Made by a program: the position numbers and the translations under genes
Assembly: GCF_036417355.1 (NCBI RefSeq)
Contig: NZ_CP143889.1
Span: 806,001-870,000 of the forward strand
DNA: 64,000 bases
From: Akkermansia sp. RCC_12PD
GTDB lineage: Bacteria; Verrucomicrobiota; Verrucomicrobiia; Verrucomicrobiales; Akkermansiaceae
Direction of reading: 5' to 3'
Notes under the pieces: model-generated
What the model was told of the DNA's origin: nothing
The model's input: only the letters and a program-made list of their open reading frames with translations
The model's database searches: none
In this document: one piece after another, positions 1-64,000 of the stretch
How the letters are laid out: each line of letters opens with the position of its first letter
Numbering within the stretch: the first letter of the stretch is position 1

Positions 1-62
1 TGTTCAAAGTCATACAATCCCTGCGGCGCAGGAATGCCTGTCTCGAATTGATCACTATTCAT
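1..62 (-). CDS. gltB: Glutamate synthase large subunit, N-terminal fragment (partial at window edge)
   Basis: Reading the minus strand from the ATG at 62-60 gives 20 open codons to the window edge, ending in P-Q-G-L-Y-D-F-E. GltB proteins commonly begin with a Q-G-L-Y-D-x-x-x-E-H-D-A-C-G-V-G segment just before the catalytic cysteine, so this fits the propeptide of the ferredoxin/NADPH-type GOGAT large chain. GOGAT makes glutamate from glutamine and 2-oxoglutarate. The gene would diverge from the type III glutamine synthetase that starts at 459, giving a paired GS-GOGAT locus. Only 20 residues are visible, so the call rests on a short motif and on context. Confidence 0.5.
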   Translation of the reverse strand, partial: MNSDQFETGIPAPQGLYDFE

Positions 63-247
63 CAGTTTGCTGTTTTATTTGAGTTAAGCTGATTTCCTTA
101 TAGCAAAAACCGTGCCAACATTATGCACTCCTTCCACCCTCCCTGTTTTTCGAACGCCGCTGCCCCGGTTTTATATGATTTGACAGGCCTTCCGGCACGG
201 CAGAGGCCCCATGGCGGCAAAGGGACTTCCCTCTCCCAAGCAGATAT

Positions 248-299
248 TTTTACATTTTCGTAATTACCCCTTTACCGTGATTTTACATTTTTGTAATCA
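248..299. promoter_or_regulatory. Paired TTAC-N6-GTAA inverted repeats in the gltB-glnN intergenic region
   Basis: The 396-base gap between the putative gltB start (62) and the glnN start (459) holds no convincing gene. It contains two near-identical 19-base units, at 248-266 and 281-299, 33 bases apart (about three helical turns). Each centres on TTAC-N6-GTAA (spacers attttc and attttt). The equal spacing and dyad symmetry suggest paired operator sites on one DNA face. A TATAAT hexamer lies at 353-358 with no good -35 match. The region 330-375 is very AT-rich. The regulator is not identified. A nitrogen regulator is an inference from the flanking genes. Confidence 0.45.
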
Positions 300-458
300 A
301 TGCTTTCACCTTTTTCATCCCTCTTCTTTCCACGGCTTCCTTTCACAATTTATATAATATATTTATAGTCAAATTTTTAAAACACCACACCACTCTGGCA
401 CAAGTTGATTCAAAAAGCTGGCACGGTTCTTGCTAGGAAAAAGATACAACAGTTAACC

Positions 459-2594
459 ATGATGAGTGACTCGACAAGAACACAAGCCATCAGCGCCATC
501 GCCTCCCTTCCCGTGAGCGGGGTGAGCGAGAGCGCTCCTGTCCGCATTGATTATTACGGCGCCGACGTTTTCAGTACGGAGGTGATGAAGAAGTACCTGC
601 CCAGGGACACGGCAAAAACTCTCCTGTCCACCATCCAGGACGGCCTGCCGCTGAACGCGGACATTGCCGCGGATGTAGCCCACGCCATGAAGCAGTGGGC
701 GCTGGAACGGGGAGCCACTCACTACACGCACTGGTTCCAGCCCATGACGGGTTCCACGGCGGAGAAGCATGATTCTTTCCTGGACCCCAAGGACATGGAG
801 CCGATCATGAGCTTTTCCGGCAAGAACCTGATCGTGAGCGAGCCGGACGCTTCCAGTTTCCCCTCCGGCGGCCTGCGCTGCACGTTTGAGGCCCGCGGCT
901 ACACCGCGTGGGACCCCACCAGCCCCGCCTTCATCAAGAGGCACGGGAACGGAGCCACCCTCTGCATTCCCACCGCCTATTGTTCCTATACGGGAGACGC
1001 TCTGGACAAGAAAACCCCTCTGCTCCGCTCCCGGCAGGCATTGGGCAACGCCGTCAAGAGGCTGATGAAGTGCTTCGGGCTGCCGGACGAACGCGTGACC
1101 ATCACGCTGGGGCCGGAACAGGAGTATTTCCTGATTGACAAGAATTTCTATCTGAACCGCCCGGACCTGGTCCAGACGGGCCGCACCCTTTTCGGCTCGC
1201 CGCCCGCCAAGCACCAGCAGCTGGAAGACCATTATTTCGGCTCCATCAAGCCGCGCATCCTCAATTTCATGAATGATGTGGAAAAGGAACTCTGGCGGCT
1301 GGGCATTCCGGCCAAGACGCGCCACAATGAAGTGGCCCCGGCCCAGTTTGAACTGGCCCCCCTGTTTGAGGACGTGAACCTGGCGATCGACCACAATATG
1401 CTGGTGATGGAAATCCTGCGCCAGCAGGCCAGCAGGCACGGGCTGGTATGCCTGCTCCACGAGAAGCCCTTCGTGGGCGTTAACGGCTCCGGCAAGCACA
1501 ACAACTGGTCCATTTCCTACGGGGAAAAGAACCTGCTGGACCCCGGAAACGACCCGCAGCAGAACGCCATCTTCCTGACTGTGCTGACCGCCATCATTGA
1601 GGCCGTGGACAAACACAGCGACCTGCTCCGCAACTCCGTAGCCAGCGCGGGCAACGACCACCGCCTGGGCGCGAACGAGGCGCCTCCCGCCATTATCTCC
1701 ATTTTCCTGGGCGACCAGCTTAATGAGGTGATTGAGAATATCATCAATGGGGAGGCCGGATGCGGCAGACGGAACGACACGCTCAAGATCGGCGTGGATA
1801 CGCTGCCCGTCCTGCCCAGGGACGCCACGGACCGCAACCGCACCAGCCCGTTCGCCTTCACCGGCAACAAATTCGAGTTCCGCGCCCCCGGCTCGGCCCA
1901 GTCCTGCGCCGGACCGATGATGACGCTGAACACCATCGTGGCGGAAGCCTTCGACTCCCTGGCGGAGGAACTCTCCTCCTTCGCGCCGGAAACCTTCCTG
2001 TCCCAGCTCCAGGAGACGCTCAAGCGCAGGATTTCCGAACACAAGAGAATCATCTTCAACGGAGACAATTATTCGGAGGAATGGGTGAAGGAAGCGGAAC
2101 GCCGCGGCCTTCCCAACCTGAAAAACACGATGACCGCCCTCCACAGCCTGGTGAATGAGAAGAATGTGGCCCTGTTCGAGAAGTACGGGGTGTTCTCCCG
2201 CAGGGAACTGGAATCCCGGTTTGAGATTTTCCTGGAGGAATACCACAGGCGCATCCGCATTGAAGGGCGCCTGTCCTGGGAAATGGCGGCCACCATCATC
2301 CTCCCTGCCCTGCGCAACGAATACAAGCAAACCGTTTCCGCGCTCTCCAGGGCGCTGGACGCCAAGCGGACCAACGGGACCGCCGCCCTACAAAAGCTGG
2401 CGGACAAGCTGGGCGACGCCCTGGATTCCGTCGTGTCCGACCTGGATACTCTGGAAACCGCGCTCACGAGCTGCCATGAAGACATCCTTGCCGCGATGTC
2501 CCGATTGAGAACCAGCGTCGATGCCGCAGAAACCCTGGTGAACGACCGGTCCTGGCCTCTCCCCAAGTACCGGGAAATGCTGTTCATCTATTAG
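459..2594 (+). CDS. glnN: Glutamine synthetase type III
   Basis: This is an ATP-dependent glutamate-ammonia ligase of the large (about 700-residue) GSIII class, cytosolic and dodecameric in known members. The 711-residue length fits the class and is well above the 440-470 residues of GSI. Visible GSIII signatures are T-H-Y-T-H-W-F-Q-P-M-T-G near residue 87, the metal-binding G-P-E-Q-E-Y-F, K-T-R-H-N-E-V-A-P-A-Q-F-E, and N-G-S-G-K-H-N-N-W-S in the ATP/glutamate site. The C-terminal quarter is helical, as in other GSIII. A TTG at 405 would extend the frame by 18 residues of unconserved sequence, so I start at ATG 459 (ATG 462 is equally possible). It faces a likely gltB across a shared regulatory gap. 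Confidence 0.95.
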   Translation: MMSDSTRTQAISAIASLPVSGVSESAPVRIDYYGADVFSTEVMKKYLPRDTAKTLLSTIQDGLPLNADIAADVAHAMKQWALERGATHYTHWFQPMTGSTAEKHDSFLDPKDMEPIMSFSGKNLIVSEPDASSFPSGGLRCTFEARGYTAWDPTSPAFIKRHGNGATLCIPTAYCSYTGDALDKKTPLLRSRQALGNAVKRLMKCFGLPDERVTITLGPEQEYFLIDKNFYLNRPDLVQTGRTLFGSPPAKHQQLEDHYFGSIKPRILNFMNDVEKELWRLGIPAKTRHNEVAPAQFELAPLFEDVNLAIDHNMLVMEILRQQASRHGLVCLLHEKPFVGVNGSGKHNNWSISYGEKNLLDPGNDPQQNAIFLTVLTAIIEAVDKHSDLLRNSVASAGNDHRLGANEAPPAIISIFLGDQLNEVIENIINGEAGCGRRNDTLKIGVDTLPVLPRDATDRNRTSPFAFTGNKFEFRAPGSAQSCAGPMMTLNTIVAEAFDSLAEELSSFAPETFLSQLQETLKRRISEHKRIIFNGDNYSEEWVKEAERRGLPNLKNTMTALHSLVNEKNVALFEKYGVFSRRELESRFEIFLEEYHRRIRIEGRLSWEMAATIILPALRNEYKQTVSALSRALDAKRTNGTAALQKLADKLGDALDSVVSDLDTLETALTSCHEDILAAMSRLRTSVDAAETLVNDRSWPLPKYREMLFIY

Positions 2595-2620
2595 GGTGCA
2601 CCGACGAGCTCCGGAGCTTT

Positions 2621-2657
2621 GCCGGCCCCTTGCGGGGCAAGCCTCTGCCCGCAGAGG
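2621..2657 (+). terminator. Structured GC-rich region after glnN
   Basis: Two adjacent hairpins can form here: GCCCC-ttgc-GGGGC at 2625-2638 and CCTCTG-cccg-CAGAGG at 2642-2657. The second is followed by GAAAAGG rather than a U-run. They sit between the glnN stop (2594) and carB (2849). They may act as a weak or Rho-assisted terminator, or as a carB leader structure. I see no gene in the 254-base gap. Confidence 0.3.
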
Positions 2658-2848
2658 AAAAGGCACGGCTCCGGGGCCTTGGCGCCCCTGTCCCGGCCGC
2701 CCTTTTCCCACTGTTTTCCACCGACCACCACCCCCTGAAAAATCCGCGTCATTGGCTGTAAAAAAACTTTCCTCCGGAGCCCTGCGGGCACTTAATTCCC
2801 CCGGCGGAAATCCACGGTCCAGAACCACAGGATTCTTCCATCGCCATT

Positions 2849-6052
<3,204 letters not shown>

Positions 6053-6079
6053 CCCCGCACCATACAGAATACCCATATC

Positions 6080-7187
6080 ATGAGAGCCATTCTCGCACTG
6101 GAAGACGGCAGCGTCTTCATCGGTTCACACTTCGGAGCCACGGGCACGGAAGTGGGGGAAGCCTGCTTCAACACGTCCATGACCGGCTACCAGGAAGTCC
6201 TGACGGACCCGTCCTACAGCGGCCAGATTGTCACGATGACCTACCCCCTGATCGGCAATTACGGCGTCAACCCGGAAGATTACGAGTCCGGCAAGGCGCA
6301 GGTCAGCGGCTTCGTGGTGGCGGAGCTGGCGAAGGTTCCTTCCAACTGGCGCGCCACGGAAGCCCTGGGCCCGTGGCTGGAAAAGCAGGGCGTCATCGGC
6401 ATTGAAGGGGTGGACACCCGCAAGATCGCCAAGCACCTGCGCTCCGCGGGCGCCATGCGCGCCTGCCTCACCACGGAGCTGACGCCGGAGGAAGCCGTGG
6501 AAGCCGCCAGAAATGCCCCCTTCATGGAAGGCTGCAACATCGTGGACAAGATCGGCTCCCACCCCATGACGCCGGAGGAAGTGGACGCGCTGGTGACGGA
6601 AGGGGAACTGCCCCCCCACGGAGTACGACATCGTAGCCTTCGACTTCGGCATCAAGTACAACATCCTGCGCCAACTGAGGGAAAACGGCTTCCGTGTGAC
6701 CGTGGTTCCCGCCCACACGACGGCGGAGGAAGTGCTTGGCATGAAGCCGGACGGCGTTTTTCTTTCCAACGGTCCGGGGGACCCCGCCACGCTGACGGAC
6801 ATCCACCGTGAAGTAGCCGCCCTGATCGGGAAGGTTCCCATGTTCGGCATCTGCCTGGGGCACCAGATCATTTCCCACGCGCTGGGGGCGAAGACCTTCA
6901 AGCTGAAGTTCGGCCACCGCGGCGCCAACCATCCGGTGAAGGACCTCCGCACGGGTAAAATCAGCATCACGTCCCAGAACCACGGTTTTGCCGTGGATCC
7001 GGACACCGTGCCGGACGACGTGGAAATCACGCTGATGAATCTGAATGACAATACCGTGGAGGGCATCGCTCACAAAACGCTCCCCATTTTCAGCGTGCAG
7101 TACCACCCGGAAGCCGCGCCCGGCCCCAGGGATCCCCAGTACCTGTTCCAGGACTTCAAGCAGATGATTGCCTCACGCGGGCTGTAG
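6080..7187 (+). CDS. carA: Carbamoyl-phosphate synthase small subunit, reading frame broken at a C7 tract
   Basis: This is the glutamine amidotransferase subunit that feeds ammonia to CarB. Frame 1 (from ATG 6080) encodes the CarA N-domain through ...V-T-E-G-E-L-P-P, then goes off-family and stops at 6811. The true continuation ([14 protein letters not shown]...) is in the next frame and runs to the stop at 7187. It includes the class I GATase nucleophile motif G-I-C-L-G-H-Q and the H-P-E catalytic pair. Removing one C from the seven at 6611-6617 gives E-L-P-P-T-E-Y-D and a continuous 368-residue CarA of normal length. Everything else looks intact, so a base-calling error is likely. A true null or a slippage site remains possible. 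Confidence 0.9.
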
Positions 7188-7350
7188 GCGGAGCACAAAA
7201 AAAACGAACGCCTTTCATGCCGCCGCATTTTTCCTCGTCACTTCTGGAAAAATGCGCTATTTCTTCCTGCGGCTCTGAATGAACGGAGCCGGTTTTCCGG
7301 TTCATAAACGTTCCGGCGAACGTACCCTGAACATACACTTACTTCCATTC

Positions 7351-8418
7351 ATGAGTAAAATTGCATTGATCTCCGGCATCACGGGGCAGGACGGCTCCTT
7401 TCTGGCTGAATTCCTGATTGACAAGGGCTATGAGGTGCACGGCATCCTGCGTCGCTCCTCTTCCTTCAATACGGGCCGCATAGAACACCTGTACCTGGAC
7501 GAATGGGTGAGGGACATGAAAAAAAGCCGTCTGGTCAACCTGCATTACGGAGACATGACGGACTCAAGCTCCCTGATCCGCATCATCCAGACTGTCCAAC
7601 CGGATGAAATCTACAACCTGGCTGCTCAAAGCCACGTGAAGGTCAGCTTTGACGTGCCGGAATACACGGCGGAAACGGATGCCGTGGGTACCCTCCGCAT
7701 GCTGGAAGCCGTCCGCATCTTGGGCATGGAGAAAAAATGCCGCATTTACCAGGCCTCCACGTCGGAACTCTTCGGCCTGGTGCAGGAAGTCCCCCAGAAG
7801 GAAACCACCCCCTTCTATCCGCGCTCCCCCTACGGCGTAGCCAAGCAGTACGGATTCTGGATCACGAAAAATTACCGGGAATCCTACGGCATGTTCGCCG
7901 TCAACGGCATCCTGTTCAACCATGAAAGCGAACGCCGCGGGGAAAACTTCGTCACCCGCAAGATTACGCTGGCGGCAGCCCGCATCGCCCAGGGGATGCA
8001 GGACAAGCTCTACCTGGGCAACCTGAACGCCCTGCGCGACTGGGGCTACGCCAAAGACTATGTGGAATGCATGTGGCTGATTCTCCAGCACGACGTTCCG
8101 GAAGACTTCGTCATCGCCACGGGGGAAATGCACACCGTCCGCGAATTCTGCACGCTGGCCTTCCGGGAAGCGGGAATCGAGCTGGAATGGGAAGGGGAAG
8201 GCGCGGAAGAACGAGGCCGGGACACAAAAACGGGCAAAATCCTGGTGGAAGTGGACCCCAAGTATTTCCGTCCTGCGGAAGTGGAACAGCTCCTGGGCGA
8301 TCCCACCAAGGCCAGAACCCTGCTCGGCTGGAATCCCACCTCCACGCCGTTTGAAGAACTGGTGCGCATCATGGTCCGCCATGATATGGAATACGTCAAA
8401 CACGTTGATATCCGCTGA
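7351..8418 (+). CDS. gmd: GDP-mannose 4,6-dehydratase
   Basis: The enzyme converts GDP-D-mannose to GDP-4-keto-6-deoxy-mannose, the first step to GDP-L-fucose. It is a 355-residue extended SDR. The Rossmann G-I-T-G-Q-D-G-S is at residues 9-16, the catalytic S-T-S-E-L-F-G is mid-protein, and the Y-x-x-x-K pair lies in [10 protein letters not shown]. It also has the Gmd hallmark F-N-H-E-S-E-R-R-G. In-frame codons upstream from 7279 are unconserved, and M-S-K-I-A-L-I-S-G at 7351 is the natural start. fcl begins 2 bases after the stop, so the two are surely cotranscribed. Confidence 0.96.
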
Positions 8419-8420
8419 CC

Positions 8421-9509
8421 ATGGACAACGACAGCAGGATATTTGTGGCCGGGCACCGCGGGCTGGTGGGGTCCGCTATCTGGAAAGCGCTGGAAAATAA
8501 GGGCTATTCCAACCTGATCGGCCGGACGCACCGGGAACTGGACCTGGAGGACCCCGCAGCCGTCCGGGAATTCTTTGACCGGGAAAAGCCGGAATACGTC
8601 TTTCTGGCGGCGGCGTTCGTGGGCGGCATCATCGCCAACTCCCTCTACCGGGCGGACTTCATCTTCCGCAACCTCCAGATCCAGCAGAACGTCATCGGGG
8701 AAAGTTTCCGGCACGGCGTATCCAAGCTTCTTTTCCTGGGAAGCACCTGCATTTATCCGCGGGAGGCGCCTCAGCCCATGAAGGAGGACGCCCTGCTTAC
8801 CTCCCCGCTGGAATACACCAACGAACCCTACGCCATCGCCAAAATAGCTGGGCTGAAAATGTGCGAAAGCTTCAACCTTCAATACGGCACCAACTACATC
8901 GCCGTCATGCCCACGAACCTGTACGGACCCAACGACAACTTCCACCTGGAAAACAGCCATGTGCTACCCGCCATGGTGCGCAAGATTCATCTGGCCAAGT
9001 GCCTGATGGAAGGGAACTGGGCCGCTGTCCGGAGAGACCTGGACGCCCGCCCTGTGGAACAGGTGGACGGAACGGCGGCGGAAGAGGCCATTCTGGCCGT
9101 GCTGGGCAAATACGGCATCTCCCCCGGTTCCGTGGAACTGTGGGGAACGGGAACTCCCCTGCGCGAATTCCTGTGGAGCGAGGATATGGCGGACGCCTGC
9201 GTCCATGTGATGGAACAGGTAGATTTCAGCCAGTTGAAGGGAGAGGATAGGAACGTGCGGAACTGCCATATCAACATCGGCACCGGGAAGGAAATCTCCA
9301 TAGGCGATCTGGCGCGGCTCATTGCCGCTACGGAAGACTACCGAGGAAAACTGGTGTTCAACGCGGACAAGCCGGACGGCACCATGCGCAAGCTGACGGA
9401 CGTCTCCAAGCTGCACTCCCTGGGCTGGCAACACCGCGTGGAACTGGAAGAGGGCGTGGAACGCATTTACAGGTGGTATCTGGGCCGGACGGCAGAAGCC
9501 GGCAACTGA
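8421..9509 (+). CDS. fcl: GDP-L-fucose synthase
   Basis: The enzyme epimerises and reduces the Gmd product to GDP-L-fucose with NADPH. Visible features are the Rossmann G-H-R-G-L-V-G-S near residue 10, G-S-T-C-I-Y-P with the catalytic Ser/Cys, and the Y-A-I-A-K active-site pair. The chain is 362 residues, about 40 longer than E. coli WcaG. The extra length sits between the helix ending ...I-H-L-A-K-C-L and the motif E-L-W-G-T-G-T-P-L-R-E-F. It is tightly coupled to gmd. With manA 3 kb downstream the locus supplies fucose donors for surface glycans, in an organism that also carries a fucosidase (14.5 kb). Confidence 0.95.
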   Translation: MDNDSRIFVAGHRGLVGSAIWKALENKGYSNLIGRTHRELDLEDPAAVREFFDREKPEYVFLAAAFVGGIIANSLYRADFIFRNLQIQQNVIGESFRHGVSKLLFLGSTCIYPREAPQPMKEDALLTSPLEYTNEPYAIAKIAGLKMCESFNLQYGTNYIAVMPTNLYGPNDNFHLENSHVLPAMVRKIHLAKCLMEGNWAAVRRDLDARPVEQVDGTAAEEAILAVLGKYGISPGSVELWGTGTPLREFLWSEDMADACVHVMEQVDFSQLKGEDRNVRNCHINIGTGKEISIGDLARLIAATEDYRGKLVFNADKPDGTMRKLTDVSKLHSLGWQHRVELEEGVERIYRWYLGRTAEAGN

Positions 9510-9534
9510 CCCTTCCGCCAGCTCCGCGCAGCCC

Positions 9535-10878
9535 ATGACCCGCCTTCCGAACAGCCAGGATACGCCCCCCGCCAAACCCAGCCTGTGGGCGCTGAGCCCT
9601 CTGCTGGTGTTCTTCCTGCTCTACCTGGTTATTTCCGTGGCGGTGCAGGACTTTTACGCCGTGCCGGTCACCGTGGCGTTTACGGCGGCGGCCATCTGGT
9701 CCGTAGCCATCACGAAAGGGAAAAGCATCACGGAACGCGTGGACCTGTTCTCCGCCGGAGTGGCCAACCGGAACATCCTGATGATGGTCTGGATCTTCGT
9801 GCTCGCGGGGGCCTTCGCCCAGTCCGCGCGGGACATGGGGGCCATAGACGCCACAGTCCGGCTCACGCTGCACCTCCTGCCGGACAACCTTCTTCTGGCC
9901 AGCGTTTTCATCGCTTCCTGCTTCATCTCGCTCTCCGTCGGAACGTCCGTGGGAACCATCGTGGCCCTGGCCCCGGTAGCCGTGGGACTGGCGGAAGCCA
10001 CAAACGTCAACACGGGCATGATGACGGCCATTGTGGTGGGAGGCGCCTTCTTCGGCGACAACCTCTCCTTCATTTCAGACACCACCATTGCCGCCACCCG
10101 CACGCAGGGCTGCGCCATGCGGGATAAATTCCGGGCCAACGTCAAGGTGGTCCTGCCCGCCGCCCTGCTCGCCCTGGCCTGCTACATGGCAGCGGGGTGG
10201 AGCGTCCAGGCGCCGGCGGCAGGCGCGGACGTGCAGATAGAATGGCTCAAGGTGCTTCCTTACCTGCTGGTGCTGGCCGCAGCCCTGGCGGGCATCCACG
10301 TGATGGCCGTGCTGACTCTGGGTCTGCTGGCCGCGGGAATGGTGGGCATGGGCATGGGCTACTTCTCCTGCATGGACTGGTTCCGTTCCATGGGCGACGG
10401 CATGACCGGGATGGGGGAACTTATCATCGTCACGCTATTGGCGGGCGGCGTGCTTGCCATGATCCGCTTCAACGGCGGCATCGCCTATATTATTGAAAAA
10501 ATCACGTGCCATATCCGGGGAAGGCGCGGAGCGGAATTCAGCATTGCCGCACTGGTCTCCCTCGCCAACCTATGCACGGCGAACAACACCATCGCCATCA
10601 TCACGGCGGGTCCTATTGCCAAGGACATCAGCGACCGCTTCAACATTCCGCCCAGGCGCAGCGCCAGCATCCTGGACACCTTCTCCTGCCTGGTACAGGG
10701 AGTCATTCCCTACGGTGCCCAGATGCTGATGGCCGCGGGAATCGCCCAGATCTCCCCCCTGCAGATCATGAAATACTTGTATTACCCCCTGATTCTGGGA
10801 GTGTGCTCCGCGGCGGCCATTGTCCTCGGCGGAAGGGCAAACCGGAAACATGCCTCCGGTCCGGAAAATCCGGCCTAG
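9535..10878 (+). CDS. NhaC-type Na+/H+ antiporter family protein
   Basis: This is an integral membrane protein of 447 residues with about 11-12 hydrophobic helices. The strongest family marker is G-D-N-L-S-F-I-S-D-T-T-I-A-A-T-R-T-Q-G-C around residues 176-195, the conserved ion-site segment of the NhaC/arginine-ornithine-antiporter-like group. The matching inverted-repeat half carries L-C-T-A-N-N-T-I-A-I-I-T. Members exchange Na+ or organic solutes for protons at the inner membrane. Substrate cannot be read from sequence. It lies 25 bases after fcl, so it may share the gmd-fcl transcript, although a functional link is not obvious. Confidence 0.85.
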   Translation: MTRLPNSQDTPPAKPSLWALSPLLVFFLLYLVISVAVQDFYAVPVTVAFTAAAIWSVAITKGKSITERVDLFSAGVANRNILMMVWIFVLAGAFAQSARDMGAIDATVRLTLHLLPDNLLLASVFIASCFISLSVGTSVGTIVALAPVAVGLAEATNVNTGMMTAIVVGGAFFGDNLSFISDTTIAATRTQGCAMRDKFRANVKVVLPAALLALACYMAAGWSVQAPAAGADVQIEWLKVLPYLLVLAAALAGIHVMAVLTLGLLAAGMVGMGMGYFSCMDWFRSMGDGMTGMGELIIVTLLAGGVLAMIRFNGGIAYIIEKITCHIRGRRGAEFSIAALVSLANLCTANNTIAIITAGPIAKDISDRFNIPPRRSASILDTFSCLVQGVIPYGAQMLMAAGIAQISPLQIMKYLYYPLILGVCSAAAIVLGGRANRKHASGPENPA

Positions 10879-10923
10879 GCATTCGGAGGGCCTTCCTTCT
10901 TGAAACGAGAGGGAATAGGGTCT

Positions 10924-10985
10924 TTGTTACCGACATGTTACTCTTGTTATCCGCATGTTACTCAACATATGGGGCAAACATGTTA
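10924..10985. repeat. Tandem 20-base repeat plus a third partial copy upstream of a membrane protein gene
   Basis: Two head-to-tail 20-base units occupy 10924-10943 (ttgttaccgacatgttactc) and 10944-10963 (ttgttatccgcatgttactc), 17 of 20 bases identical. The core catgtta recurs a third time at 10979-10985, 25 bases after the second. The array ends 11 bases before the ATG at 10996. The positions suggest an operator array or a translational-control site over the ribosome-binding region. No regulator is identified. Confidence 0.5.
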
Positions 10986-10995
10986 TCATACATGC

Positions 10996-12246
10996 ATGAG
11001 CCTTCATATAGAACCCACAGAAGAAGCAGTAGAAACCCTGCGCAAGGAAAGGCGAAAAAATTACATTGCCGCACTGGCAACATCCATTCTCTCCGTAGTC
11101 CTTGCCGGGGCCATCCTCTACTCCCTGACCATCATCATCGCCGCGCCAGAAGAACCCAAGGTCGTAGGCTACATCACGCCTGACGACGCGCCGCCGTCAG
11201 ATACGCCGCCCCCGCCGGAAGTGCAGAGGGAAACCTCCTCCCCCTCCCATGCGGAAACTCCCGTCAAGGTAGTGGTGGCCGCTGCGGCAGCCCCGGTGAA
11301 CCTGCCCAAGATCGACATTGACCCTCCCGACGAACCCGTCATGCTGGAAGAAGGGAACATGCTCGGCATGGGGAACGGATTCGGACCGGACCTGGGAGAC
11401 TCCACATCCGCCTTCGGCTCCAAGGAACCCGCCGGCAGCACGCTGGTAGGCACCTTTTACGATACCAAGCAGACGCAGGGCGGCCGTCCCACCGACCTGT
11501 CACAGGAACAATTCTGCTCCATTCTTTCCCGCTTCGTGAACCGGGGCTGGAATGAAGCCGACCTGAACCGGTTTTACAAATCCCCGCAGCAGCTTTACGC
11601 GGCGCAGTTCTACGTTCCCAGAACCTCCGCCAGTGAGGCGCCCAAAGCCTACGGCTGCGCGGACAAGGTGAAGCCCAGCCGGTGGATCGCCATCTACCGG
11701 GGGAAGGTGCGCGCACCCAAATCCGGAACGTTCCGCTTTGTGGGTGCCGGGGACGACGTGATCGCCGTCCGCTTCAACAACCAGAACGTATTCGACTACG
11801 GCTGGTTCCAGGCCTCCCTGGGCAAGATGACGGCGGCGCAGGACATGAAATGGATCAATGCCATGCAGAACAAGCCCGGCAACGACGCCCTGAAAAAGGA
11901 ACTCCGGGACGCCGGAATCAACGTGCCGCCCTCCACCTTCTACAAATACTCCACCACCAAGCACTGGAATGACACCATGGGCGGTGTGGTCGCCGGGAAA
12001 ACGTTCACAGTCAAGCAGGGGGATGTCTATCCCATTGAAATCCTGATCAGTGAAATCCCCGGCGGGGAATTCGGCATGACCCTGCTGCTGGAAGAAGTAG
12101 GCATGGAACCCATGAGCAAGGATCCCAAGACGGGCGCCCCCATCCTGCCGCTGTTCCGAACCAATTACGGCGTGCCCAAGCCGGACAAAAACAAGGAACA
12201 CGTACCTTTCGACGAAATCGGCATCGTCTGGGAATCCGTGAAATAA
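10996..12246 (+). CDS. Membrane-anchored protein with a Pro-rich linker and PA14-like domain, function unknown
   Basis: The protein has 416 residues. A single transmembrane helix (about residues 22-46) follows a short basic cytoplasmic N-terminus. Next is a Pro/Ser-rich linker with P-P-P-P-E-V, reminiscent of TonB-type linkers. The globular C-terminal half contains W-I-A-I-Y-R-G-K-V-R-A-P-K-S-G-T-F-R-F-V-G-A-G-D-D-, which resembles the PA14-type beta-sandwich core (sugar or peptidoglycan ligand binding in other proteins). Start ATG 10996 is chosen because upstream in-frame codons translate the 20-base repeats. A strong terminator follows. No catalytic motif is visible. A periplasmic carbohydrate-binding role is only an inference. 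Confidence 0.7.
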   Translation: MSLHIEPTEEAVETLRKERRKNYIAALATSILSVVLAGAILYSLTIIIAAPEEPKVVGYITPDDAPPSDTPPPPEVQRETSSPSHAETPVKVVVAAAAAPVNLPKIDIDPPDEPVMLEEGNMLGMGNGFGPDLGDSTSAFGSKEPAGSTLVGTFYDTKQTQGGRPTDLSQEQFCSILSRFVNRGWNEADLNRFYKSPQQLYAAQFYVPRTSASEAPKAYGCADKVKPSRWIAIYRGKVRAPKSGTFRFVGAGDDVIAVRFNNQNVFDYGWFQASLGKMTAAQDMKWINAMQNKPGNDALKKELRDAGINVPPSTFYKYSTTKHWNDTMGGVVAGKTFTVKQGDVYPIEILISEIPGGEFGMTLLLEEVGMEPMSKDPKTGAPILPLFRTNYGVPKPDKNKEHVPFDEIGIVWESVK

Positions 12247-12277
12247 CGCACGGAAAACCTTTCTTTCCCCCACATTC

Positions 12278-12306
12278 ATGCCCGCAGGCCTCCTGCGGGC
12301 ATTTTG
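12278..12306 (+). terminator. Rho-independent terminator
   Basis: A perfect 11-bp stem ATGCCCGCAGG / CCTGCGGGCAT (arms 12278-12288 and 12292-12302) is followed by TTTGCTT. It ends the transcript of the PA14-like gene. Confidence 0.8.
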
Positions 12307-12342
12307 CTTGCCTGGGAAACAAAGATATCCTAGCCTCCGGAC

Positions 12343-13266
12343 ATGATGCAGCCTTTCCGCTTCCATCCGATCTACCAGCCCCGCATCTGGGGCGGACAGC
12401 ACATGAGAACCCTCTTGGGACGGGAACTTCCCGACCGGGAAACGGCCTACGGGGAAGCCTGGGAAATCAGCGACAGGCCGGAAGCCATGAGCATCGTGAA
12501 GGAAGGCGAATGGGAAGGCATGCCCTTGCACCGGCTGTGGGAGGAACACCGGGAGGAAATCTTTGGCCCCGGTTATGAACACTTCCCGCGTTTCCCCCTG
12601 TTGTGCAAGATACTGGACGCGCGCGAAAACCTTTCCGTCCAGGTGCATCCTCCGGAACGTACGGCGCAGGCATGGGGAGGAGAAGTGAAAAATGAAGTCT
12701 GGTACGTCCTCCACGCGGAACCGGACGCTCTAATCTACGGAGGCATGGAGGAATCCGCCACGGAGCAGGACATATACCGTGCGGCGGACGCGGGCCGGAT
12801 GGAACAGCTTATCCGCTCCGCCCATCTGAACGCCGGGGAACACCTGTACATTCCCGCCGGGCTGGTTCACGCCATCGGCGCGGGCCATCTCATCGCGGAA
12901 ATCCAGCAAAACAGCGATACCACCTACCGCCTCTACGACTGGAACCGGACGGACGACTCCGGACGGGGAAGAGAACTGCATCTGAAACAGGCCCTGGACT
13001 CCATCCGTGAATTCAGGGAACTCAGCCGCGATCCACGCTATCTGTCAGACACGCCCCACTTCACCTCCCGGGAATACCGCCTGGACAGAGGGGAACGGTT
13101 CATCCCGCAGGATGCTTCCCGCTTTGCCGTCCTGACGGTGCTCCAGGGTGGCGTGGGCTGGGACGGGAGGAAAGCCACGCAGGGGGAATTCATTCTTTCT
13201 CCCGTCCGGTCGGCGGCCGTAACAGCCACCGAACCGGACACGGTTCTCCTCTCAACAACGGTTTGA
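12343..13266 (+). CDS. manA: Mannose-6-phosphate isomerase, class I
   Basis: This zinc enzyme interconverts fructose-6-P and mannose-6-P, the entry to GDP-mannose and so to the gmd-fcl pathway at 7.3-9.5 kb. It is a 307-residue short bacterial class I form. Visible features are the N-terminal F-x-P-I-Y-Q-P-R-I-W-G, the zinc ligand motif L-S-V-Q-V-H-P near residue 103, E-H-L-Y-I-P-A-G-L-V-H-A-I-G-A-G mid-protein, and the cupin segment Q-N-S-D-T-T-Y-R-L-Y-D-W. It is probably transcribed alone, as a terminator precedes it. Confidence 0.95.
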   Translation: MMQPFRFHPIYQPRIWGGQHMRTLLGRELPDRETAYGEAWEISDRPEAMSIVKEGEWEGMPLHRLWEEHREEIFGPGYEHFPRFPLLCKILDARENLSVQVHPPERTAQAWGGEVKNEVWYVLHAEPDALIYGGMEESATEQDIYRAADAGRMEQLIRSAHLNAGEHLYIPAGLVHAIGAGHLIAEIQQNSDTTYRLYDWNRTDDSGRGRELHLKQALDSIREFRELSRDPRYLSDTPHFTSREYRLDRGERFIPQDASRFAVLTVLQGGVGWDGRKATQGEFILSPVRSAAVTATEPDTVLLSTTV

Positions 13267-13493
13267 ACAGGTCAATATGACAAAAAGGGTAAAGAATTCC
13301 GCACAAAGCCGGGGCTTTCACACTTTTTCGTTGCAAAGAAACAGGGCGGCTCTTAGTTTGGACTAAACTTTTTCCTGTACCAGTCTCCCATTCCTTGCCC
13401 TTCGACTGTCGTATGAACAACCTTTTCACCATCGCCACGTATCTTTCCCGTGTTTCCGGCCAGCTCCAGCCCATGCTGGAAAAAGTCCAGGGC

Positions 13494-14144
13494 ATGGACC
13501 GCAGGACATTCCTGCTGGAAGCCGCCGCCCTGCTCGCCCTGACAAGCTGCGCTGAAACCTCCGGCAAGGCCGGCCCGGCGCCCATGATCTCCTTCACACC
13601 CTCCAGCGTTCCACTGGTGAAGCGTTCCCCGCGCCAGCTCCTCGCGGAATGCAACGTGCAGCCGTTGTTCATGCCCAAAACCTCCCCCCTACGCCGGCGT
13701 TCCTCCCGCATGAAGCCCCGCTTCATCACCATGCACAACACGGAAAACCCGTCCGCAGACGCCATGCAGCACGCCCGCGCCCTGAACAACGGAGCCCTGC
13801 GGTGCAACTGGCACTACACGGTGGACCCGTACGTGGCCATGCAGCACCTCCCTTTGAACGAAACCGGCCGCCATGCGGACCGCGGCGGCCCCGGAGACAT
13901 GTACTCCATCGGCATTGAAATGTGCGAAAAGCGCGGACAAAGCATCGTCAAAACCTTCGACCGCGCCGCCAAGCTGGCCGCCTACACGATGTACTCCCAG
14001 AACATCCCGCTGCGCAACGTGGTGCCGCACTACTACTGGACGGGCAAGCGCTGCCCCCATCTGCTGCTGGACAACGGCAAACCCGGCTTCAAATGGTCCT
14101 GGTTCATCTCCCGCGTGGACTACTATAACCGCTGCATCAGTTGA
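13494..14144 (+). CDS. N-acetylmuramoyl-L-alanine amidase (Amidase_2 family), probable Tat-exported lipoprotein
   Basis: The product would cleave the lactyl-peptide bond in peptidoglycan, likely for recycling or remodelling. The fold signature is R-F-I-T-M-H-N-T-E-N (first zinc His), N-W-H-Y-T-V-D, then H-A-D-R-G-G-P-G-D-M-Y-S-I-G-I-E-M-C, and K-R-C-P-H near the end (third ligand). The N-terminus M-D-R-R-T-F-L-L-E-A-A-A-L-L-A-L-T-S-C joins a twin-arginine motif to a lipobox (L-T-S-C), so I start at ATG 13494. ATGs at 13413 and 13395 would bury this signal behind 27-33 extra residues. About 216 residues. Confidence 0.85.
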   Translation: MDRRTFLLEAAALLALTSCAETSGKAGPAPMISFTPSSVPLVKRSPRQLLAECNVQPLFMPKTSPLRRRSSRMKPRFITMHNTENPSADAMQHARALNNGALRCNWHYTVDPYVAMQHLPLNETGRHADRGGPGDMYSIGIEMCEKRGQSIVKTFDRAAKLAAYTMYSQNIPLRNVVPHYYWTGKRCPHLLLDNGKPGFKWSWFISRVDYYNRCIS

Positions 14145-14371
14145 GTTCCCGTGCTCTGCCGCAAACCGGCAGGATGAGTCCCCAGCGAATCCCGGGGAAA
14201 AAATCCTGAAGGCGCGCCCATTGCCCCTATCCGCAGGTACGGAAAATTGACCCGTCCCTGATCCGGCCGCACCGCAGAATCCATCCTCCTGCTTCCGGAT
14301 GGAGCGCTTCCCATCATCCCGGTTTGAGGCCGCGTCTTCTTGATGCCCTTAATGAATGACCCGGAAAGAAA

Positions 14372-14397
14372 TACCCTGCGGGCCAACCCGCAGGGTA
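14372..14397 (-). terminator. Perfect hairpin in the convergent gap between the amidase and the GH95 gene
   Basis: The 347-base gap 14145-14491 separates two convergent genes and holds no convincing ORF. It contains a perfect 11-bp stem TACCCTGCGGG / CCCGCAGGGTA with a 4-base loop. Read on the minus strand it is followed by a T-rich stretch (TTTCTTT), so it most likely ends the fucosidase transcript. Confidence 0.6.
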
Positions 14398-14491
14398 ATG
14401 ATGAGAACCGGAAACCGGACAAGGAAATCCCCGGCGCACCGCGCCGTCAATTCTCCACGCGCCGCTTCGGCCTTTGCTGAAATCCCAGATT

Positions 14492-16888
14492 TTAGCCCTT
14501 CCTGTCTGCGGCGGGCGCTGCTGCCGCCTTGGGTTGCAGCGGCAGGGTCTTCATGCGGGTTACGCTTCCGTTGACGCGCACGGGCACCACCCTGGGCTGC
14601 TCGGAATAAAGCTTCACGTTGCCCACCTTGCCGTTTTTCCAGGAGAAATCCACGGTAATGTTGCCGCGGGCCTTCAACCCCTTCACAGAACCGGACGGCC
14701 ACGCATCCACGGGGGAAGGCATGATTTCAATGCCGCCTGCGTGGGATTGCAGCAGGATTTCACACACGCCACCCACGATGCCGAAGTTGCCGTCCATCTG
14801 CATGGGTGGGTGCGTCGTCAGCATGTTCGGAAGAGTATTGTACTTGAGCAGGCCCTCAAACATTTCATGAGCCTTGTTTCCGTCCCCGAAGCGCGCCCAG
14901 AGGGCCGTGCGCCAGGGCCACGTCCAGGAACGGCGGCTGTCGCCGGTCGTGCCGCGCCATTCCAGGGACAGGCGGGCGGCCTCCGCCAGCTTGGGCGTCT
15001 TGAGCTTGGTGATCTGGTTGCCGGGAAAAACGGCAAAGAGGTGGGACGTATGGCGGTGGTCCGTCTTGGGAATGCGGTCGATCATCCATTCCTGAAGGTT
15101 GCCCTCCTTGCCGATCTTGTTGCCGGCCAGCCTCTTCAGCTTGCCCTCCAGACTCTTGGCCCAGGCGGCATCCTTGCCCAGAATGCGGGCGGCCTTGATC
15201 GTGTTGGTGAAAAGTTCCGCAATCAGCTGCTGGTCATGCATCACGCCGTCTTCACGGGGGCCGTGTTCCGGGGACCATCCGTCCGGAGCCACCAGGGTGC
15301 CGGCCTTGATGTCGGCCAGTTCCTTCTGCTGCTCTTCCTTCAGGGGCTTGCCGCCGGACAGGAAGCCTTCGCCTTTCGCGCCCAGTTCCTTTAAATGGTC
15401 TTCCCAGAAATGGCAGATCTCCTTCATCAGGGGATAGGCCTGTTTTTCCAGATACTTCCTGTCTCCGGTGAAGGCATAATGCTCCCATATGTGCAGGGCA
15501 TACCAGGCATTGCCCGGAATGTTCCAGGCCCACCCGTTGCCGCCGAAGATGTTCTGGGAAGTGCGCACCGTCCAGCCGCGCACCGGCTTGCCGTCCTTGG
15601 TATTGAATTTTTTATTGGCCTGGGAGGCGTCCCGGCAGCCGGGAGCCATGGCTTCCACGTAATCAATCAGCGCCTGGTGGCATTCGGAAAGATTGGCGGG
15701 TTCCGCGCCCCAGTAGGCCATCTGGACATTGATGTTGTTGTGATAGTCGCAGGCCCACGGCGGACTCACGTATTCGTTCCAAAGGCCCTGGAGGTTTGCG
15801 GGAAGGGTTCCGGGCCGGGAGCTGGAAAGCAGCAGATAGCGGCCGAACTGGAACATGGTCTCCTCCAGGTCGGGATCGGACGGCTTATTTTTGTAGGATT
15901 TCAGGCGTTCCGGAATGGGAAGTTTGGCCACTTCCGGCTCAGTCTTGCCGAAGTCCACTTTCACGCGGTCAAACATGGACTTGTACTGGGCGATGTGCGC
16001 CTGTTTCAGCGCGGCATAATCCGTAGAGGCGGATTTGGCCGCATAACGGTCCAGCTTCTTGGAAGGGGCCTCCCCCTTCCAGTCTTTCTTGTAGTCCATC
16101 AGGTAGTCCGTCTCCATGGCGACGACAACCGTGCAGGAATCTGCGTCTTTCACGGAAATCCTGTCCCCGGAGGCGGAAACGGTGCCCCCCTTCGCGCGTA
16201 CCAGGACGCGGCCTTCAAAATTCATGCCGTTCTTCAGGGTACCTTTCCACGTAAGTACGGGGCCTTTGGCGGAGATGTCCGCATCCACCTGGCAATTCAC
16301 GGAAAAGTCCGCGTTGAAACTGCCGGGCTTGCTGGCGCGGTAGTTGATCACCAGGACATTGGCGGGGGTACTGGCAAAAGCTTCACGGTCGTAGGTCACG
16401 CCGTCGGATTTGTAATTCACCTTGTAAATGCCGTCGCGCAGGTCCAGGGCGCGGGTGAAGTCCTCCACGGACACGGAGGCGGGCTGGTCCCCTTTCTTGA
16501 AGTCCACGAACAGGTCGCCGAAAGGCATGTAGTTGCCGAACTGGTTGGTCCCCGCATTCGGACCGTAGCCGTAGCCGCCCCCCGGATTGGGACCGCCGGA
16601 CCAGAGGCTGATCTCGTTCAGGGCAAAACGTTCACGGTTGGGGGCGCTGAAAATCATCGCGCCCACGCGGCCGTTGCCGATGGGATAGCCTTCCGCTTCC
16701 CATACGGCGGAGGGCTTCTTGTATTTGCCCAAGCTGCCGTCAGGGTTTTTGTCCGCCTGTGGATAGACGACCACGGCAGGCTTGTCGTTCCAGATCAGGT
16801 TGGAGGCGGAAGGCTTGTCCAGAGCGCTCCAGCCAAGCGATACCGCACTTACGGATAAAGCGGAGAAAAGAAGGGATTGAAGATGCAT
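14492..16888 (-). CDS. GH95 family alpha-L-fucosidase, secreted
   Basis: This inverting glycosidase removes terminal alpha-1,2-linked fucose from mucin O-glycans or milk oligosaccharides. It has 798 residues, near the family norm. It begins with a Sec signal (M-H-L-Q-S-L-L-F-S-A-L-S-V-S-A-V-S-L-G) at ATG 16888. The N-terminal beta domain carries W-E-A-E-G-Y-P-I-G-N-G-R-V-G-A-M. The (alpha/alpha)6 barrel has P-A-N-L-Q-G-L-W-N-E, P-P-W-A-C-D-Y-H-N-N-I-N-V-Q-M (Asn pair assisting the base), W-P-W-R-T-A-L-W-A-R and P-P-M-Q-M-D-G-N-F-G (likely catalytic Asp). Together with GDP-fucose synthesis nearby, the genome both harvests and makes fucose units. A. muciniphila is a known mucin degrader. Confidence 0.93.
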   Translation of the reverse strand: MHLQSLLFSALSVSAVSLGWSALDKPSASNLIWNDKPAVVVYPQADKNPDGSLGKYKKPSAVWEAEGYPIGNGRVGAMIFSAPNRERFALNEISLWSGGPNPGGGYGYGPNAGTNQFGNYMPFGDLFVDFKKGDQPASVSVEDFTRALDLRDGIYKVNYKSDGVTYDREAFASTPANVLVINYRASKPGSFNADFSVNCQVDADISAKGPVLTWKGTLKNGMNFEGRVLVRAKGGTVSASGDRISVKDADSCTVVVAMETDYLMDYKKDWKGEAPSKKLDRYAAKSASTDYAALKQAHIAQYKSMFDRVKVDFGKTEPEVAKLPIPERLKSYKNKPSDPDLEETMFQFGRYLLLSSSRPGTLPANLQGLWNEYVSPPWACDYHNNINVQMAYWGAEPANLSECHQALIDYVEAMAPGCRDASQANKKFNTKDGKPVRGWTVRTSQNIFGGNGWAWNIPGNAWYALHIWEHYAFTGDRKYLEKQAYPLMKEICHFWEDHLKELGAKGEGFLSGGKPLKEEQQKELADIKAGTLVAPDGWSPEHGPREDGVMHDQQLIAELFTNTIKAARILGKDAAWAKSLEGKLKRLAGNKIGKEGNLQEWMIDRIPKTDHRHTSHLFAVFPGNQITKLKTPKLAEAARLSLEWRGTTGDSRRSWTWPWRTALWARFGDGNKAHEMFEGLLKYNTLPNMLTTHPPMQMDGNFGIVGGVCEILLQSHAGGIEIMPSPVDAWPSGSVKGLKARGNITVDFSWKNGKVGNVKLYSEQPRVVPVRVNGSVTRMKTLPLQPKAAAAPAADRKG

Positions 16889-17086
16889 TGCTTTAATAAG
16901 ACTCTCATAAAAATACCCCTCCTGCAATCTCTATCTTTCAGTCTTCTTTATTATCCATCCAAAAAAGACCAGGACCGCAGCGGGAAGCAATATCCAGTCT
17001 CCGGCATCTTCAAACGCGCCTGCCCTTCAAAAAGGAGGACAATAAATTTCCTTGCCTTTCCCCGGAGGCTTCATACCGTTTTCATC

Positions 17087-18244
17087 ATGTTGAAACGGTT
17101 TGCTTCCATTCTTCTCTCCCTTCTCTTTCTCGGAGCTTCCGCCGGACTGGCCGATAGCAAGGTCACAGTCCCGGATATTTTGAAAAACCGCATTCCGTTG
17201 AAAAAAACGGAGCATCAACTCAACATCGTTTATTTCCTGGGCAGCGATACGGACCCCGTGCCGGACTACGAACGCCGCATCAGCGAACTGATGCTTTACC
17301 TCCAGCAGTTTTACGGAAAGGAGATGCAGAGGCACGGCTACGGAGCCAGGGCCTTCGGGATGGACATCAAGTCGCCCGGCCGCGTCAACATCATTGAATA
17401 CAAGGCCGAGAATCCGGCCAGCCATTACCCCTACGAAAACGGCGGCGGATGGAAGGCGGCCCAGGAAATTGAAAAGTTTTTCAAGGCCAATCCGGACAAA
17501 AAGAAAAGCCAGCACACCCTGATCATCATGCCCACATGGAACGACGACAAGAACGGCCCGGACAATCCCGGAGGCGTTCCCTTTTACGGCATGGGCCGCT
17601 ATTGCTTCGCCCTGGACTACCCCGCCTTCGACATCAAGCACCTGGGACAGCCGACCAAGGAAGGGAGGCTGCTGACCAAATGGTATGGCGGCCTGGCTCA
17701 TGAACTGGGCCACGGTCTCAACCTGCCCCACAACCACCAGACCACGTCCGACGGCAAGAAGTACGGCACCGCCCTGATGGGAGCGGGCAACTACACGTTC
17801 GGCACCAGCCCCACGTTCCTGACCCCCGCCAGCTGCGCCCTGCTGGACGCCTGCGAGGTGTTTTCCGTCACGCCCGGCCAGCAATACTACCAGGGCAAAC
17901 CGGAAGTGGAAGCCAAGGGCATTTCCATCTCCTTCAAGGGGGACCAGATCCTGATTTCCGGAAACTACAAGAGCCCGCAGACCGTCAAGGCCCTGAACGT
18001 TTACGTACAGGACCCTCCCTACGCCGTCAACCAGGATTACGATGCTGTCTCCTTCTCCGAACGCCTCGGGAAAAAGAGCGGAAAGTTCTCCATGAAGATC
18101 GACAGAAAGGAACTGGATGGGCTGAAAGACAACGAATTCCGCATTTCCCTCATGTTCGTGCTTGCCAACGGCCAGCAAATACAGAAGCACTTCAAGTTCC
18201 TGCGGGACGCCCTCCAGGACTACAAGGACACGGACAAATCCTGA
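17087..18244 (+). CDS. Secreted zinc metallopeptidase, metzincin-like
   Basis: The protein has 385 residues with a clear Sec signal (M-L-K-R-F-A-S-I-L-L-S-L-L-F-L-G-A-S-A-G-L-A-D). The catalytic motif H-E-L-G-H-G-L-N-L-P-H (His205, Glu206, His209, His215) is of the HExxHxxxxxH type, with Asn where most metzincins have Gly. About 20 residues on, A-L-M-G-A-G-N-Y is a candidate Met-turn. A beta-rich C-terminal domain (about residues 285-385) follows. The upstream frame to 16877 overlaps the fucosidase start and has no signal peptide, so I reject it. The gene diverges from the fucosidase, with about 200 bases between starts. Mucin-protein or glycopeptide cleavage is a plausible but unproven role. 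Confidence 0.8.
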   Translation: MLKRFASILLSLLFLGASAGLADSKVTVPDILKNRIPLKKTEHQLNIVYFLGSDTDPVPDYERRISELMLYLQQFYGKEMQRHGYGARAFGMDIKSPGRVNIIEYKAENPASHYPYENGGGWKAAQEIEKFFKANPDKKKSQHTLIIMPTWNDDKNGPDNPGGVPFYGMGRYCFALDYPAFDIKHLGQPTKEGRLLTKWYGGLAHELGHGLNLPHNHQTTSDGKKYGTALMGAGNYTFGTSPTFLTPASCALLDACEVFSVTPGQQYYQGKPEVEAKGISISFKGDQILISGNYKSPQTVKALNVYVQDPPYAVNQDYDAVSFSERLGKKSGKFSMKIDRKELDGLKDNEFRISLMFVLANGQQIQKHFKFLRDALQDYKDTDKS

Positions 18245-18465
18245 TTAAATCCTGGTTCCTGCGCCCTCCGTATGGGCGGACGGCAAGCTGAATCAAAGAA
18301 AAAGATTCCTTCTCCGGGCACTCATTCTCCCCGGCGGACTCCGGATACCCGTCTCATCCTTTCACCAGACAGGCATATGCACCCGGCGGGGAGGAACGTT
18401 ATCAGAAACCATCCATCTCCGGAAAGCCAAGCGGTCATCCCGGCACACATCAGGGGAATCAATAA

Positions 18466-20382
18466 TTATTCCTTCAGGTGCTTCCGCCAGTCGGAAGCGT
18501 TCTGATAATAATAAATCGCTTCCTTTTCAAGCTCCTTCATGCGGTCGTCCGGGGCCACTTCATTCCCGTCCCGGTAGAATTCCGCGCCGCGCTGGGGCTT
18601 GAGCACCACCATGTCGTCCCCCCGCAGGTAGCCGATGTACTGGTAATTGCTCACGAAGTAACGGGAACGGTACGAGGGTTTCAAGGCATCCTTGCCGTAG
18701 AAGGAGGCGTCATAAGGCCATTTCAACAGGCCCAGAAGCGTGGGAAGCACGTCTATCTGGCTGATCGCCGTCTCCCGCCGTTCCGGCTTCAGCAGGGCCG
18801 GAGCGTAAAAAATGGAAAAGATGCGGTGCGTTTCCGGATTGAGCGATTTTTTCCCGGCGCTCCCGGCGCCGTGGTCGGCCACAAAAACGAACAGCGTGTT
18901 GTCAAACCAGGGCTTGCTCCTGGCTTCCTCCACAAAGGCCCCCACGGAATAATCCGCGTATTTCACGGCTCCCAGGCGTCCGGTGTGGGAGGGAATGTCA
19001 ATGCGGCCCTCCGGATACGTATAAGGCCGGTGGTTGGATGTCGTGAACACCACCTGCAGGAACGGCACTCCGCGTCCGCAGGACTCATCCGCCTCACGGA
19101 TGGCGCGGCGGAACAGGTCTTCATCACAGACACCCCAGATGGTGGAATGGGTCACCTCGGAATCATCCATGGAGTTGCGGTCCATTACCTGGAACCCGTT
19201 GTTCCCGAAGAAATAATTCATGTTGTCAAAATAGCCGTACCCCCCGTAAATCCATTTGAGGTCATATCCCTTTTCCTTGAAAATGGAACCGATTGTCCGG
19301 AGGTTTTCATTGCCCTCCCGCCGCACGATGGACATGCCTGGCAGCGGCGGAATGGAGGTGCTCACCGCCTCCAGCCCCCGCACGGAGCGGGTGCCCGTAG
19401 CATACGTGTTCGGGAAAAAGATTCCCTCCCGGCCCAGACGGCTCAGGCATGGGGTGATGTCCTCCCCGTCCTTCCGGCATTCATTCAGGAATTCCGCGCC
19501 CATGCTCTCCATAATGACCACCACCACATTGGGGCGGATGGCCTCCCCGGCGGGGCGTACCAGCCTCTTCACGCTTCCGGCGGCGGCATCCGGCACGGAA
19601 GTATCGTCTGCCGTGAATTCCGCGGCCAGAAATTCCGCGGCGTCCTGGTCCGGCAGGGTCTTGTAATAGGTCCGGTAATCCAGTTCATTCTTGATAAAGG
19701 CACTGAAAAGGCTGTAAAGGCCGTCCTTGGCCATTTCCGAATTATAGCGGTTGCCTACGGAATCCGCGTCCTTAATGTCCACCAGCCAATAACCGCCTGT
19801 GACGCAAGCCAGCAAAGCGGCCACCACGCAGCCTCGCTTCCATCCGCGGGGGGCCTCCGCATTCCCGGGAACCAGGAAGCGGCGCATGGTCCAGGCCGCG
19901 AGCACGGAGACGGCCAGAATGCCCAGCAGAATAGGAACAATGGGGTAGGATTCGTAAATGTTCCCGATCACCTCCTTGGTGTAAATAAGGTAGTCGACCG
20001 CAATGAAATTGAAACTGGCCTCGAACTCGTTCCAGAAAAAGGCTTCCGCCACATCTTCAAACAGGTTGGCCAGCGCAAACAGGAAAAACCACGCCAGGGT
20101 AATCCAGCGGTCCGCCCTGCCTCCGGCCTTGCTGCGGGGCAGAAGCCACAGGTAAATGGCATAGGGCAGAAGCCAGTAGCACATCGTGATCAGGAACTCC
20201 GTTATGAAAATATACCCCGTTTTCAGCAAAGGCAGAAAACCGAAATCCATGTTGCGGTATTCAAAAAACACCGTAAACAGGTTTTCCACCACTTCAATCC
20301 CGAACGCAAACAGGAGAAACGGCCAAAACCTGCCCCAATAATAACGAATCATGGCCTCCATGAAATATAGTGGAGGAAACAA
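18466..20382 (-). CDS. LTA-synthase/sulfatase-family membrane phosphotransferase
   Basis: The protein has 638 residues. Five hydrophobic helices fill residues 10-190. A periplasmic alkaline-phosphatase-fold domain follows: V-V-V-V-I-M-E-S-M-G (metal Glu), T-Y-A-T-G-T-R-S-V-R-G-L-E-A (nucleophile Thr), W-I-Y-G-G-Y-G-Y-F-D-N, T-S-N-H-R-P-Y and F-V-A-D-H-G-A (metal Asp/His). This is the layout of LtaS and the Gram-negative OpgB/EptA-like enzymes that move phosphoglycerol or phosphoethanolamine onto periplasmic glycans or lipid A. Donor and acceptor cannot be told. Start could be ATG 20382, 20361 or 20352. The 220-base gap 18245-18465 shows nothing. Confidence 0.85.
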   Translation of the reverse strand: MFPPLYFMEAMIRYYWGRFWPFLLFAFGIEVVENLFTVFFEYRNMDFGFLPLLKTGYIFITEFLITMCYWLLPYAIYLWLLPRSKAGGRADRWITLAWFFLFALANLFEDVAEAFFWNEFEASFNFIAVDYLIYTKEVIGNIYESYPIVPILLGILAVSVLAAWTMRRFLVPGNAEAPRGWKRGCVVAALLACVTGGYWLVDIKDADSVGNRYNSEMAKDGLYSLFSAFIKNELDYRTYYKTLPDQDAAEFLAAEFTADDTSVPDAAAGSVKRLVRPAGEAIRPNVVVVIMESMGAEFLNECRKDGEDITPCLSRLGREGIFFPNTYATGTRSVRGLEAVSTSIPPLPGMSIVRREGNENLRTIGSIFKEKGYDLKWIYGGYGYFDNMNYFFGNNGFQVMDRNSMDDSEVTHSTIWGVCDEDLFRRAIREADESCGRGVPFLQVVFTTSNHRPYTYPEGRIDIPSHTGRLGAVKYADYSVGAFVEEARSKPWFDNTLFVFVADHGAGSAGKKSLNPETHRIFSIFYAPALLKPERRETAISQIDVLPTLLGLLKWPYDASFYGKDALKPSYRSRYFVSNYQYIGYLRGDDMVVLKPQRGAEFYRDGNEVAPDDRMKELEKEAIYYYQNASDWRKHLKE

Positions 20383-20500
20383 GTCGTCAATGTCACATTA
20401 CAGCATCAGGACAACAAGGCTGTCATCCGGTTTTTGAGCGGAACGCGTCTCCCCTCCCGGCAGGGAGGAACGTCCGGCAGGCGTCTAGAAAATTCCGGGA

Positions 20501-21637
20501 TCAAACCACGTCCAGCCCTGAATCCCAATCCTTCCAGACGGGTTCCAGCCCGGCGCCCCGGATGGCGCAGACCACCTGTTCCGGAGAACGCTGGTCTGAA
20601 ATTTCAAACTGTTCCGTCGCCTTGCAGCGGCCCTTCTTTTCTTCGGGCAAATCCACCCTGTTCCCCCGCACCGTCAGGTGGGCCGTGGCCGTTCCCACCC
20701 CCGTGTAGCCGCCCGGCTCCGTCCGGGCAATGGCGGACATGTGGGTCATGCCCAGATGCATCAGCGCGTTTCTCATGGGCTCCGGCTCACGGGTGCTGAC
20801 GGACATGCCTATCCTGGGGAAGCAGATGCGCAGGGCGGCCATAAGCTGGACAAAATGGCGGTCGTCCAGCATCAATTCCGGATCGGGTTCATACTCGTAA
20901 TTCCCGGCGTAGGGACGCATGCGCGGGAACGCCACGGAAAGCGCGGACTTCCAGCAATGCTTCTGCAAATAGTCCAGATGGGCGGCGAGCGCCATGGCCT
21001 CCCGCCGCCAGGGGGACAGGCCGAACAGGGCACCTATCTGAATGCGGCGGAAGCCGCCCTGGTAGGCGCGTTCCGGGCAATCCAGCCGCCAGTTGAAATT
21101 CTTCTTCATGCCCGCCGTATGCAGGGTTTCATACACCTCCCGGTTGTAGGTCTCCTGGTACACGGCCAGTTGTTCCGCCCCATGGTGGACGATTTCCGCA
21201 TAGCGGTCGTCCGGAAGCGGTCCTATTTCCAGCCCCAGCGAGGGGATAAAGGAATGCAGCGCGTCCAGGCATTCCTGCATGTACCCGTCTGAAACGAACT
21301 TGGGATGCTCCCCAGCCACCAGCAGGATGCTGCGCAGGCCCAGCCCGTACAGGTAGCGGGCCTCCTGCACCACTTCATCCACCGTCAGGGTGGTGCGGAT
21401 GATGGGATTGTCCCGGGAAAAGCCGCAATACTTGCAATTATTGATGCACTCGTTGGACAAGTAGATGGGGGCGAACAGCCGGATCGTCCTGCCGAAATGC
21501 AACCGGGTCAGCCGCCGGCTCTCCTGCGCCATCGCCTCCAGCCGGGCGTCGTCCACAGGTTCCAGCAGGGACATGAAACGGCGCACGAGGGGAGAGGGAT
21601 GGGCCGTCAGTGTGCTTAATTCTTCAGAGAAGGGCAT
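20501..21637 (-). CDS. thiH: 2-iminoacetate synthase (tyrosine lyase) of thiazole synthesis
   Basis: This radical-SAM enzyme splits tyrosine to dehydroglycine and p-cresol for the thiazole half of thiamin in anaerobes. At 378 residues it matches ThiH. The cluster motif is C-I-N-N-C-K-Y-C (CxxxCxxC) near residue 62, preceded by F-A-P-I-Y-L-S-N-E. The helix E-A-R-Y-L-Y-G-L-G-L-R-S-I-L-L-V-A-G-E and Q-E-T-Y-N-R-E are typical of the family. No other thi gene is in view. I looked for a TPP riboswitch upstream on the minus strand and did not see the CTGAGA/ACCTGA pair. A small perfect hairpin (GTGCGGA-atc-TCCGCAC, 21676-21692) lies upstream. Confidence 0.92.
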   Translation of the reverse strand: MPFSEELSTLTAHPSPLVRRFMSLLEPVDDARLEAMAQESRRLTRLHFGRTIRLFAPIYLSNECINNCKYCGFSRDNPIIRTTLTVDEVVQEARYLYGLGLRSILLVAGEHPKFVSDGYMQECLDALHSFIPSLGLEIGPLPDDRYAEIVHHGAEQLAVYQETYNREVYETLHTAGMKKNFNWRLDCPERAYQGGFRRIQIGALFGLSPWRREAMALAAHLDYLQKHCWKSALSVAFPRMRPYAGNYEYEPDPELMLDDRHFVQLMAALRICFPRIGMSVSTREPEPMRNALMHLGMTHMSAIARTEPGGYTGVGTATAHLTVRGNRVDLPEEKKGRCKATEQFEISDQRSPEQVVCAIRGAGLEPVWKDWDSGLDVV

Positions 21638-21846
21638 AAGGATAACTAATCAGGAATGAGAGAGGACCGATCCCTGTGCGGAATCTCCGCACCGTCGCCG
21701 GGAGAGCCAATTTGCTCCTTTCTGCACCGGGGATTCCATCCTTTACCGTGTCATTTCCCGGTACGGCGGGATTCCGGGAGAAAAAGGGAAGCTGCAAATC
21801 GTCGTGACAGACGGCCTTCCGTGGACTAATCTGGCCTTATCCTCCC

Positions 21847-22746
21847 ATGACCTCCACGCCGAACAGCCTTTTCCGCCATTACCTTGATTCCCTGATCCAA
21901 AGGGGAACCACACGCGCCAGCCTGACGGAGGAGGCCCGGGACGTCCTGAGAACATGGTATGTAACCGCCAAAAAGGGAAGCCGCGCACATTCCCCGTCTT
22001 CCCCGTCTTCCCCGTCTCCGCGACCAGAACCGCAACCCACAAAAACACCGCCCCCAAGTACAAATCCGGAGCTTTTCCCGGAAGAGCGGAAACCGTCTTC
22101 CTCCATCACGCTGCCGGAGGGAACAATGGAAGACAAGCTGCAATACCTCAGGGACCTGGCCCAAAACTGGAAGCCTGCACGGGACCTCAACTCCCTGCGG
22201 GATACCATGGTCTTTGCCACGGGCAATCCCCATACGCAGCTCATGCTGATCGGCGAAGCTCCGGGGTACTATGAAGAAGTGCAGCGGGAACCTTTCGTGG
22301 GACGGGCCGGGGAAAAACTCAACCAGATTCTGAAAGCCATGGGGCTTTCCAGGGACATGGTTTATATTTCCAACATCGTCAAATTCCGGCCTTCCCTGCC
22401 GAACCAGAGAACCAACAACCGCGCCCCCACGCCGGAGGAAATAGAAGCCTGCCTTCCCATCATCATGCATGAAATCCAGGTCATCCAGCCGAAGATGATC
22501 ATTGCCCTGGGAGGCACTGCCGCAGTCGGCCTGCTGGGGGAACAGGGTTCCGTCAGTTCCATGCGCGGCAGGTTCCACGATCTCAACGGCATTCCCGTGC
22601 GCGTCACCTACCACCCAAGCTACCTGCTGAGGTCGGACAATCCGCGGGAAAAGCGCAAGGTATGGGAAGACATGCTGGCCGTGATGGAACGGATGGGCAT
22701 GCCAGTCTCCGAAAAGCAGCGCGGCTATTTCCTGCCCAGGGAATAA
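21847..22746 (+). CDS. Uracil-DNA glycosylase, family 4-like, lacking iron-sulphur cysteines
   Basis: The product removes uracil from DNA to start base-excision repair. The catalytic domain (about residues 95-295) has G-E-A-P-G-Y-Y-E-E (motif A), G-R-A-G-E-K-L-N, and H-P-S-Y-L-L-R (motif B) of the UDG-4 superfamily. The usual family-4 cysteines are mostly absent: the first pair before the A motif is missing and the N-V-V-K-C-R-P segment reads N-I-V-K-F-R-P. Only E-A-C-L-P is kept. So the 4Fe-4S cluster is probably not formed. Residues 1-90 form a Ser/Pro-rich linker after a short helix. The gene diverges from thiH. Confidence 0.85.
   Translation: MTSTPNSLFRHYLDSLIQRGTTRASLTEEARDVLRTWYVTAKKGSRAHSPSSPSSPSPRPEPQPTKTPPPSTNPELFPEERKPSSSITLPEGTMEDKLQYLRDLAQNWKPARDLNSLRDTMVFATGNPHTQLMLIGEAPGYYEEVQREPFVGRAGEKLNQILKAMGLSRDMVYISNIVKFRPSLPNQRTNNRAPTPEEIEACLPIIMHEIQVIQPKMIIALGGTAAVGLLGEQGSVSSMRGRFHDLNGIPVRVTYHPSYLLRSDNPREKRKVWEDMLAVMERMGMPVSEKQRGYFLPRE
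21990..22016 (+). repeat. Three tandem copies of a 9-base unit inside the glycosylase gene
   Basis: The unit ttccccgtc occurs three times head to tail and keeps frame, coding an S-P-S type repeat in the disordered linker of the glycosylase. Copy-number change would lengthen or shorten the linker by three residues without a frameshift. Confidence 0.7.
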
Positions 22747-22960
22747 ACTCCCTGCTCCCTTTTACACATGCCGCAGCCAAACCGGAAGAACCCGGCGGCC
22801 TGCCCCTGATGCGCGTCAGCGTGCCGAGCGCCATTTGCAGAAACCGTGGGAATTCCACCGCAAGACGCCATGCGCCCCGGCTTTCATATTCCCTCCCGCG
22901 CCGTGTCCGAGCCGGGTACCATGAAGAAACGGCAAAAGCGTCCGGAACAGTCAGGCTTCC

Positions 22961-24022
22961 CTATCCATGGAGTTCCTCCTTTTCCGGCACTTCCCAGAAC
23001 AGAGCCGCCCTCTCACGGCTTACTCCCTCCATATTCAAGTACCGTGCGCGCAGCAGGGCGGAGGAACGGTGCCCCATTTCCATCTGAAGCAGGGGGAAAT
23101 CCCTGAACCATTTGGCATGGAAGGAAGCGTAGGTATGCCTCAGGACATCCGGCCTCCATGCCCCGAACCTGCCGCCGCTTCCCCACCCTGCTTTTTTCCT
23201 GAGCTGCCTCCAGCGCAGAAGCCAGTTCGATGGACATAAAATCCTGTTCCCTTCCGGAATGCCATACCCCGTCAAAAGCCGTTCCAGCACGGGCTGAACG
23301 GTAACATGGCGCGCGCCGCCCGTCTTGCTTGCCAACGGTCTTACGGAAATCACCCTTTCTTCCAAATCCACATCCCGCCACCGGAGGCGCGCCACCTCTC
23401 CCGGACGGATTCCGGCATACATCATGATCCAGACAGCAGGAGCGCAATCACGGAATTCGGGAGATTCCGCTGCGTTCCTCAGGCATTTTATCTCCTCAGG
23501 ATTCAGTACGGCAATGACCTGCTCACGGAAGGAAGGAACATCCACCCGGGCCAGAGGATTTTCTCCGCACCACCCGCGCCGCAGTGAAAGACTCAAAACC
23601 CCGCTCATTACAGCCCTCGCCTTGTAACGCTGCCTCCCTGAAGAAAAGGCGGATTCCAGAAAACGCGAACAATGCTCCGGAGTCAGTTTCCTGACCGGGA
23701 AGTTCTTTAATTCCGGGCATCTGCGCATCAGCGCGCCGGTAAAGTACCTGATATCCCGCAGGGTGGCGGGGCGCCGCCCGCACTTCACTTTCAGCGTTTC
23801 ATCCACGGCGGCCGCAAAGGATACCGTCTGTTCTCCGTTTTTCAGTTCCTCCGCTCCCAGCTCAATGGCCTTTCTGGCACGGCGCATGCTGCATCGGGAA
23901 CCGCCGCAGAGCTGCACCAGCTCCAGAGCCAGGGTAGCCGCCTCCACTATATTCAGCCCGCTCTCTTTCAACAACATTTCCGCCGCCAAATATTCGGCGC
24001 GATTTTCGATATGTTCCCTCAT
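22961..24022 (-). CDS. Tyrosine recombinase (phage-integrase family) next to an inverted-repeat segment
   Basis: This is a site-specific recombinase of 353 residues from ATG 24022. The SAM-like DNA-binding core (about 60-165) precedes the catalytic domain. There, G-I-R-P-G-E-V-A-R-L-R-W holds Arg I, S-K-T-G-G-A-R-H-V the Lys, L-R-H-T-Y-A-S Arg II, M-G-H-R-S-S-A the His, and R-A-R-Y-L-N-M the nucleophilic Tyr. The residue three before Arg II is Asp rather than the common His. A GTG at 24061 would extend the protein 13 residues into the inverted repeat at 24060-24077, so I prefer ATG 24022. It faces the autotransporter gene across a 172-bp segment flanked by perfect 18-bp inverted repeats, so promoter inversion is its likely job. 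Confidence 0.88.
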   Translation of the reverse strand: MREHIENRAEYLAAEMLLKESGLNIVEAATLALELVQLCGGSRCSMRRARKAIELGAEELKNGEQTVSFAAAVDETLKVKCGRRPATLRDIRYFTGALMRRCPELKNFPVRKLTPEHCSRFLESAFSSGRQRYKARAVMSGVLSLSLRRGWCGENPLARVDVPSFREQVIAVLNPEEIKCLRNAAESPEFRDCAPAVWIMMYAGIRPGEVARLRWRDVDLEERVISVRPLASKTGGARHVTVQPVLERLLTGYGIPEGNRILCPSNWLLRWRQLRKKAGWGSGGRFGAWRPDVLRHTYASFHAKWFRDFPLLQMEMGHRSSALLRARYLNMEGVSRERAALFWEVPEKEELHG

Positions 24023-24059
24023 TCGAGTAATGTAATTGTAAAATAATGTTTTATGCCTC

Positions 24060-24077
24060 ACAGGATTGCCAATCCTG
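24060..24077 (+). repeat. Left 18-bp inverted repeat (candidate recombination site)
   Basis: ACAGGATTGCCAATCCTG is the exact reverse complement of 24250-24267. The unit is itself a palindrome (arms CAGGATTG and CAATCCTG around one central base), so as a direct repeat it matches the right copy with one mismatch at the centre. It lies in the 5' region of the recombinase gene, 38 bases before its ATG. Confidence 0.85.
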
Positions 24078-24249
24078 ATAGCAAGTAAAAAAACTACAAT
24101 ATTTCATATTTTATGGCGGTTTTAGAATTAATTCATCATGTACAAATTTCAATCTATTTGTTAGATTAAAAACATCGACGCTCCCGTCCGGGAAAAAGGA
24201 AAGAGGACTTTCTAACAATATGTAAACGAGACAAATGCATTCACGAACA
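24078..24249. promoter_or_regulatory. Candidate invertible promoter segment, 172 bp
   Basis: This is an AT-rich segment bounded by the perfect inverted repeats and holding no gene. It lies between the divergent starts of the tyrosine recombinase and the autotransporter, where the promoter(s) must be. Inside are a perfect dyad AATCTA-N5-TAGATT (24151-24167), GAATTAATTC (24125-24134) and a short stem TCCCG-tc-CGGGA (24182-24193). I cannot pick one -35/-10 pair with confidence. On the minus strand TTGAAA-N16-TAATTC is a weak candidate. Orientation and phase in this assembly are therefore unknown. Confidence 0.6.
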
Positions 24250-24267
24250 CAGGATTGGCAATCCTGT
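24250..24267 (-). repeat. Right 18-bp inverted repeat (candidate recombination site)
   Basis: CAGGATTGGCAATCCTGT is the exact reverse complement of the left copy at 24060-24077. The match ends abruptly on both sides, as expected for a short recombinase target. It sits 69 bases before the autotransporter ATG, so inversion would swap what lies upstream of that gene. Confidence 0.85.
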
Positions 24268-24278
24268 ATGTAGGTGTT

Positions 24279-24313
24279 GGGAAGAAAAAGGCATTTCTAT
24301 CCTTTTTCTTCCC
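24279..24313 (+). promoter_or_regulatory. Perfect 13-bp stem-loop in the autotransporter leader
   Basis: GGGAAGAAAAAGG (24279-24291) and CCTTTTTCTTCCC (24301-24313) pair perfectly around a 9-base loop, ending 23 bases before the ATG at 24337. No U-run follows, so it is not a standard terminator. A 5' mRNA stabiliser, a translation control element or a block to read-through are all possible. It lies just outside the invertible segment and would stay fixed. Confidence 0.7.
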
Positions 24314-24336
24314 GATGAACACAAACATACCAAATC

Positions 24337-27300
24337 ATGAATCCTCGTTTACCACTACCTCTGCGCCGGGCTTTACTGACAGCCATGTGCGCCCTTGGCT
24401 GCCAGGCTTTCGCAGCCGAATACACCGCTTCCAATCTGGAAGAATTCAAGGAAGCCTGGAACCAGCTTGCTGATGGAGATACGCTCAAGATCACCGGAGC
24501 CATTGACTTCCAGGGAACGGACCTGACGGCATTGCCCGCAGACGCCCGCATCACCCTTGCCTCGGACGGCCATGGCACCGTCTCCAATTTCAACTACGGG
24601 GACATGTCCTCAGTCTCCATGCAGAATGTGAATGTAGCAGGGACGGGAACCGTCCGGGTCGGCAACATGACGGACGGCATGCTCAGCGGAACGGATGAAA
24701 GTGGAATCATCCTTTCCATAGAAAGCGGCTCCACCCTGGACGGCACATGGTTGTTGCTGGAAAACAACAAGCTGGTAGCGGGAGACGGCGTCTTTCTTGA
24801 CGGCAACAATGTCACCACCGGACATTCCACCTCCATAGAGACAAGAATCGACCCCGAAACGGGAGCCTTCATCTCCACGGTTGTCACCAATACTCCGGGA
24901 GAAATTGCCATGGAACTGGGAAAGGATGTCTGGATTGATGAAATGGACTTGTCCATGGACGACGGCGTCCGCGGTAAAATTGTCTCCCATGGAGATATTT
25001 CCCTGTCCGATTCCACTCTCATCTCCACTGGGGCCGTCAACACGACATCCGTTTATGAAGACGAAGATTCCAAGATCCTGATCGGCAAGTCGGAATCCGT
25101 GGGAGCCACGGGGGGCATCGATTTCAGTGCCGGCGCCGTTACGATGACTGATACCGATCTGAGTACGGCAGGAGACGGCGACCTCTATACCGGCGGCGAC
25201 ATTCTCCTGGGAGACGGCAGCGACATTTCCGCCACGGACCGGGCGGAAATCACCACGGGAGCCCTGGTGCTCGCGTCCGGCATTTCCATCCAGGACAACC
25301 AGGGCCGCTACCAGCCCGGAACCAGCATTCAGGAATCCATGGGGCTGTCCGGCGACATATTCATCGGCAGCAACAGCTCCATCGAAAATTATGATCTGGA
25401 TGCCGAAGGCTCCATCTTCATAGGAAATGGCGCGGAACTGACCTCTGTCACGCTGGACGCCATTTCCGTGGAACTGGATTCCGTCTCCATCTTTGAAAAG
25501 GAAGACGGCTCCCGAACCGTACACATGACCACTGCCGTGGGCGACCAGGCCACTGTTTCCATCGGCGACCATTCCACGCTGAATGACGTGGACATTTACG
25601 CAGAGGGCGGAGACATCTACATTGGCAGCAACACCACCATCACCGGGGACAACGACCTTTCCGGCAGCCAGATGGCCGACATCTGGGCGGCGGATACGGT
25701 GGGAGATATCGACGATGAAGGCGTTTCCACCCGCGGGACCATTTCCTTTGAAGGAACGCTCAAGCAGGATGCGGAGGGCGACTACGTTCTGGCCTCCGGA
25801 GAATACAGCGAAGGCACCTACGGGGGCAGCATCGTCATCGGCAACAACGTCACCCTGACCATGACCACCGTCGCGGCGGAAAATACCATCACGCTGGGTG
25901 ACAACGTCACCTACCAGGGAACGGAAGATGCCTCCGTTTACCACATGAGCGCCTTCAGCGACTCGGACAACAGCCTCATCCAGGCCAGCATCAGGGACAC
26001 GGATGAAAATGGAAACATCCTCAACGGGACCGTCACCATTACGGAGCGTGAGAACAAAATCACCACGGGCCGCAACAATACGTTCATGAACAGCACGGCT
26101 CCGGGCAGGTCCGCCGCCATGGATATTTCCAGAGGGGGAGCCCTGTATGCGCATGGAGACATCGTGATCGGAGAAAACAACCGTTTCATTGACAACTCGG
26201 CCTCCGGGTCCGGGGGCGCCGTTTTTGCCCAGAACAACATTGCCGAGACAATGACCTACGTTGACGGGGAACGGACCTCCAAACTGACCACGGAAGTTCT
26301 GGACATCGTCGTAGGCAACGGTTCCGTCTTCTCCGGCAACCGGGCCGGAGTCAACGGAGGCGCCATCGCCTCCGAACTGACGGCCAACCTGGCCTGGCAG
26401 GAAGGCGACAATGTGGACGACCTTTTCGAAAACGAAGGAGCCAATATCTGGCTCGGTAAAAACACGGTTTTCACGGATAATACCGCGGGCAGCCTTGGCG
26501 GCGCCATTCACCTGATGGAAGACCGCCTTCTGGTCATCGACTCCGGTTCCTTCTTCGACGGCAACATGGCGGGAGGTGAAGCCAATGACATTTTTGCCGA
26601 AGATGGAGCTGCCATCGTAGTCAATACCGACGCGGACGCAACCACCGTCATCAACAGCGGCATTTCCGACGCCGACTATTTCACCCTGGATGACGATCCG
26701 GAATGGGTCCGCGGATCCGCCAGCCTGGTCCAGCTGGGAGGCGGCAACCTGCTCTATGGCGGCAGAGACCAGGAAGACAACGGATTCGGCGGCGACTTCC
26801 TCCAGTATTCCGGAGCCGGTTCCCTGATCGTGGGCCATGTGGCCGAAATTGACAACGAACTTGTCGTGGAAGGCGCCCAACTGGGCGTTGAAGACCTGAC
26901 GGACTATGAAATCAACGGCAAGGGCATCATCCTGACGGACAATTCCACCCTGGCCGGCGATACGCTGGAACTCAACGGGAATGCCGTGGTGGAAGTGGGG
27001 GAAGGCTCCTCCCTGCTGCTCAACGACATCACGTTCAACGGCAATTCCTCCGTCAAGCTCTGGCACACTGACGAAGCGGGCAATGGACGGGATCTTACCC
27101 ACACGGCCTCCGGCATCTCATCCGTGGACAACGTTACCATTACCGGGGCGGATGCGGCCGGGCTGCCCCTGTTCAACTCCGCCTTCGTTTCCACAACGGC
27201 CGCCGCCAATGAGGACGGCACCATCCGGCTGTCCCAGAACATGAAAGGCGTGGCTTCTCCCATGCAGGGATATTCCGGCAACGTTTCCGGAGTGGCGGCA

Positions 27301-28416
27301 GGCATGGAGCAGGTCCGGATGAACGTGCGGGACGGCTCCGCCGCCCACAGGTTCTTTGAAAACCTGCTGGGAACCTCCAGCGCGGATGCCGCGGCAGCCA
27401 TGATCCAGTCCGTCAGCGGAGAAACCGTAGTCAATGCGGCCTGGGCCTCCAATGACGCCCTCAAGGGCTTTGCGTCCCTCGTCCGGACGCAGGGGGCACT
27501 TTCCGCAGCCCAGGGTCTGAACAGCCCGGCTGCCAGGCCCATGCAGGCCGTGGATGCCAAGGGTTCCCCCATCGCCATGGCTCCCGTAGCCTCCGGCCGC
27601 GGCTCCGTATGGGTTGGCGGACTGGGCTCCTGGACGGACCAGAACGCCCGCCACGGCATTGACGGGTACAAGTACGATGCGGGCGGCTATGCCGTCGGCG
27701 CGGACTTCAAGCTCTCCTCTTCCGCCCTGGCGGGGGTGGCCGTCGGCCAGTCTTTCGGCACTTTCCAGGACAAGGGAGGCTTCTCCAGCTATGATGCGGA
27801 TTCCTTCATGGCCATGGCCTACGGCCGCTATACTCCCTCCCGCAACAAGAAACTGACCCTGGACGGATACGCCGCCTTCGGCACCACCTCCTTTGACGGA
27901 AACGCCCGCGTAGCAGATACCTCCGCCCATGGGGAGTTTGACGCGGACTCTTTCGGAGCGGCTGTTTACGCCACCTGGACGGAAGAGCTGGAGAACAAGC
28001 TGGTTATCGCACCCTTTGCCGGGCTGGAATTCATGACCGGGAAGACGGACAGCTTCACTGAAAGCGGCGACCTGGCACGCACCTTCAGCGGAGCCCGCGC
28101 CCAGAACTGGACTCTGCCCGTAGGCATTACCGTGTCCCGTACCTTTGCGGTAGGTACCAAGACCACCCTGACACCCGGAATCACAGTGGCTGTGGCACAG
28201 GACCTCAGCCGCATCAATCCCAAGGGCACGGTCGGCAGCGATCTGGGATCCTGGACGGCACGCGGCATCAATAAGGGGCGCACGGCCCTGCGCGTCAACG
28301 CCGGAGTCAGCGCCACCTTCGGCAGCCGCTGGAGCGCCCGCATCGGGTACTCCCTGGAAAGCCGAGCCGGCCTGACAGCCCAAGGCATCAACGGCTCCGT
28401 CAGCTACTCGTTCTAA
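24337..28416 (+). CDS. Large autotransporter with Pmp-like repeats (type V secretion)
   Basis: The protein has 1359 residues. Its signal peptide is M-N-P-R-L-P-L-P-L-R-R-A-L-L-T-A-M-C-A-L-G-C-Q-A-F-A-A. Residues 30-1000 are a predicted beta-helix passenger built from short Gly/Asn/Asp/Thr-rich repeats (such as I-x-I-G-x-N-x-x-I/L). Residues about 610-745 contain FxxN and GGA(I/V) tetrapeptides (F-I-D-N...G-G-A-V, F-S-G-N...G-G-A-I, F-T-D-N...G-G-A-I), the hallmark of chlamydial polymorphic membrane proteins. The last 270 residues form a 12-strand type beta-barrel, starting near V-W-V-G-G-L-G-S-W and ending in the aromatic S-V-S-Y-S-F. It is likely a surface adhesin. Expression may be switched by the adjacent recombinase and inverted repeats. 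Confidence 0.92.
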   Translation: MNPRLPLPLRRALLTAMCALGCQAFAAEYTASNLEEFKEAWNQLADGDTLKITGAIDFQGTDLTALPADARITLASDGHGTVSNFNYGDMSSVSMQNVNVAGTGTVRVGNMTDGMLSGTDESGIILSIESGSTLDGTWLLLENNKLVAGDGVFLDGNNVTTGHSTSIETRIDPETGAFISTVVTNTPGEIAMELGKDVWIDEMDLSMDDGVRGKIVSHGDISLSDSTLISTGAVNTTSVYEDEDSKILIGKSESVGATGGIDFSAGAVTMTDTDLSTAGDGDLYTGGDILLGDGSDISATDRAEITTGALVLASGISIQDNQGRYQPGTSIQESMGLSGDIFIGSNSSIENYDLDAEGSIFIGNGAELTSVTLDAISVELDSVSIFEKEDGSRTVHMTTAVGDQATVSIGDHSTLNDVDIYAEGGDIYIGSNTTITGDNDLSGSQMADIWAADTVGDIDDEGVSTRGTISFEGTLKQDAEGDYVLASGEYSEGTYGGSIVIGNNVTLTMTTVAAENTITLGDNVTYQGTEDASVYHMSAFSDSDNSLIQASIRDTDENGNILNGTVTITERENKITTGRNNTFMNSTAPGRSAAMDISRGGALYAHGDIVIGENNRFIDNSASGSGGAVFAQNNIAETMTYVDGERTSKLTTEVLDIVVGNGSVFSGNRAGVNGGAIASELTANLAWQEGDNVDDLFENEGANIWLGKNTVFTDNTAGSLGGAIHLMEDRLLVIDSGSFFDGNMAGGEANDIFAEDGAAIVVNTDADATTVINSGISDADYFTLDDDPEWVRGSASLVQLGGGNLLYGGRDQEDNGFGGDFLQYSGAGSLIVGHVAEIDNELVVEGAQLGVEDLTDYEINGKGIILTDNSTLAGDTLELNGNAVVEVGEGSSLLLNDITFNGNSSVKLWHTDEAGNGRDLTHTASGISSVDNVTITGADAAGLPLFNSAFVSTTAAANEDGTIRLSQNMKGVASPMQGYSGNVSGVAAGMEQVRMNVRDGSAAHRFFENLLGTSSADAAAAMIQSVSGETVVNAAWASNDALKGFASLVRTQGALSAAQGLNSPAARPMQAVDAKGSPIAMAPVASGRGSVWVGGLGSWTDQNARHGIDGYKYDAGGYAVGADFKLSSSALAGVAVGQSFGTFQDKGGFSSYDADSFMAMAYGRYTPSRNKKLTLDGYAAFGTTSFDGNARVADTSAHGEFDADSFGAAVYATWTEELENKLVIAPFAGLEFMTGKTDSFTESGDLARTFSGARAQNWTLPVGITVSRTFAVGTKTTLTPGITVAVAQDLSRINPKGTVGSDLGSWTARGINKGRTALRVNAGVSATFGSRWSARIGYSLESRAGLTAQGINGSVSYSF

Positions 28417-28431
28417 CGGAAAGCCGTTCCC

Positions 28432-28470
28432 GCCTTCCCGGTCTGCTACCCGGCCGGGAAGGCAATTTTT
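28432..28470 (+). terminator. Rho-independent terminator of the autotransporter gene
   Basis: Arms GCCTTCCCGG (28432-28441) and CCGGGAAGGC (28454-28463) form a perfect 10-bp stem, followed by AATTTTTT. Confidence 0.85.
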
Positions 28471-28491
28471 TACTTGGACATATTCTTTTCC

Positions 28492-28914
28492 ATGAACTCA
28501 TCAACCTCAATCCGCCCCGCCATTCTTCTGGGCTGCGCATGTCTGCTGGCTTCCTGCGGCGGCGGTGCCGGCAAATCGGACTCATCCGCCGTGGCCCCTC
28601 CGCAGACGCTGGAAACAGACAGCACCATCGTGATGACGGACGGCCACGGCGTATCCTACAAAATCACCTCGTCCAGCACCCTGGAAACGGGTGACGGCAT
28701 CTTTTCCGGAACATACACGTATGCGCCCGGCGCCGCTTCCGCCCGGTTTTCCATGACACTGACCGAGAAAGACCGCGAACATCCCCGGACCGTTAAAAGT
28801 TCCGGAGAAATGACCTTTACCTCCGCCACGGAAGGAACTTACAAGGTAACAGACTATGATTCCTCCGCCATGTCTCCGGTAGGCCTGGGCGGCCCCTTCA
28901 GGATCACCAGGTAA
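28492..28914 (+). CDS. Small lipoprotein, function unknown
   Basis: The protein has 140 residues. A lipoprotein signal ends in the lipobox L-A-S-C followed by G-G-G, so it should be lipid-anchored after processing by Lgt (gene at 40.2 kb) and LspA. The mature part is Thr/Ser-rich with alternating polar and aromatic residues, typical of a small beta-barrel or beta-sandwich. No recognised motif. I start at ATG 28492 rather than TTG 28474, which lies within the leader after the terminator. It has its own terminator and seems to be monocistronic. Confidence 0.75.
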   Translation: MNSSTSIRPAILLGCACLLASCGGGAGKSDSSAVAPPQTLETDSTIVMTDGHGVSYKITSSSTLETGDGIFSGTYTYAPGAASARFSMTLTEKDREHPRTVKSSGEMTFTSATEGTYKVTDYDSSAMSPVGLGGPFRITR

Positions 28915-28945
28915 TGCATGCTTTTTCGGTATTATGTTGATAGCG

Positions 28946-28980
28946 GAGCCGCTCCCCCCGAAAGGGAGCGGCTCTCTTTG
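28946..28980 (+). terminator. Rho-independent terminator
   Basis: GAGCCGCTCCC (28946-28956) pairs with GGGAGCGGCTC (28964-28974), followed by TCTTTG. It ends the small lipoprotein transcript. Confidence 0.75.
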
Positions 28981-29019
28981 TGAGGAGAATTCCGTGCAAA
29001 TACAAAGCCGGGCGGAAAT

Positions 29020-29051
29020 AAAAAACCGCTTTCCCCGGAGGAGGAAAGCGG
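29020..29051 (-). terminator. Rho-independent terminator of ilvD
   Basis: Read on the minus strand, CCGCTTTCC and GGAAAGCGG form a 9-bp stem followed by TTTTTTA. It lies 23 bases after the ilvD stop. Confidence 0.75.
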
Positions 29052-29073
29052 CCGGAAATAAAACGGATGGCAT

Positions 29074-30750
29074 TTATTCACCGCTCTGGAGAACGGCGCC
29101 GCGGCTGGCGTTGGTAGCCAGCTTGCGGTACCGGCTGAGCCAGGAGGAGGAAACCTTGTTGTACGTGGGCTTCCACTCCGCACGGCGGCGTGCGATCTCA
29201 TCCTCCGTCAGACAGGCGTTCAGCGTGCGGTCCGGAATGGAATACTCAATGATATCCCCGTCCTTCAGCAGGCCGATGAGGCCGCCTTCCGCAGCTTCCG
29301 GGGAGATATGGCCGATGCAGGCGCCGTGCGTGGCTCCGGAAAAACGGCCGTCCGTGATGAGCGCCACTTCCGCGCCCAGGCCCTGCCCCATGATGTAGGA
29401 GGTGGGAGCCAGCATTTCCTGCATGCCAGGGCCGCCCTTGGGCCCTTCATTGCGGATGACGACCACGTCGCCGGACTTTACCTTCCCGGCAAGGATGCCT
29501 TCACAGGCATCTTCCTGGGACTCGAAAATCACGGCAGGTCCGCGGAAACTCATCATGTCCGGGTGCACCCCGGCTTTCTTCACAACCGCGCCCTCCTCCG
29601 CCAGATTGCCGAACAGGATAGCCAGGCCGCCGTCTTTGGAATAGGCGTTTTCCAGCGGATGAATCACGGTTTCATCCGTGATTCCGCATCCTTCCACGGT
29701 TTCTCCCAGCGTCTTGCCGCTGACAGTCATGGCATCCAGATGAAGGGAGCCGGGAATCCTGGAAATTTCATGGATGATGGCGCTCACGCCGCCGGCGCGC
29801 AGCACGTCCTGCATATGGAAGCGGGAGGAAGGCGCCACCTTGCAGATGTTCGGGGTGCGGCGGGAAATGTCGTTGATGCGCTGGAGGTCATACTCCACTC
29901 CCGCTTCCCGGGCGATGGCCAGCGTGTGAAGCACGGTGTTGGAACTGCCGCCCATGGCCATGTCGATCGCAAAGGCGTTGTCAATGGCGTCACGGGTCAC
30001 GATGTCCCTCGGCAGGGGGCCGTCCGCCTTCGCCATTTCCACGGCGCGGCGCGCGGTCTGCTTCCAGAACTCCTTGCGCTCCTCGGACGTCGCCAGCAGG
30101 GAGCCGTTGCCGGGGAGAGCCAGCCCGATCACTTCGCTCAGGCAATTCATGGAATTGGCCGTGAACATGCCGGAACAGGAACCTGCGCCCGGACATGCGC
30201 GGCATTCCAGGGAATGGAGTTCCGCCTCATTGATCTTGCCTGCCTTGAAGCGGGCCACGGCTTCGAATACGCTGTTCAGGTCCAGCACGGTGCCGTCTTC
30301 CGCCATGCCTGCGGCCATCGGGCCGCCGCTGCAGAAAATGGTGGGGATATTGCAGCGCAGGGCGCCCATGATCATGCCGGGAACGATTTTGTCACAATTC
30401 GGAATGCAGATCATGGCGTCAAACGCATGAGCGCTGAGCATCGTCTCCACGCTGTCCGCAATCAATTCTCGGCTGGCCAGGGAAAACTTCATGCCGCCGT
30501 GCCCCATGGCAATACCGTCACAGACGCCGGGCAGATTGAATTCCACGGGGGTGCCCCCCGCCTTGCGCACTTCTTCCTTGATCAGCGCGGCTACCTTATT
30601 CAGGTGAACATGGCCGGGAATCACTTCATTGAAGGAATTGCAAATGGCGATGAACGGGCGGCTCAAATCCTCATCCGTCATCCCCGTGGCGCGCATCAGA
30701 CTGCGGTGCGGCGCACGCTCGAAACCTGCTTTAACTTTATCGCTTCGCAT
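29074..30750 (-). CDS. ilvD: Dihydroxy-acid dehydratase
   Basis: This iron-sulphur enzyme makes 2-keto acids in valine, isoleucine and leucine synthesis. From [10 protein letters not shown] (ATG 30750) it has 558 residues, the usual size. Cluster cysteines appear in [19 protein letters not shown] and [14 protein letters not shown]. The C-terminal motif [11 protein letters not shown] is intact. The frame stays open upstream to 31755, but that part lies opposite the response-regulator gene and has no family similarity, so it is not coding. No other branched-chain gene is adjacent. Confidence 0.96.
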
Positions 30751-30966
30751 GGCAATATATTGTGGTGCGGGGCAAGTGTACCACATGACGGCGGGAAGAG
30801 AAGTTGAATCTAGGCCAGTCTTGCAAAACGGAAGCGCTTCCGTTACAATCCGTTCACGGAAGGAGCGGGCGCCCTGCTCCGATTCCCGTCCGCGGCAGGG
30901 AAATGTGAACAAATCGTCACACCTATTCTCAAGACACGGCAGCGCCTTCATCCTAAAAAAACAGCC

Positions 30967-31671
30967 ATGGCAACCATCCTTATCGCTGAAGACGATCACG
31001 CCATTTCGGACCTCGTCGCCTACAACCTGGAACGTGCCGGACATGCCCCGGTGACGGCCTACGACGGCCTGACCGCTCTGGAAGTGGCCCGCAGGGACAA
31101 GCCGGACCTCATCCTGCTGGACCAGATGATGCCGGGCATGGACGGGCACGGCGTGCTCCGGGAACTGCGCCGCGACAGCCGCACCCAGGGCATTCCCGTC
31201 ATCTTCCTGACTGCCAAGGCACAGGCGGAAGACCGCATTCAGGGGCTGGAACTGGGCGCGGACGACTATGTAACCAAACCGTTCAGCCCCAAGGAACTCG
31301 TGCTGCGCGTGGCCAGCGTGCTGAAGCGGTGCGAACACACGCCGGGCAGCGTCATCGCGGAATACGGCCCCTTCACTTTTGACAAAAACGCCCTGAAATT
31401 CTACATCGACAAGGAAGAAGTGGACCTGACGGCCACGGAATTCAAGCTCATGATCTACATGATTGAGCGCGAGGGGCAGATCCTGAACCGCAATGATCTG
31501 CTCAGCTGCGTGTGGGGGTACAGCCACCAGGCCCAGAGCCGCACGCTGGACACGCACATGAAGCGGCTGCGCCAGAAGCTGGCCCTCTATGCGGACTGCA
31601 TTGAAACCGTCCGCAGCATCGGCTACCGCTTCCTCCTGCCCGGACGCCGCCCTCCGCAGGAGCCTGCCTAA
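30967..31671 (+). CDS. PhoB/OmpR-family response regulator
   Basis: A transcription regulator of 234 residues. The receiver domain (1-120) has the acidic pair E-D-D near residue 9, phospho-acceptor Asp in [14 protein letters not shown] in F-L-T-A-K and K in V-T-K-P-F. The winged-helix DNA-binding domain (about 130-228) ends with [14 protein letters not shown]...I-G-Y-R-F. The kinase gene follows 12 bases later. The pair resembles PhoB-PhoR, but no phosphate gene is near, so the signal is not known. Confidence 0.93.
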
Positions 31672-31683
31672 CGTCTTCACGCC

Positions 31684-32913
31684 ATGTCGGCCGTTGACTA
31701 CATCCTCATCCTCCTGCTGCTGGCCTCCCTGTACCTGAACTGGCACCTGGCGCAAACATGCCGGTCAGCCATGAAAGCCAGGAAAAAAGCCCTGAGGGAC
31801 GCCCAGCGCCTGCTGAAGCGCGGGGAGGAGGCCCAGGAACAGGCCATTGCGGACAAACGGCGCTTTCTGGAAGCGCTGGGGGAGGCCTTCCTGCTCATCG
31901 GCCCTTCCGGACACATCGTGCTGGCCAATACGCTGGCGCGCGAACTTTTCCAGGAAGAACGCCTGGAAGGCCGCAAAGTCGGCTCCCTGGTGTGCAACCA
32001 GGAACTTCTGGGCCACGTGCAGGAAGCCTTTGACACGGACGGCCCCGTCGCCAAGGAATTCACCCTCAGCGCCGTCAACTCCCCAGGCGGAGTGCAGAAC
32101 GGCATCACCGCCTGGCATCTGGACAGCGCCGTCACGGACTCCCCCATCAGGGAAAAGCGCATCCTGCTGCGCAACGTCACGCAGAACTACCTCACCAACC
32201 AGATGCGCCGGGACTTCGTGGCCAACGCCTCCCACGAACTGCGCACGCCGCTCACCATCATCGTGGGATACCTGGAAAATCTGATGGAGGACGACTTGGT
32301 GGAGGAAAGCCCGGCCCTGGCCCGCAAATTCATCGGCATCATGCACCAGAACAGCCAGCGGCTCATGAACATCATTGAAGACATGCTCATGATCTCCAAG
32401 CTGGAATCAGGCCACAAGGCCATCCTGAAAGAGCAGTGGTTCCATATCACCTCCTGCGTGGACGACGTCTTCTCCCGCCTGGACTCCATCCGGGAGAAAA
32501 AACAGGCCGCCCTGCACATGGACATTCCGCCGGACTGGGAACTCTACGGGGACCCCTTCTACTGGACGCAAGTCCTGTTCAACCTGGTGGAAAACGCCCT
32601 CAAGCAGAACACGGAGCCGGGCCTTTCCGTCACTGTGGCAGCCGCCAAAACGCCGGAAGCCTGCGTGATCACCGTGACGGACACGGGCGTGGGCATTCCC
32701 GCGGAAAGCCTTCCCTTCCTCTTCAACAGATTCTACCGGGTGGAAACCCACCATTCCTCGGAAATCAAGGGAACGGGACTGGGCCTCTCCATCGTCAAAC
32801 GGGCTGTGGAAGCCCATGACGGCACCATCACCGTCACCAGCGTCCCCCATCGGGAAACCGCCTTCACCATCACCATTCCTCTGAAACGGTTCCGGGAAGA
32901 AGCAAAGGCATAA
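31684..32913 (+). CDS. PhoR-like membrane sensor histidine kinase
   Basis: The protein has 409 residues. One N-terminal transmembrane helix (about 5-22) is followed by a short coiled coil and a PAS domain (about 55-165). The dimerisation/phospho-acceptor box is [16 protein letters not shown] near residue 182. The HATPase domain has N-L-V-E-N-A-L-K (N box), D-T-G-V-G-I-P (G1), F-Y-R-V-E and G-T-G-L-G-L-S-I-V (G2). With no periplasmic loop it probably senses through the membrane, a partner protein or the PAS domain. A perfect 7-bp dyad AGTCAAA-aata-TTTGACT (32933-32950) lies just after the stop. Confidence 0.93.
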
Positions 32914-33031
32914 TAAAAGCACAGTCAAAAATATTTGACTCCAACTCCGGAAGACAAGTTAATAATTACAAAATCTTTGATCCATTTTCTAGTCTAAGAG
33001 AGAATAGACTATCGTCCACCAATTTCTCTAT

Positions 33032-34780
33032 TTAATGTTCAGCATGGACTTCCGCATAACGTACCAGCGATTTTTTGTTTCCCAGCTGGTCGGCCACTTT
33101 CAAACCTATTTCCGCCATTTTCTTGCGTACGGAAGCCTTGTCCGCCTCTTTCAGCCATGCAGTCAGGCAAGCGTTGGCCCGCGCCGAAAGCTGTTTGTCT
33201 TTCCACAAGTCAAGCACCTGACCATAAAATTCAAGAAATTGAAGAGCCGTTTTTTCATGGTTCAATAACGGAGGAAGCGCCTTTTCCAATACGGCGCAAG
33301 TCTGAACTCTCACCTTCCGGTCTACCTTATTCTGCTGGTAAAATTTCAGCCAGTTCTTGAAAAAGATTCTCTTGGTTTTCACTTCATAAGGCAACTTTCC
33401 AGCCATGTCCGGAATATCCTTCCGGGCTAAAGCACAAAAATTACGCATATAGGCATCCACGGAATCCCACGATTCATTTTCTGCCAGCAATCCGGGATAA
33501 ATGGCATAACCATTCGCCTTTTTCCAATCAAGCCCCAGTTCTTTTTTCAAAAAATACTCCCACAAAGTGGGATTTCCGGGAAAGGCCTCTTTGAACTCTT
33601 CCAACAAAGCCAGCTTGTCTTTCTCCGCCAAACGGCCATTCCTCCTCATTAAGGCCTGCCATGCGGGATAATTGGAAGCATTCCGTTTCAGCGCTTCCCT
33701 CAACAGAGCTTCCGCCTTCTGGGGATCGGCAGCCAGAAGAGATAAATAATAACATAAATTGGAAGCGGAGGCATCCTCTCCTTTCCAAAAACGTGGAAGC
33801 TCCGTGATGGTGGAAACAGCACCCTTCCACGGCCCCCCGGAACCGCCCTCCGACCATATCCAGCCATAAATATTATTACCTATCTTCCATTCTCCGTCTG
33901 CCCCTTTCCACACAAAGGCGCAATGCCCTGGCTGCCCGATCGTGTAGGAAGGAATCCCCTTCGCCTTCACAAACCCGGCCGCCCCCTTGGAAACGGCGCC
34001 GCACACGCCTCCATACTCTACATAAATCTGTAAGGAAATCGGTTTGTGGTCGTAAAACGCTCCACCCGCATGCACGCTGATTCCCTGCTTGTTCTTCATC
34101 CGGTAGGGGATCAGGCTGCAACTGGCATACCCTGCATTCCCCGCCTTAATCTTCTTTTTACCAGCCAGATAATCCTGAGCCCATGCAAGTTCCTCCAGGC
34201 TTTCCCTCCCACGGAAGAGAATGCCGAATTCCCATGGCTCCAGTGTAATGAACTGCGGAAACAATTTCTTTTCCGCAAAAGACTTTTTGTAAAAATCATA
34301 CCGGGCCTCACATGCTTCCGGTTCCCGAGATGTGGAAACCAGCGCTGCTCCCAACGCCATATTGAAACCGACTCCGGAAAGTTCCTTCCCTTCCCTCACC
34401 CAAATATTTCTCAATACAGCCAGCGTATCCTTTCCTGATGACTTGGCAAACGTCAGTTTCTCAAATACCTCCGGATGATCCAGGAGCCATTTCACGAATC
34501 CCCTGTCCTTCAATTCATGAAGGATATAAGTCCTCTCCTTCCCGACCAACGCAAAGAAATGGGCCATATAGCAAGCCTGCGCCAGCTCCCGGTCCTTCAA
34601 CAAGGATTCTACGGAAAACGTTTTTTCCGCCTCCAGTTTCTTTTGAACATATTCCCGGCACAGCCCGGCAATATTCCGCACATCCCCTGTTTCCATTCGC
34701 CACGCCAGACGCTGGGGAGACAGATCTCCAGCAACAATTGCTGGCAAGAAAAACAAATAGAGGAATAAGAGCTTAAACAT
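33032..34780 (-). CDS. Secreted transglutaminase-like protein, function unknown
   Basis: The protein has 582 residues with a Sec signal (M-F-K-L-L-F-L-Y-L-F-F-L-P-A-I-V-A-G). Mid-protein, E-Y-G-G-V-C-G-A-V-S-K-G, then Q-P-G-H-C-A-F-V-W and W-K-I-G-N-N-I-Y-G-W, place a Cys-His-Asn/Asp trio with the spacing of the transglutaminase-like (papain-like) fold. Flanks are helical. The C-terminal part (about 350-580) looks like TPR-type repeats (A-L-L-R-E-A-L-K-R-N-A-S-N-Y-P-A-W-Q-A-L). It could cross-link, hydrolyse or only bind peptides. It is the first gene of an AT-rich block of three same-strand genes whose products all carry secretion signals. Confidence 0.65.
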   Translation of the reverse strand: MFKLLFLYLFFLPAIVAGDLSPQRLAWRMETGDVRNIAGLCREYVQKKLEAEKTFSVESLLKDRELAQACYMAHFFALVGKERTYILHELKDRGFVKWLLDHPEVFEKLTFAKSSGKDTLAVLRNIWVREGKELSGVGFNMALGAALVSTSREPEACEARYDFYKKSFAEKKLFPQFITLEPWEFGILFRGRESLEELAWAQDYLAGKKKIKAGNAGYASCSLIPYRMKNKQGISVHAGGAFYDHKPISLQIYVEYGGVCGAVSKGAAGFVKAKGIPSYTIGQPGHCAFVWKGADGEWKIGNNIYGWIWSEGGSGGPWKGAVSTITELPRFWKGEDASASNLCYYLSLLAADPQKAEALLREALKRNASNYPAWQALMRRNGRLAEKDKLALLEEFKEAFPGNPTLWEYFLKKELGLDWKKANGYAIYPGLLAENESWDSVDAYMRNFCALARKDIPDMAGKLPYEVKTKRIFFKNWLKFYQQNKVDRKVRVQTCAVLEKALPPLLNHEKTALQFLEFYGQVLDLWKDKQLSARANACLTAWLKEADKASVRKKMAEIGLKVADQLGNKKSLVRYAEVHAEH

Positions 34781-34825
34781 AAATAGGCTAAATAAGAAAG
34801 CTATCTATGAGAATATTTTTTCCAA

Positions 34826-35632
34826 TTATTTTCTGCGCTTGGAAAAACCCTTGTACAAGTAGGAAGCTTGAGGAACTCGTCCAATTGTTCTATCCAATAA
34901 ATCAGGAATTTCATCATCCCCATACCCTGCCAATTTAAGATATCTTTTCACATGTACAGCTTTAGTCGGATAAAATTTGACTAATATCCCTACAAAATCC
35001 TCTTCCATATTATTGATGATTGAATTCAATTTTCTTTGCCTCCCAATTCTAACATTCATGTAATTACAATATTTTGTAAATTTATCTCTATTTTGCCTAA
35101 GATCCATATTATATAAATATAAAAATCTATTATATTTATAAGTATAAAGAAAAAGAGGATTTGATTCCTGTCGAAATTGTTTTAATATTTTGGAAGAGTA
35201 TATTAAAAACAATTCCCTCAGCATCAGCAATTCCGGTTGAATTTTAACCTCATTGGACTGTATGAACTCTTTCGGAAAAAATGATAGAATCATTTTTTCC
35301 TTCACCCAATAATCCAGATCCGAATTGGCTCTCAACCATTCTCCATTACTTTCTACAGTATCATTAACAAGAGGTACGGCAGCAACCAGATAAAAAAGCC
35401 GCATTCCTTTTTGTAAATCATTAATTGCATCCGGCAATATTTTTGAAACTTGTTCATAAAATTGAAAAATATTTCCTTCTACTGCCATTTTTTCCGCCTG
35501 TGATATTACAGTATCCAGAGACTCGCCAGTTCTATGAAGAGGGGGTTTCCTTAAAGCTTTATCAAACATTTCAGCTCTACTAATCGACAATAAAACTAAA
35601 ATTAAAAATGATGTTATATATATTATTTTCAT
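34826..35632 (-). CDS. Exported protein of unknown function, AT-rich gene
   Basis: A protein of 268 residues with a Sec signal (M-K-I-I-Y-I-T-S-F-L-I-L-V-L-L-S-I-S-R-A). The rest is mostly helical and rich in Lys, Tyr, Leu and Asn, ending in a basic tail (K-G-F-S-K-R-R-K). I recognise no family. Its A+T content is far above that of housekeeping neighbours, suggesting recent acquisition. It lies between two other exported orphans on the same strand, 43-46 bases apart, so one transcript is likely. Confidence 0.6.
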   Translation of the reverse strand: MKIIYITSFLILVLLSISRAEMFDKALRKPPLHRTGESLDTVISQAEKMAVEGNIFQFYEQVSKILPDAINDLQKGMRLFYLVAAVPLVNDTVESNGEWLRANSDLDYWVKEKMILSFFPKEFIQSNEVKIQPELLMLRELFLIYSSKILKQFRQESNPLFLYTYKYNRFLYLYNMDLRQNRDKFTKYCNYMNVRIGRQRKLNSIINNMEEDFVGILVKFYPTKAVHVKRYLKLAGYGDDEIPDLLDRTIGRVPQASYLYKGFSKRRK

Positions 35633-35675
35633 GCCATGATTATTTATTTAATTAATTTATCAATGCACTTTTAGA

Positions 35676-36659
35676 TCAATCATTTTCTCTAGTTCCAGTA
35701 TCTATATGGATCGCTTCCCCAGCTGTACTTCTTTCAACGGAACATCTAAATTTACGAATTTTAACTTTGAAATTTTCCAATCCATCAATCCGTTTCCCAT
35801 CATAACTTAGATCAAATGTCTGTAGATATACTACATCACCTATCAAGCAACATTCTTTTCCATTGGCAACAGTATAATATCCACATCGATAAAAATAAAA
35901 TACCGGCAATGGAAGATTCTGAAATAATAATATTGAGTTTTCTCTATACTCCTTGGGTGGATAACTCCCAATTAAGTCACTCATATGTCCATTATACTCA
36001 TCAATTCTTAGAGGAACTGGGCTCGGTGTATGAGGATTTACCCAGTCAGGTACATCTCCTGATCCATCCAATGATTTTTCTATGAAATCTACATTTGAAA
36101 AACTGACCGTACGAGGAAAAAATGATAAAGCTAATTTTGTTGAAGCCCCAACTTCATTCACTTTTCCATCACGAGGGCCATCAGGACTTCGCTCAGAAAG
36201 ATTTATCCCCTCAATCTTATTTGGCACTAAAACATTAAATTTTTTAGGCTTGGGCTTATCTTCCAAATTAGTTTTGACATCCACACATACTTCACCTTTG
36301 ATAACAGGATCATTTTTAGCCGTTAAAACTGCTTTATATTTATCCTTGTTGTTAACAGTCAATGTTGCCCATTTTTCACTTCCTTCGGAAAGCTTCCATT
36401 CTATTTTGTCCTTATCTACTAGAGAAAGCCATTTCCCTTCTAACTTCAAATCCACCACTTCTCCAATTCCTATATTTTCTCGTTTTCGATCTTCATTTTC
36501 GTCTAAATCAAAAATTTCACATTCGGCAGAAATATTACGTGTCTTGGAACTGATATATAAATCTTTTACTTCTTCCGAACTTTCATCTCCAGCCCACCCA
36601 AAAGAAAATACTCCAATCGTTATACAAAAAAGATTTCCCCATATGAATAATTGTTTCAT
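35676..36659 (-). CDS. Exported protein with an Ig-like segment, function unknown, AT-rich gene
   Basis: A protein of 327 residues with an N-terminal signal ending near F-S-F-G-W-A-G. Residues about 60-150 (V-V-D-L-K-L-E-G-K-W...W-A-T-L-T-V-N-N...Y-K-A-V-L-T-A-K) look like a bacterial Ig-like domain. The C-terminal half has several Cys (R-C-G-Y-Y, E-C-C-L-I-G, F-R-C-S-V) and a F-F-P-R-T-V-S-F-S-N-V-D-F segment. No catalytic motif is visible. The A+T-rich composition matches 34826-35632. It is upstream of the other two orphans on the same strand, so it is probably the first gene of their transcript. Confidence 0.6.
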   Translation of the reverse strand: MKQLFIWGNLFCITIGVFSFGWAGDESSEEVKDLYISSKTRNISAECEIFDLDENEDRKRENIGIGEVVDLKLEGKWLSLVDKDKIEWKLSEGSEKWATLTVNNKDKYKAVLTAKNDPVIKGEVCVDVKTNLEDKPKPKKFNVLVPNKIEGINLSERSPDGPRDGKVNEVGASTKLALSFFPRTVSFSNVDFIEKSLDGSGDVPDWVNPHTPSPVPLRIDEYNGHMSDLIGSYPPKEYRENSILLFQNLPLPVFYFYRCGYYTVANGKECCLIGDVVYLQTFDLSYDGKRIDGLENFKVKIRKFRCSVERSTAGEAIHIDTGTREND

Positions 36660-36850
36660 AGCTAATAGATACGGTAATATATCAATACAGAACCATGTAT
36701 TATAAAAAAGTCAAGTTATTTCAAAAAATGTTCTCAAAATTATAGGACTATACCTTTTCACGGATAGCTAAATTTTCTTTTCATACCTAAATTCTTAAGA
36801 ATTTTCCCGTTTTATTGGTAAGTCTTCTCATCTCCACTCTTCCTTTACAT

Positions 36851-36886
36851 AAAAAACGGCGTCCTTCCGTAATACGGAGGACGCCG
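36851..36886 (-). terminator. Rho-independent terminator after the small basic protein
   Basis: Minus strand: CGGCGTCCTCCGTA pairs with TACGGAAGGACGCCG (one extra A) and is followed by TTTTTT. It ends the hisG / small ribosomal-type protein transcript. It also marks the edge of the AT-rich block: the 280-base gap 36660-36940 has no gene. Confidence 0.8.
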
Positions 36887-36940
36887 GGATTTTCCGGAAA
36901 TCGGATTGACTGCCAGTTTGAGCAGCGAAGCGCACAAACC

Positions 36941-37045
36941 TTAGGACTTGTAACGCAAACGCTTCTTGTGACGGTTCTGACGCATGCGCTTGCTGCGCTT
37001 ATGCTTGTTGATTTTTGCTTTACGGCGTTTTTTGAGCGATCCCAT
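36941..37045 (-). CDS. 34-residue basic protein, AURKAIP1/COX24-like (ribosomal bS22/mS38 type)
   Basis: Minus strand ATG 37045 to TAA 36941 encodes 34 residues, more than half Lys, Arg or His. It begins M-G-S-L-K-K-R-R-K-A-K-I-N-K-H-K-R and contains the K-R-M-R-Q-N-R-H-K-K-R core. That is the short COX24/AURKAIP1 motif annotated in many Bacteroidota and related phyla as a small-subunit ribosomal protein related to mitochondrial mS38. It lies 40 bases after hisG on the same strand, with a strong terminator behind it. Confidence 0.8.
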   Translation of the reverse strand: MGSLKKRRKAKINKHKRSKRMRQNRHKKRLRYKS

Positions 37046-37085
37046 GATTGTGGTTCGTTTGTTGTTTTACTGTGGTGAGAAAAGG

Positions 37086-37961
37086 TTAATAAACCAGTTT
37101 GTTGAGCGGGTATTCAATGATGCCTTCCGCGCCCAGGGCCTTGAGCCGGGGAATGATATCCCGTACGGCGGATTCGTCAATGACCGTTTCCACGGCCAGC
37201 CATCCTTCTTCCGCCAGATGGGAGATGGTGGGGCGCCGCAGGGACGGCAGGGCCTCCACCAAGCCGTTCAGGGCGGCGGCGGGAAGGTTCATCTTCAAGC
37301 CCACCTTCCGGCGGGCTTCCAGAGCCCCCTTGAGCATGAGCACCATGGCTTCCAGCTTCTGCCTCTTCCATTCGTCCTTCATCGTTTCCTTGTTGGCGAT
37401 GAACTGAGGATAGGAGGTCATCAGGGTGTCCACGATGCGGAGCTTGTTGGCCTTGATGGAGCTGCCCGTTTCCGTGATGTCCACGATGGCGTCCACAAGT
37501 TCCGGCACCTTCACTTCCGTGGCGCCCCAGGAGAATTCCACATGGGCCTTGATGCCTTTTTCCTGAAGCCAGCGTTCCGTAATGCCCACGCCTTCCGTGG
37601 CGATGCGCTTGCCCTGCAGGTCTTCCACACAGGTGATGGGAGAGTCTTCCGGAACCACCAGCACCCAGCGGGTGGGTCTGGAGGTGGCCTTGGAGTATTG
37701 GAGGTCCGTCAGCACTTCCACATCCGCGCGGTTTTCATAGATCCAGTCGCGTCCGGTGATGCCGCAGTCGATGAAACCGTCGTTGACGTAGCGGCCGATT
37801 TCCTGGGCGCGGATCAGGAAGAGCTCCAGATCGTCGTCATCGGAAGTCGGGCGGTAGCCACGGCTGGATACATAGATGTTGTAGCCAGCCTTGCGGAACA
37901 ATTCCACGGTGGAGTCCTGCAAACTGCCTTTGGGAAGTGCTATTTTGAGTTTCTTCAACAT
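37086..37961 (-). CDS. hisG: ATP phosphoribosyltransferase, long form
   Basis: It catalyses the first step of histidine synthesis, joining ATP and PRPP. At 291 residues it is the long, self-contained form with a C-terminal ACT-like histidine-sensing domain (about 215-291), so no HisZ partner is needed. The N-terminus is [22 protein letters not shown] and [12 protein letters not shown] (PRPP loop) are intact. Start ATG 37961 is chosen, as the 8 extra codons from 37985 are unconserved. No other his gene is adjacent. Confidence 0.94.
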
Positions 37962-38026
37962 GATGGGACGAAAATGAAAACCCACGCGGGCCTCATTGTC
38001 AAGTTCAGAACCTCATCCCGGTTAAT

Positions 38027-39310
38027 TTAACGGGCCATGAGCCGTTCTATGTCATCCGGCAGCAGGGGCACGTCCCCCAGCAGGTCCGTGTTTTCCGTCT
38101 CGCCGATCAAGATGTCGTTTTCCAGGCGGATGCCGATGGATTCCTCCGCGATGTAGATGCCCGGCTCCACGGTAAAAACCATGCCCGGCAGCACGACGGG
38201 GTTGCTTTCCCCGACGTCGTGCACGTCCAGTCCTAAAAAGTGGGAACATCCGTGCATATAATATTTGCGGACGATGGGGGGATCAGCCGGGTTCTCCGCC
38301 ACCTGGGCCGGAGTAATGAGGCCGAGCTTGACGAGTTCCCCTGCGGCGAAGACGCGCACCAGGCGTTCGTACTCGGATTTGAGGATTCCGGGCCTCAGGA
38401 TGCTTTTGGCGTAGGTCATCATGTTCAGCACGCTTTCATATACGGCGCGCTGGCGGGGCGTGAACTTCCCGTTCACGGGAACGGTACGGGTCATGTCGGA
38501 GTTGTAGTTGCCGTATTCCGTGCCTATGTCCATGAGCACCAGGGCGCCGTCTTCACACCGCTTGCTGTTCTGGATGTAGTGCAGCACGCAGGTGTCCTTG
38601 CCGGAGGCGATGATGGGCAGGAAGGAGAATTTGCGGGCGCCCCTGCCGATGAATTCGTTGGAGAGGAAGCCTTCTATCTGCCATTCCCCCCGTCCCGGCC
38701 GGATGAAGCCGAGTAGCGCACGGAATCCTTCATTGGTGATTTCACAGGCTTTTTTGAGCGCTTCAATTTCCTCCGGCTTCTTGATCTGGCGCATCAGGGA
38801 AAGGATTTCATAGACGTTTTTCAAAACCACGTCCGGGAATTTTTCCTTCAGCTCCTTGGTCATGCGGGCATTGCGCGTTTCCACCGGGCAGGTGCAGCGG
38901 GGATGCTGGTTGGCCTCCACAAAAACCATTCCGGCGGACGGTACCAGGCGGTCCAGCAGGGAGTCGTATTCCTTCGTCCAGCGCACGTCCTGAATGCCGC
39001 TCAGTTCCTGGGCCTGTTGCTGGGAGAGCCGCGCGCCTTCCCAGATGGCGATCTGTTCGTTCGTCTCCCTCAGCAGCAGGATTTCATCCCACCCGTTTTC
39101 CCGGATGGTCATGATCAGCACGGATTCCTCCTGGTCGATGCCGGTGAGATAAAAAAGGTTGGCATTCTGATGCAGGGCGAAGGTGCCGTCGGCATTGGTA
39201 GGGAATACGTCGTTGGCGTGCAGGATCAGCATGCTGCCGGCAGGCAGCCGGGAGGCCAGTTCCTTACGGTTGCCGGAATAGAAGGAGGAGGGAAGCGGCT
39301 CGTATCTCAT
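38027..39310 (-). CDS. pepP: Xaa-Pro aminopeptidase (M24B)
   Basis: A dimetal aminopeptidase that removes N-terminal residues before proline, 427 residues. The N-terminal creatinase-like domain (1-170) contains L-P-A-G-S-M-L-I-L-H-A-N-D and Q-N-A-N-L-F-Y-L-T-G-I. The pita-bread domain supplies the ligands: V-L-M-D-I-G-T-E-Y-G-N-Y-N-S-D-M-T-R-T (two Asp), H-G-C-S-H-F-L-G-L-D-V-H-D-V-G (His), T-V-E-P-G-I-Y and R-L-E-N-D-I-L (two Glu). No signal peptide is seen, so it is cytosolic. It lies 65 bases upstream of hisG on the same strand. Confidence 0.93.
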   Translation of the reverse strand: MRYEPLPSSFYSGNRKELASRLPAGSMLILHANDVFPTNADGTFALHQNANLFYLTGIDQEESVLIMTIRENGWDEILLLRETNEQIAIWEGARLSQQQAQELSGIQDVRWTKEYDSLLDRLVPSAGMVFVEANQHPRCTCPVETRNARMTKELKEKFPDVVLKNVYEILSLMRQIKKPEEIEALKKACEITNEGFRALLGFIRPGRGEWQIEGFLSNEFIGRGARKFSFLPIIASGKDTCVLHYIQNSKRCEDGALVLMDIGTEYGNYNSDMTRTVPVNGKFTPRQRAVYESVLNMMTYAKSILRPGILKSEYERLVRVFAAGELVKLGLITPAQVAENPADPPIVRKYYMHGCSHFLGLDVHDVGESNPVVLPGMVFTVEPGIYIAEESIGIRLENDILIGETENTDLLGDVPLLPDDIERLMAR

Positions 39311-39465
39311 ACCGACAGCATGCTCCGCTTTTCCGGCTTGTCAATCATGCATCGGGACAGGCGCATTGCATGGATTCAGCGGCCTTCCGCAAGAAAAGAA
39401 GAGCGTTCGGAAGGAATCGGGTCATACCCCCTAACAGGAGTCTTTCGAATTCCGTCACACCCTGC

Positions 39466-40200
39466 ATGTCCGGAACGGTTTCACGATTTTTTCTGCTGCT
39501 GGGCGCCGGACTGGCGCTTTCCTGCTCCAATTCCCAGAAGCTGCCTTCCTCACCCCTGATCACCCATCCCCTGCACCCGGATTCCAGGCAAAGCTGCTTT
39601 GAAGGGGTATGGTACAATCCCACGGAACAGGCCATTTGGAGCACCCCAAAATTGAACGTGTATGTAGCGCCCGTCAATATCAATTACATCAAGACACAGT
39701 TCCCGAAGGAAGCCCCGGCGCTGGCGGAACAGTTCAGAACGGAACTCCAGAAGGACATCGCCAAAGTCCTGGAAGAAAAGAACAGACAGACCGGCGGCAA
39801 AATCAACTGGAAACTGGTTTCCCGCCCCACGGAAGGCTGCATCATTCTGGACGTGGCCATGGTGAAGCTGAAAGCTACGGACGTGGGCGGCAACATCATG
39901 TCGGACCTGGTTTCCCTGGTTTCCCCCCTGCCGGGAACATCCCTGCTGCTGGGCAGCTGCATGAGCGGGGACGTGGGTATTGAAGGGCGTCTTGTGGACA
40001 CGCGCACGGATGCCGGCATCATGGAGTTCAAAGCCTATAATACGGACCCCATCACCCTGTTTTCCGTCAAGGAATTTGAACGTTTTGCCTTTGACAAGCG
40101 GAACCTCCGGCTTTTCGCCAGCGGAGTTTCCTCTATTTTCAAGGATGGCCCTTCAAGCTACATTCCCAAGACGGGCCAGATTGATCTGAACCCATTTTAA
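39466..40200 (+). CDS. Lipoprotein resembling the DUF3313 family
   Basis: The protein has 244 residues from ATG 39466. Its lipobox signal is L-L-L-G-A-G-L-A-L-S-C-S. The mature part has K-L-N-V-Y-V-A-P-V-N-I-N-Y-I, F-R-T-E-L-Q-K-D-I-A-K-V-L and a Gly-rich G-D-V-G-I-E-G-R-L-V-D-T-R-T-D strand, similar to DUF3313-type outer-membrane lipoproteins of unknown role. An in-frame extension to 39370 would hide the signal. The stop overlaps that of lgt by 4 bases, tail to tail. Confidence 0.7.
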   Translation: MSGTVSRFFLLLGAGLALSCSNSQKLPSSPLITHPLHPDSRQSCFEGVWYNPTEQAIWSTPKLNVYVAPVNINYIKTQFPKEAPALAEQFRTELQKDIAKVLEEKNRQTGGKINWKLVSRPTEGCIILDVAMVKLKATDVGGNIMSDLVSLVSPLPGTSLLLGSCMSGDVGIEGRLVDTRTDAGIMEFKAYNTDPITLFSVKEFERFAFDKRNLRLFASGVSSIFKDGPSSYIPKTGQIDLNPF

Positions 40201-41255
40201 GCGGATTTCTTCTCCTCGTCCGCGGCAGATTTTTCCGCGGGATCATAGAAAACGCAGTCCTGCACCGTCTTCCGGGTTTTGAAAGCATACACCAGAAAGG
40301 CAAGGCCCACGAAAATAAGGAATACGGAAAGGAACTGGCCGCGCGTCATTCCCATGGAGAACGGGGAGTCAGGTTCCCGGAATTCCTCGCAGACGATTCT
40401 GCCGATGGCATAGACAATGGCGAATACGCCGCAAAACACGCCGTTCCAGGCACGCGGGAATTTCACCCGGATGAACCACAGGATGGCAAAGAGTACCACG
40501 CCTTCCGCAAAGGCCTCATATAACTGGGAAGGGTAGCGCGCATGGTCCTCCATCACCTGGGCCACGATTTCCTTGACGGCAGGGGTATCCCTGACCCTGT
40601 CCGCCACCCAGGCGGCATTCATTTGCTCCGGCACGGAGATGCCGGAAAGGTGCATCTTGTCCAGCAATCCGGGCTCCTCATAAATGCGGGAGGCCACCCG
40701 CACGAACAAGTCCGGGTCCTGTGCGAGTTCCGCCGGAAAGATCATGCCGTGGGAAGAGCCGGGAGGGACAATGCGCCCGTATAGTTCCCCGTTAATGAAG
40801 TTGGCCATGCGTCCGAAGAACAGGCCGACAGGGGCGACAATCGCCAGGCCGTCCAGAAGCGCCACCCATTTGACGCGATGCTTCCAGGCATAATAGAATG
40901 TGTAAAGCCCCACACCGATCATGCCGCCATGGCTGGCCATGCCGCCCTCCCACACGCGCAGGACCATGAAGGGATCCTCCAGTAAATGGGCCCACCCGTG
41001 ATTGGGTAGATGGTAAAAAAGCACATAACCCAGCCGGCCTCCAAGGAGCACGCCGAAGATCGCCACATAAGTCACGAAATCGGCCAGCCTGTCCTGAGGA
41101 ACAGGATACAGCTTCCTGCGGGAGAGCCAGGAAAGCAGGAAGTACCCGGCAATAAATCCCAGCAGGTAGGCAACGCCATACCAGCGCAGGGCGATGGAGT
41201 CCGTAATCTGCCAAATGACGGGGTTCAGATCGTGTATATAGGGAGACGCACTCAT
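40197..41255 (-). CDS. lgt: Prolipoprotein diacylglyceryl transferase
   Basis: An inner-membrane enzyme that moves diacylglycerol from phosphatidylglycerol to the lipobox Cys, the first step for the several lipoproteins coded here. It has 352 residues with about seven helices. Signature motifs are L-R-W-Y-G-V-A-Y (N-terminus), G-G-R-L-G-Y-V-L-F-Y, M-A-S-H-G-G-M-I-G (catalytic His region) and G-R-M-A-N-F-I-N-G-E-L-Y-G-R. A periplasmic insertion (about 165-225) is longer than in E. coli. The start overlaps the stop of the M42 peptidase gene by 4 bases (ATGA), so the two are translationally coupled. Confidence 0.94.
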   Translation of the reverse strand: MSASPYIHDLNPVIWQITDSIALRWYGVAYLLGFIAGYFLLSWLSRRKLYPVPQDRLADFVTYVAIFGVLLGGRLGYVLFYHLPNHGWAHLLEDPFMVLRVWEGGMASHGGMIGVGLYTFYYAWKHRVKWVALLDGLAIVAPVGLFFGRMANFINGELYGRIVPPGSSHGMIFPAELAQDPDLFVRVASRIYEEPGLLDKMHLSGISVPEQMNAAWVADRVRDTPAVKEIVAQVMEDHARYPSQLYEAFAEGVVLFAILWFIRVKFPRAWNGVFCGVFAIVYAIGRIVCEEFREPDSPFSMGMTRGQFLSVFLIFVGLAFLVYAFKTRKTVQDCVFYDPAEKSAADEEKKSA

Positions 41256-42346
41256 GAATGTTCCTTTCCGGGCAGGTATTGGGTAAGGCTTTCCACAGCT
41301 TCATGGTCCAGGGCGCGCACCAGGGCCACCGCCAGCTCCGCTGCAGCGCAGTAATCACGCAGGTCAAGCACCCCGTTATGGGAATGAATGTACCGGGTGG
41401 GGATTCCAAGCACGATGCAGGGCACTCCCTTTCCGGAGAGATGAAGCGCTCCGGCATCCGTACCGCCGGAACGGCGCACGGTGAGCTGGAAGGGAATGGA
41501 TGCCTTTACGGCCACTTCCTCCGCCAGCGCGGCCAGCCGGGGATTGGTGATCGCCGTAGGGTCAAACAACCTGATCTGCACGCCATCGCCCAGAGCCCCC
41601 TGGGAGTCGCCGGGAGCAAATCCCGGGGTATCATCCGCGGGGGGAGCCTCCAGCACAATCACGCAATCCGGCTTCATGGCGGCGCCCGCCGTTTTGGCGC
41701 CACGGGTTCCCACTTCCTCCTGCACCGTCGCGGCGGCGATGAGCGTATTGGGGTGCCCTTTCCGGCACAGTGCCTTGAAAGCTTCCACCATGACGGCTAA
41801 ACCTGCACGGTTGTCAAATGCCTTGCCCATGACGCGGAACTGATTTTCCAAGCGGGAAAAGGCTGTGTCCGGCACCACGGGATCTCCCAGGCGGATGCCG
41901 AATTCGTTCCTCACCTGCTCCGCGCTTTCAGCACCCACATCTACAAACAGGGCATCCATGGCCATGACGCTGTTGCGCTGGCCTTCCGGCAAAAAATGGG
42001 GAGGCCGGGAGCCGATCACTCCCTGAACGCTGCGTCCGGAGCGGGTTCTCACCAGAACGCGCTGGCTCAGCAGGGTATGCGGCCACCAGCCGCCGATGCC
42101 CACCAACTGTAAAAAACCGCTAGCCGTAATGTTCTGGACGAGAAAGCCTATTTCATCCATATGGGCCGCCAGCATGACTCGGGGGCCGGAATCCCCGCTG
42201 GTGCAGAACAGGCAGCCGGAGCCGTCTGCGGAAAATTTCCCATATCCGGAAAGTTCCTGCGCCACAAGCGCCCTCACTTCATCCTCATGCCCTGAGATAC
42301 CGTGGGCTTCCGAAAATTTTTTCAGCAGATCCGAATCAATCGCCAT
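41252..42346 (-). CDS. M42 family glutamyl/leucyl-type aminopeptidase
   Basis: A cytosolic dizinc aminopeptidase (FrvX/PepA-TET family) of 364 residues that forms dodecameric cages in known members. Zinc ligands and catalytic residues lie in M-L-A-A-H-M-D-E-I-G-F-L, A-F-D-N-R-A-G-L-A-V, T-V-Q-E-E-V-G-T-R-G-A and V-L-E-A-P-P-A-D-D, with a final His in I-H-S-H-N-G-V. Start ATG 42346 (M-A-I-D-S-D-L-L-K-K-F) is preferred to 42400, whose extra 18 codons are unconserved. It is coupled to lgt by a 4-base overlap. Confidence 0.9.
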   Translation of the reverse strand: MAIDSDLLKKFSEAHGISGHEDEVRALVAQELSGYGKFSADGSGCLFCTSGDSGPRVMLAAHMDEIGFLVQNITASGFLQLVGIGGWWPHTLLSQRVLVRTRSGRSVQGVIGSRPPHFLPEGQRNSVMAMDALFVDVGAESAEQVRNEFGIRLGDPVVPDTAFSRLENQFRVMGKAFDNRAGLAVMVEAFKALCRKGHPNTLIAAATVQEEVGTRGAKTAGAAMKPDCVIVLEAPPADDTPGFAPGDSQGALGDGVQIRLFDPTAITNPRLAALAEEVAVKASIPFQLTVRRSGGTDAGALHLSGKGVPCIVLGIPTRYIHSHNGVLDLRDYCAAAELAVALVRALDHEAVESLTQYLPGKEHS

Positions 42347-42539
42347 GGGCCGAGCATGTGAAAACGCCCTCCCCAGGTCAAGCCCGCAGCCGTGCCTCAT
42401 GATTTTTTCTTGACCGGATGCTTGCAGCCCCCAAATACTGCAAGCAAATTTTTCCTGCCATTTTCATGAAAGAAACAAGAGATTTTTGCTAGCCACAACC
42501 CGGTTTTTGGTGTAACTAATCAGGGAATCGAATTGTGCT

Positions 42540-43256
42540 ATGAAATCCATCCTTACTTTCATCACGGCTATGCTGGCTGTCGTGCTTCTTGTTCCTGCGT
42601 CATCCGCACAAAGCACGAGCAATCCAAAAACGCAGGTGCGCGTTACGCTGGACAAGTTGTCCCTGTACATGCGCCAGTCCCCCAACGTGACCACGCAGGA
42701 CGATCCGCGGCCCCTGCCCAAGCCGAAAAGATGGGCGGATTTTGAAGTGCCCTTCAAGGTGGAAGCTTCTCCGATGCCCAAATCCGGCTACATTGATTCC
42801 CTGACTTTCAAATTCTATATTGCCGTGGTCAATCCGGACCGCGCGCGCCAGTACCTGAAACTGTACAAGGAAATCAAATACGTCAACGTTCCGGTCGGTG
42901 AATCCACTTACGCCTCCGTCTACCTTTCCCCCTCCTCCGTCAAGCGCATCACCGGCTCGGAAGGCGGCCGCGGCAAGTGGGTCAAGTATGAAGGCGTTGT
43001 CGTGGAATACAACGGCAAGGTAGTGGCCACCTATTCCTCCGAACGCGGCAAGATGGAAAAATGGTGGACCATCCAGTCTCCCAGCATTGTGGAAACCACT
43101 TATTATCCCCTGCTGAACAAGGATGAAACACCCTTCTCCGTGTACTGGTATGACCGTTATCCGGAAATCATGAAGCCCAATCTTCACCAGGGAGGCTCTG
43201 CTCCGGAACCTTCCGGCTTCGGAACACCGACGCCTCCGGAAACCGACGATCTTTAA
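42540..43256 (+). CDS. Amuc_1102-like secreted Ig-fold protein of the pilus locus
   Basis: A protein of 238 residues with a Sec signal (M-K-S-I-L-T-F-I-T-A-M-L-A-V-V-L-L-V-P-A-S-S-A). The mature chain is beta-rich, and the C-terminus is a Pro-rich tail (T-P-T-P-P-E-T-D-D-L). Position, size and content match A. muciniphila Amuc_1102, described as an Ig-like fold protein of the pilus gene cluster. It lies 64 bases before the PilM-like gene and appears to lead the five-gene operon. Its exact role in pilus assembly is not settled. Confidence 0.85.
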   Translation: MKSILTFITAMLAVVLLVPASSAQSTSNPKTQVRVTLDKLSLYMRQSPNVTTQDDPRPLPKPKRWADFEVPFKVEASPMPKSGYIDSLTFKFYIAVVNPDRARQYLKLYKEIKYVNVPVGESTYASVYLSPSSVKRITGSEGGRGKWVKYEGVVVEYNGKVVATYSSERGKMEKWWTIQSPSIVETTYYPLLNKDETPFSVYWYDRYPEIMKPNLHQGGSAPEPSGFGTPTPPETDDL

Positions 43257-43320
43257 TCGTTCCGCTCCGATTCCTCCAAGACTGTACACATTTCACTTTT
43301 TTATTTAACAGAAATCACCC

Positions 43321-45162
43321 ATGGCTAATTCACGACAAATCGTCGCATTAAACGTAGGTTCCCAGCGAGTATCGATGGGCGTCTTTTCCAAGACGAATAA
43401 GAACGCTCTCATCCTGGACCGCTACGCTACGCGCCTCATCGTACTGGATCCGTCCGCAGAAGGCATGCGCCTGACAAAGGTGGGGGAGGCCGTCGCCGAC
43501 CTCGTTCAGGAGCTCCGCGTCAAAGGCGGCGTTGCCAATTATTCCGTATCCGGACAGTCCGTCTTCATCCGCTTTGTCAAACTTCCCGCCCTGGACGACA
43601 CGGACGTTGAACAGCTCATCAGGTTTGAAGCCCAGCAGCATGTTCCCTTCCCTCTGGACGAAGTCGTCTGGGACTACCACCTTCTGCCGGCCAACGGGCT
43701 GGAACGCGAGGCCGTCCTGGTCGCCATCAAGGCGGAAGACCTGGATTCCCTGAATGATGAAATCACCTCCCACGGGCTTTCCACCGGCAAAGTGGACTGC
43801 ACGCAGACTTCTCTGTACAACGCATACGTAGACAGCTATCCGGAAGAAAAGGAGCCCGTCATGCTCATTGACATCGGCGCCAAGTCCACCGACCTGATTT
43901 ACAGCGAACAGGGACGTTTCTTCACCCGCAGTATTTCCGCAGGGGGCATTTTCGTCACTTCCGCCATCGCCCGTGAATTCAATCTTCCCTTCGTGGAAGC
44001 CGAACGTCTGAAGATCACCAGCGGACTCGTTTCCATGAGCAACGGACAGACGGAAGGGCTGGACCCGGCCACCGCCAATCTGGCCACCATCATCCGCACG
44101 GCCATGACCAGGCTGGCTTCCGAAATCCAGCGCACGACCAACCACTACCGCGCCCAGATGAAAGGGAGTGCGCCAGTGAAGGCCTATTTGTGCGGCGGGG
44201 GTTCCTCCCTTCCGTACACCAAGGAATTCCTGGAAGACAAGCTGGGCATACCAATTTTCTTCTTCAACCCCATGCACAACGTGGGCGTAGGTTCCGGTGT
44301 GGACGTGAACACCATTTCACGTGAAGCCTTCACCTTGGGCGGCATGATCGGAACGGCCATCAACGCTGTAGACCGCGCTTCCCTCAACATTGACCTGGAG
44401 CCCACTGCAGTGGCTAAAAAACGGGCCAACCAGAAGAAGATGCCCGCCATCATCACCGGAGCCGTCATCGCCATGCTCGGCGCGGCCGCCTATGCGGTCA
44501 CGGGTTACATGGGCGTGGAAAAGGCCAAGCAGACCCTTTCCGGCGTATCGCCCACCGTCAGCGCCATCAAGTCCGAACAATCCGCCCTGCGCCTCAAGGA
44601 ACAAGAATTGAAGAAGATGGACGCCACCCTCGCCTCCTACCAGCAGCTGACCCTCCAGCGGTACGGTTATGCGGACATTATCAAACATCTTCTGGAACAA
44701 TCGGAACACAAGAATTACCCCTACTGGTTCACGGATTTTGAACCTGTGGCGCATTTCAACCCGGAGGACGCCACCCAGATCACTGGCTACTCCGTCATCA
44801 AGGATTCCTTCCTTTCCGACAAAAACACCTCCCTGGTGGAGAACATCAGGACGGAGACGGCAGCAAACTCTGCCAATGACGGAGAGGAAAATGCCGTTTA
44901 CAGTGTCAATGCCATCCGTCTGACCGGCCTCGCCAAACGCTCTGAAGGCGGCCAGAAGCTTATTCAGGATCTTCAGGCCAAAATGGATGCGAACAAGGAT
45001 TCCCTGTTCACATTCAAGGACGGAGACAGAAAGCTGGAAGTCCGCCAGATCATGGAACTGGGCGCCAAGGATGCCAAGGTAGACGCTGCGGCCGGGGCTT
45101 TCATTCCCTTCAAGCTGGTGCTTCCGCTGAAAACCCCCATTCCCGTACATTTTAACAAGTAA
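43321..45162 (+). CDS. pilM: PilM-PilN-like pilus assembly protein (Amuc_1101-like)
   Basis: The protein has 613 residues. Residues 1-370 form an FtsA/PilM-type actin-fold ATPase: A-L-N-V-G-S-Q-R-V-S-M-G-V at the start, V-M-L-I-D-I-G-A-K-S-T-D-L-I (phosphate 2) and A-Y-L-C-G-G-G-S-S-L-P-Y (adenosine motif). A transmembrane helix follows at about 378-400, then a coiled coil and a periplasmic domain, as in PilN. So PilM and PilN appear fused in one chain, joining the cytoplasmic ring to the inner-membrane alignment complex. It precedes the PilO-position gene by 30 bases. Confidence 0.88.
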   Translation: MANSRQIVALNVGSQRVSMGVFSKTNKNALILDRYATRLIVLDPSAEGMRLTKVGEAVADLVQELRVKGGVANYSVSGQSVFIRFVKLPALDDTDVEQLIRFEAQQHVPFPLDEVVWDYHLLPANGLEREAVLVAIKAEDLDSLNDEITSHGLSTGKVDCTQTSLYNAYVDSYPEEKEPVMLIDIGAKSTDLIYSEQGRFFTRSISAGGIFVTSAIAREFNLPFVEAERLKITSGLVSMSNGQTEGLDPATANLATIIRTAMTRLASEIQRTTNHYRAQMKGSAPVKAYLCGGGSSLPYTKEFLEDKLGIPIFFFNPMHNVGVGSGVDVNTISREAFTLGGMIGTAINAVDRASLNIDLEPTAVAKKRANQKKMPAIITGAVIAMLGAAAYAVTGYMGVEKAKQTLSGVSPTVSAIKSEQSALRLKEQELKKMDATLASYQQLTLQRYGYADIIKHLLEQSEHKNYPYWFTDFEPVAHFNPEDATQITGYSVIKDSFLSDKNTSLVENIRTETAANSANDGEENAVYSVNAIRLTGLAKRSEGGQKLIQDLQAKMDANKDSLFTFKDGDRKLEVRQIMELGAKDAKVDAAAGAFIPFKLVLPLKTPIPVHFNK

Positions 45163-45192
45163 TACCTACCCAACACCAACAAGATACATTTT

Positions 45193-46149
45193 ATGAGCAA
45201 CTGGATTACAGACAACAAGCCTGCCGCTACGGTAGCGGGTGTGGGGCTTCTCTTATTCCTTGGGCTGTCCGTGGCTGGGTACATGGCTAATTCCGAACGC
45301 AGCGACCTGGACAAGAAGATCAAAACCGCTTCTCAGGAAATCAAGTCGGCCAACGCCGCGCCAATTACACCGAGCCGCACGTCCAACAAGGAACTGGAAA
45401 AGGAATTGAACCGCTATGCCAAGGCCATCGGCAATCTGGAAACGGCCTACAAACCCTTCATGGCTTCCTCCGTGCTGACGCCCACCACCCCCACGGCGTT
45501 CCAGAATGAACTGAAGGCCTTCCGGGAATCCCTGATAGCCTCCTGCAAGAAGAAAAACATCCAGATTACGGATACTTCTTCCTGGCTTGGCTTCCAGCTT
45601 TACAGCACCCAGGCTCCCTCCGTGCAGGCTACGCCCACGCTGACCTTTGAAATGAAGGCCATCAACAGCCTGGTCAACAAGCTCACGGATTGCGGACTGA
45701 CCAAATTCATCAAGGTTTACCGTTCCCAGCTTCCCATTGAAAACCCGGCGCGTAACTTGGAAGAGGAGGAAGATTCAGATCTGAAGGCTCCCTGGACGGG
45801 CATGCCGCTGGAAATCGCCTTCCAGGGAGATCGGGGAAGCGTCCTGAAAGCCATGAACGCCATTACGGATTCCCAGGAATACCTGTTCACGGTCAATTCT
45901 ATCAGAATCCGCAACGAACGGATGATGCCGCCGCCCATCACCAATCCGGCAGCCGCACAGCCTGCCGCCGCACAGCCCCAGACGGGAGTGGCGAGCCTGA
46001 CGCCGGCAGGGGAAACGGCTGCTCCGGCGGAACCGCCCATCCAGCAAATAATCAAGCCCTACATGGGCAAGGAACAGGTCATGGTCCAGGTCTCCCTGAA
46101 CCTGGTTCACTTCGCACAGCCCAAGGTGCAGGAACCGTCTGAAGACTAA
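45193..46149 (+). CDS. Amuc_1100-like pilus-associated outer-surface protein (PilO position)
   Basis: The protein has 318 residues. An N-terminal membrane helix (about 14-31) is followed by a coiled coil (S-D-L-D-K-K-I-K-T-A-S-Q-E-I-K) and two ferredoxin-like alpha/beta halves, as in PilO-type proteins. It is the counterpart of Amuc_1100, the A. muciniphila protein linked to TLR2 signalling and gut-barrier effects. The ending V-Q-V-S-L-N-L-V-H-F...Q-E-P-S-E-D is shared. Many positions differ from the type sequence as I recall it (for example S-E-R-S-D-L-D here for S-K-R-S-E-L-D), including the Ala/Pro-rich C-terminal region (about 255-285). Confidence 0.92.
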   Translation: MSNWITDNKPAATVAGVGLLLFLGLSVAGYMANSERSDLDKKIKTASQEIKSANAAPITPSRTSNKELEKELNRYAKAIGNLETAYKPFMASSVLTPTTPTAFQNELKAFRESLIASCKKKNIQITDTSSWLGFQLYSTQAPSVQATPTLTFEMKAINSLVNKLTDCGLTKFIKVYRSQLPIENPARNLEEEEDSDLKAPWTGMPLEIAFQGDRGSVLKAMNAITDSQEYLFTVNSIRIRNERMMPPPITNPAAAQPAAAQPQTGVASLTPAGETAAPAEPPIQQIIKPYMGKEQVMVQVSLNLVHFAQPKVQEPSED

Positions 46150-46183
46150 TTACGGCAATCAATTCGCAGAAAACAATTTCACC

Positions 46184-47197
46184 ATGTCTGAAAAACAAAA
46201 CTACGACAAGATCCTGATGGTCTCCGGCATCGTTCTGGGTCTGGGGGTAGCCGCCTACGGCGCCTGGACTTTCCTGAAGCTGGATGACCAGTATAAATTT
46301 ACCACCCGTGTTTCGGAAAAGCCCGTGGAACCGCCCTCTGGCATCAAGAAGGCGGAAACCGTCAACCAGGAAATTTCCGCTTCCCATGAACTGAAACCCA
46401 TCATCCAGGAAACTCAGGAATATGTGGGGTTCGTCGCCCCCAACCTCTGGATCAAGTCAGGAGGGACGGAACCCTTCGACATCGTGTCCGGACCGCCCAT
46501 TCATGGAAACATCCCCAATAAATGGTTCCTGGACAACGGGCTGGAAGATATTTTCATTTATTCGGACGTCCTGACACGGGACCCGGACAATGACGGCTTT
46601 ACCGTCCAGGAGGAATACGAAGCCAAAACGCATCCCAACGATCCGAACAGCCACCCGTCCCTCATTAACAAGCTGTATGTGGACGAGATCAAGCAATTCG
46701 GCTTTTACCTGGTCTTCTCTCAGGCGGACGGCAACGACTTCACCTTCAAGGGACAGAATCGCGCCCGGCAGGACCTGTGGAGAAGCACTGTCCAGCTCAA
46801 CGGCCAGTTCGGAGCCAGGAAAAACACGAATGAGAAGCCAAGATTCGAGCTTGTCAGCGTGGCCAACAAGGAATTCAAGAATGAAAGCCTCAACATGGTG
46901 GAAACGGACCCCGAAGCGACCGTCAAGGATCTGAAACCGACCAAGAATGGACAGACCTACACGATCAGAAGGGGAGCCAAGTATTTCATACCCATCATTG
47001 ATAAGAAAGTAAACCTTACTATTGCCGCTGGTCCCAAACGGGATACCAGCTTTGAAGTAGAGGAAGGTGCCGACTTCCAGATACCAGGTGACACCAAGCA
47101 GACTTACACGCTGAAAACCGTTGATAATGCAACACAAACCGTAACCATTGCCAACAAAACAACAGGAGAACAAACAACACTGAACAAGAAAAAATAG
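46184..47197 (+). CDS. Amuc_1099-like pilus assembly protein (PilP position)
   Basis: The protein has 337 residues. One membrane helix (about 9-28) precedes a periplasmic region. Near residue 128-150 the segment R-D-P-D-N-D-G-F-T-V-Q-E-E-Y-E-A-K-T-H-P-N-D-P is a calcium-binding thrombospondin-type-3/EF-like loop. The C-terminal third is beta-rich with repeated K/T motifs, fitting a link to the secretin. It sits in the usual PilP slot between the PilO-like and PilQ genes. PilP homology itself is not evident from motifs. Confidence 0.8.
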   Translation: MSEKQNYDKILMVSGIVLGLGVAAYGAWTFLKLDDQYKFTTRVSEKPVEPPSGIKKAETVNQEISASHELKPIIQETQEYVGFVAPNLWIKSGGTEPFDIVSGPPIHGNIPNKWFLDNGLEDIFIYSDVLTRDPDNDGFTVQEEYEAKTHPNDPNSHPSLINKLYVDEIKQFGFYLVFSQADGNDFTFKGQNRARQDLWRSTVQLNGQFGARKNTNEKPRFELVSVANKEFKNESLNMVETDPEATVKDLKPTKNGQTYTIRRGAKYFIPIIDKKVNLTIAAGPKRDTSFEVEEGADFQIPGDTKQTYTLKTVDNATQTVTIANKTTGEQTTLNKKK

Positions 47198-47268
47198 ACC
47201 CGGATTTTCACTTTTCTAAAAAAAAAGCTTCACAAATCCGAAAAACATGTAAAAAGAAGAACCTAACT

Positions 47269-49998
47269 ATGGACCACGCACCACTTTATCAATCGAAGCG
47301 TTCTCTGATCGCGCTGATGGCTATTGCCGCGTCCTGCCCTTTTGCGCAGGCCGGTGATTACGGCAGCGTCGGAGCCTCCAGCGCCTTGGGTACCTCCTAT
47401 GCTGGATACTATTCTGCGGGCCAGTCAGACGCGGCACACCGCGCCATGGCGCGCCGCGAGGCTCAAACCCAGGAAGCGATGCAGCTCCTTTCCGAAGGCC
47501 GTGAGCTGTACCGCGAAGGCAAGTACAAGGAAGCCCTGGATAAATTCAATGCCGCCTACAGCACGCTGCCCGCCGCACCGATCAATGACCAGCGCAGGCA
47601 GGCCATCGCCAACAATATTGGCGACGCCAGCATTGCCGTTGCGCAGGAATACATCAAGGTAGGCCGCTATGATGAAGCCGACAAGCTCCTGCAGGACGCC
47701 ATCCGGCTTAATCCCAAGAAAGCTGCGCTTGCCAAACAGACGCTCGAATACATGAAGGACCCGATTCGCACGAATCCGGCGCTCACTCCCGAACACGTCA
47801 AGAACGTGGAAAAGGTGAACACCCTCCTTCACATGGCCTATGGTTACTATGACCTCGGCGAATATGATAAAGCCATCGCCGAATTCAACAAGGTTCTCAC
47901 GATTGACCGCTACAACGTGGCAGCGCGCCGCGGCATGGAAACGGTAAACCGCCGCAGGTCCGCCTACTACCGTGCTGCGTATGACGAAACCCGCAGCACC
48001 ATGCTGGCGGAAGTGGACCAGATCTGGGAACGCCCCATTCCGGTTGAAATTCCGGGCGATGCGGATACTATCGGCACCGCTCCTGACCCCGGAGTCAGCG
48101 GCGCTACCGCCAACCTGATGAAGCTCAAGAGCATCATCATTCCCTCCGTTTCCTTTGAAGACACCACGGTGGAAGATGCCATCGACTACCTTCGCAGGAA
48201 GTCCGTGGAACTGGACCGCACCGTAGGCCCGAATGGAGAACGCGGCATCAACTTTGTCATCAATGACGCCCAGCCCGTGGGCACCACTCCCGTGGCTACC
48301 GTTCCGGCGGATGACCCCGGCTTTGGTGAAGACAGCATGGAATCCACGGAACCCGCTCCGGTAGCAGCGGCTCCCCAGGAAAGCATCCGCACCCGCAAGA
48401 TCGGCCAGTTGAAGCTCACCAACGTTCCGATGCTGGAAGTGCTCAATTTCATCTGCCGCAATGCCGGCCTGCGCCAGAAGGTGGAAGACTATGCCGTCAC
48501 CATTCTTCCCGCCGGGGGCAATGATGTGGACCTGTACCAGCGTACGTTCCCCGTACCTCCCGGCTTCCTTCGCTCCCTGTCCAGTTCCCTGGGCGGCAGC
48601 GACGACGTTAGCGACACCGATCCCTTCGGAAGCAGCGACAGCTCCTCCTCCGGCATCAGGCCCCTGCCTTCCGCTTACAACCTGCTCAAGAAGGCCGGCG
48701 TGCAGTTCCCGGACGGGGCGTCCGCCATCTTCAGCGCCAGCAACGGCACCCTCATTGTCCGCAACACACAGGGCAACCTGGACCTCATTGAACAGCTTAT
48801 TGAACAAACCCGCGGTGAATCCCAGCAGGTGCGCATCATGACCAAGTTCGTGGAAGTGACCCAGGAGAACACGGAAGAACTCGGCTTTGACTGGATTGTC
48901 ACTCCGTTCTCCGTCAGCAATGACCGCAGCACCTTCCTGGGCGGCGGCACCAGCGAAGGTTCCGGACTCAATTCCAGCGACTTCACCCAGTCTCCCGGCG
49001 GCGTCAGCGGCTGGCCCGTGAACAGCAGCAGCACGGATTCACACGGCAACGGCCTGGTGAACGGCCTGGTGGGCGGCAACCGCACGGGCGACTTCGCCAT
49101 CTCCAAGAACTCCGTGGACAACCTGCTTACCAGCACCAACCGTTCCGAAGCGACTCAAAAGAGCCCGGCTCCCGGCATCATGTCCCTCACGGGCATTTAT
49201 GATGAAGGCTCCTTCCAGATGCTGATGCGCGGCCTGTCCCAGAAGAAGGGTTCCGACGTTCTCACCGCTCCGAGCGTTACCGCCAAATCCGGTGAAACAG
49301 CCAAAATTGAAATCATCCGCGAATTCTGGTATCCCACCGAATACGAACCCCCGGAACTTCCCAACAACGTCAGCAGCTGGGGCAACAACAACAACCGGAA
49401 TAATGTTCTGGATGATGTTCTCAACAACAATCCGGCCCAGGTAACCAGCTTCCCCGTCACTCCCGCCACTCCCGGCGTGTTTGAAATGAAGCCCGTTGGC
49501 GTTACCCTGGAAGTGGTGCCCACTATCGCGGAGAACAAATACATCATTGATTTGAGCTTCAAGCCCAGCATCGTGGAGTTTGAAGGCTTCGTGAACTACG
49601 GCAGCCCGATTCAATCCACCGGCGTGGGTTCCGACGGCAAGCCGATGTCCCTGACCCTGACGGAAAACCGCATTGAGCAGCCTATCTTCTCCAAGCGCTC
49701 CGTTGAAACGTCCCTGTTCATCTACGACGGCCATACCGTGGCAATCGGTGGTTTGATCACGGAAAACGTCCAGACAGTGGAAGACAAGGTGCCGATCTTC
49801 GGTGACCTGCCCCTCGTTGGCCGCTTCTTCCGCAGCAATTCCGACAACCACATCAAGAAGAATCTGATGATCTTCGTGACTGGTCAGATTATTGATGCCA
49901 CCGGACAGCCTGTCCGCGGGAATTCCCTCCCGACGACGGCCGCCGGAGTAGAAACCGCATTGCCGTCCGCTGATGCAGCCCTGCTGCCTCCTATGTAG
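47269..49998 (+). CDS. pilQ: Type IV pilus secretin (PilQ/GspD family, Amuc_1098-like)
   Basis: The outer-membrane channel of the pilus machine, 909 residues. Signal peptide M-D-H-A-P-L-Y-Q-S-K-R-S-L-I-A-L-M-A-I-A-A-S-C-P...A-Q-A. A TPR region (about 65-240; E-A-L-D-K-F-N-A-A-Y, D-E-A-D-K-L-L-Q-D-A-I) replaces the AMIN domains of proteobacterial PilQ. N-domains follow, with A-S-N-G-T-L-I-V-R-N-T-Q-G-N-L-D-L-I-E. The secretin barrel (about 640-880) has S-D-V-L-T-A-P-S-V-T-A-K-S-G and V-P-I-F-G-D-L-P-L-V-G-R-F-F. Asp/Ser/Gly-rich low-complexity linkers break the N-domains. It ends the operon before a strong terminator. Confidence 0.93.
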   Translation: MDHAPLYQSKRSLIALMAIAASCPFAQAGDYGSVGASSALGTSYAGYYSAGQSDAAHRAMARREAQTQEAMQLLSEGRELYREGKYKEALDKFNAAYSTLPAAPINDQRRQAIANNIGDASIAVAQEYIKVGRYDEADKLLQDAIRLNPKKAALAKQTLEYMKDPIRTNPALTPEHVKNVEKVNTLLHMAYGYYDLGEYDKAIAEFNKVLTIDRYNVAARRGMETVNRRRSAYYRAAYDETRSTMLAEVDQIWERPIPVEIPGDADTIGTAPDPGVSGATANLMKLKSIIIPSVSFEDTTVEDAIDYLRRKSVELDRTVGPNGERGINFVINDAQPVGTTPVATVPADDPGFGEDSMESTEPAPVAAAPQESIRTRKIGQLKLTNVPMLEVLNFICRNAGLRQKVEDYAVTILPAGGNDVDLYQRTFPVPPGFLRSLSSSLGGSDDVSDTDPFGSSDSSSSGIRPLPSAYNLLKKAGVQFPDGASAIFSASNGTLIVRNTQGNLDLIEQLIEQTRGESQQVRIMTKFVEVTQENTEELGFDWIVTPFSVSNDRSTFLGGGTSEGSGLNSSDFTQSPGGVSGWPVNSSSTDSHGNGLVNGLVGGNRTGDFAISKNSVDNLLTSTNRSEATQKSPAPGIMSLTGIYDEGSFQMLMRGLSQKKGSDVLTAPSVTAKSGETAKIEIIREFWYPTEYEPPELPNNVSSWGNNNNRNNVLDDVLNNNPAQVTSFPVTPATPGVFEMKPVGVTLEVVPTIAENKYIIDLSFKPSIVEFEGFVNYGSPIQSTGVGSDGKPMSLTLTENRIEQPIFSKRSVETSLFIYDGHTVAIGGLITENVQTVEDKVPIFGDLPLVGRFFRSNSDNHIKKNLMIFVTGQIIDATGQPVRGNSLPTTAAGVETALPSADAALLPPM

Positions 49999-50022
49999 TC
50001 AGTGTGCGTAAAGTCCATACCG

Positions 50023-50057
50023 GAGCGGGTGAAAGGGTGACCTTTCACCCGCTCTTT
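50023..50057 (+). terminator. Rho-independent terminator of the pilus operon
   Basis: A perfect 14-bp stem GAGCGGGTGAAAGG / CCTTTCACCCGCTC (50023-50036, 50041-50054) with a 4-base loop is followed by TTT. It separates pilQ from coaE. Confidence 0.8.
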
Positions 50058-50092
50058 GCATCCCAACCCAACGTCTTTCCTCCTTGCCCGCC

Positions 50093-50698
50093 ATGAAAAC
50101 ACTCGTCGTTACAGGCGGAATCGCCGCAGGCAAATCCACAGCCATCCGCCTGCTCATGGAAATGGGCGGTCCGCATCTGCGCCTGTTTGACTGTGATGCG
50201 GAAACAGGCAGGCTGCTGGACAGCGGTCTTCTGAAAGACGCCCTTATCCGGGCATTCGGCCCTGGCAGCGTGGACGGCGCGGGACGGGCGGACAGACATT
50301 TCCTGAGGGAGCTGGTCTTCCGCAATCCGGAAAGCAGAAAGGTTCTGGAAGGGCTTATTCATCCCCTGCTGCACCAAGAATGTCTTGCGCAAATGCAGGC
50401 GGCGCGGCAGAATGCGGCGGTAAGCGGGCTTGTCATCGACGTGCCGCTGTTTTTTGAAACATCGGCGCGCTACCATCAGGATGCCGTATGCGTGGTAGCT
50501 GTTTCCCGGGAAACGCAAAAGGCCCGCCTGGCCCTCAGGAACGGATTCCGCGAGGATATGATTGAGGCTATCCTGGCCGCACAGCATCCTATCATGGAAA
50601 AGGTGGCCAAAGCCGATTTCGTGATCTGGAACGAAGGCCCTCCATCCCTGCTCCGCCAGCAAACCCAAAGATTTTATCAACACTTTTTCCATGACTGA
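50093..50698 (+). CDS. coaE: Dephospho-CoA kinase
   Basis: The last enzyme of coenzyme A synthesis, phosphorylating the 3'-OH of dephospho-CoA. It has 201 residues. The P-loop is T-G-G-I-A-A-G-K-S-T at residues 8-17. F-D-C-D-A-E is the CoaE acidic motif, V-I-D-V-P-L-F-F-E holds the lid-side D-V-P-L-L/F-F-E motif and R-L-A-L-R-N-G the Arg. Start ATG 50093 gives the normal length. The last 8 bases overlap the rho start, implying coupled translation. Confidence 0.93.
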   Translation: MKTLVVTGGIAAGKSTAIRLLMEMGGPHLRLFDCDAETGRLLDSGLLKDALIRAFGPGSVDGAGRADRHFLRELVFRNPESRKVLEGLIHPLLHQECLAQMQAARQNAAVSGLVIDVPLFFETSARYHQDAVCVVAVSRETQKARLALRNGFREDMIEAILAAQHPIMEKVAKADFVIWNEGPPSLLRQQTQRFYQHFFHD

Positions 50699-52133
50699 AG
50701 AACGCGAAAACCAGCCGCCCCCTGACAAAGACACTCCCCAGGCCGACTCCGCACAGAATGCCTCCTCTCCGGAACAGGCTCTTCCGGTCCTGCTCCCTGC
50801 CCCGGCGGAAGAGAGCGCCCCGGATTCGCCTTTCCTCCCGGAATCTCCGCAGGAGGAACCGGAATCCCGGCCCGTTCTGGAACAGTTCGACATCAACGAG
50901 TTGCGCCGCCGCCCCCTGAACGACCTCCAGGAAATGGCGGAAGCCCTTCCCATAAGGAACGCCTCCTCCCTCACCAAGTCACAGCTTGTTTTTGAACTTG
51001 GCAAGCAGCTTCTCGCCAAGGGCCATGAAGTAGTCGTCTCCGGCGTCATGGAACAGGCCAAGGACAATTACGCGATGTTGAGGGACCCGGTCAAAAGTTT
51101 CCGCACCTCCCCGGACGACATTTACCTGGGCGGCAACCTGATCAAGCCCCTGCATCTGCGCGTGGGCCAGTTGATCAAGGTCAGGCTGCGCAAGCTGAGG
51201 CCCCATGACAAATACCTCTCCGCCTCCGCCGTCATCAGCGTGGAAGGCATTCCCGCGGAAGAATACAGGGCGGCCCAGGATTTTGAACGACTCACCCCCC
51301 TCTTCCCCAAGGAGCGCCTGCTGCTGGAAAACAAGGAGGTCAATTCCGCGGCCATGCGCGTGCTGGACCTGATGACACCCTTCGGCAAGGGGCAGCGCGG
51401 ACTCATCGTGGCGCCTCCCCGCGGCGGCAAGACCGTTCTCCTGAAAACGATCGCGCGCTCCATCAGGGCCAACTATCCCCAGGTGGAACTGATCGTTCTT
51501 CTTCTGGACGAACGCCCGGAGGAAGTGACCGATTTTGAAGAGACCGTGGACGCCCCGGTCTATGCCTCCACCTTTGACGAACCTTCCCGCCGCCATGCCC
51601 AGGTCTCCGACCTCGTCATTGAACGCGCCAAGCGTCTGGTGGAAATGGGCCGGGACGTCGTCATCCTGCTGGACTCCCTGACCCGCCTGGCACGCGGCTA
51701 CAATGCCAATCAGACGGGCGGCCGCATCATGTCCGGCGGCCTCGGCTCCAATGCCCTGGAAAAGCCCCGCAAGTTTTTTTCCGCCGCGCGCAATGTGGAG
51801 GAAGGCGGCAGCCTGACCATCATCGCCACCTGCCTGGTGGACACGGAATCCCGGATGGATGAAGTGATCTTCGAGGAATTCAAGGGTACGGGCAATCTGG
51901 AAATCCGCCTGGACAGGGAACTTTCCGAACGGCGCATTTATCCGGCCATTTCCCTTTCCCAAAGCGGCACCCGCAATGACGACAGGCTGTATAACGAACA
52001 GGAGTTCGTCAAAATCATGCAGCTCCGTCGCCAGCTTGCCATGAAGCCCGGCTGGGAAGGCCTTCAGGCCCTGCTGCAAAATATTTCCAAAACCCAGAAC
52101 AACGCGGAGCTGCTTCTGACCGGCCTGCGTTAA
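50691..52133 (+). CDS. rho: Transcription termination factor Rho
   Basis: A hexameric RNA helicase that ends transcription, 480 residues. The first 65 residues are an acidic, Pro-rich extension absent from E. coli Rho. Next come the Rho_N helix domain ([11 protein letters not shown], about 80-115) and the cold-shock-type RNA-binding domain with S-P-D-D-I-Y. The motor domain has A-P-P-R-G-G-K-T (Walker A), [29 protein letters not shown] (Walker B) and G-G-L-G-S-N-A-L (secondary RNA loop). Extended N-terminal inserts are known in Rho of many high-GC and Bacteroidota lineages. Confidence 0.97.
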
Positions 52134-52164
52134 AACCCAGCATTCACGGGCTTTTCATTCCTCC

Positions 52165-52199
52165 AGCCTCCGTGCCGCATCCCGGCACGGAGGCTTTTT
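52165..52199 (+). terminator. Rho-independent terminator after rho
   Basis: A perfect 13-bp stem AGCCTCCGTGCCG / CGGCACGGAGGCT (52165-52177, 52183-52195) is followed by TTTT. One of the clearest terminators in the window. Confidence 0.9.
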
Positions 52200-52372
52200 G
52201 ATGAATCAAGGGCAAAAATGAAGAAAAAACCTTCATCCCTTCCTGCCCGGATTCCATGCTACCGCTTGCTGCGCATGAATAGCGGGAGGGCAGGAAAAGG
52301 CATGAATTCCCGTCACACGGCCCGCAAGTTGCCATGTCTGCCAAAGTGCCGGAAGGGACAGGGAAACCGCCT

Positions 52373-54307
52373 TTATTTCTTCCCCTGCCGGGTTTTTACG
52401 CGGAAAATGCGCATGGAGTTGCCGACGGCAAGCAGGCAAACGCCCACGTCCGCCATCACGGCAGCCCACATGCCGGCCAGCCCCAAAATGCCGAGAACCA
52501 TGACCAATACCTTGATTCCCAGAATCATGACGATGTTCTGGACAATGATGCGCTCTGTTGCCATGGAAAGGCGGATGGCTTCCGGGACGGCCGCGGGATC
52601 ACCTTTCATCAGCACCACGTCCGCCGCCTGAAGAGCGGCATCCGATCCCACGCCACCCATGGCAATGCCTATGTCCGCCCCGGCCAGGGACGGCGCGTCA
52701 TTCATGCCGTCCCCCACAAAGGCTACCAGTCCGTTTACGCCTTTCAATTCCTGGATATGTTCCAGTTTCTCCGTCGGCATCAGGCCGCTGAATACTTCAT
52801 CCAGTCCCAGCCTGTCCCCCACTTCCCTGCCGGCGGAGGAAGAATCCCCCGTCAGCATGACCAGCCTGTTTACGCCCAAATCCCTCAATTCCCTGACGGC
52901 CAGGGCCGCTCCGGGCTTCACCTGGTCGGACATGCGCAGACGCCCCAGCAGCACTCCGTCCATGGCCACGTAAATCGTTGCACCGCGTTCCTCCAGGTCA
53001 TCGACCGCCACACCGGCATCCTTTAAAAATGCCTTCTTGCCCGCCAGAACGGACCTGCCCTCCACCCGGGCGGAAACGCCTCCGCCCGTCACTTCCACCA
53101 TATCCGCCACACGCTCCGGAAACAGGGCGCCTCCATACGCTTTCACAATGGAACGGCCCAAGGGATGGGAAGCGGCGCTTTCCGCGTGGGCCGCCCAGTA
53201 CAGCAGGCTTTCCGGGGATACCCCGGCGCACGGCAGAACTTCATCCACGGCAAACGCGCCTTCCGTCAGCGTCCCCGTTTTGTCAAACACCACGGTCTTC
53301 ACCTTGCGTAGCGCATCCAGATAGCTGCTGCCCTTCACCAGGATTCCGTTGCGCGCCGCCCGGCCTATCCCGGCAAAGAAACCCAGGGGGACGGACAGCA
53401 CCAGGGCGCACGGGCAGGAAATCACCAGCAGCACCAGGGCGCGGAAAAGGCCGTCTCCCCAGCTTCCGCCAGTCACAAAGGGGTAGCACAGAAACACCAG
53501 AACGGCAATGGCGATAACCAGCGGCGTATAAATGCGGGAGAACCTGCTCAGCCTTCCCTCCATGCGGGATTTATTGCCGGAAGCGGCTTCCACCAGTTCC
53601 TGCACCCGCGCCAGGGCGGAGTGTTTCCAGTCACGGTCCGTGCGCACATACAGTACGCCCTGGCCGTTGATGTATCCGGCCATGACGGCGGTTCCCTCCC
53701 CCGCCTCCACCGGCAGGGATTCCCCGGTCATGGCGGAAGTGTCCAGCACGGAACGGCCGCCCACGATCACTCCGTCCAGAGGGATGCGCTCCCCGGCCCT
53801 CACTTCAATCAGGGTGCCCGGCTTCACGTCAGACGGAGGAACGTCCCGGACGGCGCCGTCCTCCCTTACATGTACCGCATCCGGCCTCAATTTCATCAGT
53901 TCCCTTACGGAACGGCGGGAACTCCCTACGGCGCGTTCCTGGAGGTATTCCCCCACCCGGTAAAAAAGCATTACCCCCACCGCCTCGGAATAATCCCCCA
54001 GGAACATGGCTCCCAGGGAAGCGATGCTCATCAGGAAGTTTTCATCCATGGCGCGCCCGTGCCTCAGTCCGATAAAAGCCGTTTTCAAGACATCCCACCC
54101 GATCAGCAGATAGGCCCCCGCATAAGCCGCCAAACCGAACCAGGTATCGCCCCCCGCCACCAGAGCCGCGGCAAACAGGGCTATCCCCAGGACGGCGGGT
54201 ACGGGCCTAATTGCCCCTTCCGTTCCGCAGGAACCTCCGGAGCAGCAACACCCGGTCCCGCAGGACATTTCTTCAAAAGCGTGTTCGTGGGAATGTTCCT
54301 TGCTCAT
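52373..54307 (-). CDS. Heavy-metal P1B-type ATPase (CadA/ZntA-like)
   Basis: An inner-membrane metal exporter of 644 residues. There is no ferredoxin-like HMA domain. The first 30 residues are instead a His/Cys cluster (S-K-E-H-S-H-E-H-A and C-G-T-G-C-C-C-S-G-G-S-C-G). The pump core is complete: T-G-E-S (actuator), the intramembrane V-I-S-C-P-C-A-L-V metal site, D-K-T-G-T-L-T phosphorylation motif, S-H-P-L-G nucleotide site and G-D-G-M-N-D-A-P. The C-P-C type suggests Zn2+/Cd2+/Pb2+ or Cu+, with Zn/Cd the closest overall. A dyad operator candidate lies 47 bases upstream. Confidence 0.93.
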   Translation of the reverse strand: MSKEHSHEHAFEEMSCGTGCCCSGGSCGTEGAIRPVPAVLGIALFAAALVAGGDTWFGLAAYAGAYLLIGWDVLKTAFIGLRHGRAMDENFLMSIASLGAMFLGDYSEAVGVMLFYRVGEYLQERAVGSSRRSVRELMKLRPDAVHVREDGAVRDVPPSDVKPGTLIEVRAGERIPLDGVIVGGRSVLDTSAMTGESLPVEAGEGTAVMAGYINGQGVLYVRTDRDWKHSALARVQELVEAASGNKSRMEGRLSRFSRIYTPLVIAIAVLVFLCYPFVTGGSWGDGLFRALVLLVISCPCALVLSVPLGFFAGIGRAARNGILVKGSSYLDALRKVKTVVFDKTGTLTEGAFAVDEVLPCAGVSPESLLYWAAHAESAASHPLGRSIVKAYGGALFPERVADMVEVTGGGVSARVEGRSVLAGKKAFLKDAGVAVDDLEERGATIYVAMDGVLLGRLRMSDQVKPGAALAVRELRDLGVNRLVMLTGDSSSAGREVGDRLGLDEVFSGLMPTEKLEHIQELKGVNGLVAFVGDGMNDAPSLAGADIGIAMGGVGSDAALQAADVVLMKGDPAAVPEAIRLSMATERIIVQNIVMILGIKVLVMVLGILGLAGMWAAVMADVGVCLLAVGNSMRIFRVKTRQGKK

Positions 54308-54353
54308 GATCTGTTCCGCTTGTACGCCTGCTCCGCCACTATGGCAAGCCTCA

Positions 54354-54371
54354 TGTTAGTTATATCTAACA
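54354..54371. promoter_or_regulatory. Inverted repeat TGTTAG-N6-CTAACA upstream of the metal ATPase
   Basis: Perfect 6-bp arms TGTTAG and CTAACA around TTATAT lie in the 79-base gap between the ROK gene stop and the ATPase start. The spacing to the start codon (47 bases) fits a promoter-overlapping operator. The form is like the dyads bound by metal-responsive repressors (ArsR/SmtB, MntR/DtxR types), but no repressor gene is adjacent. It has no U-run, so it is not a terminator. Confidence 0.55.
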
Positions 54372-54386
54372 CAAGGCTTGGCAGTC

Positions 54387-55364
54387 TTATTTCCGCTTAA
54401 ACCTTTCCAGAACGCCATGCCCCATGAATTCATCCATGGCCATGGCTCCGGCTCCCAGCAACCCGGCTTCCGAGCCAAACCGTGCAGGCAGGATCACCAG
54501 GTCCTCCATCAATAGCGGAAACATCTGCGCCCTGAGCTTAGCCATCAGAGGCTTCATCAGCAAGTCCCCGGCCTTGGCCACGCCACCGCCAATGATGAAG
54601 GCGTCCGGCACCAGCGTGTACATCAGGTTCATGATCAGGCAGGCCAGTATTTCCGCGGTATCCTCCCACAATTGCAGGGCCACGGGACACCCGGCGCGGG
54701 CGGCGACGTCGAGGTCCCGCGGGGTGCACTCGTCCACTGTTTTGTCAATGCCCGCCCCCGTGTACCGTCGGACGGCCTCCGCCGCCAGTTCATTGTTGCC
54801 GATGTATTCCTCAATGGCGCCGCGGTTGCCGAAGGGACCCGTCTTCCCCTGGTAATGGATGCTCGTCTGCCCGACCTCCGCCGCGGAAAACCGCCTGCCC
54901 CGCAGAATGCGGTCCTGCAACACGATCCCCCCTCCTATGCCCGTTCCCATGGTGAGGCACACCAGGCTGGACATGCCGCGGCCGGCCCCCAGCTTCCATT
55001 CCGCATAGGCCATGCAGTTGGCGTCGTTGTCCAGCACGACGGGAAGCCCCACCGCGCGTTCCATCATTTCCTTGACAGGGATCTCATGGTCCCACACCTT
55101 CACATTGGTAAGCTGGTAGAGCACCCCCTTGTAATAATCGCACCATCCCGGCATGCCCATCCCCATCACGCAGGCGGTTGGGAATTGCTCGCGCAGGACC
55201 AGTGCCGTCGCTACCATGGCGTCAATGATTGCCTGGGGACTTTCAAACATGGTTGTCGGAATGCGGTCGGCAGTTGCCAGAATGCGGTCGCCCGCCGTAA
55301 CGCCCATCTTGATGCTGGTGCCGCCGAAGTCCACGGCCAGTGCGCAGGGTTCTGAAAAGCTCAT
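54387..55364 (-). CDS. ROK-family sugar kinase lacking the zinc motif
   Basis: The protein has 325 residues with an actin-like kinase fold. Visible are A-V-D-F-G-G-T-S-I-K-M-G (phosphate 1), M-G-M-G-M-P-G-W, the catalytic D-N-D-A-N-C-M-A-Y-A-E, and T-M-G-T-G-I-G-G-G-I (phosphate 2). The ROK zinc signature (EVGH...CxCGxxGCxE) is replaced: E-V-G-Q, then G-P-F-G-N-R-G-A-I-E-E-Y, so all three Cys and the His are gone. Glucokinase, or a GlcNAc/ManNAc-type kinase, is likely. The substrate cannot be fixed. It is cytosolic, with no DNA-binding N-terminus, so not a repressor. Confidence 0.88.
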   Translation of the reverse strand: MSFSEPCALAVDFGGTSIKMGVTAGDRILATADRIPTTMFESPQAIIDAMVATALVLREQFPTACVMGMGMPGWCDYYKGVLYQLTNVKVWDHEIPVKEMMERAVGLPVVLDNDANCMAYAEWKLGAGRGMSSLVCLTMGTGIGGGIVLQDRILRGRRFSAAEVGQTSIHYQGKTGPFGNRGAIEEYIGNNELAAEAVRRYTGAGIDKTVDECTPRDLDVAARAGCPVALQLWEDTAEILACLIMNLMYTLVPDAFIIGGGVAKAGDLLMKPLMAKLRAQMFPLLMEDLVILPARFGSEAGLLGAGAMAMDEFMGHGVLERFKRK

Positions 55365-55508
55365 GGTTCATACTTATGTCAGCAACCTTCGGGAATCAAC
55401 GCAAAAACGCATTCGCAGCCATCCTATTCCGTCCTATGGGCCACTTCTTGTATATAGTACAATAAATATCCCTTAAAAAGGACTTGCCAGACGGCCTTCG
55501 CACAGGCC

Positions 55509-56066
55509 ATGATAAAGGCCGCAATGATGGAAATGCCCGGTTCGGACGAGTGGTTCATGCGCCAAGCGATGAAGGAAGCCAGAAAAGCCTTGGCCAGGGG
55601 GGAAGTGCCCATCGGGGCCGTCGTGGTCAGGGACGGCCATGTGATCGCCCGCGGCTGGAACCAGGTGGAAACGCTGAAGGACGCCACGGCGCATGCGGAA
55701 ATGATCGCCCTGACGGCCGCCCAGGAAGCCCTTGGGGACTGGCGGCTGGAAGGCTGCACCCTGTACGTCACGAAAGAGCCGTGCCCCATGTGCGCAGGAG
55801 CCATCGTGCACTGCCGCCCGGACCGCGTGGTATTCGGCTGTCCGGACGCCAAGACGGGAGCCGCCGGAGGGTGGATCAACCTCCTGGACTCCAATCCCCC
55901 CCTCAACCACAGGTGCGAGGTGCAGTCCGGAGTGCTGGGGGAGGAATGCCTGTACCATCTGCAGCAATTTTTCCGGGAGGCCCGCCTGCTGGCCAGGGAG
56001 AAAAGGAAACAGGCCGGAGAACTTCCCCCCTCCCCGCAGGAGGATGGCGGGAAAGCCCCCGAATAA
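55509..56066 (+). CDS. tadA: tRNA-specific adenosine-34 deaminase
   Basis: It converts the wobble A of tRNA-Arg(ACG) to inosine. The zinc-deaminase signatures are T-A-H-A-E-M (His/Glu) and E-P-C-P-M-C-A-G-A (two Cys). The C-terminal G-V-L-G-E-E-C is typical. It has 185 residues with a Pro/Gly-rich tail. ATG 55524 or 55527 may be the real start, since an AAAGG lies at 55514-55518. An in-frame C7 run (55896-55902) is tolerated here. lipA starts 50 bases downstream. Confidence 0.92.
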   Translation: MIKAAMMEMPGSDEWFMRQAMKEARKALARGEVPIGAVVVRDGHVIARGWNQVETLKDATAHAEMIALTAAQEALGDWRLEGCTLYVTKEPCPMCAGAIVHCRPDRVVFGCPDAKTGAAGGWINLLDSNPPLNHRCEVQSGVLGEECLYHLQQFFREARLLAREKRKQAGELPPSPQEDGGKAPE

Positions 56067-56116
56067 ACCACTTTGCATTTGCCAAAAAGGCCGACTCACG
56101 GCAAGCTAACGGCTCT

Positions 56117-57055
56117 ATGGAACCCCGGTACGACAACGAAACTACGGGCGACACGGAACGCAAGCCCTCCTGGATCAAGGTACGCCTTCCCAACGGCAGG
56201 GAATTCTGGGACGTCAAGCAGCTTGTGGAAGGCAAAAACCTGTTTACCGTCTGCGAGGAAGCCCATTGCCCCAACCGTTACGAATGCTGGAACCAGGGCA
56301 CGGCCACGTTCATGATCGCCGGGGAGCGCTGCACGCGCGCCTGCGCCTACTGCGCCGTCAAGACGGCCAAACCTTTCCCCCTTGATCCGGAAGAACCCCG
56401 CCACGTGGCGGACGCCGTCGTGCATATGAAGCTGCGCCACGCCGTCATCACCATGGTGACCCGGGACGACCTGCCGGACGGTGCGGCCGCCCATTTCGCC
56501 CAGGTCATCCGCGCTGTCAGAAAGGCCAGCCCGTCCACCATCATTGAAGTTCTGGCGTCAGACCTGAATGAAAAGACATCCTCCATCCAGACACTGATGG
56601 CTGCGCGTCCGCATATCTTCGGCCACAATCTGGAAACGGTGGAACGCCTCACCCCCATTGTGCGTTTCCGCGCCCAGTACCGCCGCTCCCTGCGCGTACT
56701 GAAGATGGCCCTGGACTGTGTAAACGGAAAAGTAGCGACCAAGAGCGGCATCATGCTGGGTCTGGGAGAAACGGAGGACGAAGTGTTCCAGTCCATGGAT
56801 GATCTGCTGGAGCACGGCGTTACGGTACTGACCCTGGGCCAGTACCTGCGGCCCACACGCAATCACCTGCCGGTGGTCAGGTACATCCATCCGGACGACT
56901 TCGCACGGTATGAGGAAATAGCCCGTGCCAAAGGATTCAGGCATGTGGCGTCCGGTCCGCTTGTCCGCAGTTCCTACCACGCCGCCAATTTCAAGCCGGA
57001 GGCGGACGTCCTGGAAGCCATCAACGAAGATTTGAGAAAGGCGGGAGAACTTTAG
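56117..57055 (+). CDS. lipA: Lipoyl synthase
   Basis: A radical-SAM enzyme that inserts two sulphurs into octanoyl groups on lipoyl domains. It has 312 residues from M-E-P-R-Y-D-N-E. The auxiliary cluster cysteines are in C-E-E-A-H-C-P-N-R-Y-E-C (CX4CX5C), the radical-SAM cluster in C-T-R-A-C-A-Y-C (CxxxCxxC), and the C-terminal R-S-S-Y-H-A Ser ligand is present. The frame is open much farther upstream, but that part is an out-of-frame reading of tadA. No LipB or lipoylated enzyme gene is in view. Confidence 0.95.
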   Translation: MEPRYDNETTGDTERKPSWIKVRLPNGREFWDVKQLVEGKNLFTVCEEAHCPNRYECWNQGTATFMIAGERCTRACAYCAVKTAKPFPLDPEEPRHVADAVVHMKLRHAVITMVTRDDLPDGAAAHFAQVIRAVRKASPSTIIEVLASDLNEKTSSIQTLMAARPHIFGHNLETVERLTPIVRFRAQYRRSLRVLKMALDCVNGKVATKSGIMLGLGETEDEVFQSMDDLLEHGVTVLTLGQYLRPTRNHLPVVRYIHPDDFARYEEIARAKGFRHVASGPLVRSSYHAANFKPEADVLEAINEDLRKAGEL

Positions 57056-57119
57056 AATAAATCTTGATTTCCCTCATCCACCCTTTACCATACAACCAAT
57101 TCCTGCAACCGCGAATCTT

Positions 57120-58499
57120 ATGAGCAAAACACGTTCCTTCCTCCAGGCCGGAGCCATTCTGGGCGGCACCGTCATCGTGACGGCCGCCGTCGCACCGCTG
57201 TTCCTGCCCAATCAGAACACGAAAGATTTGACGTCCGCCGAGGCGGCGGAAATTACCGCACATACCATGGATACCAAGTGTGCGGACTGTCACAAGCCCG
57301 GGACCGAGGTTCCTGGACTGGTGAATACCCTTTCCGGCGGCCTTCTCGCCCGCCACATGAGGGACGGCCAACGCAGCTACAACATGGAGGAACCGCCCTC
57401 CGCCGTCACCCTCTCCAAACTGGAGCATGTGCTCCAGACCGGCTCCATGCCCCCCACCTCCTACACCATGGTTCACTGGGGCAGCACGCTCACCCCCCTG
57501 GAAAAAGCGGCCATGCAGAAATGGATCAGGGACGAGCGCCTGAAGATCTTCGGCGACATGGTGGGCGCGGAATACGCCATTTCCCCCATCGCGCCCATTC
57601 CGGACAAGTTGCCCGCGGACCCGGCCAAGGTGGAACTGGGCTACAAGCTGTTTCATGACGTGCGGCTCTCCACGGACAACACCGTTTCCTGCGCGACCTG
57701 CCATTCCCTGGAAAAGGGCGGCACGGATAACCTGGCCACTTCCACAGGCGTACGCGGCCAGAAGGGCGGCATCAACGCTCCCACAGTCTTTAACGCCGCC
57801 TTCCACACCAAGCAGTTCTGGGACGGCCGCGCCGCCAACCTCCAGGAACAGGCCGGCGGCCCTCCCCTGAATCCCGTGGAAATGGGATACGAACATCCGG
57901 ACGACTGGAACAAGATCGCCGCCAAGCTGAATGCGGACACCGCCTTTGCTGCGGAGTTCAAGAAGGTTTACCCCCAGGGCTTCACTGGGGAAACCATCAC
58001 CAACGCCATTGCAGAGTATGAAAAAACTCTCATTACGCCGAACAGCCCATTCGACCGTTATTTGAAGGGTGATGAAAACGCCATCAGCGAGAACGCCAAG
58101 AAGGGCTACCGCCTGTTCCTCAAGCTCGGCTGCCAGACGTGTCATACCGGCCCCGCCATGGGCGGCCAGTCCTTTGAATACGCCGATCTCAAGGGTGACT
58201 TCTTCAGCGGACGCGCCAAGACCAACGACGACAACGGCCTGATGAACTTTACCAAGAAGGAAACGGACAAGCACAGATTCCGCGTTCCCACCCTCCGCAA
58301 CGTGGAGCTCACCTGGCCCTACATGCACGATGCTTCCGCGCAGACGCTGGAAGAAGCCATCACCAAAATGTACCACTACCAGCTTGGCTACGACAAACTG
58401 GACAAAAACGAAGTGCGGCTACTGGTAGCCTTTCTGAAAACCCTGACGGGCGAATACCAGGGCAAGCCCGTACAGGGTGAGGTCTGTCCTGCTCCATAA
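57120..58499 (+). CDS. Tri-haem cytochrome c peroxidase family protein
   Basis: A periplasmic peroxide-reducing cytochrome of 459 residues. A membrane-anchor or signal helix (about 8-30) is followed by an extra N-terminal haem domain with C-A-D-C-H (about residue 55). Then comes the classic MacA/CcpA di-haem core with C-A-T-C-H and C-Q-T-C-H, the W-D-G-R-A motif and L-R-N-V-E-L-T-W-P-Y-M-H-D near the distal site. Three CxxCH make it a tri-haem type like E. coli YhjA rather than the common di-haem enzyme. It implies cytochrome c maturation and some defence against peroxide in a largely anaerobic organism. Confidence 0.9.
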   Translation: MSKTRSFLQAGAILGGTVIVTAAVAPLFLPNQNTKDLTSAEAAEITAHTMDTKCADCHKPGTEVPGLVNTLSGGLLARHMRDGQRSYNMEEPPSAVTLSKLEHVLQTGSMPPTSYTMVHWGSTLTPLEKAAMQKWIRDERLKIFGDMVGAEYAISPIAPIPDKLPADPAKVELGYKLFHDVRLSTDNTVSCATCHSLEKGGTDNLATSTGVRGQKGGINAPTVFNAAFHTKQFWDGRAANLQEQAGGPPLNPVEMGYEHPDDWNKIAAKLNADTAFAAEFKKVYPQGFTGETITNAIAEYEKTLITPNSPFDRYLKGDENAISENAKKGYRLFLKLGCQTCHTGPAMGGQSFEYADLKGDFFSGRAKTNDDNGLMNFTKKETDKHRFRVPTLRNVELTWPYMHDASAQTLEEAITKMYHYQLGYDKLDKNEVRLLVAFLKTLTGEYQGKPVQGEVCPAP

Positions 58500-58518
58500 G
58501 GCTCCCTTTCTCCTTTTC

Positions 58519-58554
58519 AGCCGCGCCATGAACATTCATGGCGCGGCTTTTTTG
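58519..58554 (+). terminator. Rho-independent terminator after the cytochrome c peroxidase gene
   Basis: A near-perfect palindrome AGCCGCGCCATGAA / TTCATGGCGCGGCT is followed by TTTTTTG. The rest of the 290-base gap to feoA is AT-rich, with TTGACT (58734-58739) as a possible -35 element. I saw no clear Fur-type dyad. Confidence 0.88.
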
Positions 58555-58790
58555 TTTTCCCGCTCCGCGGAAAAGAGACACGAGAGTCGCCCGCCGGGGT
58601 TTCCCATTCAAAAAGGGAAAGGTTCTTAATTCTCCCTTTAATCAGATGTCGTCAAACTTAGAAGCAACTAATCCATAAAATTCTAATAATGAACCAATAA
58701 AAAAATCTACAGTAAAACAGGCGCATAATATTATTGACTTATTGTTTGATAAGACTAACTTTCTCTTCGGATTTGATTCAATACCATATC

Positions 58791-59003
58791 ATGCCACTCT
58801 CCATGCTCAATATCGGCGATATTCGCCACGTCAACAAGATTCACGGCAAGGACGACACCAGGCACTTTCTGGAAAGCCTGGGGTTCGTAGCCGGTACTAC
58901 GGTCTCCGTCGTCTCCGAATGCGACGGGAACCTGATCGTCAACATCAAGGAATCCAGGATAGCGCTCAGCAAGTTGCTTGCCAGCAAGATTTTCGTCTCC
59001 TGA
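58791..59003 (+). CDS. feoA: FeoA-family SH3-like protein (first copy)
   Basis: A protein of 70 residues with the FeoA fold: L-N-I-G-D-I-R-H-V, then F-L-E-S-L-G-F-V-A-G-T-T-V-S-V-V, ending I-K-E-S-R-I-A-L-S-K-L-L-A. FeoA is a small cytosolic partner that binds FeoB and supports ferrous iron transport. ATG 58791 gives the normal length; extension to 58734 is unconserved. It leads a feoA-feoA-feoB-small Cys-rich gene operon. The second feoA begins 28 bases later. Confidence 0.88.
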   Translation: MPLSMLNIGDIRHVNKIHGKDDTRHFLESLGFVAGTTVSVVSECDGNLIVNIKESRIALSKLLASKIFVS

Positions 59004-59031
59004 ATTCACATTCATTCACCACACATCATCT

Positions 59032-59262
59032 ATGACAACGCAACGTACATTACGGGATGCAGCCATCGGGGATACGGTCACCGTCAGCAAGCTGTCAGGG
59101 GCAGGCCCCATCAAAAGACGCATCATGGATATGGGAGTAACCAAAGGCACGCAACTCTTTATCCGCAAAGTGGCGCCTCTGGGAGACCCCATTGAAGTCA
59201 CCGTCCGAGGCTACGAACTTTCCATCCGCAAATCGGAAGCCGAAAACATCCACATCAGCTAA
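59032..59262 (+). CDS. feoA: FeoA-family SH3-like protein (second copy)
   Basis: A protein of 76 residues: D-A-A-I-G-D-T-V-T-V-S-K-L, K-R-R-I-M-D-M-G-V-T-K-G-T, then V-A-P-L-G-D-P-I-E-V-T-V-R-G-Y-E-L-S-I-R-K-S-E-A. The last segment is the strongly conserved FeoA core (D-P-I-x-V-x-V-x-G-Y-x-L-x-I-R). It is closer to the family consensus than the first copy, so the two have probably divided roles. feoB begins 79 bases later. Confidence 0.93.
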   Translation: MTTQRTLRDAAIGDTVTVSKLSGAGPIKRRIMDMGVTKGTQLFIRKVAPLGDPIEVTVRGYELSIRKSEAENIHIS

Positions 59263-59341
59263 TACCCTTCTTCCGCCGCACGTTTCCTGACCTGACAGCA
59301 AGACGTCGGATATTCCCATCTCAAGATACAAGGAAACATCC

Positions 59342-62300
59342 ATGACCAACATAACTATCGCTCTTGCCGGCAACCCCAATTGCGGCAAAACCACGCTTTT
59401 CAACGCGCTGACAGGCGCCAGCCAATACGTGGGCAATTGGCCCGGCGTGACGGTCGAACGCAAAGCCGGAAAACTCAATGAATACCCGGAAATTGAAGTT
59501 CAGGACCTTCCAGGCATTTATTCCCTTTCCCCATACACTCTGGAAGAAGTCATCAGCCGCGACTACCTGGTTCGGGACGAACCGTCCGTCATCATCGACC
59601 TGGTGGACGCAACAAACCTGGAACGCAACCTTTACCTGACTACCCAGCTACAGGAACTGGGACGCCCCATCATCGTCGCCCTCAACATGGCGGATCTGAT
59701 GGCCAAGCGGGGCATCACCATTGACAAAACCAAGCTGGCCAAAGCGCTTCACTGCCCGGTGGTGGAGATCAGCGCCCTCAAGGGGACTGGACTTAAGGAA
59801 CTGGTGGAGCTGGCCGTCAAAACAGCCGGGAATCCGGAGGCAAAACCAGCGTCCCGCGTTCATTTTGACGACACTGTGGAAAAAGCCCTTTCCCGGATTG
59901 CGGAGTACCTTTCCTGCGATCCGGACTTGAAACGCTGGTACGCCATCAAGCTTTTTGAGCGGGACCCGAAGGTCGTGGAACATCTCCATCTGGACGGGCA
60001 GACTTCCCAGGCCATTGAACAAATCATCCTTTCCGTGGAAGAAGAAATGGATGACGACAGCGAAAGCATCATCACCAGCGAGCGGTATGCCGCCATCGCC
60101 GGCATTGTCAAGGAAAGCCAGACCAAGAAGCACATGGGGCTTTCCATCAGCGACAAGATAGACAGAATCGTCACCCACCGCATTCTGGCCCTTCCCATTT
60201 TCTTCCTGGTTATGTGGGCCGTGTATTACCTTTCCATCAACACGGTGGGCGACTGGGGCACGGGCTGGGCCAACGACACTTTCTTCGGGGAAATCGTCGG
60301 TCCCTGGATGGACGGCTTCATCGGTACAGCTCCGGCGGGAATTGGCCTGGTGGCCTTCATCGCCGTCATTCTCTCCATGATCGTGCTGTTCCCGCTTCTC
60401 CTGCGCCGCCTGCACGACCTGAATCTCAAGGGGGCATGGATGTATCTGACCATCGTTCCCTTCATTCTGGCGTTTATCGTCATGCCCAACTTTGAGGAGG
60501 AAGAGGCTTCCGAAGGAAACACCGTACCCATGGAGGCTCCGGCTGCCATTTCCGCCAATGTCCAGGGCACGACGGCGGAAGAAGGGAAAGCCGCCAGCGC
60601 TGCCACTGTCGTTGCCGCAGCCGGCACTCCCGCCGAAGAAGCGGCGGAACCGGAGGAAGCAGAAGAAAAAAGTGATGAAGGAGCCGTCATCGGAACTCTT
60701 TCATCCGTCATGGAATTTTACGACTCCTGCGTGGAAGGCCTGACCTCCGCTTTGGGCGGCGTTCTCCTGTTCCTCTACAAGCCCCTGATGTGGGTGCTGG
60801 CGTCGGCCAATGCCGCCCTCCTGGCTCTCTGCCTGTTCAAGCCCGGCACCAGGAACAAAAATGAATTCGGCCCCGTTCCGGACAAATCCCCCTTCTCCCG
60901 CAAAAATCTGACCCATATTTTCTCTCTCAAAGGGCGCACGAGCGTCGCAACCTTCTGGGTGCAGTACATCGTCCTTTCCCTAGTCTGCTTCGGCATAGCG
61001 ATGCTCGGAACGCTCGCGCTGAACTGTGACCACAAGCTGGTGGACTTCGTCCAGAACGCCATTGTCAACGGCGTGGGCGCCGTGCTTGGCTTCCTGCCTC
61101 AAATGGCGGTGCTTTTCCTCTGCATGGCCATTCTTGAAGACTGCGGGTACATGGCGCGCGTGGCGTTCGTCATGGACCGGATTTTCCGCAAATTCGGCCT
61201 TTCCGGGAAGTCATTTATCCCCATGCTCGTTTCCATGGGCTGCGGCGTGCCCGGCATCATGGCAACCCGCACGATTGAAAACGAGAAGGACCGCCGCATG
61301 ACGATCATCCTGACAACCAACATGCCCTGCGGAGCCAAAATCCCGATCATTGCCGTTCTGGCCTTCGCCTTCTTCCCGGAAGACACGGGCCTTGTCACTA
61401 CCAGCGCTTACTTCATCGGCCTGGCTTCCATCATCGTCTCCGGCATTATCCTGAAAAAGAGTTCCCTCTTTGCCGGAGATCCCGCTCCCTTCGTGATGGA
61501 ACTCCCCGCCTATCACACGCCGACGGTTTCCAATGTCAGCCTCCGGGCAATCGAACGATGCAAGGCGTTCGTTCAAAAGGCCGGTACGGTCATCTTTTTT
61601 GCCTGCGCCCTCATCTGGTTCCTTCAGAGCCATGACTGGAGCATGAACTATCTGGATGAAAACCATGCCGAAGCCGTTGCCCCCACAGAGGAAGACTCTG
61701 CCTCCCTACCCATTGAAAAGAGCATGCTGGCGGACATCGGCAGTGCGGTCTCCCCCGTGTTTGCCCCCCCTCGGGTGGGCGCAAGTGGGAAATGAGGCGC
61801 GCGACTGGAAGCCCACGGTAGCCACGATTACGGGGCTGATCGCCAAGGAAAACGTGGTAGCCACCATGAGCATGCTTTACAGCACGGGCTCTGAAGAAGA
61901 GGAGGAGGAAGCCCCCGCAGAGCCGGAATTCAGCCTCTTTACACAGGGCAATGCCCTTAGCGCCCTGACAATAACCGCCCTGGACGCATGGAACTCCCAC
62001 CGTCCCCGGGAGGAAGCTCCGGCATCTGCCGCCGATGAACCGTCCGGCAGCGAACAAATTTCCGCTGCTGCTGAAGAAGAAGCGCTTGACGAAGAAGCAC
62101 AGGAAGAAAAAGCCACCGCCGGCGTGCTCCGTGCCGCCAATGCACTGGGCGGCGACTCCGTCGTGGCATTCTCTTTCCTGCTCTTCAATCTGCTGTGCGC
62201 CCCATGCTTTGCGGCCATGGGCGCTATGCGCCGGGAAATGAACAGCGCCAAATGGACATGGTTCGCCATTCTCTGGCTCTGCGGCTGGGCCTATTACGTG

Positions 62301-62438
62301 GCCTTCCTGGTGTACCAGCTGGGCATCCTTGTCCGGGACGGCACGTTCGGCGCGGGACAGGTCGTCGCGCTGATCGGCCTGGCGGGAGGCATCTACCTGA
62401 TCTTCCGCAAGGCCGCTCCCAAGAAATCAACCCATTAA
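59342..62438 (+). CDS. feoB: Ferrous iron transporter B with large insertions, frame broken at a C7 tract
   Basis: A G-protein-coupled Fe2+ channel of the inner membrane. The N-terminal GTPase has G-N-P-N-C-G-K-T-T (G1), D-L-P-G-I-Y-S-L (G3), N-M-A-D (G4) and S-A-L-K-G (G5). The membrane domain has G-F-L-P-Q-M, E-D-C-G-Y-M-A-R and G-C-G-V-P-G-I-M. Frame 1 stops at 61795 after ...V-F-A-P-P-R-V-G. The family sequence goes on in the next frame (P-L-G-W-A-Q-V-G-N-E-A-R-D-W) to 62438. Deleting one C from 61764-61770 restores about 1031 residues, far above the usual 700-830. The excess is a roughly 220-residue insert after the first helix, including an acidic linker and DUF805-like pieces, plus an acidic loop near the C-terminus. 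Confidence 0.9.
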
Positions 62439-62450
62439 TTCCTATTCATC

Positions 62451-62642
62451 ATGGCTACATATATCATTGGAACCCTGATTTTCCTGGCATTCTGCTACGC
62501 CATTTACCGCACTTTTTTCTCCAAGGGGAAATCCTGTTGCGGCAACTGCTCCGGCTGCTGCCAGCCAGGCCCCCCCTCCTCTGAAGGGGAAACCGGCAAC
62601 AAGCATTCCTGCCATTGCGGCGGTCATCACAACCACCATTAA
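62451..62642 (+). CDS. FeoB-associated Cys/His-rich small membrane protein
   Basis: A protein of 63 residues. A single membrane helix (residues 3-20) is followed by K-S-C-C-G-N-C-S-G-C-C and a tail H-S-C-H-C-G-G-H-H-N-H-H, so seven Cys and six His can bind metal. Proteins of this type are commonly found right after feoB and are named FeoB-associated Cys-rich membrane proteins. It may take Fe2+ from, or regulate, FeoB at the membrane face. It starts 12 bases after feoB. A C7 run (62570-62576) lies inside, so the tail depends on that count being right. Confidence 0.85.
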   Translation: MATYIIGTLIFLAFCYAIYRTFFSKGKSCCGNCSGCCQPGPPSSEGETGNKHSCHCGGHHNHH

Positions 62643-62686
62643 CAGTCTATGAAATCAGGCGCATCCATAGGGATGTGCTTCTCCCG

Positions 62687-62720
62687 AAAGCCTCCGGAAT
62701 ACCTTCCGGGGGCTTTTGGA
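62687..62720 (+). terminator. Rho-independent terminator of the feo operon
   Basis: AAAGCCTCCGGAA pairs with TTCCGGGGGCTTT (one G-T wobble) around TACC, followed by a T and GGA. It ends the feo transcript. Confidence 0.7.
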
Positions 62721-62819
62721 TTTAAGGCAGGCCCCCGGTGCCAATTCTCCCGGAAGGATGAACAACATTCCCCTGCGGAACAATCCGCAGACAAGCGCCG
62801 CAGCCCGTTTCCGGCACTC

Positions 62820-63224
62820 TCACATCCAGCCGTGCTCGTAGGCCATCACAGCCACAACCACCATCGCAATGAACAGAAACACGAACCACATGATATTGTG
62901 GCGATGACGGTATTCCACTGCAACCAAGGGTTCCCATTCCTTTTCCACAAAGGAGAAATCGTCCCCGTTCGCGAAACGGTCGTACAGCGCTTCCAGCTCT
63001 TTTCCCGTAACCCCCTCCGGAGCGGCGAATACGGGCGGACAGCAGCTGTCCGTCTTGAACACGATTTCACAGTGGTAAATACCTTCCATTTCCTTGTAAG
63101 ACTGGAGGCAGGCTCCATCACGGGCGCACACCACATGGCCTGTCGTCCCTTCCTGAAGGCGGCGCAGAGCGGTATCACGGTCGGTCACTTCGTTATTTGA
63201 AATTTCCCATTGCACCTTACTCAT
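62820..63224 (-). CDS. Tail-anchored small membrane protein, function unknown
   Basis: A protein of 134 residues. The soluble N-terminal part (1-105) has a helical, charged start and four Cys (C-A-R-D-G-A-C, Y-H-C-E, D-S-C-C-P-P), which could bind metal or form disulphides. A single hydrophobic helix (about 111-128) near the C-terminus is preceded by R-H-R-H, suggesting a tail anchor with the soluble part in the cytoplasm. No family is recognised. It lies convergent to the feo operon. Confidence 0.6.
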   Translation of the reverse strand: MSKVQWEISNNEVTDRDTALRRLQEGTTGHVVCARDGACLQSYKEMEGIYHCEIVFKTDSCCPPVFAAPEGVTGKELEALYDRFANGDDFSFVEKEWEPLVAVEYRHRHNIMWFVFLFIAMVVVAVMAYEHGWM

Positions 63225-63455
63225 TCTGTCAGTTTAGAACGCTTTCCGTGCAAGTCAACATGGTTTTGAACGGACCGGGATGCCGGAAACGTCATTAATT
63301 GTCATAAATCCGGTCTTACGCAACGTGCTGATCAGAATGTTCTTCCTCGTGTTTAATTCATCTAACTTGTTGTTAGTCAAGTCAAAGAACTTTCAACATC
63401 CCGGTTCTGGTGCTAATCTAACCATCAGCGGTCATAACCAGCCGCGAATAATACG

Positions 63456-63665
63456 ATGATGAACAAGTACACATTAATCATAACGGGAGCCGGCTGCCTG
63501 CTGGCAGCCGCCTGCCAGGCTGCTGCCGTCCGTACGGAACCCGTACGGAGCATATCGGCCACAGCCTCCGCACAAGCCAGGCCCTCCGCTGCCCCGGCCG
63601 ACCAGCAGGGCAAGAAGATTCAGGAGCACAGACGTTTCAAGCGTCTTTCGCTTCCTTTGAGATAA
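63456..63665 (+). CDS. Small putative lipoprotein
   Basis: A protein of 69 residues with a lipoprotein-like signal (I-I-T-G-A-G-C-L-L-A-A-A-C-Q), followed by an Ala/Ser/Pro-rich stretch and a basic C-terminus (H-R-R-F-K-R-L-S-L-P-L-R). ATG 63459 is equally possible. Its stop (63663-63665) is one base before another ATG at 63667, so a coupled downstream reading frame is likely. The 231-base gap 63225-63455 before it has no other gene. Confidence 0.5.
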   Translation: MMNKYTLIITGAGCLLAAACQAAAVRTEPVRSISATASAQARPSAAPADQQGKKIQEHRRFKRLSLPLR

Positions 63666-63749
63666 TATGACAAATAAGCAACGCCGCACCCCCTACCTGA
63701 TTGAGAATGCGACGTTGCCAGGTCATGCAGACCTCTTCAGTGCCGATGC

Positions 63750-64000
63750 ATGCAGGAATCCGCATTCCACATGCAGGACGGCAAGGAAGATGGAAACGTT
63801 ATCGTGGTTTCACAGGCGTGCGGACATGGCAGCCTAGAAGGTAATTACACACTGAACGGAAAATATATTGGCGGAATTGACGTCATCCCGCCCGGAGGGA
63901 TTCTTCACGTACTGGTAGGAGGGCTGGATCAGGCAGTACGGTGTGATGGAAAAGCTGTAAGTGCATTCCAGAATCATTTCCCGGTCGTGCCCCGGACGCG
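63750..64000 (+). CDS. Unknown protein, cut by the window end (possible frameshift near its start)
   Basis: From ATG 63750 an open frame of at least 83 codons runs off the window. It reads as plausible protein: V-I-V-V-S-Q-A-C-G-H-G-S-L-E-G-N-Y-T-L-N-G-K-Y-I-G-G and then I-P-P-G-G-I-L-H-V-L-V-G-G, beta-rich and Gly-rich. A separate frame from ATG 63667, one base after the lipoprotein stop, encodes M-T-N-K-Q-R-R-T-P-Y-L-I-E-N and runs to 63837. The two may be parts of one gene split by a frameshift near ATGCATGC (63746-63753). No family recognised. Confidence 0.35.
   Translation, partial: MQESAFHMQDGKEDGNVIVVSQACGHGSLEGNYTLNGKYIGGIDVIPPGGILHVLVGGLDQAVRCDGKAVSAFQNHFPVVPRT

Follow-up and report, generated by a model that had tools for sequence, protein, structure and literature searches.

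The locus lies in a 64,000-nucleotide stretch of the Akkermansia sp. RCC_12PD genome (the window), in which a tyrosine recombinase gene and an autotransporter gene, read away from each other, flank an exact pair of 18-bp inverted repeats. Its features are as follows.

22961-24022, minus strand: 353-aa tyrosine recombinase (start at ATG 24022), probable dedicated invertase (Pfam PF00589; paralogue and orthologue alignments)
24060-24077: left inverted repeat, putative crossover site, core GGATT-GCC-AATCC
24078-24249: putative invertible segment, 172 bp; two ends conserved and middle variable in a six-species alignment
24079-24084, minus strand: -35-like hexamer TTGCTA (TTGATA in G119), facing the recombinase; conserved in six species
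24250-24267: right inverted repeat, putative crossover site, core GGATT-GGC-AATCC
24267-24272, plus strand: -10-like hexamer TATGTA (TACATA in G113 and G119), on the fixed autotransporter-side flank, with TA at +3 outside the core; conserved in six species
24337-28416, plus strand: Pmp-like autotransporter, 1359 aa, proposed switched gene (Pfam, NCBIfam)

Genes and repeats at the locus

A sequence-only reading had taken the flanking open reading frames to be a tyrosine recombinase (22961-24061, minus strand) and a 1359-aa autotransporter (24337-28416, plus strand), and Pfam agrees on both. As listed, the recombinase frame opens at a GTG (24061) inside the left repeat; the ATG at 24022 is the more likely start, since every aligned orthologue carries Met at that position. 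The protein matches Phage_integrase (PF00589, 1.3e-11), and alignments with paralogues and orthologues show the catalytic residues R206, K233, R295, H318 and Y328 to be present, with Asp292 replacing the usual His-II, as it does in all aligned Akkermansia relatives. Orthologues in five other species are 75-93% identical to it; its paralogues, from which it branches separately, are 44-48% identical. A structure model whose core domains are predicted with good confidence is similar to XerA, Tn1549 Int and lambda Int, and XerA is the nearest both in sequence and in fold. Against the NCBIfam Xer equivalogs, the protein scores 47.6 bits where the XerA cut-off is 220, and it falls likewise far below those of XerC and XerD.

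The autotransporter comprises a signal peptide, a passenger with FxxN and GGA(I,V) repeats and a C-terminal beta-barrel, and matches Pfam Autotransporter (PF03797; 1.5e-44, 153 bits), Chlam_PMP and TIGR01376 (31.5 over a cut-off of 15). Directly 3' of it, on the same strand, lies a 146-aa open reading frame (28474-28914) with a signal peptide and a lipobox-like start, GCACLLASCG, for which Pfam gave no match.

The left arm (24060-24077) reads ACAGGATTGCCAATCCTG and the right arm (24250-24267) reads CAGGATTGGCAATCCTGT; the two are 18 nt long, 100% complementary and separated by 172 nt, in agreement with the earlier reading. The symmetry that it described is likewise present, each arm being a 17-bp palindrome centred on one base, such that the pair can also be read as direct repeats with one mismatch (18/19). 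Deletion by direct repeat was judged unlikely; from one species to another the two sites vary together. The chance of an exact 18-bp inverted pair less than 300 bp apart is about 3e-4 per 64 kb (by arithmetic, with equal base frequencies). With up to three mismatches allowed, the two arms are the only copies in the window (0.23 expected; two reached in 2 of 100 shuffles), and across the 3.17-Mb genome they are the only exact copies, joined by one site with two mismatches. A separate perfect 13-bp inverted repeat with a 9-nt loop (GGGAAGAAAAAGG / CCTTTTTCTTCCC, 24279-24313) is located in the autotransporter leader, directly past the predicted -10.

A genus-wide family of sites

The core GGATT-NNN-AATCC occurs at 62 sites in this genome (reversed control pattern, 0), most of which pair up 148-317 bp apart. 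A search of seven genomes for pairs with a gap of 150-180 bp returned 64 pairs, each beginning with the same 13-mer on both strands; the inverton lists used here and below were built from site searches and fetched regions, and their counts are not exhaustive. The published inverted-repeat motif of Akkermansia muciniphila invertons is CGGATT..AATCCG (Jiang et al. 2019, as quoted in PMC13343947), and the main-text passages of PMC11892184 report that inverton group 138 matches this motif and that members of the class flip in mice. The published coordinates of the invertons that switch in mice match no site in G119, from which we take the assembly numbering to differ. In the window, the pair consists of inverted GGATT-NNN-AATCC cores with matched triplets at a spacing inside 100-340 bp, with A and T where the published motif has its outer C and G, as is true of all six orthologues. 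Judged by sequence, the window sites are a variant of the Akkermansia CGGATT..AATCCG class.

Within the class, the central triplets of the two sites of a pair are reverse-complementary in 79 of 81 neighbouring exact pairs from the fetched loci (shuffle mean 3.4, maximum 11), and the two exceptions each pair a site of one inverton with a site of its neighbour; 25 triplet classes are in use. At G000:C1:481313-481494 and 481724-481907, two invertons stand in tandem and their inner sites carry unmatched triplets (TAT and AGT), in line with the triplets acting as addresses. Another class of site is represented at G128:C6:1672-1999 by a CAGTATT-NNN-AATACTG pair 311 bp apart, with a related palindrome between.

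A proposed promoter split across the sites

Many genes that flank the sites start 12-70 bp away, so that a promoter would need to reach into or across the site. In six genomes, TTG lies exactly 8 nt inside the GGATT core at 85 of 198 ends (about 6 at neighbouring offsets), and TTGAC at the same offset at 55 of 198 (about 0 at neighbouring offsets), with a TTGACA-like hexamer at exactly one end in 74 of 99 pairs. Outside the core, TA at +3 is found at 32% of the ends with a TTGACA-like hexamer and 48% of those without, compared with about 5% elsewhere. The same two signals are seen in this genome alone, with TTG exactly 8 nt inside the core at 30 of 72 ends (1.3 expected; P 6e-33) and TA exactly at +3 outside at 26 of 72 (4.6 expected; P 1.5e-13). 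TA at +3 is also tied to genes, being present in 57% of the flanks that face a gene start within 120 bp and 20% of the others (Fisher, 5e-7). When the bases are counted, TTGACN is separated from TANNNT by 17 bp, a spacer that the recombination site fills; 17 bp is the standard sigma-70 spacing between -35 and -10. The composite TTGAC-NN-CGGATTNNNAATCCG occurs in 26 of 76 Akkermansia genomes at up to 40 copies each (reversed control, 0) and in none of 184 genomes from the family's other genera. The class repeats therefore appear, from these base positions, to sit within the promoter, with the -35 in the segment and the -10 outside, at dozens of invertons in the genome.

The capsule inverton follows this geometry. 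In G119, which we take to be the A. muciniphila type strain (as the wza coordinates in PMC13343947 support), it carries TTGACA at one end and, on the wza side, TAATTA just beyond the other site; flipping would give TTGACA-17-TAATTA, and as assembled the inverton would be OFF. The -35 of the capsule inverton (G000:C1:2668041-2668221) is on the wbaP side in G000, G028, G113 and G063, where it is predicted ON, and on the side opposite to wbaP in G119 (G119:C1:2526111-2526290), where it is predicted OFF.

At the window locus, TTG is 9 nt inside the core, one off the 8 of the family, and TA at +3 is present on the autotransporter side and absent from the recombinase-side flank. The inverted segment would present TTGCTA-18 bp-TATGTA towards the autotransporter, with a spacer one base over the family rule; TTGCTA is a weaker -35 than the TTGAC of the family, and TATGTA matches TATAAT at 3 of 6 positions. 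A scan of 23950-24400 for sigma-70-like promoters gave one, on the minus strand, no more than in shuffles. The autotransporter is predicted to be OFF in the orientation of the window because TTGCTA faces the recombinase, whose flank has no TA at +3; we hold this assignment with less confidence than the family rule because the spacer is one base longer and the -10 weak. The promoter or promoters that had been expected inside the segment would lie there only in part, with the -35 half inside and the -10 half outside; the segment probably does not hold a whole promoter, although a non-consensus one may be present in it.

Orthologues and orientation

Only six Akkermansia genomes have a close recombinase, and these constitute the orthologue set; in G119 the orthologous site pair is at G119:C1:1332964-1333164. 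In all six species the recombinase, sites and autotransporter (1355-1360 aa) occur together and intact, and distant species have conserved sequence on either side of the locus. Three species have the central triplets GCC/GGC, one has GAC/GTC and two have GTT/AAC, the arms always matched, and orthologues of the 290535 inverton show the same concerted change (AGA, AGG, GTG, GCA). Such concerted change in two arms is what strand exchange between the sites would require.

Between this genome (G000) and its sister species G028, 7 of 15 comparable invertons with alignable interiors are flipped and 8 are not. At the window locus the repeats and both genes are kept in six species; a flipped orthologue of the segment was found in none of them. 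At even odds, agreement in orientation across all six species has a probability of about 0.03, and the switch is so far to be regarded as biased, rarely flipping or locked; a bias of the enzyme to OFF, or expression of the recombinase in one state only, would explain the uniform orientation. The proposal that the locus is a phase-variation unit is nevertheless well supported at the level of sequence comparison, by its place in a known inverton class, the concerted change of its sites and the sister invertons of the class that are flipped between related genomes.

Which recombinase acts

Relatives of the recombinase are present in all 76 Akkermansia genomes. One conserved form, without an adjacent pair (G000:C1:108718-109773), probably serves the bulk of the sites in trans, because it is the sole member in G063, a genome with at least 15 site pairs. 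Other family recombinases adjoin pairs of their own, most with the -35 end turned to the recombinase. Most bulk sites have C/G beside the GGATT core, whereas the window sites have A/T, kept in six species along with the adjacent recombinase; in G144, the A/T site class is also found beside a recombinase. The window recombinase is probably dedicated to its adjacent pair. At G000:C1:2337623-2338591, a relative is present in two separate pieces and may be interrupted or degenerate.

Proposed switch and alternatives

We consider it highly probable that the locus is a self-contained ON/OFF inverton for the autotransporter, with a dedicated enzyme, a split promoter and a triplet address, and that it is now OFF. 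The sequences themselves show the repeats, their class membership, the co-varying triplets, flipped members of the class, its promoter geometry and the intact genes. We infer flipping at the locus and the enzyme that acts, along with the activity of the promoter, the address role of the triplet and the OFF state. In the proposed mechanism, the adjacent and probably dedicated tyrosine recombinase would recombine the two 18-bp sites and invert the 172-bp segment. As the sites are predicted to lie inside the promoter spacer, the TTGCTA -35 would ride on the segment while the TATGTA -10 keeps its place next to the autotransporter. In the present orientation the -35 is turned towards the recombinase, where it would meet no -10, leaving the autotransporter OFF; inversion would switch the gene ON by assembling TTGCTA-18 bp-TATGTA some 65 bp upstream of its start codon. 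As an address, the central triplet would let each site find its own partner rather than a site of any of the dozens of other invertons.

Three alternatives keep an inversion, past or present. The segment could invert with a complete promoter inside it, in the fim or Bacteroides style, the -35/-10 split being accidental here. Its ends are conserved over six species with room for a full promoter, and the spacing here is one base off that of the family; we consider this unlikely, given the single minus-strand hit of the promoter scan, no better than shuffles, and family-wide TTG and TA offsets that are sharp to the base. Catalysis by the genus-wide core invertase in place of the adjacent recombinase is an improbable reading as well: trans service by that enzyme is probable in G063, but the A/T sites have been conserved with the adjacent recombinase in six species, most bulk sites are C/G and the A/T class of G144 also lies beside a recombinase. 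It is more doubtful still that the switch is degenerate, formerly active and now fixed in one orientation. The shared orientation of all six species would fit a locked switch, yet recombinase and autotransporter are intact in every one of them and matched changes of the triplets have continued, suggesting recombination after the species split.

The other two alternatives, in which the repeats are not sites of inversion at all, have very little in their favour. Arms that are each palindromic have the normal form of an operator, and the pair might bind a dimeric regulator and never recombine. An operator pair needs no reverse-complementary asymmetric triplets, however, and these are found in every species and in 79 of 81 pairs of a class whose members have been seen flipped, making this reading highly implausible. 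The Pfam name Phage_integrase could likewise suggest a phage- or element-type integrase acting on a distant att site, with the repeats unrelated. In the Akkermansia family, however, some recombinase genes are no more than about 70 bp from such a pair, and the locus has conserved flanks on both sides in distant species, such that we give a distant att site hardly any credence. The self-contained inverton remains the preferred reading.

Comparison with known systems

Bacteroides Mpi-type invertible promoters resemble the Akkermansia arrangement in that one genome has many invertons with one inverted-repeat class; their repeat sequence and promoter type differ, and the promoter is wholly inside the segment. 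With fim-type switches, including that of E. coli UpaE (PMC6083910), the window locus shares a tyrosine recombinase, short inverted repeats and a surface or autotransporter gene, but that report describes an invertible element that contains the promoter, whereas only the -35 part is predicted inside the segment here. The cps1 capsule inverton of A. muciniphila has the same core and split geometry (TTGACA inside, TAATTA outside) and, according to main-text passages of PMC13343947, flips with an ON/OFF phenotype; unlike the window locus it controls a capsule operon, and that main text mentions no adjacent recombinase gene. With the Akkermansia CGGATT..AATCCG invertons in general, the window locus has in common the 13-bp core, palindromic arms, a spacing of about 150-320 bp and a place beside surface-protein genes (one published member is near autotransporter genes); it differs in having A/T as outer bases where the others have C/G, a neighbouring recombinase of its own, a -35 shifted by one base and a single orientation in the six species compared.

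We lean towards a genus-specific system of dozens of split promoters in which the recombination site is the 17-bp spacer, a mobile -35 can serve either flank and a 3-bp address guards against cross-recombination, with the window locus as a private branch that has its own enzyme and site variant. Our search of the literature on invertible elements returned no description of a split promoter, and two papers that cite the motif are silent on it in their main-text passages; it may be known already from the original Akkermansia motif paper (Jiang et al. 2019).

Akkermansia is a much-studied gut bacterium, and a switched autotransporter would make individual cells differ in a surface trait. If the split-promoter rule is right, it would link the inverted-repeat motif published for the genus to its promoters, make the ON/OFF state of dozens of surface genes readable from a genome or metagenome and indicate the exact bases to mutate for phase-locked strains. 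The matched triplets would offer a natural test of how many inversions can be run by one chemistry with no chromosome-scale accidents.
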